DNA of 33,518 nucleotides, taken from positions 1 through 33,518 of the forward strand of contig MHXZ01000056.1 in the NCBI GenBank assembly GCA_001825665.1. The letters run 5' to 3'. Of the stretch, positions 1-33,518 are shown one piece after another (the stretch's first letter is position 1; each line of letters begins with the position of its first letter). The notes beneath the pieces are model-generated. The model worked only from the letters and a program-made list of their open reading frames with translations. It was not told the DNA's origin and made no database searches. The position numbers and the translations under genes are program-made. Source of the DNA: Planctomycetes bacterium GWF2_41_51. GTDB lineage: Bacteria; Planctomycetota; Phycisphaerae; Sedimentisphaerales; UBA12454.

Positions 1-220
1 CATTCGAGTCGGTTGCGCTTGGAACACCCCAATATTTATCATAGAAAATATTATAACTCATTACTTTTATCGGGGTATCAACAAGATTGGTTGTCAATCG
101 TTCATTTTTGCCGACAACAGAATTATCAGGGCTGTTTATTTCCGCCAATGCAGACATTGACATCGCAAGAATAATTAGCAATATAATTATGTTTCTATTT
201 GTCAGCACTTCAATTCCCAT
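1..220 (-). CDS. Secreted endonuclease/exonuclease/phosphatase-like protein, N-terminal part
   Basis: This is the 5' end of a gene that runs off the left edge; about 73 codons are visible and stay open. The protein begins with a basic start, a hydrophobic stretch (IIILLIILAMSMSALA) and a likely cleavage after ALA, so it is probably exported. About 50 residues in comes VMSYNIFYD, which resembles the first beta strand of the endonuclease/exonuclease/phosphatase fold, where the Asn of the SYN motif helps bind the catalytic metal. Only this first motif is visible, so substrate (nucleic acid, phosphoester or lipid) cannot be assigned. The ATG lies right after the terminator at 222-254 and has no clear Shine-Dalgarno; an in-frame GTG five codons inside is an alternative start. 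Family assignment rests on one short motif. Confidence 0.55.
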   Translation of the reverse strand, partial: MGIEVLTNRNIIILLIILAMSMSALAEINSPDNSVVGKNERLTTNLVDTPIKVMSYNIFYDKYWGVPSATDSN

Positions 221-221
221 T

Positions 222-254
222 TAAAAAAATCGGGGGCAGGGCTTTCCTGCCCCC
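222..254 (-). terminator. Rho-independent terminator after the PEP-CTERM LamG gene
   Basis: A perfect 9-bp GC-rich stem (GGGGGCAGG at 232-240 against CCTGCCCCC at 246-254) has a 5-nt loop. On the minus strand it is followed by a run of seven T (223-229). It lies 26 nt beyond the stop codon of the gene at 281-1069 and ends directly before the start codon of the next gene at 220. Confidence 0.85.
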
Positions 255-280
255 TGTACGCTTAATCTAAAATTTAATAG

Positions 281-1069
281 TTATTTGCGTTTCCTGAATA
301 ACGACAAAGCACCAAAGCCTAACATAACCATTGTGGTTGGTTCCGGAACAACAACGCCATAAACCTTAAAATCTGAAATCAAACCATCAAAACCGTTGCC
401 GGTCTCATAAGGAGACTTTCCAATGTAATTTCGTGTCGGAGTGCCAATTATGCTATAGGACAAATCACGATTCTGGGTTGAATAAGCTTCTTGAACGCCA
501 TTTTTCAATGTTCTGACAGCCCCGAAACCATTTGTTCCAAGATTCTCATCGTACTCGATTCCTATTGTCATTTCTTCAGCAATCAAATCTGTACTATAGC
601 TTCTATTGATTTCTGGAGTACTAACGCCATCACGTCTATAAATGTATCTCGTATAATGATCGTTGTTACTTACAAATGTTAACATAGCTCCTTGCGGAAA
701 ATCACTGGAGCCTTCTGTTTTTGGAAGACTGAATGACCATAATTTGCTGTCATTTCCCGATGCAGGACCGTCCCATGTAAATGTTATTTCGACTCTGTAG
801 CTGGATAAGCTGCCAATCAGATTGCCGAAGCTGGCTCCAAGATCGATATACTGATTATTCGGCCCCGAACCGCCTGCAAGCACTACACCGCCTGTACCGT
901 TCAGCGAAGCGCCATTCATTATTGTCGCGGCACGATTACTTACACTGTCATACACTGTTGTCGTACCTGCTGTGCCTTCGAAATTCCAGTGAGCAAGCAA
1001 CTGAAAATCCGTTGCGTTCGCTACACAAGCCAAAACCATTACTAACAAACAACCAAAAAACTTCTTCAT
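281..1069 (-). CDS. Secreted LamG-like protein with PEP-CTERM sorting signal
   Basis: The 262-residue protein has an N-terminal signal peptide (MKKFFGCLLVMVLACVANA, cleavage after ANA). Residues about 25-238 resemble a LamG/concanavalin A-like jelly roll: it opens with LLAHWNFEG, contains YIDLGASFGNL and ends with RNYIGKSPYE and the closing strand FDGLISDFKVYG. The C-terminus is a textbook PEP-CTERM tag: VPEPTT, a hydrophobic segment, then RKRK. In known systems exosortase cuts such tags during transport to the cell surface; no exosortase is in this window. AGGAGG at 1076-1081 fixes the start. The body is clearly paralogous to the second LamG domain of the neighbour at 1096-2847, which lies 26 nt upstream in the same probable operon. 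Ligand unknown; carbohydrate binding is the usual role of this fold. Confidence 0.88.
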   Translation of the reverse strand: MKKFFGCLLVMVLACVANATDFQLLAHWNFEGTAGTTTVYDSVSNRAATIMNGASLNGTGGVVLAGGSGPNNQYIDLGASFGNLIGSLSSYRVEITFTWDGPASGNDSKLWSFSLPKTEGSSDFPQGAMLTFVSNNDHYTRYIYRRDGVSTPEINRSYSTDLIAEEMTIGIEYDENLGTNGFGAVRTLKNGVQEAYSTQNRDLSYSIIGTPTRNYIGKSPYETGNGFDGLISDFKVYGVVVPEPTTMVMLGFGALSLFRKRK

Positions 1070-1095
1070 CTTCTGCCTCCTAAAAAAATTGAACT

Positions 1096-2847
1096 TTAAT
1101 TTAAATTATCTTCCAGTAATGGCACTTGCTGAAGCCATTTATTTACCAGTGCTGCTAAATCTTTAAAATCGACAACCTTGCTGTTTGTAGATTCAGCGTC
1201 AGACAAATTACCCGGCGCTTCCAGTTTGAAGTACAACTGTCGTGATACGCCTTCGTAAATATCCTTAACATCGCGTTCCGACAGGCGTCTTCCGTAAATC
1301 CTGACATCGTTAATCTTGCCTGCGAATCTGTTGTCGATGTTGATTGTATTGGCATCCAGAGGATCGCGTTCAAAAGGCCCTCTGCCTATGTAATTTCGTG
1401 AGGTCTGCCCAAGCAGATCGAGTGAACACGGCGCAAGATTCGTGTGAAATGCGGCTTTCACTCCATCGATATAAATTATCGTACAGCCGTAGAGACCGTA
1501 ATCTTTCGTTATAGAAATCGCGATTTGATGCTGACCTTTCATTTCCGGCACATAAGTTGGATTAGAAGCATTTGTTTCTTCATCATGCGCATTGTGTCTT
1601 TGATAGTATCTTAACCATCGTTCATTAACTGACACATAGGTAATAGTCGAAAATTCGGTAGTTCCCGGCTGAGCCACAGTAAAAAGTCTCTGCCATGATG
1701 TGGAATTACCATCCCAAACACAATCGATGAATATCGTGCAATATTCAAGGTCACTTATGACATTGCCGAGATTGGCTCCCAAATCAATGTATGGGCCGTC
1801 CGGTCCCCCTGTAAGTACTGCAGCGCCATTGCCATCGAGCTGGCCTCCGCCTACTATCACAGCATCGTTATCTCCGACTAAGTCAGGCACGGTTGTCTCT
1901 CCGGCTGCACCTGCAAAATCCCAGTGTGCGACCATTCCGCCAGTATCGCTTGCTATTGTATAATCCGTTTCCATCCAGTCCTTAGCTAAGACTCGGAAAT
2001 CATCCATATCGATTTTGGAATCTCCTGTGAAATCAGATGGTATCGGTTCATCCATTGCCGTAAGAATTTCCGACTCCGTCAGAGCACGATTATACAACCG
2101 CACATCATCCATATAGATTTCCCCGTCTTTGGTCGACCCGCCGTAACTGCCGGCAATATAAACAGGGTCACTACACAATATCAAAGAACCTGTTGCAATA
2201 ACCGGTGAGTTATATTCTTCATATCCATCAATATAAAGATGCAGTGCAGTCTGTCCTGTGACAGCGTCATATTCACAAACCGCTGCAATGTGATGCCAGT
2301 TTCCGTCATCTATAAACGTATTACCATTTATGTGATCATTGGTTGAAGGTTGCAGCCCTCTGGCACGAAAATAGATTCTGCCCTGAGTACCAACAGTAGT
2401 TATTATCAATTGACCATAACCTCTGGTTCCTTTGGTAAATATCGCCTGCCATTCTTTCTCAAATTGATTTGGGCTTCCTGGCCACGGTGGCGTCCACCAC
2501 ATTTGCGATTTTATCCACATTAGCACTGTATATGACCGTGGTATATCCGCCCATGTACAGGGGTCAGCTATGCTCGCCCTTTCACCGCCGCAATAAACAT
2601 GTCCGCTGTGCCCTTCATTAGGATCAAGATAACCGGCTTTGGGATTATGAAGCACCATTCCCCGCTCGGTATCATAAACAACTCGTGCTCCATTTCGCAA
2701 AACGCCATGATGGCCGTACTGCGACCAGTCTTTTGCGCCGCCGTCATTGAAGTTCCACCACCCGATAAGATTCGGGTCGTCAGCCGTGCCCGCAAACAGC
2801 GATGCACATAAACTTAAAATTAAAATGACAAAAATATTAAATTTCAT
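1096..2847 (-). CDS. Secreted protein with two LamG domains and an internal dockerin-like repeat
   Basis: The start is placed at the ATG at 2845-2847 because AAGGAGGA lies 7 nt upstream and the resulting N-terminus (MKFNIFVILILSLCASLFAG) is a signal peptide; an earlier in-frame ATG at 2895 would overlap the preceding gene. The 583-residue protein has a first LamG domain (about 25-265, starting LIGWWNFNDG and ending IYMDDVRLYNRALTESEI), a dockerin-like calcium-loop segment (about 271-293, DFTGDSKIDMDDFRVLAKDW), a second LamG domain (about 304-532) and a tail resembling half a dockerin (VVDFKDLAALVNKWL). LamG jelly rolls usually bind or flank carbohydrate-active domains. No catalytic motif is visible, so binding, display or enzyme roles all remain possible. 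It sits between a pseudopilin gene (29 nt upstream) and the PEP-CTERM paralogue downstream. Confidence 0.85.
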   Translation of the reverse strand: MKFNIFVILILSLCASLFAGTADDPNLIGWWNFNDGGAKDWSQYGHHGVLRNGARVVYDTERGMVLHNPKAGYLDPNEGHSGHVYCGGERASIADPCTWADIPRSYTVLMWIKSQMWWTPPWPGSPNQFEKEWQAIFTKGTRGYGQLIITTVGTQGRIYFRARGLQPSTNDHINGNTFIDDGNWHHIAAVCEYDAVTGQTALHLYIDGYEEYNSPVIATGSLILCSDPVYIAGSYGGSTKDGEIYMDDVRLYNRALTESEILTAMDEPIPSDFTGDSKIDMDDFRVLAKDWMETDYTIASDTGGMVAHWDFAGAAGETTVPDLVGDNDAVIVGGGQLDGNGAAVLTGGPDGPYIDLGANLGNVISDLEYCTIFIDCVWDGNSTSWQRLFTVAQPGTTEFSTITYVSVNERWLRYYQRHNAHDEETNASNPTYVPEMKGQHQIAISITKDYGLYGCTIIYIDGVKAAFHTNLAPCSLDLLGQTSRNYIGRGPFERDPLDANTINIDNRFAGKINDVRIYGRRLSERDVKDIYEGVSRQLYFKLEAPGNLSDAESTNSKVVDFKDLAALVNKWLQQVPLLEDNLN

Positions 2848-2876
2848 AGACCTGTCCTCCTTATAGATATCCATCA

Positions 2877-3746
2877 TTACTTTAATACTGTCCATCGTTC
2901 CTGCATAAATTTCAAATCAGGATTGTCCGGCTGATTTCTATATTCACTGTTAGCGCCTTTGTCTTTGCTGTAAGCGATAGTTCGTTTGTCTTTCCATCTT
3001 ATTGCCTCTCCATGGGCATCTGCAAAACCGAGAATGCTTTTATTTCCGTGTGCAACCGATAAAGGGTCTGTCCATGAATCACCGGTCGGATTTAACTGCC
3101 ATGCTTGTGAATTCCACCCAAAACCGTCTGTATCGCTTTTCCAATATTCTTCTACAAAAACATACTTATACGAAGGCTGTGGTATCTGGCTGTGTTTTTT
3201 CACCACCCTTAGTCCCGCAAAATAATATCCGTCCATACAACCCGCTATCGAATAACTTCGATATCCGCCGTAATCGCGTTTTTTATCTTGCAGCAAACGT
3301 TTATCCATTGGGCAGTGAAAAACATCAATTTTTTTACCGACATAAGGAAACAGCAGACCGCGCTGAATACCAAGAATTTCATGATCTTTATGCGGTCTGT
3401 TATCTTTACGCGTACCATCTTCCGCTTGCGGCAGTTCTACCCAGTTAGTAAGTAAATTCTGTTTTGAGTCTGAATAAACGGCAGTGGCATCAACATTAAA
3501 ATTATTTTTCTTTTTTGCTTTAGAATCCGGCCCGCTTAACCATGTATGCGCACCGACAATTTTCCCATTGTTATCGCCGACATACATAAACCACGCGGTT
3601 GATAATGTCTTGACATCTGTCAGACAAATTATCGCTGACGCCTGCAATTTTGCTTTGCTAAGCGCCGGCATTAGAACCGCCAGTAATATCGCTATTATCG
3701 AAATGACTACCAGCAATTCCACAAGTGTAAATCCGCTTTTTTTCAT
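2877..3746 (-). CDS. Pseudopilin-like protein with prepilin-type N-terminal methylation motif
   Basis: The 289-residue protein starts MKKSG|FTLVELLVVISIIA, a class III prepilin leader with the processing site after Gly and the conserved Glu at +5, followed by the hydrophobic helix ending MPALSKAK. The C-terminal half contains SVAHGNKSILGFADAHGEAI, matching the His-rich, DG-type ending common in planctomycetal pseudopilin-like families (type II secretion G-like or DUF1559-like). Such proteins are cleaved by a prepilin peptidase and held at the inner membrane; their job in Planctomycetota is not established. It is the first gene of the LamG cluster and is transcribed away from the XylR-like regulator. 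AGGA lies upstream of the ATG. A second family member sits at 20363-21223. Confidence 0.88.
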   Translation of the reverse strand: MKKSGFTLVELLVVISIIAILLAVLMPALSKAKLQASAIICLTDVKTLSTAWFMYVGDNNGKIVGAHTWLSGPDSKAKKKNNFNVDATAVYSDSKQNLLTNWVELPQAEDGTRKDNRPHKDHEILGIQRGLLFPYVGKKIDVFHCPMDKRLLQDKKRDYGGYRSYSIAGCMDGYYFAGLRVVKKHSQIPQPSYKYVFVEEYWKSDTDGFGWNSQAWQLNPTGDSWTDPLSVAHGNKSILGFADAHGEAIRWKDKRTIAYSKDKGANSEYRNQPDNPDLKFMQERWTVLK

Positions 3747-4109
3747 AACCCTGTCCTATTGTTATTGTTACTATTTTCCTAACAACCCGTAAAAACGAAG
3801 TCGCGGCATCAAAGCAATCTTCTATAATGATAAAACAACAGGCACATAAAACAAACGCCGAATCGCGCAAGTTTATAACCTTTTTGCGCATATAAAGAAA
3901 ATTGATTTTTAAGAAAACAACCTTACAAGTCCAATAATAACAGGAACTTAACCTTAATCGAACTGTATGTTAGCAATCTTTTATAAGCCTTATAATTTCA
4001 TAGAAATATAAATAATAAAATTCACGATTTTTATGAAAATAAACGCTTTTTTTATGGAAGTTTAGACTCCTGCCAATTAAAACTTACTAATTAAAGTCAA
4101 GGACTACAA
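3747..4109. promoter_or_regulatory. Divergent intergenic region with an inverted repeat
   Basis: This 363-bp AT-rich stretch separates the pseudopilin/LamG cluster (minus) from the XylR-like regulator (plus) and must hold both promoters. It contains an inverted repeat GCGCAA (3865-3870) and TTGCGC (3884-3889) with a 13-bp AT-rich spacer, a geometry that fits a dimeric regulator site. A TATAAT hexamer at 3991-3996 could be a -10 box for the plus-strand regulator, but no good -35 box stands 17 bp before it. No gene is seen here. The operator reading is inference. Confidence 0.35.
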
Positions 4110-5285
4110 ATGCAAAACATGTCAAAAGTAGCGGTTTTGATAGAAGCATCTCGTTCTGCAGGACGAGGCTTGCTTAGCGGTATTGTTAAATACGTAAACG
4201 CCACCAATACCTGGGCCTGTTATCGCGAGCCGCCTTCATATACAAGGCTGGGAAGCAAAAAAACCCTATTGTCATGGATAAAAGGCCTCAATATCGACGG
4301 CATTATCGCCCACGACCATTACGCAAAAGAAATTGAAAGTCTGATAAATAACAAAACTCCTATGGTTATTGCCAGTGTTGATACCCGAAAATATCCTTTT
4401 CTGCCTACTTTTTCGGACGATGGAATTTCCACCGGCCAAATGGCTGCAAAGCATCTGCTCGAAAGAGGAATGAGAAATTTTGCTTATTATGGCTTGCGCA
4501 AGCAGGACACTTTCCGTGACAGGGGAAGAAGTTTCAAAGACCAAATCAAAAAGGTAGGTTACAAAACTTACTTCTATGAGTCCAAACGTTCTTTGGGAAA
4601 AAGTTCATGGGAAAATGAGCTGACAAGAATCGCAAATTGGCTTATTTCGCTTCCAAAACCTCTTGGAATCATGACCTATGCAGACGATTACAGTCAGCAA
4701 ATTGTTGAAGCCTGCAAAGTTGCCAAACTAAAAATACCAGACGATGTTGCAGTTATCGGAGTTGACAATGACCATTTGATTTGTAATTTGTCTAATCCGC
4801 CCCTTTCAAGCGTCGCTTTAAAATATGAACGCGCAGGTTATGAAATAGCGAAACTGCTCGACAGATTAATCAATGGCGAACCTATGCAGGGACAGAAAAT
4901 TATCATTGAACCAACTCATATTGTTACAAGACAGTCCACTAATACTTTGTACCTCGACGATATCGAAGTTCTCCAGTCTGTCAGATATATACATCAGAAC
5001 GCAAACAGACTTTTACAGGTCGAAGATGTTGTCAGAAATTCCCGTTTATCGCGAAGAGCGCTTCAGCAGAGATTTAATAAAATTCTCGGCCATTCTATTT
5101 TTTACGAAATTCAGCAGCGCCATGCCGACCAAATTGCAAAAATGCTTATAGAAACTAACCTCCCGATTTCCAAAATTGCCTTAAATTTAGGCCATAGCGG
5201 TATTGAACACATATCGAGATATTTTAGATTGGTAAAAGCATGCAGCCCGACCGATTATAGAAAAAAATATGGTATGTACCGTTGA
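4110..5285 (+). CDS. XylR-type transcriptional regulator, AraC family
   Basis: The 391-residue protein has the two-part layout of the XylR family: an N-terminal periplasmic-binding-like (LacI-like) ligand domain (about 6-275, starting KVAVLIEASRSAGRGLLSGI and including VAVIGVDNDHLICNLSNPPLSSVALKYE... ) and a C-terminal AraC-type double helix-turn-helix (about 285-388) with RLLQVEDVVRNSRLSRRALQ and ISKIALNLGHSGIEHISRYF. These proteins bind a sugar and activate sugar-catabolism operons. It is the only well-supported plus-strand protein gene, diverges from the LamG cluster and converges with the kinase operon at 5323-8585, either of which could be its target. AAGGA seven nucleotides before the first ATG supports the start. 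The inducing sugar is not readable. Confidence 0.9.
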   Translation: MQNMSKVAVLIEASRSAGRGLLSGIVKYVNATNTWACYREPPSYTRLGSKKTLLSWIKGLNIDGIIAHDHYAKEIESLINNKTPMVIASVDTRKYPFLPTFSDDGISTGQMAAKHLLERGMRNFAYYGLRKQDTFRDRGRSFKDQIKKVGYKTYFYESKRSLGKSSWENELTRIANWLISLPKPLGIMTYADDYSQQIVEACKVAKLKIPDDVAVIGVDNDHLICNLSNPPLSSVALKYERAGYEIAKLLDRLINGEPMQGQKIIIEPTHIVTRQSTNTLYLDDIEVLQSVRYIHQNANRLLQVEDVVRNSRLSRRALQQRFNKILGHSIFYEIQQRHADQIAKMLIETNLPISKIALNLGHSGIEHISRYFRLVKACSPTDYRKKYGMYR

Positions 5286-5322
5286 TTGCCGAATGCGGCT
5301 CTTATTCAGGCTTTCGATTATT

Positions 5323-6501
5323 TTAATGAGTCAGTTCTCGTTCCGTGAATTCAATTAACTTTGATTTATATTTGCTATCACCGTTCTGCCACAGTTTCAC
5401 AAGAATATTTTTAAAATCTTTCTGAATATTTAATTTTTCTTGTTCTGCAAAGTAAAACACCCCTGCAACTGCCCCTTTCGTCATATTAATCGGCACTATG
5501 CCTTGCTCAAGAGCCAATTGCATTGTTCCAAATATCCGATCATTTATACCAAGTTTACGCTCTGGATCTCTTGCCGCACGTTCAATCGTATCATCCAGAT
5601 ATGCATTAGTCATTCTCTTAAGCAAATCCTCCGCATAAGCGCTAAAACCTTTTTCCGTAAATAATTCTTCATTAAGATGAGCGTATTTCTTAATCAGCGC
5701 AGCACCAGATTCTTTTATGAAGGCATCCATGGCTATCTGCATAATTTCTTTATCATTTTTCAATTCAGCCATTTTCTTGTAACCTTTTTGCGTACCTAAA
5801 TACGCTAAAAGAGCATGAATCGCATTATGGCCGTAAAGCTTTGCTTCTTCAAAAGGCAGCAAATCTTCTTTTTCAATAAAAACTTCTATACCGGGTTTAA
5901 AATCAGCAAGATGGCATTTCGTTACGAGAATTTTATTAAACTCCTCAACCAGGAATGCTCTATCGAACCCAGTTGCAATAGATTTTAAATTCTTGGTTGT
6001 AATCTCTTCTTTGTTTACAACAACCTGACTCATTTTGCCTATTACTGTATTTAAAAACTGTACATTTTTGAATGAACCGATCTTTTGTTCAAGAATTTCA
6101 GCGGCATGATTATTATTTTCTGCGGTGTAAACTAATACGTTATTCGTTTGGCTCAATCCTTCTTTAATCAATTGAGCAACGCCTTTATCGTAAAAATTCA
6201 CCGAAGGCAACGATGTACAAATTTCTGTTGATTGCGACAAGGCTTTTATAATCTCTTTGCGGTCTTTGGCATTTGATGGATTATAAATTTCGACACCTTC
6301 AATTTTAAATGCCTCTATACCCTCAAATGTTGCAACATTTATATAATAACAGCCGTTGTTGGCTCGAACAGCATCGACCAACTTCTGGTCAACTTCTGAA
6401 ATAACAATCCGTGAAAAATTTCCGCTCTTATACGCTTCATTGACAAACAAACCTGCCTGTATCGGGCCGAAACCGAAACCTATAAATATATGATTTTTCA
6501 T
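5323..6501 (-). CDS. Mannitol-dehydrogenase-like polyol/sugar oxidoreductase
   Basis: The 392-residue protein starts with a Rossmann dinucleotide motif (IFIGFGFGPIQAGLF), followed by strand-ending acidic residues (VISEVD) as in NAD-binding folds. The middle has AENNNHAAEIL, and the C-terminal half has YGHNAIHALLAYLGTQKGYK, resembling the Asn/His catalytic and substrate region of the mannitol dehydrogenase / mannitol-1-phosphate 5-dehydrogenase superfamily. Likely reaction: NAD(P)-linked interconversion of a polyol or sugar acid and a ketose or keto acid. Its ATG overlaps the TGA of the kinase gene (ATGA at 6498-6501), implying translational coupling; it is the last gene of the operon. A decayed copy of residues about 145-243 lies at 9615-9912. 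Divergence from typical MtlD is large, so substrate is open. Confidence 0.65.
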   Translation of the reverse strand: MKNHIFIGFGFGPIQAGLFVNEAYKSGNFSRIVISEVDQKLVDAVRANNGCYYINVATFEGIEAFKIEGVEIYNPSNAKDRKEIIKALSQSTEICTSLPSVNFYDKGVAQLIKEGLSQTNNVLVYTAENNNHAAEILEQKIGSFKNVQFLNTVIGKMSQVVVNKEEITTKNLKSIATGFDRAFLVEEFNKILVTKCHLADFKPGIEVFIEKEDLLPFEEAKLYGHNAIHALLAYLGTQKGYKKMAELKNDKEIMQIAMDAFIKESGAALIKKYAHLNEELFTEKGFSAYAEDLLKRMTNAYLDDTIERAARDPERKLGINDRIFGTMQLALEQGIVPINMTKGAVAGVFYFAEQEKLNIQKDFKNILVKLWQNGDSKYKSKLIEFTERELTH

Positions 6502-7631
6502 TTATTTGTCATTTCCAACATCTTGTTATAACTTTCTATGCTGCCATACCTGTCGTTTAATGGTGCTTTTATATAAAGAGATGCAAATAAATTGCCCATT
6601 TGAATTGCTTCTTCAATATCAATCTTATCATTTTTAAATTTGTCTATATTTTTTGAAATATATGTTACAACTCCGGCTCTGAACGAATCACCGGCACCAA
6701 CCAAATCTTTGACACCCCCACCCATAAATCGGGATGTTATTTTCTTCGGGCCTGTAATATTTCTCTTTGCATCTTTATATATCACGTAAGCGCCATCCTT
6801 AACCGTTACGCCGAATATTTTAAAATTACTGAACTCTTTAGAAAGAAATTCCAGAAAATTAATAATAAAATCCTGCTGGGCAATATTTTCCCCAAACGTA
6901 TTGGCAATCATTCTTGCCTCATCATAAGATGTGAAGAATATATCCAGTTCAGGCAATAATGGTTTGAGTAATTTATATTCAGGAACGGCTGCTTTTTCTT
7001 CTATCAATTTTTGAGGATTGCCGGTAAGCGTATGGCTGTCTATGATAGTTACGATTCCTTTTTGTCTGCACCACTTTATGAAATTAGCAAGGTCTTTGCC
7101 CCCATTTGCATCGCCTCGGTCTGATAGACCGGAATACATATAGAAAACTATGTTAGGCGAGAGCTTCTCTATAGACTTTTTAAAATATTCATAATCAAAA
7201 TCATTGTTGGCGTTTGGAAAGAATGCCAGACCGCCTCGTTCGTGATTTACTTTTTCATAAATAAATGTCGTTCCGGTCGGAAGATTTGGATGAATAAAAG
7301 TTTGAGACATATCGACATTATATTTTGTCATCATATCATAGAAGAATCGGCCTTGAGCATCCAAACCATCGAAATCACCTTTACCAAGATTAACGCCAAC
7401 AGCAACTTTCAAACCCGCTTTAGCAACTAATGGTGCGGTATTGCCAGGCCCGCCGGCTGTTACCATACCAGCATCTGCCCACTGCTTATACTGCTTTTGA
7501 GTATATGCAGGCATATCAGCCGTTTTACATCTTGCCAAACCGCCGGGCCCGGCAAGCTTTTCCGTAAATGAAAATTCATCACTGCGAAAATCAGCAACCG
7601 CTGTGTTTAAAATTAAAACATCCATTGACAT
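6498..7631 (-). CDS. PfkB-family sugar kinase
   Basis: The 377-residue protein carries the PfkB C-terminal signature DLVGAGDSFRAGVVTYI, in which the Asp of GAGDS is the catalytic base, and an N-terminal substrate-side motif GGPGNTAPLVAKAGLKVAVG. The family phosphorylates sugars or nucleosides with ATP in the cytoplasm. It is longer than the usual roughly 300-330 residues, mainly because about 35 residues (AGPGGLARCKTADMPAYTQK region) precede the Gly-Gly motif. AAAGGA lies ahead of the ATG at 7631. It follows the unknown gene at 7638-8585 by 6 nt and overlaps the dehydrogenase by 4 nt, so kinase and oxidoreductase probably act in one sugar pathway. A remnant of its first about 51 codons lies at 9913-10064. 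Confidence 0.85.
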   Translation of the reverse strand: MSMDVLILNTAVADFRSDEFSFTEKLAGPGGLARCKTADMPAYTQKQYKQWADAGMVTAGGPGNTAPLVAKAGLKVAVGVNLGKGDFDGLDAQGRFFYDMMTKYNVDMSQTFIHPNLPTGTTFIYEKVNHERGGLAFFPNANNDFDYEYFKKSIEKLSPNIVFYMYSGLSDRGDANGGKDLANFIKWCRQKGIVTIIDSHTLTGNPQKLIEEKAAVPEYKLLKPLLPELDIFFTSYDEARMIANTFGENIAQQDFIINFLEFLSKEFSNFKIFGVTVKDGAYVIYKDAKRNITGPKKITSRFMGGGVKDLVGAGDSFRAGVVTYISKNIDKFKNDKIDIEEAIQMGNLFASLYIKAPLNDRYGSIESYNKMLEMTNK

Positions 7632-7637
7632 ATATCG

Positions 7638-8585
7638 TTATCCTTTAAATAATCCTTCAAGCAGAGGCTTTCTCATAATTTTATCACCTCTATAAAACCA
7701 ATCCGTTGTCATATCAGAACTGCCTTTGGGTGGAATAAGTCCTTTCGAATATTTGCAATTAACAGGCGGCTTTGCTATAACCAAATCGAGCGGTATCGCT
7801 GAATTCTCATTTATTACGGCAAATTCTTCATTATCAGAATGAATATTGCACCAACCGTGTGCGCAAGGAGAAAAGTCTGTAGTCGCAACATACAGCTTTT
7901 CACCCTTATTAAGAACAACCGGCACAAGACCATCAAATTCGTCAGATATTTCATTTGGAATTTTAAATTCATCAACATGTTTTTCGCCAAGTTGACGAGC
8001 CTTTTTAAGATAAGGTCTGGATTTATTGACCGGATGCTCAAAACATCTTGAAGAAATAAAAACACAAGCTTTAGATTTTTTAAAATCACTAAGCATTGTA
8101 AAATCTTCAAATTTTGCCGGTATCATATCAATATAGCCTTTTTCCTGCCAAAGGCTCTGAAACGCTCTGGCCGAATCTGCAATCATTACATACGTCCAAT
8201 TTTTATTCCAGGTATCATTTGGCGGCTGGAAACCATTTAAAACTTTTTTGGCATCAATAGTTCCTGATGGCACATTATTATTACCGGAATATATCTGATT
8301 ATCAAATACAAAAACATTATTATGCCCATGCTGGGGAAGTAGCGGAGTAACTAGTCCTTTGTTGCAAACAGCATCATTTATTCCAACATAAATCGCAAGA
8401 ACAGTTTCCTTAACATAAGGAATCAAATGTGCCAGCTCTAATGAATTTATGTCTTCATCAGGAGAAAAATATTGGCAATATTGTTTCATTTGCTGATATG
8501 ATCTTTCCAGGAAAGTCAAATATTCTTGCGGATTTGTATCAGATCCGGCAGGTACATTTATTTTTCGTTTTAATTGATGTTCCAT
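7638..8585 (-). CDS. Unrecognised cytoplasmic protein leading the kinase-dehydrogenase operon
   Basis: I do not recognise this 315-residue protein. It has no signal peptide or membrane segment. Visible features are a Lys-rich start, HGHNNVFVFDNQIY near residues 86-99, a central segment with CVFISSRCFEHPVNKSRP, a Cys/His cluster CAHGWCNIHSDNEEF (about 243-257) that could bind metal, and a Pro/Lys-rich ending. The Cys/His pattern with neighbouring acidic residues could suit a metal-dependent enzyme such as a cupin-like isomerase, but that is speculation. It is only 6 nt upstream of the kinase gene, so it very likely acts in the same sugar pathway. The Shine-Dalgarno is weak (GGA about 10 nt before ATG). 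Confidence 0.75.
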   Translation of the reverse strand: MEHQLKRKINVPAGSDTNPQEYLTFLERSYQQMKQYCQYFSPDEDINSLELAHLIPYVKETVLAIYVGINDAVCNKGLVTPLLPQHGHNNVFVFDNQIYSGNNNVPSGTIDAKKVLNGFQPPNDTWNKNWTYVMIADSARAFQSLWQEKGYIDMIPAKFEDFTMLSDFKKSKACVFISSRCFEHPVNKSRPYLKKARQLGEKHVDEFKIPNEISDEFDGLVPVVLNKGEKLYVATTDFSPCAHGWCNIHSDNEEFAVINENSAIPLDLVIAKPPVNCKYSKGLIPPKGSSDMTTDWFYRGDKIMRKPLLEGLFKG

Positions 8586-9000
8586 TTTTAATATTCCAAA
8601 ATCTATTTATTTTTTCCTGTCAGAAAGTCCTGCCCGCAATTTATGAGCATCTAGAAATTTCCAGCCGCGGTTATTATATGAGCATCTATATATTTGACAT
8701 ATCATTTTTTATCATATTTGTTGTTTCAGTCCAGCTTTTTATTCCGCTGACCGCATCAAGAACTCTAACGTTTTGTAGGCCAACGCAAGTTGCACATTTT
8801 AAAGCTTTTTTCTATATTTATACCTTTAAGAAAGGCGCTAAGAACCCTGCAATTGAAGAATCGCCTGAACCGATGAGGCGTGCGGAACTTATGAACTGTG
8901 ATGGTACTTGCGTAACTCGTGCAAGGAAAAGCAACAGCCAAAGGTTTGCGGCAAAAATTGGCGAATTTTGATGCAGATGCCAATTTAAGCCAAAAAGCAG
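8586..9000. other. Upstream region of the kinase operon; no confident gene
   Basis: This 415-bp stretch holds the presumed minus-strand promoter of the operon ending at 5323. A 12-bp direct repeat TATGAGCATCTA occurs twice near 8642-8690. The plus strand is open across the region to 8971, but the reading starts inside the neighbouring gene's coding strand, has no ribosome-binding site and no recognisable domain, so I do not call it. The last part (about 8850-8970) has coding-like composition and could be a gene relic upstream of the truncated tRNA gene. Confidence 0.4.
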
Positions 9001-9030
9001 TTGACAGCATACACACCAAATCGTTATACT
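9001..9030 (+). promoter_or_regulatory. Sigma70-type promoter of the truncated tRNA gene
   Basis: A perfect TTGACA box (9001-9006) and TATACT box (9025-9030) are separated by 18 bp. The expected start of transcription near 9037 is about a dozen bases before the first base of the tRNA-like sequence at 9050, the usual distance for a bacterial tRNA gene. The promoter appears intact although the gene is not. Confidence 0.75.
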
Positions 9031-9049
9031 GTAACGACTTAAATCTTAC

Positions 9050-9090
9050 GCGCCCGTAGCTCAGCTGGATAGAGCAACGGATTTCTATCC
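9050..9090 (+). pseudogene. 5' half of a tRNA-Arg(TCT) gene, broken in the anticodon arm
   Basis: The sequence gives a 7-nt acceptor strand GCGCCCG (9050-9056), TA, a D arm with stem GCTC/GAGC and loop AGCTGGATA, an anticodon stem strand ACGGA and loop TTTCTA holding the anticodon TCT (9084-9086). After that the match to tRNA-Arg stops: only TCC of the 3' anticodon stem follows, one loop base is missing, and no variable region, T arm or 3' acceptor strand is found downstream in the window. The break lies in the anticodon loop, a known crossover position for some tyrosine recombinases. It cannot make a functional tRNA. Confidence 0.8.
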
Positions 9091-9188
9091 AAAAACCACT
9101 TCATAAGCATTGTATCTACAACATCTTATTCCGTGTTATTTGCATCAAAATGAGGTTTGCATGTGGTTTGCAAGTAGAGAATAAATTC

Positions 9189-9477
9189 ATTAACAACTGG
9201 TTTACCACTGGTGACTGACGCATTTTTGACGCAGATAAACATTAATAATTTTTTATGATTTTTTTGATTTACTACAAATTTCCTTATAACCAATTTGCAT
9301 GAAGAACCTTCGGCTTCAGAGGCCGAAAATGCCGCTATAAGCACATTACTACTAAGATGTTATATCACGTTTTTCCGTTAAAAATGAGACTTACAACTCA
9401 TTAACAAGTTACTAACAAATCATATTACAGTGGTTATACATTGGCAACTGACATTTTTTTGACACCATACTGATAAA
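9189..9477. repeat. Pair of diverged direct repeats downstream of the tRNA fragment
   Basis: Two similar blocks lie at about 9189-9239 and 9407-9477. Both open with TCATTAACAA, both later carry a TGGTTTACC/TGGTTATAC element, and both end in a TGAC-T-tract-TGAC unit (CTGACGCATTTTTGACGC at 9214-9231, and CTGACATTTTTTTGACAC at 9449-9466) followed by GATAAA. They sit between the tRNA fragment and the pseudogene. No gene is supported in 9091-9614; an inverted repeat TTCGGC/GCCGAA occurs near 9309-9327. Arm-type recombinase sites or remnants of one are a possible reading, by inference only. Confidence 0.45.
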
Positions 9478-9614
9478 AAAGTTTATAGAAAGGGCTCGAT
9501 ACAATATACCGAAATCCAATTGCTTACAGTGGGATGGAAACAATTTTTCTTGCCATCCAGCAAACAAATAATGCGAGGAAAACTAATACCCATTATAAAA
9601 AAACAGCCCCACAG

Positions 9615-10064
9615 TTTTTTTGTACCTTTTTGTGCTCCCAAATACGCTAAAAGAGCATGTATCGCATTATGACCATAAAGTTTTGCTTCTTCAAATAGCA
9701 GCAAATCTTCTTTTTCGGTGAAAACATTTATTCCCGGTTTAAAATCAGGAAGATGGCATGTTGTTACTATAATTTTATTAAATTCTTCAACCAGAAACGC
9801 CCTGTCAATGCCGGGTACTATGGTTTTTAAACCTTTTTGTTTGATTTCTTCTCCATCAGTTACAACCTGACTCATCTATCGACTACTGTATTAAAAAACT
9901 GGACATTCTTATCCATAGTTTGTATAATTTTTGCGTATAGGATGGCATATCAATTGTTTGACATCTCGCAAGGCCGCCTTGGCCTGCAAGTTTCTCTGTG
10001 AATCTGAATTCACCCTGCTGAAATCTGCCACTGCTGTATTTAAAATTAAAACATCTATATTCAT
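9615..10064 (-). pseudogene. Collapsed second copy of the kinase-dehydrogenase gene pair
   Basis: The upper part (9913-10064) matches codons 1 to about 51 of the PfkB kinase at 6498-7631: it starts MNIDVLILNTAVADF, then needs a frame change to continue EFRFTEKLAGQGGLARCQT and ends YKLW. The lower part (9615-9912) matches residues about 145-243 of the dehydrogenase at 5323-6501, with a one-base deletion just before MSQVV; across MSQVV to AQKG about 66 of 83 residues agree by eye. The rest of the kinase and the dehydrogenase N-terminus are missing, so one internal deletion joined the two genes. Below 9615 homology stops. An open stretch remains at 9483-9875 but lacks both ends of the enzyme. 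The pseudogene ATG directly abuts the stop of the gene at 10065. Confidence 0.88.
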
Positions 10065-10826
10065 TTAGTGAATCAATTCTAAATCTGCATATTCTTCGTA
10101 TAAATGATAACTGGTTTTAGAAAGCTGTGGTGTCATGCTCAATTCGACATGGTCCAAATATCGTGAATAATTGTATCGGCCGACAAGTATTTTCCACTTT
10201 GCTTGCGGCGAAAAACTTGCTCCGTAAGCCCTAAGGTCTTTAATAGGCATCGCCATTTCTGCTGTCCAGCTTTTATCCTTGTCATGCCAATTATTCAATG
10301 TCCCCTGGCACTGGGCCGCAACTTTTAAATCGCATTTGTAATCATCTATACAGCCGGGTAACCCTAAATATCCCTTGCTTGGATAGAAAAAGCTTGTCTT
10401 TTTACCGGCTGGCATTACATAAAGCTCCCAATAATAGCTTTCGTTCGCAGGTTTCAAAAATAATTCACAAAGATCACCATACTGATAATGATGCATGTTG
10501 TCTTCTTTGCCCTGGGCTACTATGTCAGTATCCTGAAATGATGCCGCAACGTAAAAGAAATTATCATCCCATGCAAAACGAACTTCGCCTGCTTCATTCA
10601 ACTTTTGTTCGTCAGCTATCTTATCTTTCGATAGATACAGCGGATATGCCGCTGCCTTTTTCCAGACTGGCTCATCAAGCACGCCATCGACGTTTATTGT
10701 CTGTTCGCTATAAACAGCCTTTATGATCTCATTCATTGTATTTGCCTTTTCAATACGATTATATGTACAACCTGTAAAAAATAATGATGCGGTAAAAATA
10801 ATTACATAAAATATTTTTTTCTTCAT
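10065..10826 (-). CDS. Lipoprotein with CBM9-like sugar-binding domain
   Basis: The ATG at 10826 gives a 253-residue protein with a lipoprotein signal peptide MKKKIFYVIIFTASLFFTGC, where FTGC is the lipobox; a TTG four codons earlier is possible but weaker. The mature part resembles the carbohydrate-binding family 9 (DOMON-like) beta sandwich: INVDGVLDEPVWKKA at the start, EVRFAWDDNFFYVAASFQD, the GDLCELFLKP strand, ELYVMPAGK, and a closing WTAEMAMPIKDL. This family binds sugars and often occurs as an accessory module; here it stands alone on a lipid anchor, perhaps as a surface binding protein. It lies 59 nt downstream of the URO-D-like gene. The degenerate kinase copy starts at the very next base after its stop. 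Confidence 0.82.
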   Translation of the reverse strand: MKKKIFYVIIFTASLFFTGCTYNRIEKANTMNEIIKAVYSEQTINVDGVLDEPVWKKAAAYPLYLSKDKIADEQKLNEAGEVRFAWDDNFFYVAASFQDTDIVAQGKEDNMHHYQYGDLCELFLKPANESYYWELYVMPAGKKTSFFYPSKGYLGLPGCIDDYKCDLKVAAQCQGTLNNWHDKDKSWTAEMAMPIKDLRAYGASFSPQAKWKILVGRYNYSRYLDHVELSMTPQLSKTSYHLYEEYADLELIH

Positions 10827-10885
10827 ATTGTTTTCCAAGCATTAAGTTATGATATTTCATACAGCGTTTTCAAATGAAACAATCC

Positions 10886-11956
10886 TTATGTATTTCTTTT
10901 CAGCCAATCGAGCAATTCAATTCCTTGTTGCTTATTGTCTGCATAAACTTCGTACACCAGCAACTCCGGCTTATAATTACAATTCTGATGAACATATTTT
11001 ACTTCATCAGGGGAAGCATAAATAATTGTCAATTTTCCCGCTGATTGTATCTTATTTATAATTTCCTGCCACAGAAAATTCGGTTTCCTTCCTGCTCCCG
11101 GAAGCCATTGCACAAATTTAATTTTTTTTACAGCTAAAATATCGTCCAGAAAGGGCAGCGCCCCCGGCCCATCGAGATGAAATGCAGCATCATCAAGAAA
11201 TGCCGCTTCTTCTTCAATCGCAGGCAAAACAAATCTGCGGAACATCTCGGGAGTCACAAGGCTTATGAAATCAGTCTGAATATAATCTGTTTTACCTCGA
11301 CTGTAAAGATGCATACCGGAATTGCTTCCAATCTTTGCTTTATCTCCAAATTGCCATAATTCATTATATATCTTCTTATAAACAGGACGCACCTGCTTCA
11401 TTAATTCATCCACAATTTCAGGCTTGTCAATCAAATCATACAAAAGCCTCTCCGCCCCGCGCATAGCTTCGAGGCAATCGATATTCGAATGCAGATCGAT
11501 ATTGAACAACAGGCATTTATCTTTACAGAATTTTTCGGCAGCTTTATGAAATTCGAGCATTCGCCGCCAAACCGGATTTTTCTCATCGAGCTTTAAAGGC
11601 ATAAAATCCTTCCACTCGTTTACGATTTTTTCCGTCCAGCTTGTATCACGACTTTCCGGATTGATTGTCAAAGGCATTCCTAAAAATGCCGTCATCTGAT
11701 CTGGCCCGAATCCCGGCCGAAAACCGGGAATCGCCTCTCCTAAAAATTCTATACTTTCCAGGCTTTTTTGCGATGCGGAAAAACTTACGCTAAAATCATC
11801 TTCAACTCCCTGAAGAGTCATCGAATAATGTTTCAAATCTTTTTTAGCGTAAATGATAGTGCATGGGCGATCTATGATTTCCTTATTCCAGAAAGCATCC
11901 CAATATTTTTGTGCCCGAGAAAAATCAGGTTTATATTTTAATTTCAATTCTGACAA
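10886..11956 (-). CDS. URO-D-like / corrinoid methyltransferase-family protein
   Basis: The 356-residue protein looks like the uroporphyrinogen decarboxylase superfamily in its methyltransferase-related branch (MtaA/CmuA-like). Supporting features are the N-terminal aromatic start (YWDAFWNKEIIDRP), LFNIDLHSNIDCLEAMRG, the helix ERLLYDLIDKPEIVDELMKQV, LVTPEMFRRFVLP, and the C-terminal strand FHLDGPGALPFLDDIL with FVQWLPGAG. Family members move methyl groups between corrinoid proteins and thiols or decarboxylate porphyrins; many planctomycetal members near sugar genes are uncharacterised. The start is a TTG with GGAGG 8 nt upstream; no ATG fits. Located 68 nt downstream of the beta-helix gene. 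An MTTB-type protein at 31961-33388 is in the same window, but no corrinoid protein is seen. Confidence 0.75.
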   Translation of the reverse strand: MSELKLKYKPDFSRAQKYWDAFWNKEIIDRPCTIIYAKKDLKHYSMTLQGVEDDFSVSFSASQKSLESIEFLGEAIPGFRPGFGPDQMTAFLGMPLTINPESRDTSWTEKIVNEWKDFMPLKLDEKNPVWRRMLEFHKAAEKFCKDKCLLFNIDLHSNIDCLEAMRGAERLLYDLIDKPEIVDELMKQVRPVYKKIYNELWQFGDKAKIGSNSGMHLYSRGKTDYIQTDFISLVTPEMFRRFVLPAIEEEAAFLDDAAFHLDGPGALPFLDDILAVKKIKFVQWLPGAGRKPNFLWQEIINKIQSAGKLTIIYASPDEVKYVHQNCNYKPELLVYEVYADNKQQGIELLDWLKRNT

Positions 11957-12024
11957 TTATATTACCTCCGAAATTTTATACTTGAAATATAAATCCAAAG
12001 CTATAATCATTTCTCCCGATTATG

Positions 12025-14616
12025 CTAAAGGCCGTCTCCTGATATTTCAATATTATCTATATAAGCATATTCAGTTGAAGAATTGGCGTTGGTACGAAAA
12101 CGAATTCTGAAATCAGAATTATCATCTGCTCCCACTGCACATACGAAATCTTTTGCGGCCCATGAGGTTTGCTGAGTAGATTCAAGATTGTTCCAGGAAG
12201 AACCATCTGTTGACCATTCTATGTACAAATATTCGCCTGCATCAAGGCCATATGTCCTGCGATTATATTTAACATGGATACTATTAAAACCTTCTGTGGT
12301 CTGCATTTTCTGTATCCATGAACTTTGCGCAATTTTTGAGCCGTAACTTCCGGAATATTTGGCAGCGGTGGAAATAGTGGAATAATTATTTTGCTTTGTC
12401 CATCCGCCGCTTGTGAAATTGCCGCTTTCAAAACCATCGATGAAAGGCAGCAAGAATTCAATTGTGAAATTTGTATAGGGGCCTGTACCCTGATAAAGCC
12501 GTTTATTGGCAGCGATATTAGTCGTTAAACTTATATCAATATTATCAAAACCTGTGCCACTCCCTCCTTCATTATTGAATCCGAGAGCATAAGGCATTTT
12601 GCCATCCGCGGAAATAACGTTTACATTACGGGCTAAAATATTGCCAGCCAGTATATCCGTTATCCCGGAAGCTATCCATGTAACCATTCCGCATGCATCA
12701 CGTAAATTTGCATTATTCCTTTGATTGGGATTTGTAATTGCAAGTCCATTAATATCGATTGCCACATTGTCAAAAAAATTCGTGAATCCTGTTTCTTTTG
12801 GATTGTTAACGACACAATCTGTAATATAAATAATTCCTTCATTATCGATTGGGCCCACTTCTACATTAAAACCCATTCCATCATCATTGCTTGTACATCT
12901 TACGAATGAAACAGAAATGGGCGTATTTAGCGAGCCTGTGCCGCCACAGGCTACTGAAAAACCTTTAGTTATGTTATCGTGTGACTGACAATCTTCAAAT
13001 TTTATATTTTGAAGATATTCAAAATTATAATTAGGTTCGAGTCTGACTCCGCAGTAAGTAGAAGTTCCATCAGTACGCGAAAAAACACAATTTCTAAACG
13101 TAATATTTTTGCCGCATATAATTGCGCATTCTGTTCTTCGATTATGATTAAAAATAGAATCTTCTACGGTTATGTCATTTGCATCTCCGGCGATATATAT
13201 TCCATCACCCCAGCAATCGTGAGCATTGACATCACTAATATATATGTTGTTTGTTGAACCACTAACACAAATTCCCATACCCCATTCACCGCCTCTGTCT
13301 GTATAATATGCGCGGTCTCCTTCAATTGTGGCTCCCGAGATACTTACATTAGTTTTATCAACTATACTGATGACCGAATATACGTTCGATGAAGTTGGAA
13401 TTGCCGTTAATTTAGCGCCTGAATCAAACACCATAGTCATATTACTTGGAGGCTGTAATCCTATCATCTGATTTCCAGTACCATCGGCATCAATGTTATA
13501 TGTACCCGATGGAAATCGGACAATTGCAGCGCCAGAATCAAGCGCAGACTGGCAAACTACAGTATCATCTGCAGTACCTACTGCCCCCCACCATTGAGGA
13601 TAAACTTCATAAATAGCCTGACCACAAATTACATCTCCGCTTCCGCTGAATATCTGACCTAACGAACCATCGAAGTTGATGGGCCCGTTAATTGCAAGAG
13701 TCCGATTCGAAGCCACATTCATAACCGCTCCCTGAGCAAATTGCAGAGTAACATTTTCAGGAATTGTCAAAGAATTATAGATTTGCCAGGTACCAGAAGC
13801 GAGATAAAGAGTTTTATGTTCAGTACCAATAGCACTTAAAGCCGCGCTGATTGACGTATCATTATAACTACCGTAATCACCCGCATTAATCATACCGCCG
13901 CGTGAAATCACAATTGTTCTATTTATTGCGGCATTATATGTAGCAATTATGCCATAAGTTGTCCCCCATCCTGCTTGTCCATAAGCAACACCTCTATCCG
14001 TGATATTACCAGCTTGAACCCAGGTATCTATATCTTCCACGGCAGCACCGCCAACAACAATTAAACATCCAGCAGAATCAAAATCTATGTGAGAAGCTGC
14101 ATTCATCGAAAGAGTGTATATACTGATGGTCCCTCCCAGATTTACTATATTGTATCCGGGTCTGTTTCCGGGAAAGTAGCCATAAGAACTTACAACAGCG
14201 CCGGGTTCAACATTAAGAATTACTGTCCCATCACCTTCATAATAACCTAAATCAAAATTATTGTTACTATGAAGATTTGCACCATTCTTCACTGTAAGAA
14301 TAACATCGTCTGTTGTTGCCGCTGCCGCAAGACTGCCATTTACGTAGATATCCCCATGATTGCTGAACATTGTAAAATCCACAACGGTTCGATTTCCTGA
14401 ATATAAAATGCAGCTTCCATTAACGAGATACGTGTTTATATTGTCTTCATAGGAGTAAGGGGAATACAACACGCCTCCCCATTCTAATTTCCAGGTATTA
14501 CTCGCAGCCCAGTTAGCATCTGCAGGACCCGCCCAATAGAGCGTATTCGCATTTGTTATTCCTGCTAAAATAATCATCATTAAAAAAGTTTCACACAATA
14601 ATTTAGTTGATTTCAT
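12025..14616 (-). CDS. Secreted beta-helix protein with N-terminal beta-rich module and C-terminal jelly-roll-like domain
   Basis: The 863-residue protein has a signal peptide (1-24), then a beta-rich module (about 25-238) opening LYWAGPADANWAASNTW and closing DRGVAYGQAGWGTTYGIIA, shared with the proteins at 25472, 26951 and 28502. Residues about 245-720 form a right-handed parallel beta-helix of pectin-lyase type, with YPQWWGAVGTADDTVVCQSA (339-357) as in tailspike/pectate_lyase_3 entries, CWGDGIYI (468-475), NRRTECAI and RLEPN. The last about 140 residues (FIDGFESGNFTSGGW...) look like a MAM- or CBM-type jelly roll. Such proteins are usually polysaccharide lyases or hydrolases; the reaction is not certain. 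AAGGAGG precedes the ATG. It is 172 nt from the oxidoreductase upstream and may have its own promoter. Confidence 0.85.
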   Translation of the reverse strand: MKSTKLLCETFLMMIILAGITNANTLYWAGPADANWAASNTWKLEWGGVLYSPYSYEDNINTYLVNGSCILYSGNRTVVDFTMFSNHGDIYVNGSLAAAATTDDVILTVKNGANLHSNNNFDLGYYEGDGTVILNVEPGAVVSSYGYFPGNRPGYNIVNLGGTISIYTLSMNAASHIDFDSAGCLIVVGGAAVEDIDTWVQAGNITDRGVAYGQAGWGTTYGIIATYNAAINRTIVISRGGMINAGDYGSYNDTSISAALSAIGTEHKTLYLASGTWQIYNSLTIPENVTLQFAQGAVMNVASNRTLAINGPINFDGSLGQIFSGSGDVICGQAIYEVYPQWWGAVGTADDTVVCQSALDSGAAIVRFPSGTYNIDADGTGNQMIGLQPPSNMTMVFDSGAKLTAIPTSSNVYSVISIVDKTNVSISGATIEGDRAYYTDRGGEWGMGICVSGSTNNIYISDVNAHDCWGDGIYIAGDANDITVEDSIFNHNRRTECAIICGKNITFRNCVFSRTDGTSTYCGVRLEPNYNFEYLQNIKFEDCQSHDNITKGFSVACGGTGSLNTPISVSFVRCTSNDDGMGFNVEVGPIDNEGIIYITDCVVNNPKETGFTNFFDNVAIDINGLAITNPNQRNNANLRDACGMVTWIASGITDILAGNILARNVNVISADGKMPYALGFNNEGGSGTGFDNIDISLTTNIAANKRLYQGTGPYTNFTIEFLLPFIDGFESGNFTSGGWTKQNNYSTISTAAKYSGSYGSKIAQSSWIQKMQTTEGFNSIHVKYNRRTYGLDAGEYLYIEWSTDGSSWNNLESTQQTSWAAKDFVCAVGADDNSDFRIRFRTNANSSTEYAYIDNIEISGDGL

Positions 14617-14788
14617 AAAATACCCTCCTTAGAAAATTTTTAAAAATCTTAAAATTACGAGAAATTATTTAACGATTGCGGAGAAGTGGTTCAATGATAA
14701 TTACAATAAAACTAATGACCTCAATGCAAAATCAAACAAGGCAATAATCATTCTATACCGTATTTTTAAATTCAAATATAAAAGTTTT

Positions 14789-16243
14789 TTAGATAGAGAC
14801 AATATCTGAATGCTTAATTCTTAAATTACCAGCCGGAAAAGTATTTTTTTCATATACCTTTTGAGGAATATTTGCTTTAGTTTCGATACCGCCGGACATT
14901 AATTTTGTTTTTTTCACAAAAGGAATTATTTCATTATCTTCCTGTTCTATTTCAAAATCAGGCGCAGGCAAATCTTTTACGAGATCGTCAATATTAATCA
15001 TCTTTCCTTCTTTTATAGACTTATTAGCCGCTACGCCCAAGAGAATCGAATAGGCACCTTGTACATAATCCGCAACTCGCTTAAGCGGGTCTTCTTTGGG
15101 ACTGCCGAAAATATCATCAAGCATTAAAATATCTCCTCCGCCATGAGCACCTTTGCCGCTCCAAACAGGAATTTCATAAGGGGTCTGAAAATGCGGATAA
15201 ATTTTCAATGATGTACCTGCCGCAATAAAACCGCCTTGAACAGTTCCGTCTCCGTTAATATAAGATGTTTCCTGACACAGTTGCTCAAGCTTTCCTTGTG
15301 TTCCTTGAATATCGAGTCTGTATCCTTCCCAAGGACTGAAAGCAGTTAGATTGTACGTTAAGATTGCGCCATTTCGGTATTGCGCAACAATGCCTACCAA
15401 ATCTTCTATATCAATATCATCTCTGAAAATACAAAGATCTCTCAAGTAGCCGTCATATTTTTCATTATCGAGATATAACTCTTTAATAAGCGGAACATGA
15501 CGCATATCAAGGTAAAAATTACATCTGTCGCTTAATTTACAATCGAGACAGCGTCTGGCATGATCGCTAAGTCCACATCGGTTTGCCTGCTGCGCATTAT
15601 AAAAAACACGCTCTCCCCTGGCGAAAACAGTTTTGGGAACAGATGACAACCACCAGTTGATTAGATCAAAATGATGTGTTGCTTTATGAACTAATAAACC
15701 GCCGGAATTTTCTTTATTGCTATGCCATCTTCGGAAATAGTCAGCTCCGTGATTTGTATCTAAAAACCATGTAAGGTTTACTGACAAAACTTTTCCAATT
15801 ACACCATCCATAAGCAATTTTTTTATTTGTGAACGCGGAGGTGAATAGCGATAATTAAACGTTACCCGTACACTGCGGCCTGTTTTTTTAATTGTATCGA
15901 CAATTCGCTGGCATTTTTTCTCATCGATTGTCATTGGTTTTTCAGTTATTACATCGCAGCCTGCTTCAAGTGAACGGCATATATAATCATCGTGGCTGCA
16001 ATCACGTGTCGCAACAATGACTGTATCTGGCCGGTGTGCAGTCAACATCTCGTCAAACTTTTCAGCGGAATAACATTTCAACGCAGGAAAAACTTCTCTG
16101 AGTTTTTTGGCTGCTAAATCTAACCGCCCGTTGTTTATATCGCAAATCGCAACAATTTGTGAGATTCCTTTGTATTTTTCCACAAAAGCCTCGGTAAACA
16201 TCATCGATCGACCGCCAACACCTACAAGAACATATTTTTTCAC
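14789..16243 (-). CDS. Gfo/Idh/MocA-family oxidoreductase with a Cys-rich insertion
   Basis: The GTG at 16243 is preferred because GGAG lies 10 nt upstream and the protein then starts directly with the Rossmann strand KKYVLVGVGGRS; an ATG seven codons earlier is less likely. The product is 484 residues, NAD(P)-binding, with the family motif ITEKP (about 99-103), where Lys is the usual catalytic residue, and the HHFDLINWW segment (190-198) in the C-terminal sheet domain. Residues about 223-241 carry a C-x8-C-x2-C-x5-C pattern (RCGLSDHARRCLDCKLSDRC) that could bind zinc or a cluster. Members oxidise or reduce sugars, inositols or glycosides. It follows the symporter by 35 nt, so it probably acts on the imported sugar. 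Confidence 0.88.
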   Translation of the reverse strand: MKKYVLVGVGGRSMMFTEAFVEKYKGISQIVAICDINNGRLDLAAKKLREVFPALKCYSAEKFDEMLTAHRPDTVIVATRDCSHDDYICRSLEAGCDVITEKPMTIDEKKCQRIVDTIKKTGRSVRVTFNYRYSPPRSQIKKLLMDGVIGKVLSVNLTWFLDTNHGADYFRRWHSNKENSGGLLVHKATHHFDLINWWLSSVPKTVFARGERVFYNAQQANRCGLSDHARRCLDCKLSDRCNFYLDMRHVPLIKELYLDNEKYDGYLRDLCIFRDDIDIEDLVGIVAQYRNGAILTYNLTAFSPWEGYRLDIQGTQGKLEQLCQETSYINGDGTVQGGFIAAGTSLKIYPHFQTPYEIPVWSGKGAHGGGDILMLDDIFGSPKEDPLKRVADYVQGAYSILLGVAANKSIKEGKMINIDDLVKDLPAPDFEIEQEDNEIIPFVKKTKLMSGGIETKANIPQKVYEKNTFPAGNLRIKHSDIVSI

Positions 16244-16278
16244 AATATTATTTCTCCGATACAAGATTACTGCCTTTA

Positions 16279-18249
16279 TTATCTAAATTTACAACTTTCC
16301 ATGCTTCGTGATACATCCTCAAGTCGTACCTGACCATCATCTGTATTATCATTTTTTGTTTTTTTAAGTCTAACAAATAAATCGGGAAGCTCGCGAATTC
16401 CGCCCACTCCAATCCATACAGACATAATGGTACCAAGGATAAATGTAAACCAAACAAAAAAATGCCAGAACTTCGCCCATGCTTCAGTCGAAATTTCAAA
16501 AAATAGATTTAACGTTGTACCGACAACAAATAAAACTATCCATATCACAGTACATCCAATGCAGAATAGATAAGTAAAAATATCTCTGGCGCTAAACTCA
16601 TTATTTATTCCAACTAATGCTTTAAACCCTTTTATCTTTGGAGCTTTAATAACATTTTCATCGGAAACACTATATTGGCCTCTATGTAAAAGACGATCAA
16701 GATTAAACGAGACTCGCTTCCCTAATAATGAGACCAAAACATAAACTATAATTGAAGAAACCATAGCTATAAGCCACATCCACTGGCCATTAACAGGGAA
16801 CTTTTTTCCATCGTGCAAAGCCGGCCATATTTGTTCAAAGACAATGCCGCTAACTGCAAGAGTAGAACCAACTATTAGAGAAGAATATGCGGCTGCGGTA
16901 GTTCCGCGTTTCCAATATAAACCGCCAATAATAACTGAACCAGCACCGCCAAGCCAAATTGCGCCAGTTATAGCAAAAAACATGTATATATATTGTGTTT
17001 GCCTGAATAAAAAACTGAATAAATAAATAAAAACTGCAACTCCAAATATTGCACACCTTAAATACTTCAAGTGCTGACGGGGAGTAAGACGAGTTTTGCG
17101 GAATGGTAATATTATATCCTGTATAAAAACACTGCCCCAGGAAAGAAGGTAAGTATCATGATTGCTTATTAATGCACAAAACATCATTGCACAAACGCCG
17201 CCCATTAATCCTACAGGCAAAATAAATCTTAAAACAATAGGAACCGTCATTTGGCCGCGTATCATTACATTATCAATATTTGCTAAAGTATTAGTAACAT
17301 TTTGTGCTTCATTGGCAAAATTAGTATGATGCAAAAAAGTATAGGCAGCGATTGGGATTATAATTATCTGAAGATTTTGGATCTGTGTTTTGGTTGTTTG
17401 AATTATCTTGCTCATAAGATTTTCATGCGCACTTATGGCTGCTATTTGGTATCCCTGGCATCCTTGCCACGCATAGAGCGTGTAGAACATGCCGAAAGCG
17501 CCGATTAAGTAATACCAGATATTAAAGTCTTTCGCCTGACTCGTATGAAAAGGATGTATCAATGACATACCGACGGGAGCAGCAGACAACGCTTCTGTTA
17601 TTTGAGACCAATTAAATTTCCACAAAACAAAAAAAAGAAGAATTATTATAACAATATTGAGAAAAATACCCTGTAAAAAATCTGTCACCATTATGGCTAT
17701 CATCCCTATATAGGTAAAAAATAATGCGATGATAATTAACGCAGCCATAACAACTGCAAAAGTTAAAACCTGAAAACCAAAAAGATTAAAATGTTCCGGA
17801 AAGCCGCAAAAATAAATAAAGAACCTGGTACTGACTGCCGGAAATATACCAAAGTTTATAACACCTGCCGTAAATGCAAGAATTCCGGCAAAAACACGAA
17901 ACCGCTTGCTATAGCGAGTCTCCAGAAACTGGGCAAGTGTCATTGCTCGTGTCTGTCGAAACCGATATGTTACCCACCCTGATAACGCTGCCAGAATCTG
18001 CACCACCACCATCAGCAGGCCCCACCATACAATTGAAAAACCGGCCTTATAATACATTTCAAAGGCAGCTATAAAAGAAATAGCACCAATGCCTGCAGCA
18101 CCCTCAGACATTCCTAAAACATATCTGCCGGCACAACGATTAGCCGCAAGATAATCGGCGACACTATGAGTGTATCGCAAACATCTCCAGCCTATGCATA
18201 TTAGAAAAGCTACCAAAATAACTACGATTGACCAGTCAGCTAAATGCAT
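16279..18249 (-). CDS. Sodium:solute symporter (SSS family)
   Basis: The 656-residue protein has many hydrophobic segments: an N-terminal helix (MHLADWSIVVILVAFLICIGW), the SSS-type second helix with RCAGRYVLGMSEGAAGIGAI, WWGLLMVV, then YRFRQTRAMTLAQFLETRYSKRFR and further helices, with a long cytoplasmic linker around residues 525-560 and two late helices. This matches SSS (SLC5-like) importers, which use sodium gradients to take up sugars or organic acids through the inner membrane. The first 10 nt overlap the end of the glycosidase gene, implying coupled translation. Flanked by a cytoplasmic glycosidase and an oxidoreductase, it likely imports an oligosaccharide or glycoside. The exact sugar is not readable. 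Confidence 0.93.
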   Translation of the reverse strand: MHLADWSIVVILVAFLICIGWRCLRYTHSVADYLAANRCAGRYVLGMSEGAAGIGAISFIAAFEMYYKAGFSIVWWGLLMVVVQILAALSGWVTYRFRQTRAMTLAQFLETRYSKRFRVFAGILAFTAGVINFGIFPAVSTRFFIYFCGFPEHFNLFGFQVLTFAVVMAALIIIALFFTYIGMIAIMVTDFLQGIFLNIVIIILLFFVLWKFNWSQITEALSAAPVGMSLIHPFHTSQAKDFNIWYYLIGAFGMFYTLYAWQGCQGYQIAAISAHENLMSKIIQTTKTQIQNLQIIIIPIAAYTFLHHTNFANEAQNVTNTLANIDNVMIRGQMTVPIVLRFILPVGLMGGVCAMMFCALISNHDTYLLSWGSVFIQDIILPFRKTRLTPRQHLKYLRCAIFGVAVFIYLFSFLFRQTQYIYMFFAITGAIWLGGAGSVIIGGLYWKRGTTAAAYSSLIVGSTLAVSGIVFEQIWPALHDGKKFPVNGQWMWLIAMVSSIIVYVLVSLLGKRVSFNLDRLLHRGQYSVSDENVIKAPKIKGFKALVGINNEFSARDIFTYLFCIGCTVIWIVLFVVGTTLNLFFEISTEAWAKFWHFFVWFTFILGTIMSVWIGVGGIRELPDLFVRLKKTKNDNTDDGQVRLEDVSRSMESCKFR

Positions 18250-20345
18250 ATTTCCTTTTTCCGTTTTATAACAATAGGTGAACCTATTTTGGAGCTAATC
18301 ACTTTTTTATCAACATAGACAGAATATTTGTCTTTAAGAACCTTGACATCAATGCTCTGACCGCCGATTCTTAGATTAATCAATTCAATTTTGAGTGAAA
18401 ATGCCGGAGGTAGCGGATTGATGACTATATCACCATTGATTTCAGGTTTTACCCCGAACATCCCGAAAATAATACATTGCGCTCCTGCCAATGCTCCCAA
18501 TGTATTTTGAAGCGGTGTATCACGCCGATAATCAACACAGTTAGCTACAAATGAATCCCCCCAGTAAGGCGTCTTATGGCCCCACCAAAGTATCCGTTCA
18601 AGAATATCTTCAGCTAATTTCGGTTTTCTGATTTTGTAAAGGCGTTCAATTATTTGCGGTGCAAAACCACTGTATATGCCGCCTCCGCCATTATCAGTAT
18701 CGATCTGATCATAGGCGATATCCTGTTTTGAAAGGCTGTGGAATCCATAGTCGCTAAGAAATTCTTTTTCATTCAGATGCGATAATAGGCCGTCTGTCTG
18801 TTCTTTATCAAGAACTCCGCTTCCCAGGAGTTTGTATAGTTGCATGGTATATCGAATATCTTTGTTCCATTTAGTATCGAAATGATAAAACCATTTATGT
18901 TTTTTGCTCCACATTGTTTTCAAAATGAGTGATTTAAGCTCATCTGCTCTCTTTTCAAGGTATTCGCCGTCAATTCCCGCCATTCGGCACAGCGAAGCTG
19001 TCGCTTTATAATTTGCATAACGGCGAGCGTTGAGATCGGGAACATAATTGTCGTACCGATACTGCCTGCGAAGTTCCAGATGATTATTTCCGTTGCCGTA
19101 ATCAATCAATTCTACGGGTTTATTGGGATCATCGTTATGCAATGCCTGCCCTATCAATTGATCAAGTACTGTTTTGCCGTTATCTTTTTCGAGCAAAAAC
19201 GCTTTATCACATGTTATCGTCACATAATAGTAAACCAGAAATATTATTTTTTCCTGATTAACCGGATACCATGGTCCATAAGGTTTTCCACCTATCGGAA
19301 GAAACGCAAAATGTTTCCCCAGTCCCATCTTCAGAAACATCTTGATATGCGAGCGAAGCGTTTGAGCGTCATAAAGATTTAAAATTTCCCATCCTTCGCC
19401 TAAATCCCAAAGATAACAGCAGACGCAGCCTCCGTTAATTCCACCCGTCGAATAATACGGATCAAGCGCAAACTCCGGCACGTGCCATTTATTAAGAATC
19501 AAAGGCACAAGCGACCTGTAATAGAACTGCTCTAGTCTTTTATCTTCAGCTTTAAGCATCGGCAGAGTTTCGAATATGCTCGCTACCGATTCTATATATT
19601 TTCTTCGCGACAGCTCTATCGATTTTTTGAAATTGCCGGCAAGTTCGTTGCAAACAGATTGAGAATCTTTTTTGTTTCCAAAACCAAAACTTAAATAAAA
19701 AGTTTTATTCTGCGCCGGCCTAAGTTGTACATTTGTTTTCCAGCATGGGCTGTATCCATCGCCTTGCAGTTCTGCAAAACTTGTTTTCAGCGAGACTGCG
19801 CCGGATTTGTTATACCAGGAAATTATTCCATTTTTTTCTGAAAAATCTGCTCGCCTCGAGAAATCATAATATTGGCTAATCGGCGGTTCGCTTCGCTGCT
19901 TGAAAAAATCCCAAATCTCATTATATGCTATCATACCGGCCAAATGCAGACTCAAAGGCAGCTTAATAGCCGTTTTTGTCTGATTCGTCAGAGTAAACGA
20001 CAGTATTCCCCCTCGACAATCATTCCCAAGTATGAAGGCACTCTCAATTTTTATCCCGTTGATACTTCCTGTACGAACTACTTCTCGCGGCGACCAGGTA
20101 TAGCCCTCGGTTTTAATTATTTCACCAAACAAACGAACTTCACACAAAAAATCAGAACTTACATAAGGCGGAGCCCATATACCGCCAATTGCAAGAACCT
20201 GAGAATAAGGGACATTGCAAGTTAGAATCCCATTAAATATGCCTAAATCTTTCTCTTCAAGAATGACGGATTTTCCATTAATTGAAAAGATGTCTGGGTA
20301 ATCCGTCTTTTTAATTTTGGGTGCTGTACTTCTTTTTGCTGTCAC
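18240..20345 (-). CDS. Cytoplasmic (alpha/alpha)6-barrel glycoside hydrolase-like protein
   Basis: The GTG at 20345 is chosen because AAGGA stands 6-7 nt upstream; a TTG at 20369 would overlap the preceding stop. The 701-residue protein lacks a signal peptide. It has an N-terminal beta-sandwich region (about 1-255), a helical six-hairpin region (about 260-640) with YLWDLGEGWEILNLYDAQTL, ELIDYGNGNNHLELR, TDNGGGGIYSGFAPQIIERL and YWGDSFVANCVDYRRDTPLQ, and a short C-terminal beta domain. This architecture is shared by amylo-alpha-1,6-glucosidase, trehalase and GH63/GH78-like enzymes, but no single CAZy family is clear. The WD and WGDS acidic residues are candidate catalytic ones. Operon position before a symporter supports processing of imported oligosaccharides. 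Confidence 0.72.
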   Translation of the reverse strand: MTAKRSTAPKIKKTDYPDIFSINGKSVILEEKDLGIFNGILTCNVPYSQVLAIGGIWAPPYVSSDFLCEVRLFGEIIKTEGYTWSPREVVRTGSINGIKIESAFILGNDCRGGILSFTLTNQTKTAIKLPLSLHLAGMIAYNEIWDFFKQRSEPPISQYYDFSRRADFSEKNGIISWYNKSGAVSLKTSFAELQGDGYSPCWKTNVQLRPAQNKTFYLSFGFGNKKDSQSVCNELAGNFKKSIELSRRKYIESVASIFETLPMLKAEDKRLEQFYYRSLVPLILNKWHVPEFALDPYYSTGGINGGCVCCYLWDLGEGWEILNLYDAQTLRSHIKMFLKMGLGKHFAFLPIGGKPYGPWYPVNQEKIIFLVYYYVTITCDKAFLLEKDNGKTVLDQLIGQALHNDDPNKPVELIDYGNGNNHLELRRQYRYDNYVPDLNARRYANYKATASLCRMAGIDGEYLEKRADELKSLILKTMWSKKHKWFYHFDTKWNKDIRYTMQLYKLLGSGVLDKEQTDGLLSHLNEKEFLSDYGFHSLSKQDIAYDQIDTDNGGGGIYSGFAPQIIERLYKIRKPKLAEDILERILWWGHKTPYWGDSFVANCVDYRRDTPLQNTLGALAGAQCIIFGMFGVKPEINGDIVINPLPPAFSLKIELINLRIGGQSIDVKVLKDKYSVYVDKKVISSKIGSPIVIKRKKEICI

Positions 20346-20362
20346 GTTTAATCCTTCGAAGT

Positions 20363-21223
20363 TTACCAATTATTCATACGCCGTTCTACTATCCATAGTA
20401 AATCGTTGTTTTTAACACTGCATCGGGGCCGCATCGATACCTGTGTCGGGTAATCCAATTCTGTACAAATATCGATAGTTCGTTTGTCCCGCCACATTTG
20501 TACTTCAACATGACCGTCAGCAAACCCCCAGTCTGAACTTTTTTTATGCCAGCCTGCAACAACATTCCACCATTGAGCGCGTGCTTTGGATGGAGCCTGT
20601 ATATCCCAGAATCCGGCATTCCATCCCCTAACATCTCTGTTTTCAACAAAGATATATTTTTGTGACGCTAATTTTATTTGAGACATCTTTTTGGCATTTT
20701 GAACGCCAAACGACTGATTGTAAGACGGATAATTCGTGTTCATACCTGCTGCTATTGTAAAACTCCTCCATGCTTCGCCATTTCGATTACGGGGATCGCT
20801 GGCACAATGGTAAGGTTTGACATCCTGAACATACTTATACAGCAATCCTTTTTCAATACCGCGTATTTCATCTTCCATTGACGCATCAGTAAATTCAAAA
20901 GAAGCACCAATTGAACCTCCGGTATAATTCCCAGCCGCATCCTGCGGGACTTCTACCCACGCGTTCCAATAGTACTCAGGTTTGTCATTTGGCGCATCAC
21001 TGACGCCTGTAATTCCGCCTACAATTGCATAACTGTTATCTGCGGCATACGCACACCATGCCGTTGTCAATGTACGTAAATTGGACAAGCAAACCACACG
21101 CTGCCCCTGGTCTCTTGCCTTGGATAATGCGGGCATCAAAACTGCCAGCAGCAGCGCTATAATTGATATAACCACCAGCAATTCCACCAGTGTAAAACCT
21201 TTAGCTTTTGCATATACTTTCAT
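20363..21223 (-). CDS. Pseudopilin-like protein with prepilin-type N-terminal methylation motif
   Basis: The 286-residue protein starts MKVYAKAKG|FTLVELLVVISIIA, with the prepilin peptidase site after Gly and Glu at +5, and continues MPALSKARDQGQRVVCLSNL. The C-terminal part has SSDWGFADGHVEVQMWRDKRT, the H/DG-type ending of planctomycetal pseudopilin families. AGGAG precedes the ATG at 21223. It sits 31 nt after the beta-helix gene at 21255 and 17 nt before the glycosidase, so it is embedded in the sugar operon, paralleling the pseudopilin at 2877-3746. The function of these pilin-like proteins in glycan loci is unknown; a link to export or surface attachment is inference. Confidence 0.88.
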   Translation of the reverse strand: MKVYAKAKGFTLVELLVVISIIALLLAVLMPALSKARDQGQRVVCLSNLRTLTTAWCAYAADNSYAIVGGITGVSDAPNDKPEYYWNAWVEVPQDAAGNYTGGSIGASFEFTDASMEDEIRGIEKGLLYKYVQDVKPYHCASDPRNRNGEAWRSFTIAAGMNTNYPSYNQSFGVQNAKKMSQIKLASQKYIFVENRDVRGWNAGFWDIQAPSKARAQWWNVVAGWHKKSSDWGFADGHVEVQMWRDKRTIDICTELDYPTQVSMRPRCSVKNNDLLWIVERRMNNW

Positions 21224-21254
21224 AAGCCGCTCCTATCTAATTAAACTTCAAATT

Positions 21255-22862
21255 TTATTTTACTGCGTTATTTGTCTGGCCAACGGCATCCATTTTATCG
21301 GAAAAATTGATTTTAAAATATCCAGTGAATGGCCCGTTGCCTTTATAAAAGCGTTTTTCATCAGGCATATTTGTTTTTAATTCAATATCAATATTTTTGA
21401 AACCGCTTTTATCGCCCAGCTCATTATCCATATACAAAGCAAAATGAGCTTTACCGTCTGAAGAAAAAACGTTGACATTTCTCGCTGTAATATTGCCTGT
21501 ATATTTCACACGGTCTTTATCTTTATAGTAAGGCACTTTGCACCAGAGAACAAAGCCGCTTCCGAAAACAGGCTTTTCATTTTTCTGGTTTGGATTTACT
21601 ATGTACAATCCATCAATTTGCAGCGGCATATTCGCTGATGTACATCTAAATCCCGATTCCTGCGCGTTTATACTGACACAGTTACTAATATAGACTACGC
21701 CTGCCGTATCGCTTGGCCCGATATCGATCCCAAAACCTGTACCGTCGCCTTCACTGATACAACCCCGAAATGTAACTGTAACCGGATGGTTTTGCTTGTC
21801 ATCACGCGCCAACGAAAACCCCTGAGTAAGATTTTTATAAGAATAACAATCTTCAAAAACCACATTGCTAATCACATCCGATTCTACATTCGGTTCGATA
21901 TCGACTCCTTTATGCGGGCCGGTGCCGTGAGTATTTGAGAAGGTGCATTTTTTAAATAAAACGTTTCTTCCCTGCGTAATTGAACACGCATTTCTTCTAT
22001 TATTGTCAAACTTGCTGTTCTCAACCAGAACATCTTCAGGACAGCCTTCACCGATATAAATTCCGTCACCCCAGCAGCCCGAGACCATTACGTTTTCTAT
22101 CGTGATGTTTTTAGATTGTCCGCGAATTGCTATTCCGTGTCCCCATTCGCCGGTAGTACCTTTATGCTCATCACGTTCGCCATCGATAACCGCACCGCTT
22201 ATTCGTACGTTTTCTTTTCCAGTGATTCTGACGACTGAATAAACTCGTGCATCATTTGGTATAACCTTTATCACCGCCCCCGGATCAAAAGTCAGTGTCA
22301 AATTACTCGCAACATCGAGTCCGCCGTACCATTGATTATCATCGTTGGGATCCGTTTTCGGTCCCTTTTTAACCGCATCAATATCGTATTTGCCTTTCGG
22401 AAATCTAACGCATAGCGCCCCCGAATCGATTGCCGATTGACAAATCACAGTATCATCATCCTGCGCATCGAGGTTCCCCCACCACTGCGGCAACACCTGC
22501 CCCAAAAAACCATCTCCGAATTTAACTTTTCCTTCACCATCAAATAGCTGATAAAGTCCTTCTGCTTCGAATGAGCCGTTTATTTTGAGTTTGCCTTCTT
22601 TTTCGATAACAAAGGAAGCTCCTTTCTCAAGTGTTAAACTCACATTAGATGGAATATTTATTTCTTCGGAAATAACCCATTTCCCTCGGCGAACAAGCAA
22701 GCTTCTTTGGTCTTCCCCAATTCTTTTCAATGCTGTGGTGATAGACTTGCTGTTTCCAGTTCCATTTTTAGCTGTTACTTCTATATATGATGTTTCCGCA
22801 AGACAAAAAGGGCTCAAAATCATTAATGAAAACACTATTCCGAATAAAAATATCTTTGCCAT
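21255..22862 (-). CDS. Secreted right-handed beta-helix protein, minimal form
   Basis: The ATG at 22862 gives a signal peptide MAKIFLFGIVFSLMILSPFCLA and has AAGGA upstream; a longer reading would overlap the preceding gene. The 535-residue protein consists almost only of the pectin-lyase-type beta-helix seen in its two paralogues, with QWWG (126-129), DDTVICQSAIDSGALCVRFP, CWGDGIYI (263-270), NRRNACSI and GVDIEPN (319-325) in the same order. It has neither the N-terminal beta-rich module nor a dockerin or PEP-CTERM tag. It is probably the stripped-down enzymatic core, acting on a polysaccharide in the periplasm or outside. It lies 19 nt from the paralogue upstream and 31 nt from the pseudopilin downstream. 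Confidence 0.87.
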   Translation of the reverse strand: MAKIFLFGIVFSLMILSPFCLAETSYIEVTAKNGTGNSKSITTALKRIGEDQRSLLVRRGKWVISEEINIPSNVSLTLEKGASFVIEKEGKLKINGSFEAEGLYQLFDGEGKVKFGDGFLGQVLPQWWGNLDAQDDDTVICQSAIDSGALCVRFPKGKYDIDAVKKGPKTDPNDDNQWYGGLDVASNLTLTFDPGAVIKVIPNDARVYSVVRITGKENVRISGAVIDGERDEHKGTTGEWGHGIAIRGQSKNITIENVMVSGCWGDGIYIGEGCPEDVLVENSKFDNNRRNACSITQGRNVLFKKCTFSNTHGTGPHKGVDIEPNVESDVISNVVFEDCYSYKNLTQGFSLARDDKQNHPVTVTFRGCISEGDGTGFGIDIGPSDTAGVVYISNCVSINAQESGFRCTSANMPLQIDGLYIVNPNQKNEKPVFGSGFVLWCKVPYYKDKDRVKYTGNITARNVNVFSSDGKAHFALYMDNELGDKSGFKNIDIELKTNMPDEKRFYKGNGPFTGYFKINFSDKMDAVGQTNNAVK

Positions 22863-22881
22863 AAAAAAAATCCTTTCCTTT

Positions 22882-25407
22882 TTATTGCCATGTACCAACA
22901 CTCTCAATGATATAATAATTGACCCCGTCAGCACGTATTTTTAAATAACTGCCCTGCTGACTGGAACTGTATGTACTGCGATTTCCCGGCATTAAATTAT
23001 ATCCACTGAAATTTAATATAATTCCGTTTCCATTTAAATTATCAATCAAATATGTGCTGTCAAAACTTGAAGCAGACGCGCTGTTAAAGTTAAACGTTAC
23101 AGGACCGGAAGCTCCTTGATTTGTTAATCTTTGACTGATATACTTATACATATTTCCAGAAGATACACTTGCCGTACTGTTGTAAACGGGATTATCCGTG
23201 AAAGTTATAGTACAATAATCCGCGTAAGGCCCCGTACCTTTGTATAATCTTTTTGCATTAATCATATTCGTTGTCATCTGGATATCTATATCCCTGAAAG
23301 TTGTAGTACCTCCGGACGCCTCGTTATTTAAATACAATGCGTATTCCGCTTTCCCGTCACTGGATTGAACATTTACATTACTTGCATGAATATTTCCACA
23401 CCATAGATTTGAACGGCTGCTGTCGATCCAAACCACGAATCCACTCGAAAATTGAGGACGCGAGTCATTTCTCTGCCCCGGATTAACAATGTACAATCCA
23501 TCGATAACAGTATTTATGTTTGCGGCTATGCAGCTAAACCCGTTTTCCACTGCGTTAGTGCTGGTACAATCACGAAAAGTAATAGTTCCTAAAGTATTTC
23601 TTGGACCCGCATCGATACCAAAACCTGTTCCGTCACCATCACTGCTGCAGTTGCTGAAAGTAATGGAAACCGGATTAATTAAAGCACCATCGAATGCGGG
23701 GCTGAATCCTTTTGCCAGATTATTATATGACCTGCAATTATTGAAAACGATATTCTGAAGTATATCCGATTCATAATTTGGCTCTATGTCCACTCCCTTG
23801 TAAGGCGATGTACCATCTGAATTAGAGAAGACACAATTTTCAAATAACACATTTTTAGCGCTGATTATTGAGCATCCATTCCTTCGATTATGATTGAATA
23901 TCGAATCTCTGACTGTTACTCTATCACTAACACTGCATATATAAATGCCGTCCCCCCAGCAATCGTAAACGTTGACATCCTTTATTGTTATATTTTGCGA
24001 ATTTGAAATCGATATCCCAAATCCCCACTCTCCAGTTGTACCTGTATGAAAATTGCGGTCACCTTCGATGCAGGCTCCGGATAAACTTATATTATTTTTT
24101 CCGGTTATTGTAATTACCGAATATACCGTAGAACTATTGGGAATAACTTTTAATTTGGAACCTTCTTCAAAAGCCACATTCACGTCACTGGGCAGCTTGA
24201 GGCCGGCTGATTGATCTCCAGTTCCATCTGCATCTATATTATATACAGCCGAAGGGAAATATATATTCCTGACTCCCGAATCCAAAGCTGCCTGACATAT
24301 TGCTGTATCGTCGCCGGATCCAGGGGTTCCCCACCATTGTGGATACGCACTTTGGATTAGTGGATTCAATTTTACCTGGCCGGAACCTGAAAATATCTGA
24401 TTTGCGGAAGCGTCTAACGAACCATTTATATTCACTATACAAGTCGCATTTACATTTAAGATTGCACCATGTTCAAACTTCAAATTAATATTTAAAGGAA
24501 TAGTAAGTGAATTATTTACCTCCCATATTCCTGCTCCAAGCAGTAAAGTTCTCTTAACACCGCCAATACCATTGATTGCTTTATTTATAGTTTCGTTATT
24601 TAATGCGCCGCCATTGTACATCCGTGCGTCTATCCAGGGCATTCTTGTTTGAGAAATACCAGGATCCGTTAAAAGCCATTCACTCGCTAAAAAAGCTAAA
24701 TCAATAATATTTACCTGATTATTTCCATCGATATCTGCGAAAAGATAAGATTCTCCCTGCACTATTCCCTGCAAATTCACGTATGTTTTGCCATTTTCAT
24801 AAATAACTTTTACAGATCCCTGACCCTGATATGCTGCGATAAGGCCATTCTGAATATAATCATTTATCAGGTTTACTGCGTCACTTTGAATAATTAAATT
24901 CCCATTATTCCCGATAACAATTGAATGCCCCGCGGAGATTATTACAGATTTTACTTCTACAGTACCATCAATGATAATCAGATTACCTTTTCCGCTGCCG
25001 TTAAGATTTAGATTGCCATAACCGCTGCCCAAAGCGATTAGTGAACCACCGTTTGTAACTGTAACATTCGCGGTGCCGCTTCCAACTGTGGCAATATAAA
25101 TATTCTGAGCAATATTTATTGTTCCTCCATCAATCGTCAGCTCAACTGAATCACTTGCAAAGTAAGGCGACATATAAATACCTTGCGCTGTGCCGACATT
25201 GCTGCTGATTACTGGTGAAGACCCATTTGTGCTGATATTGGCTGTATATGTGCTGTTTGGAACTATTCCGCATGCCCAGTTATTCGCTATCGCCCAGTTA
25301 TCCGGACCGGTAGAATTTCCGCCAAACCATGAACAGTATGCACCAAAAGAGCAATCCGCTATCATCAAAAAAATGACAAACAGCTTTTTTATATGTTTTA
25401 ATTTCAT
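22882..25407 (-). CDS. Secreted beta-helix protein with internal dockerin-like segment
   Basis: The ATG at 25407 starts a signal peptide (MKLKHIKKLFVIFLMIADCSFGA); no clear Shine-Dalgarno is visible, and a terminator hairpin plus a tandem ATGAAATTAAAA copy lie just upstream. The 841-residue protein has an N-terminal beta-rich region (about 25-220, WFGGNSTGPDNWAIANNW), a dockerin-like calcium repeat in the middle (about 224-246, DIDGNNQVNIIDLAFLASEW), then the beta-helix (about 260-735) with YPQWWGTPGSGDDTAICQAA, CWGDGIYI, NRRNGCSI and GVDIEPNYESD, and a C-terminal beta region of about 90 residues. It is most similar in motifs to the proteins at 12025 and 21255. Polysaccharide lyase or hydrolase activity is likely but unproven. 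Confidence 0.85.
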   Translation of the reverse strand: MKLKHIKKLFVIFLMIADCSFGAYCSWFGGNSTGPDNWAIANNWACGIVPNSTYTANISTNGSSPVISSNVGTAQGIYMSPYFASDSVELTIDGGTINIAQNIYIATVGSGTANVTVTNGGSLIALGSGYGNLNLNGSGKGNLIIIDGTVEVKSVIISAGHSIVIGNNGNLIIQSDAVNLINDYIQNGLIAAYQGQGSVKVIYENGKTYVNLQGIVQGESYLFADIDGNNQVNIIDLAFLASEWLLTDPGISQTRMPWIDARMYNGGALNNETINKAINGIGGVKRTLLLGAGIWEVNNSLTIPLNINLKFEHGAILNVNATCIVNINGSLDASANQIFSGSGQVKLNPLIQSAYPQWWGTPGSGDDTAICQAALDSGVRNIYFPSAVYNIDADGTGDQSAGLKLPSDVNVAFEEGSKLKVIPNSSTVYSVITITGKNNISLSGACIEGDRNFHTGTTGEWGFGISISNSQNITIKDVNVYDCWGDGIYICSVSDRVTVRDSIFNHNRRNGCSIISAKNVLFENCVFSNSDGTSPYKGVDIEPNYESDILQNIVFNNCRSYNNLAKGFSPAFDGALINPVSITFSNCSSDGDGTGFGIDAGPRNTLGTITFRDCTSTNAVENGFSCIAANINTVIDGLYIVNPGQRNDSRPQFSSGFVVWIDSSRSNLWCGNIHASNVNVQSSDGKAEYALYLNNEASGGTTTFRDIDIQMTTNMINAKRLYKGTGPYADYCTITFTDNPVYNSTASVSSGNMYKYISQRLTNQGASGPVTFNFNSASASSFDSTYLIDNLNGNGIILNFSGYNLMPGNRSTYSSSQQGSYLKIRADGVNYYIIESVGTWQ

Positions 25408-25421
25408 AATTTTAATTTCAT

Positions 25422-25454
25422 AAAAGGGTCTGTAAAACTTATTCACAGACCCTT
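25422..25454 (-). terminator. Rho-independent terminator after the FN3/dockerin gene
   Basis: A perfect 10-bp stem (AAGGGTCTGT at 25424-25433 against ACAGACCCTT at 25445-25454) has an 11-nt loop and, on the minus strand, a short T run after it. It lies 17 nt beyond the stop of the gene at 25472 and ends about 15 nt before the ATG at 25407. Confidence 0.75.
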
Positions 25455-25471
25455 ACAGATTTCTGAATAAA

Positions 25472-26917
25472 TTACCATTTAAGCCAATTGTCTAATTTAA
25501 TTGCCAGGTCTGTAATATTCACGATACAATCGTCATTCTCATCCCCGACTAATCTTTGGTCGCCGTTGCAAACAGGATCGATGGTATTGAACGTCCAGAC
25601 CTCACTTTCCAAGACTGAACTATCCGGAAATACACTCTTAACTTTCCATTCATAAGCTTCACCCGGCTCAAGTCCCGTAGGCTGATAGCTTGATTCAGTT
25701 ACTACCACATCTGTCCAGGTCTCATCTGAAGCAAGACGTAATGAAAGAGTATTTTCGGTCGCATAAGAATCTGTCTTCCACTGAAGCAGCAACATACTTT
25801 GCACTACATCAGAATTATTAGCAGGCGATAGCAGTTCAGGACTGGCCGTGATCGGCAAAGTAAATTCCCAGTTGAAACCGGTTTTTACTGTCTGTCCTGT
25901 GTCAGCATCTACAATATCAACTCTCCAGTAATATGTATTCCCTTTCAGAAGTACAGGTGGAGTATAAGTTGTGCTCGTAAGTTCTACTGGTGTAACATTC
26001 AGTTCAGGATTCATACCTAAATAAAGTTTATACGACATATTAGCCGGCCCGAAAACCGGTTCATTCCAGCTAAGAACCTGATCAGGGTAAACATTATCAT
26101 CATTATCTGCCGGAACAGGATTAGACGCTGCATTGGGATCAGGCGTATATGCTATTGATGTAATTATCGTCGAATTGTTTTTATATTCCACTTTCAGTCC
26201 GTGGGTTGTCCCCCAGCCCGGCTGCCCATACGCGACGCCTCTGTCTGTTATAAGCCCTTCCTGAATCCAACCGCTCGCATCGCTGAATTGAAGTGTATAG
26301 TCTCCGCCAAGCACCATCATTCCTGACCACCCGAAATCGATGTGAGTAAAGGCATTCAAATCGAAGCTTGTACCCATTTTTCCCTCAGCGCGTAGATATC
26401 CATCAAGATTTATTTCGCTTGCCCCCGATGAACGTGCACTGAACGTCCAGCCGACAATTACTATAGCGTCCCTTTCGATATTTAAGTATGTTTTGTAATC
26501 GGTTGGGCCGAAATAGCTGGCATAAAAATTGAAGTCGCTCCTTAGAAATCCCCCGCTCTCGATTGTCATTGAAACATCCTGATTTGCAGGACCGGCAGGT
26601 ATGTACAATTCAGAATTCCCGGGGTAGTTTACAGTTAGCGTAAAGTCTCTGACATACGCAACGTATCCGTTTGGTATCACACAATTATTTCCGATCCAGA
26701 CAAGATCACAATCCTGAGGCGACTGCCACTCACATGGATCGGCTTCATATGGTATATCACCGTATGGCTGCCAGTCGTTACCCACAGTCCAATTCGTAGG
26801 GTCAACTGAATCACCGCCGATAAAAGCCAGTTCATAATAAATCGCATTTGCAGCACTGCACAAAAGAAGCATTGCAGCAGATATGCATATAATCGTTTTG
26901 TTTGATATCTTAAACAT
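25472..26917 (-). CDS. Secreted protein with beta-rich module, two FN3-like domains and C-terminal dockerin-like repeat
   Basis: The 481-residue protein has a signal peptide (1-25, ending AANA). Residues about 26-256 carry the recurring beta-rich module, ending LITDRGVAYGQPGWGTTHGLKVEY. Two fibronectin-type-III-like domains follow (about 263-353 with ATSNPVP-like opening SNPVPADNDDNVYPDQ, and YYWRVDIVD; about 358-445 with LLSPANNSDVV and YEWKVKSV). The C-terminus is dockerin-like: GDENDDCIVNITDLAIKLDNWL (458-479). Dockerins bind cohesins in cellulosome-like assemblies; in Planctomycetota the partner is usually unknown. AAGGAG stands 8 nt before the ATG. It is 33 nt downstream of the two-module paralogue and ends at the terminator at 25422. 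No catalytic motif is seen. Confidence 0.83.
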   Translation of the reverse strand: MFKISNKTIICISAAMLLLCSAANAIYYELAFIGGDSVDPTNWTVGNDWQPYGDIPYEADPCEWQSPQDCDLVWIGNNCVIPNGYVAYVRDFTLTVNYPGNSELYIPAGPANQDVSMTIESGGFLRSDFNFYASYFGPTDYKTYLNIERDAIVIVGWTFSARSSGASEINLDGYLRAEGKMGTSFDLNAFTHIDFGWSGMMVLGGDYTLQFSDASGWIQEGLITDRGVAYGQPGWGTTHGLKVEYKNNSTIITSIAYTPDPNAASNPVPADNDDNVYPDQVLSWNEPVFGPANMSYKLYLGMNPELNVTPVELTSTTYTPPVLLKGNTYYWRVDIVDADTGQTVKTGFNWEFTLPITASPELLSPANNSDVVQSMLLLQWKTDSYATENTLSLRLASDETWTDVVVTESSYQPTGLEPGEAYEWKVKSVFPDSSVLESEVWTFNTIDPVCNGDQRLVGDENDDCIVNITDLAIKLDNWLKW

Positions 26918-26950
26918 AATCAGATCTCCTTATTTACAGATAACCTAATA

Positions 26951-28372
26951 TTATTGACAAGCTTCCTGTGGATCCCATGCACAGATCATCCAATTTTGAG
27001 CCATTAACGCAAAATCTTCAAAATCAACTGTGCAATCCATATTTTCATCTCCAGGCAATCTGTAAGTACTATCACAGATCGGGCCCGCGACTGATGTCAG
27101 CCTTGTTGTTTTGGACGCATAATCATAAGCAGCAACTACTCCGTATGTTGAACCCCATTGCGGATCATCGGCGCCTATTCCGCGGTCTCTGAATTGATTG
27201 TTTGTCGGCAAAGCCCAACCGTTAAAGGTTTCAACCATATTGCCTTTGGCTATGAGTTTTCCGGTTGCGGTAAAATCTATTATAGTTGTAGCTGAAATAT
27301 CAATACCATAATCAGTTGTAGCTCCTAACCCCATTAGTGTTCCGCCTATTGTGGTATAGGTGTTGCCCGGCCTTCGCGTATTAAACATCCATCCCGCTGT
27401 AACCGAAGCTCCCTGCTCGACTGCAAAAAAGACGGTTTCTGTTCCGCCAAAATATCCAAGATCGATATTCCACGAACTGCTCAAACTCGCACCGTTTTTA
27501 ATCGTTATAGCTACATTACCGGTGCCTGAATAATTGGCAAATGCCGTAAAATCTTTAACTGTTACGTTGCCTGAATAAATTACGCAGGTTCCTGTCCTGA
27601 TTGTTACCGAAGTATTCCAGCCTGGAACTTCACCACCGCTCCAGTTTCCTGCGACACTCCAATCGTCACTAATAGCGCCTGTCCAGCTTGCCGCTGTTGG
27701 CCCTGCATAACCTACTCCGGCGGTAATTGTTGTTATCCCATTTTCAGAGTCATATTGAGCGTTGAATCCCGGCCAGCCGGCATCATTCACTGTCTTTCCT
27801 TCTATTCGCAGCAGTCCTTCCTGAATCCAGGAACTTGTATCTGCAAAAGCTGCTGTACTGTCACCTGTAACGGTAAGTTTTCCTGAAGCACTAAAATTTA
27901 CAATTGCGTTTACGCCGTTAATGCTGAAACCACCCGCATTAATTTCCCCGGCGAGATTTATTGTTGCTTTACTTCCTGAAACACCGACTACAACTGAACC
28001 CGCGACATTAACGATTGCCCCCGATTCAATATTAGCAATCGAACTATAAGGGCCTGTATAATACCCTATATAAAAATGATGCGGTGATATCGAAAGTGAT
28101 GAGCCGCTCTTAAACGTAACGCTGATATCGCCTGTTGAAGTGCCAAGTTGTGTTATAAAGAAATCTTTCGCTTCATGAACGCCGGAGTACATAATAGCAG
28201 TACCGTTATAAAAATTAGCGGCATCATTGATAGTCGGCACTGCATTTGTGCTCCAGTTCCCTGCTACATCCCAATCATCACTGACTGACCCGGTCCAGTC
28301 CGCCCCAAAAGTGCCGCCGGCTAATAACATCACCATTGTTATTATCGTGGCGATTGAATATTGTTTAGCCAT
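26951..28372 (-). CDS. Secreted protein with two tandem beta-rich modules and C-terminal dockerin-like repeat
   Basis: The 473-residue protein has a signal peptide (MAKQYSIATIITMVMLLAGGTFGA), then two copies of the beta-rich module. Copy one runs from about 25 (WTGSVSDDWDVAGNWS) to 222 and copy two from about 229 (WTGAISDDWSVAGNWS) to 425, closing with DPQWGSTYGVVAAYD. The C-terminus (about 430-465) is dockerin-like: GDENMDCTVDFEDFALMAQNW. The near-identical opening strands show an internal duplication. No enzyme motif is seen; a structural or glycan-binding role on a surface assembly is a guess. AAGGAG precedes the ATG. It is followed 33 nt later by the FN3/dockerin gene and separated from the PEP-CTERM paralogue by a terminator. 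Confidence 0.83.
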   Translation of the reverse strand: MAKQYSIATIITMVMLLAGGTFGADWTGSVSDDWDVAGNWSTNAVPTINDAANFYNGTAIMYSGVHEAKDFFITQLGTSTGDISVTFKSGSSLSISPHHFYIGYYTGPYSSIANIESGAIVNVAGSVVVGVSGSKATINLAGEINAGGFSINGVNAIVNFSASGKLTVTGDSTAAFADTSSWIQEGLLRIEGKTVNDAGWPGFNAQYDSENGITTITAGVGYAGPTAASWTGAISDDWSVAGNWSGGEVPGWNTSVTIRTGTCVIYSGNVTVKDFTAFANYSGTGNVAITIKNGASLSSSWNIDLGYFGGTETVFFAVEQGASVTAGWMFNTRRPGNTYTTIGGTLMGLGATTDYGIDISATTIIDFTATGKLIAKGNMVETFNGWALPTNNQFRDRGIGADDPQWGSTYGVVAAYDYASKTTRLTSVAGPICDSTYRLPGDENMDCTVDFEDFALMAQNWMICAWDPQEACQ

Positions 28373-28452
28373 TTTTTAGTCTCCTTAAAAGTAATAAAAC
28401 GAGAACTTAAATTCAAATTATGCCCCAATGCACTTAATGCTTTATGATACAT

Positions 28453-28487
28453 AAATTCTGCCGACAAAATAACTGTCGGCAGAATTT
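28453..28487 (-). terminator. Terminator after the PEP-CTERM module protein gene
   Basis: A perfect 14-bp inverted repeat (AAATTCTGCCGACA at 28453-28466 and its complement at 28474-28487) with a 7-nt loop lies 14 nt beyond the stop codon at 28502. The T run after it on the minus strand is short, so termination strength is uncertain. Confidence 0.75.
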
Positions 28488-28501
28488 AAAAACTTACTTT
28501 T

Positions 28502-29284
28502 TTATTTACGGCGCTTAATAGCCAACCCGCCTATTAGTAATAAGCATATAGTTGCTGGTTCAGGAATCGATGTTACTGTTGTTGTATTTGTTCCAGAGTC
28601 ATAATCTGCGATGATGCCGTAAGTAGTTCCCCAGCCGGGATCAGTATTACCAACACCTCTATCAAGTACTACAGTACCTGACCAATAAGCGTCAAAATAA
28701 TACTTCCAGTCACCGGCAATCACAAGCGAACCTGTTGAAGCAAAATCTATAATTGTCGCGCCGCTTATCCCGAAATTACCGCCTACCTCGATATTACCTG
28801 CAAGATTAATTGTGTGAAGGCCCGATCTGCTGCCAAGAAAATAACCATCAGTAATGATACTTCCGCCTTGTTCTACATTTACGATAACTGCCCCAGAACC
28901 GCTGTAATAACCAAGATCAAAATTGCTGGTACTATGGAGAGTTGCGCCATTATTAATTGTCAACGTAATATCTTCGCTCGTCGCTGCTGAAGCAACATTT
29001 CCGCCAAACGAAATTTCCCCATGGTTTGTAGCCATCATAAAGTCTGAAACTGTCTTCACGCCTGAATTAATAACGCTACTGCCATTAAGAACATTTGCCG
29101 CCAAATTATCCTCGTAGGTATAATTTGAATACAAAGTCCCCGCCCATTCCAGCGCCCAGTTGCCTGCGCTGGCCCAGTCTCCATTTTCTGGTCCCTGCCA
29201 GTATAATCCATATCCGTACAGATTACCTGCTGTCCCCAAAAACATCAACAAAACAAAAACTTTCAGCATTATAGCCATCTTCAT
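28502..29284 (-). CDS. Secreted beta-rich module protein with PEP-CTERM tag
   Basis: The 260-residue protein has a signal peptide (ending about NLYG), one copy of the recurring beta-rich module (LYWQGPENGDWASAGNWALEW at the start, LDRGVGNTDPGWGTTYGIIA at the end) and a C-terminal PEP-CTERM tag: SIPEPA, a hydrophobic segment ICLLLIGGLAI, then KRRK. The module is closest by eye to the N-terminal module of the beta-helix protein at 12025 (both share the LEW...GTLYS.Y.YEDN region, the NHG strand and LHS.(N)NFDLGYY). It appears to be a free-standing, surface-sorted version of that domain. GGAGGG stands 7 nt before the ATG. It lies 72 nt downstream of the LacI-type regulator and ends at the 28453 terminator. 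Confidence 0.87.
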   Translation of the reverse strand: MKMAIMLKVFVLLMFLGTAGNLYGYGLYWQGPENGDWASAGNWALEWAGTLYSNYTYEDNLAANVLNGSSVINSGVKTVSDFMMATNHGEISFGGNVASAATSEDITLTINNGATLHSTSNFDLGYYSGSGAVIVNVEQGGSIITDGYFLGSRSGLHTINLAGNIEVGGNFGISGATIIDFASTGSLVIAGDWKYYFDAYWSGTVVLDRGVGNTDPGWGTTYGIIADYDSGTNTTTVTSIPEPATICLLLIGGLAIKRRK

Positions 29285-29356
29285 AACTCTTCCCTCCGAA
29301 CCTTAAAAAACAGCCTCATTTTCGCAGCAACACACTGCATCATTAAGCCGTATTAT

Positions 29357-30397
29357 TTATTTTGCAAATTCTTTACAAGACCCCGTCGAGTTTCGAATTA
29401 TCAACTTTGCCCGCATCGAAATATTTTCAAAAGATTGTTCAGCCTCTTCATTTTTTACTCGCTTATCAACTTTCTCAACAATTGCCGCCGCTAATTGAGC
29501 GTATGGCTGTCGTATTGTTGTTAAAGCAGGATTTATATATGCCGAAAAAGGCATATCATCGTGACCAATAACTGAAATATCTTTGGGTATCTCCAGGCCA
29601 AAATCCTGTACGGCTTTAAGAATTGAGATACAGCCGAAATCGTTAGTATTTATAATAGCTGTAGGTTTAATAGTTTTTAGAATGTCCAATGTTATTTTGT
29701 AAATATTTTCCATGTTAATGGTATTTACCGGAATCTTCAATAGCATCGAAGGATCGCATTCCACTCCTTTTTCTTTAAAAGCCTTTTGATAACCGATTAA
29801 TCTTTCACAACTGCATAAATCATCGTGATCACATCCGAAAAATGCTATTTTCCTGTGGCCAAGTTCCAGTAAATAAGTTGTCGCCTCAAACATTCCATAA
29901 GAACGATCAACCCTGATTCTGTCGCATTCGATTCCCTCGAAACGATGCTCTACATTTATTAGAGGACAAGGAAAACTATTGTAAGTTTTTATATTGTCAA
30001 CTTTCTCTCCACCAGATAAGAGGATTACCGCATCAACTCGACGCGCACGAAATAACTGAACACATTCATACTCATATTTGGCTAAACCGTATGTTAACCC
30101 CATAATAGCCTGGTAACCTTTATCAAAAAGTTTGCGTTCAATGGCCTCGATTAACATTTGAGAGGAGAAAACAGATAAGTCGTTATTTGTACCGGCGCTG
30201 AGAATACCGACCAGACCGGTTTTCCCTAACACCAGGGATCTTGCCGTAAAATTGGGAACATAATCAAGCTGCTGCGCGATTTTCTCGATTCTTTGACGAG
30301 TCTTTTCACTAACCCCGTTTCTGCCTCGCAGAGCAACACTTACTGTGTAAGGAGTAACATTCGCGACTTCTGCTATTTTTTTAATTGTGGTTGTCAT
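29357..30397 (-). CDS. LacI-family transcriptional regulator
   Basis: The 346-residue protein has an N-terminal helix-turn-helix (TTIKKIAEVANVTPYTVSVAL, then GRNGVSEKTRQRIEKIAQQL) with the hinge region LDYVPNFTARSLVLGKTG, and a periplasmic-binding-like effector domain (about 60-330) with VGILSAG, ITLDILKTIKPTAIINTNDF, ISVIGHDDMPFSAYINPALT and TTIRQPYAQLA. Such proteins bind a sugar and repress catabolic operons. A promoter at 30430-30459 and an operator-like palindrome at 30415-30426 just upstream of it suggest autoregulation. It lies between the isomerase/MTTB genes and the module-protein genes, either of which could be targets. The Shine-Dalgarno is weak. Confidence 0.93.
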   Translation of the reverse strand: MTTTIKKIAEVANVTPYTVSVALRGRNGVSEKTRQRIEKIAQQLDYVPNFTARSLVLGKTGLVGILSAGTNNDLSVFSSQMLIEAIERKLFDKGYQAIMGLTYGLAKYEYECVQLFRARRVDAVILLSGGEKVDNIKTYNSFPCPLINVEHRFEGIECDRIRVDRSYGMFEATTYLLELGHRKIAFFGCDHDDLCSCERLIGYQKAFKEKGVECDPSMLLKIPVNTINMENIYKITLDILKTIKPTAIINTNDFGCISILKAVQDFGLEIPKDISVIGHDDMPFSAYINPALTTIRQPYAQLAAAIVEKVDKRVKNEEAEQSFENISMRAKLIIRNSTGSCKEFAK

Positions 30398-30414
30398 AGC
30401 ACCATTAAAACAAG

Positions 30415-30426
30415 CTTAACGTTTAG
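30415..30426. promoter_or_regulatory. Candidate LacI-type operator at the transcription start
   Basis: CTTAACGTTTAG is palindromic at 10 of 12 positions around a central CG, the usual form of LacI-family operators. It begins 3 bp downstream of the -10 box of the promoter at 30430-30459, where a repressor would block initiation. A second AAACGTTT occurs at 30586-30593, about 165 bp further upstream. The regulator that binds is inferred to be the adjacent LacI protein. Confidence 0.55.
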
Positions 30427-30429
30427 GTT

Positions 30430-30459
30430 AGTTTATCAGTTTTATAGAATACTTGTCAA
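30430..30459 (-). promoter_or_regulatory. Sigma70-type promoter of the LacI regulator gene
   Basis: On the minus strand TTGACA (30459-30454) and TAAACT (30435-30430) are separated by 18 bp, giving a near-consensus promoter whose start would fall near 30422, inside the operator-like palindrome and about 25 nt before the ATG at 30397. Confidence 0.7.
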
Positions 30460-30612
30460 ACAAAATTATAAAAAGATATATCTTCTTGCTTAATAAATAC
30501 TTACAATCTTAATTAAGCCTATCTTATTTTGTATCTGCAGCATTATTTTTTCTTCTTTTACAAATGAATGCCACTTCAATCACCAAAACGTTTATTTGCA
30601 CAATTTTTACTT

Positions 30613-31932
30613 TTATACAAGCTCAATTAGCCGATTATTTTTAGTAATTGAAACTAACATTCTTATCTCATTTGAAATATCGTCATAGCCGACCACCCAA
30701 TGATGGCCAATGCCTTCGTTATGGATCCAGTCAAGTATTGCCATGGTAGGTGCTTGGAATTTCACTCTCAGTGGATTGCCCGGAAAAACCATTTCCGTAT
30801 GCAAAGCTTCACCTTTCAGCATCGCTATTTGATAATGCTCCCCACGAGGCAAAAGATTCAGCATTGTAACAATCCCTGGCTTAGACGGAAACATTGCACA
30901 AACTCCCTGCTTCATTAATCTGACATGTCCCAAAGTAATTTTGCCCTCGCTGTCAGCAAGGCTCAAAGAACCAGAACCGCAATGTGTAAGAACAATAGTT
31001 CCGTCATCCAAAGGCTCAAGCCAGTCAGTATTGTGCGTCGGCCGACCTGTCAGCGACGATAAAATAAGCTGCCCTACTGCAGCATTTACATCGCCTTCGC
31101 AGGCAAGTGGTATATTTTCATCCGCCAGCAAAGACGCTGCAATACACGCGCAGCCCATATTGTCAGGATAACAGCCGAAGGCAAGTGCATTTAAATTGTT
31201 TTGAGTTATTATTTCACGTAATGCTTTATATATTTTGATTGAGTCAACACCTTCTTTTTCCGAAACATCGCACTTGTTTGCTTTTTTCGTTAATTCTTCC
31301 CATTTTTTCTGAACATCAGAATTACTCAATTGAGCGGATATACCTAATATCTTAGCCAAATCAAAATAGATAACACGAGGCCCCAATGATTTTTTAAGCT
31401 GGATCTCATTTACTGCTGCTTCAACCATACCGGCTATACGATGTCCAACTATGCCGATCTTCGACGTTCTTAATAGTTTTTTCAATGCAGTGGCTTTGGC
31501 CCAGCTTTGTATTTTTTTTATGGCTGCTTCATCGTTCACATCACCAAACGCACAGCTATATGAATAATCAAGCTGCTTTAAATAGGCCGTTAATTGCTGG
31601 CTGCCGCATAATGCCCCCGTTTCCACTCCCGGAAATGACCACAAAAATATCGGCACATTACATTCTTCAAGCAAATCTACAACAAGGTAATCTTCAAACC
31701 AGCTTACCGCACCAAAAGCTACACCATGAACGTGCTTTTCGGCCAACTTTTTGCCCGCTGCGATTGCTTTTTCAGGACTGTCAACCGATCCTGCCTCAAC
31801 GACCTCACAGCCGATACTTTTCAGAACTTCTGAGAGTTTTTGTTCCATCCGGGCTGCCTTGTCAGCGCCCACTTCCAAAGGGCTGGACAAACAGGCAATT
31901 CCTATGCGTGGTTTCAGTTTTTGTGCAGGCAT
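30613..31932 (-). CDS. L-fucose/L-arabinose isomerase-like sugar isomerase
   Basis: The 439-residue protein resembles the FucI/AraA isomerase fold: an N-terminal domain (RIGIACLSSPLEVGADKA, VEAGSVDSPEKAIAAGKKLAE), VAFGAVSWFEDYLVVDLLEE, a central domain with IGIVGHRIAGM, and a C-terminal domain with IPLACEGDVNAAVGQLILSSLTGRPTHNTDWL-type motif (about 278-309), where the Glu and Asp match the metal-binding acidic residues of L-fucose isomerases, then LTHCGSGSLSL. These enzymes interconvert an aldose and ketose with Mn2+. The substrate is uncertain because divergence is large and non-isomerase family members exist. It is 28 nt downstream of the MTTB gene, suggesting one operon. AAAGG stands before the ATG. 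Confidence 0.8.
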   Translation of the reverse strand: MPAQKLKPRIGIACLSSPLEVGADKAARMEQKLSEVLKSIGCEVVEAGSVDSPEKAIAAGKKLAEKHVHGVAFGAVSWFEDYLVVDLLEECNVPIFLWSFPGVETGALCGSQQLTAYLKQLDYSYSCAFGDVNDEAAIKKIQSWAKATALKKLLRTSKIGIVGHRIAGMVEAAVNEIQLKKSLGPRVIYFDLAKILGISAQLSNSDVQKKWEELTKKANKCDVSEKEGVDSIKIYKALREIITQNNLNALAFGCYPDNMGCACIAASLLADENIPLACEGDVNAAVGQLILSSLTGRPTHNTDWLEPLDDGTIVLTHCGSGSLSLADSEGKITLGHVRLMKQGVCAMFPSKPGIVTMLNLLPRGEHYQIAMLKGEALHTEMVFPGNPLRVKFQAPTMAILDWIHNEGIGHHWVVGYDDISNEIRMLVSITKNNRLIELV

Positions 31933-31960
31933 TTAATTACCTTTGCGAAATTTCAGATTC

Positions 31961-33388
31961 TTATTTGTACAATTCATCCCATTTTGTAAGAATTTGACTT
32001 AATTTTAATCCAACATCAGCTTTTAGCAAAGCCTTATTTTCACCTTCGAGCATTTTCGAAACCTTTTCAGCCGCCAGTTGAGTGCATTTTTTCGAACCAT
32101 TGCTTCGCCAGTTCTCATAATTTAACCCTTTGATTATACTTGGCTCAACATGTTCTCCAGTTCGCAAATACTTCAGTGTATGATCCGAAGCGAGATAATC
32201 ACCTCGCGGCCCGATACTGGAAATCAAATCTCTTGCTATTGTATCTTCAGTAACTTCGATACCAGCCGCTATCCTTTCAGCAAAACGATTCATTTCATTA
32301 TCAAGGAGAAGCTGTTCATTCGTAAAAGTCATTCCCGTTCCGAACATTCCAGAATTGACGATCAGATCATTACCTCCGCTTATTGCGGCAAGTAAACTCA
32401 TCATCTTTTCCCAGCCAAGCTGTTCATCATCGATATTTGAATCAGCGTCCGGTCCGATACTATGACTTGGCATATTATAATAATGAGCCATTTGAGCTCC
32501 TGCGATTCGCATCAAAGCCTCTTCAGGCCTGCCGATAACAACATTCGAATACCGCATATCGTACGATGTCCACGCAGCACCGTAGATTTGCGGAGTACCC
32601 GGATTAACCAAGTGCGTAATTACAGCAGCAGAAAGTACCTCAGTGTTATGCAGCGTAATATTTCCCGCTACAGTATAAGGTGATGTAAGCCCCGAAATAG
32701 GCTGCGGCAGCCACGCCAGTGGCATTCCAACCTTTGCACATTCTACCGCTGATTCAGCAGCCCCCGCCTCCCAGTATAATGGACTTGTTGTCGATAACTG
32801 GCTTATCATACTCGAGCGTTCTTTGAAGCTGTCAAATCCCGTCGCGGCTTTGGCAAGTTCTATTATGCTCAAATTAACTTCTTTGCTTTCAGATGAATAA
32901 AACACTGGCTTTTTCGTATTCCGCATCATAGCCGCAACAGTATGGGTAAGCATCGTTTTAGGCGGAACATCAGATGGGTTCAGCGGAACTCCTGCTATAT
33001 CGATATCATCGAGATGCTCACAAATTTTCGCATAATCTTCGATATCTTTTATTATTGCATTTCTTCTTTCACCCGTTCCATCTTTCATTACAAAGACAGC
33101 ATTATGACCACCGGCAAAACGAACTCCTCCGTCGCCGATTACAAATGCGTCTTTGCCGTTGCGGTCTGTCATTTGAATAATTTTTTTGTTCTTCGCTATA
33201 CAATCGTTAACAAGACTTCTCGGGAAAGTAACTCTCTCGCTGTTACAAACGGCTCCATTTTCAACTAACAAGTCTCTTACCGTTTTACTTTCGATAAGCA
33301 GACCGGTCTTTTCCAGGATATCCAAAGACGCTTCGTTAACTGCTTTTATTTCTTTTTCACTAAAAACCTGCCAATTCGTCAGTTTCAT
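31961..33388 (-). CDS. MTTB-family (trimethylamine methyltransferase-like) protein, no pyrrolysine
   Basis: The 475-residue protein matches the MTTB family: the N-terminal EIKAVNEASLDILEKTGLLI, VTFPRSLVNDCI and RFAGGHNAVFVMKDG segments, LNPSDVPPKTMLTHTVAAMM, the barrel segment LYWEAGAAESAVECAKVGMP, the GPDADSNIDDEQLGWEKM region and the C-terminal DLISSIGPRGDYLASDHTLKY. The reading frame is open without an internal TAG, so it belongs with the non-pyrrolysine members, some of which demethylate glycine betaine, proline betaine or carnitine with a corrinoid protein. No corrinoid protein gene is in the window. AGGATGG precedes the ATG. It probably shares an operon with the isomerase gene; the methylated substrate is unknown. 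Confidence 0.9.
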   Translation of the reverse strand: MKLTNWQVFSEKEIKAVNEASLDILEKTGLLIESKTVRDLLVENGAVCNSERVTFPRSLVNDCIAKNKKIIQMTDRNGKDAFVIGDGGVRFAGGHNAVFVMKDGTGERRNAIIKDIEDYAKICEHLDDIDIAGVPLNPSDVPPKTMLTHTVAAMMRNTKKPVFYSSESKEVNLSIIELAKAATGFDSFKERSSMISQLSTTSPLYWEAGAAESAVECAKVGMPLAWLPQPISGLTSPYTVAGNITLHNTEVLSAAVITHLVNPGTPQIYGAAWTSYDMRYSNVVIGRPEEALMRIAGAQMAHYYNMPSHSIGPDADSNIDDEQLGWEKMMSLLAAISGGNDLIVNSGMFGTGMTFTNEQLLLDNEMNRFAERIAAGIEVTEDTIARDLISSIGPRGDYLASDHTLKYLRTGEHVEPSIIKGLNYENWRSNGSKKCTQLAAEKVSKMLEGENKALLKADVGLKLSQILTKWDELYK

Positions 33389-33420
33389 ATTTCCATCCTG
33401 TCAATAACATTCTTCAATTT

Positions 33421-33518
33421 TCAATTCATTCGACGTTGAGCTCTGTAGAAAAGCTCTGAAATTTTTCCTATTTTAACTTGCGCCAAGCCCTCGTTTGCTA
33501 TATACAATCGAGGATGAG
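33421..33518 (-). CDS. Possible C-terminal end of an unidentified gene
   Basis: One minus-strand frame is open from the right edge to a TGA at 33421-33423, encoding about 31 residues ending ISELFYRAQRRMN. The stop lies 32 nt before the MTTB start, a spacing that fits an operon. The stretch is too short to identify, and an open frame of this length can occur by chance. Confidence 0.4.
   Translation of the reverse strand, partial: HPRLYIANEGLAQVKIGKISELFYRAQRRMN

Follow-up and report, generated by a model that had tools for sequence, protein, structure and literature searches.

The window analysed here is a stretch of 33,518 nt from Planctomycetes bacterium GWF2_41_51 (contig MHXZ01000056.1). 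An ATG-started ORF runs from 8585 to 7638 on its minus strand and encodes a 315-residue protein, referred to here as X. A gap of 6 nt (7632-7637) separates it from a PfkB-family kinase gene, which in turn overlaps an MtlD-like gene by 4 nt, all as a sequence-only reading of this DNA had described. The features of the locus are as follows.

7638..8585, minus strand: gene X, 315-aa predicted cupin aldose-ketose isomerase (ORF with ATG start, family of 28, AlphaFold2 model)
6498..7631, minus strand: PfkB-family sugar kinase of group a, 377 aa (PF00294, E 4e-16; model with pLDDT 70.6 and a ribokinase-type fold, Z ~25)
5323..6501, minus strand: MtlD-like polyol dehydrogenase, 392 aa (PF08125, E 1.6e-21)
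4110..5285, plus strand, convergent: sugar-binding regulator with Peripla_BP_3 and AraC-type HTH_18 domains and a weak N-terminal XylR match (Pfam)
9612..9875, minus strand: fragment of a decayed second MtlD copy (residues 157-244, 78% identical; sequence comparison)
9913..10064, minus strand: N-terminal fragments of a decayed second PfkB copy (residues 1-15 and 15-51, 87% and 73% identical; sequence comparison)

The MtlD-like enzyme carries the mannitol dehydrogenase C-terminal domain (PF08125). Its top NCBIfam match was mannitol-1-phosphate 5-dehydrogenase (E 2.3e-31, under the NCBIfam cut-off), with a far weaker match to fructuronate reductase (E 4e-7), and it matched PDB 3h2z at E 1.5e-18. 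The substrate of the kinase could not be separated by structure: ribokinase, adenosine kinase and fructokinase ranked together against its model, at Z 23.3-25.3. This kinase had no match to PF25270 (ketohexokinase) at E<=1. The convergent gene is possibly the regulator of the operon.

Upstream of the intact operon, the PfkB and MtlD remnants look like what is left of an older copy that decayed or was displaced. Contig C135 of the same genome has a complete tRNA-Arg(TCT) gene, whose 5' part recurs without a mismatch in 38 bases of the window (9050-9087); this tRNA piece beside decayed genes suggests an old integration site. The same genome carries a second operon on contig C70. Downstream of it (L054, 2278-2382, minus strand) is a 35-residue fragment, 86% identical to residues 241-275 of X, which is, as judged by sequence, another decayed copy of X. 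A 356-aa ORF at 10886-11956 of the window had no Pfam match at E<=1; blastp gave no support (E 0.78) for its suspected kinship with the URO-D protein encoded by the C70 copy's surroundings.

X had no match at E<=1 in Pfam-A, NCBIfam or the PDB chain sequences, in agreement with the sequence-only reading, which had recognised no family. It had no match in a plasmid collection either, and a 28-row profile of the family gave nothing meaningful against the PDB sequences. Neither X nor any of the 28 members matched PF07385, the D-lyxose isomerase domain, at E<=1; the PF07385 HMM found one other strong match in the genome of the window, at C20:31365-32033. As X has no such match, it is called a separate family, which by analogy may work like a D-lyxose/D-mannose isomerase. 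Among the matches listed in searches of open-licence papers, no description of the family was found.

The gene is real, as the 27 other members are 55-82% identical to X and their aligned stretches contain no stops; many positions are invariant. A second full copy, 71% identical, lies on contig C70, and another genome of the same order holds a member at 71%. The other 25 loci came from a scan of one genome per species (84,980 species) with exact peptide patterns from X, which remoter members could escape. X was present in 2 of 392 Planctomycetota genomes in a drawn sample (single-sequence search; the window's own genome included) and in 1 of 395 Bacteroidota genomes (profile search), which was the centre genome itself; no distant relatives were found in either sample. 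By record label, 8/28 members are Bacteroidota and most others Planctomycetota; Kiritimatiellota, Lentisphaerota, Armatimonadota and Myxococcota have one member each, and one member has no phylum label, all labels being uncertain since the members are almost all from metagenome bins. Two members are incomplete: L022 is truncated by a contig end, and in L025 the reading frame changes near residue 45, after which point its sequence was used. L001, which is the window itself, and L003, a 36-residue fragment of X, were left out of the 28.

Next, the neighbours of X were compared across the loci. PfkB is the direct same-strand neighbour of X, 1-19 nt away, in 10 of the 28 (the window, L002, L004, L005, L008, L013, L015, L018, L022 and L026), and in L011 it lies upstream on the same strand, beyond two porters. 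PfkB was thus found within 6 kb of X at 11/28 loci versus 0.76 expected by chance, a value derived from 192 PF00294 matches in the 25 genomes examined; the Poisson figures assume independence between loci, which does not hold for relatives. A xylulokinase-like FGGY kinase lies 17 nt upstream of X in L017, the sole directly adjoining FGGY. At 16 loci, neither a sugar kinase adjoining X nor a PfkB anywhere in the available DNA was recognised, with an FGGY farther along in L019. Contigs that end early lower all these neighbour counts, and L007 and L011 were counted, from their record name, as the same genome as L006. MtlD is near X at six loci (the window, L002, L004, L005, L016 and L026). The earlier proposal had asked for conserved linkage to both enzymes in relatives; the kinase part held in that it is above chance, yet at only 11 loci, and the dehydrogenase proved less general.

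The X-linked kinases fall into three groups, and PfkB groups a and b are 20-22% identical to each other. On the tree of X, groups a and b need four and three changes, respectively (at least three and two on well-supported branches), with losses possible; group b was no more clustered than shuffled labels and group a barely so. Because several changes are needed, the X-PfkB linkage seems not to be a single arrangement fixed once and inherited since.

The order X-PfkB-DUF4432-MtlD is found in the second copy of the window's genome, in the genome of the same order and in L005, where DUF4432 was checked with Pfam. The DUF4432 protein, which is perhaps a mutarotase for the same sugar, recurs in the X operons of L005 (2867-3937), L002/L054, L004/L055, L008 and L015. 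In all eight Bacteroidota loci, X adjoins a sugar porter (7/8), GalM (5/8) or both, as assigned by BLAST cluster and checked with Pfam and NCBIfam on L024 (Proteiniphilum acetatigenes). A GH38 alpha-mannosidase is near X in L002 (the second copy in the window's genome, where it lies directly upstream), L007 and L013. It was within 6 kb at no fewer than three loci (at least 3 versus 0.37 expected, P 0.007), by a test chosen after GH38 had been seen there. GH92 is near X at L014. Some loci have unlike neighbours, such as Memo (L012) and a radical SAM protein (L019), and L009 has an E1 dehydrogenase and a fucose-isomerase-like protein. Neighbours outside the hmmscanned set were assigned by BLAST cluster only or left unassigned, and unrecognised kinases or mannosidases may remain among them.

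An AlphaFold2 model of X, built on the family alignment, had a pLDDT of 91.4 and a pTM of 0.89. The first 11 rows of VIA-align were all D-lyxose/L-ribose isomerases or E. coli mannose/lyxose isomerases (Z 16.5-12.6), and the next row, at Z 9.2, began the other cupins. The Thermofilum D-lyxose isomerase, for which fructose-bound and mannose-bound structures exist, was at the top (7nzp), with Z 16.5, an rmsd of 2.7, 176 of 183 residues matched and 22% identity; 3ww2 (Z 15.7), 2y0o (Z 14.8) and 3mpb (Z 12.7) were among the other rows. Foldseek gave only two matches at E<=0.001, an L-ribose isomerase (E 2.8e-5) and the fructose-bound E. coli sugar isomerase (E 3.6e-4). Since the 176 matched residues are distributed over residues 13-309 of X, the model reads as the fold of the Thermofilum enzyme plus insertions; X is predicted to be a cupin barrel that holds almost the whole D-lyxose isomerase and about 120 inserted residues. 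Less than one Z unit lies between the top D-lyxose isomerase and the top L-ribose isomerase, and the fold therefore does not separate these two types. The predicted fold is a known one, that of the cupin D-lyxose/L-ribose isomerases.

The paper on the Thermofilum D-lyxose isomerase (TsLI) reports that K62, H75, H77, K86, E88, H143, E156 and D163 surround the sugar and Mn2+, that H75, H77, E88 and H143 are the metal ligands, that mutation of the D163 counterpart abolishes activity in the E. coli enzyme and that TsLI barely uses mannose, at <2% (PMC8378251). Counterparts in X were placed as follows.

8358..8360, minus strand: K76, counterpart of the sugar-contacting TsLI K62 (profile alignment; invariant, 28/28)
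8328..8330, minus strand: H86, predicted metal ligand, TsLI H75 (profile alignment; 28/28)
8322..8324, minus strand: H88, predicted metal ligand, TsLI H77 (profile alignment; 28/28)
8112..8114, minus strand: K158, predicted catalytic lysine, TsLI K86 (insert-free alignment; 28/28)
8106..8108, minus strand: E160, predicted metal ligand and base, TsLI E88 (register of K158; 28/28)
7857..7859, minus strand: H243, predicted metal ligand, TsLI H143, within CAHGWCNIHSD (27/28, Q in L027)
7806..7808, minus strand: E260, predicted catalytic glutamate, TsLI E156 (insert-free alignments; 28/28)

Six of the eight TsLI sugar- and metal-site residues thus have counterparts kept in all 28 members and a seventh, H243, in 27. 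The eighth, D163, corresponds by alignment to D267, which is D in 15, N in 12 and E in one, a variability that genuinely sets the family apart from the known enzymes. The four candidate metal ligands were assigned by sequence register only.

The alignments behind this map differ in reach. A profile-profile comparison of the X family with five planctomycete YdaE-type isomerases gave E 0.0024 (0.0086 in a repeat run) and an hhalign probability of 12%; it spans residues 27-91 only and places K76 on K62 and H86/H88 on H75/H77. Its score was 24.8, compared to 13.6-17.4 for three unrelated alignments. With the X inserts removed, the alignment extends through K158 (K86), E160 (E88), W245 and E260 (E156). 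W245 falls on the W after H143, so H243 sits one residue off H143. This alignment scored 23.4, and the maximum in 100 target column shuffles was 20.3. Removing one more insert carries it to D267 (D163) and D291/D295 (the DxFTD motif); this longer core scored 26.0 versus a maximum of 20.6 in 200 query shuffles and 12.9-16.7 for three unrelated alignments. Taken alone, the middle segment, which sets the K158/E160 register, and the C-terminal segment were not significant, as 21 and 26 of 100 shuffles, respectively, scored as high. A profile comparison with the E. coli-type isomerases (A3, PF07385 proper) was dropped, since its E of 0.22 was no better than that of unrelated alignments. The predicted metal and catalytic residues past H88 draw on the insert-free alignment and the fold.

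CAHGWCNIHSD, which had been singled out as a Cys/His-rich patch, comprises residues 241-251 of X. Among the 28 members, C241 and H243 are each kept in 27 and H249 in 26, and residue 246 is C in only six, so the patch is not conserved as such. What remains of it is H243, a likely metal ligand; the other predicted ligands, H86, H88 and E160, lie elsewhere in the chain.

A similar gene set was seen in other planctomycetes with a recognised isomerase. In L045, L046 and L048, a single open frame joins MtlD to a D-lyxose isomerase domain (PF07385), and the next gene encodes a ketohexokinase (PF25270):

298-1980 of L045, 1501-3198 of L046 and 1-1965 of L048: MtlD/YdaE-type isomerase fusions

MtlD was not seen at L044 or L047, and the fusion thus accounts for three of the five YdaE-type loci viewed (L044-L048). 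There were 18 PF07385 matches, and L049-L053 were left out of the locus inspection. The fusion may itself merit study. By analogy, the window would bring these three functions together, X being the isomerase. A study of Haloarcula shows a route from mannitol to fructose and then fructose 1-phosphate, via a mannitol dehydrogenase of another protein superfamily and a ketohexokinase (PMC11519228).

The sequence-only reading had proposed that X supplies a missing step, as an isomerase, epimerase, dehydratase or aldolase. An isomerase is favoured because the predicted structure, the active-site residues and the gene neighbourhood all indicate one, and by analogy with the known enzymes this class is well supported. 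X is very probably an aldose-ketose isomerase acting on a neutral sugar, mannose or a pentose. Our main reading, with a probability of roughly 0.62, is that X is a metal-dependent cupin isomerase of the D-lyxose/L-ribose type that mainly converts free D-mannose to D-fructose. We infer the substrate from context: the mannosidases, PfkB and the ketohexokinase parallel make mannose a reasonably probable main substrate. Context also suggests that the metal is probably Mn2+ or Co2+, and conversion of D-lyxose to D-xylulose is a likely side activity.

In a mechanism modelled on that of the Thermofilum and E. coli enzymes, H86, H88, E160 and H243 would hold the metal, a histidine would open the sugar ring and E160 would shift the proton via a cis-enediol, with K158 and E260 assisting. 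The adjoining PfkB kinase would then phosphorylate the ketose made by X, a step order suggested by context, and the MtlD-like enzyme would connect the ketose, or its phosphate, with the corresponding polyol.

Some of the evidence is against the main reading. The D163 counterpart varies, one member has Q at position 243, many loci show no recognised kinase beside X, and L009 has another sugar isomerase-like protein adjoining X. As for mannose, TsLI barely uses it, the known enzymes prefer lyxose, and the xylulokinase-like FGGY of L017 fits D-xylulose better than fructose. The same enzyme could, therefore, act mainly on a pentose, turning D-lyxose into D-xylulose or L-ribose into L-ribulose, with MtlD as a pentitol dehydrogenase. 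The structures nearest to X are indeed those of D-lyxose and L-ribose isomerases, whose top rows are within one Z unit of each other; the porter of L024 resembles XylE, although also GlcP, and the regulator near X weakly resembles XylR. We nevertheless consider a pentose as the main substrate unlikely, as alpha-mannosidases are near X at some loci, PfkB is found at 11 loci compared to one directly adjoining FGGY, and the parallel operons contain a ketohexokinase.

MtlD-family and PfkB proteins both belong to the classic uronate route. X might then be a cupin uronate isomerase, MtlD a fructuronate/tagaturonate-type reductase and PfkB a KDG kinase; the L018 kinase is weakly KDG-kinase-like (E 2e-5), and KduI is an isomerase with a cupin fold. 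This is the least probable explanation in our judgement. KduI (7e4s) aligned to the X model at Z 7.9 only, a value that ordinary cupins also reach in this comparison, and the MtlD-like enzyme is far nearer mannitol-1-phosphate dehydrogenase (E 2e-31) than fructuronate reductase. In addition, the scanned neighbours, which are part of all neighbours, included neither a mannonate or altronate dehydratase nor a KDPG aldolase. Another possible explanation is that X keeps the isomerase fold in a different role, as an epimerase, a lyase or dehydratase, or a sugar-sensing or carrier protein. Cupins are functionally diverse (PMC3765361), the D163 counterpart is not conserved, and the big family-specific insertions contain many invariant residues. 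Such a role is quite improbable, given that almost every member keeps all the proposed metal ligands along with the catalytic K and E, and that a recognised isomerase occurs in a like gene set elsewhere.

With X read as a mannose isomerase, we tentatively propose, at somewhat less than even odds, that it founds a family of cupin free-sugar isomerases unrecognised by sequence. In Planctomycetota, Bacteroidota, Kiritimatiellota and others, this family would bring the mannose that alpha-mannosidases release into metabolism as free fructose, bypassing mannose 6-phosphate; in other planctomycetes, the MtlD-fused YdaE-type isomerase would fill this role. For a planctomycete grown on xanthan, one paper notes that no mannokinase gene was found and proposes broad ROK glucokinases together with mannose-6-phosphate isomerase (PMC5673643). 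Our reading predicts that mannose enters via free fructose in glycan-degrading bacteria. It also offers a function that can be tested for a conserved family without a match in Pfam, NCBIfam or the PDB sequences. Isomerases of this type that are already known serve the production of D-mannose and L-ribose (PMC6746899).

Among known enzymes, X is most like the YdaE/Thermofilum D-lyxose isomerases (2y0o, 7nzo/7nzp/7nzq), with which it shares a cupin barrel over nearly the whole chain (Z 14.8-16.5) and, by alignment, putative equivalents of the metal ligands together with K62, K86 and E156. However, those enzymes have 175 and 204 aa compared to the 315 of X, are 20-23% identical to it and lack its inserts (after H88, at ~170-213 and at ~268-288); X, in turn, has no PF07385 match and varies at the D163 counterpart. 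The L-ribose isomerases (3ww2, 5avp, 4q0p) have the same fold, with Z 14.7-15.7 over 183-185 aligned residues, and provided the top match in Foldseek, but are only 16% identical to X. The E. coli O157 D-lyxose/mannose isomerase (3kmh/3mpb, PF07385 proper) resembles X in fold (Z 12.6-12.7), whereas its profile comparison with X was not significant. As for gene content, L045, L046 and L048 bring together a polyol dehydrogenase, an aldose isomerase and a PfkB-like ketose kinase as the window does, with the difference that theirs is a PF07385 isomerase fused to MtlD, and that their kinase matches PF25270.
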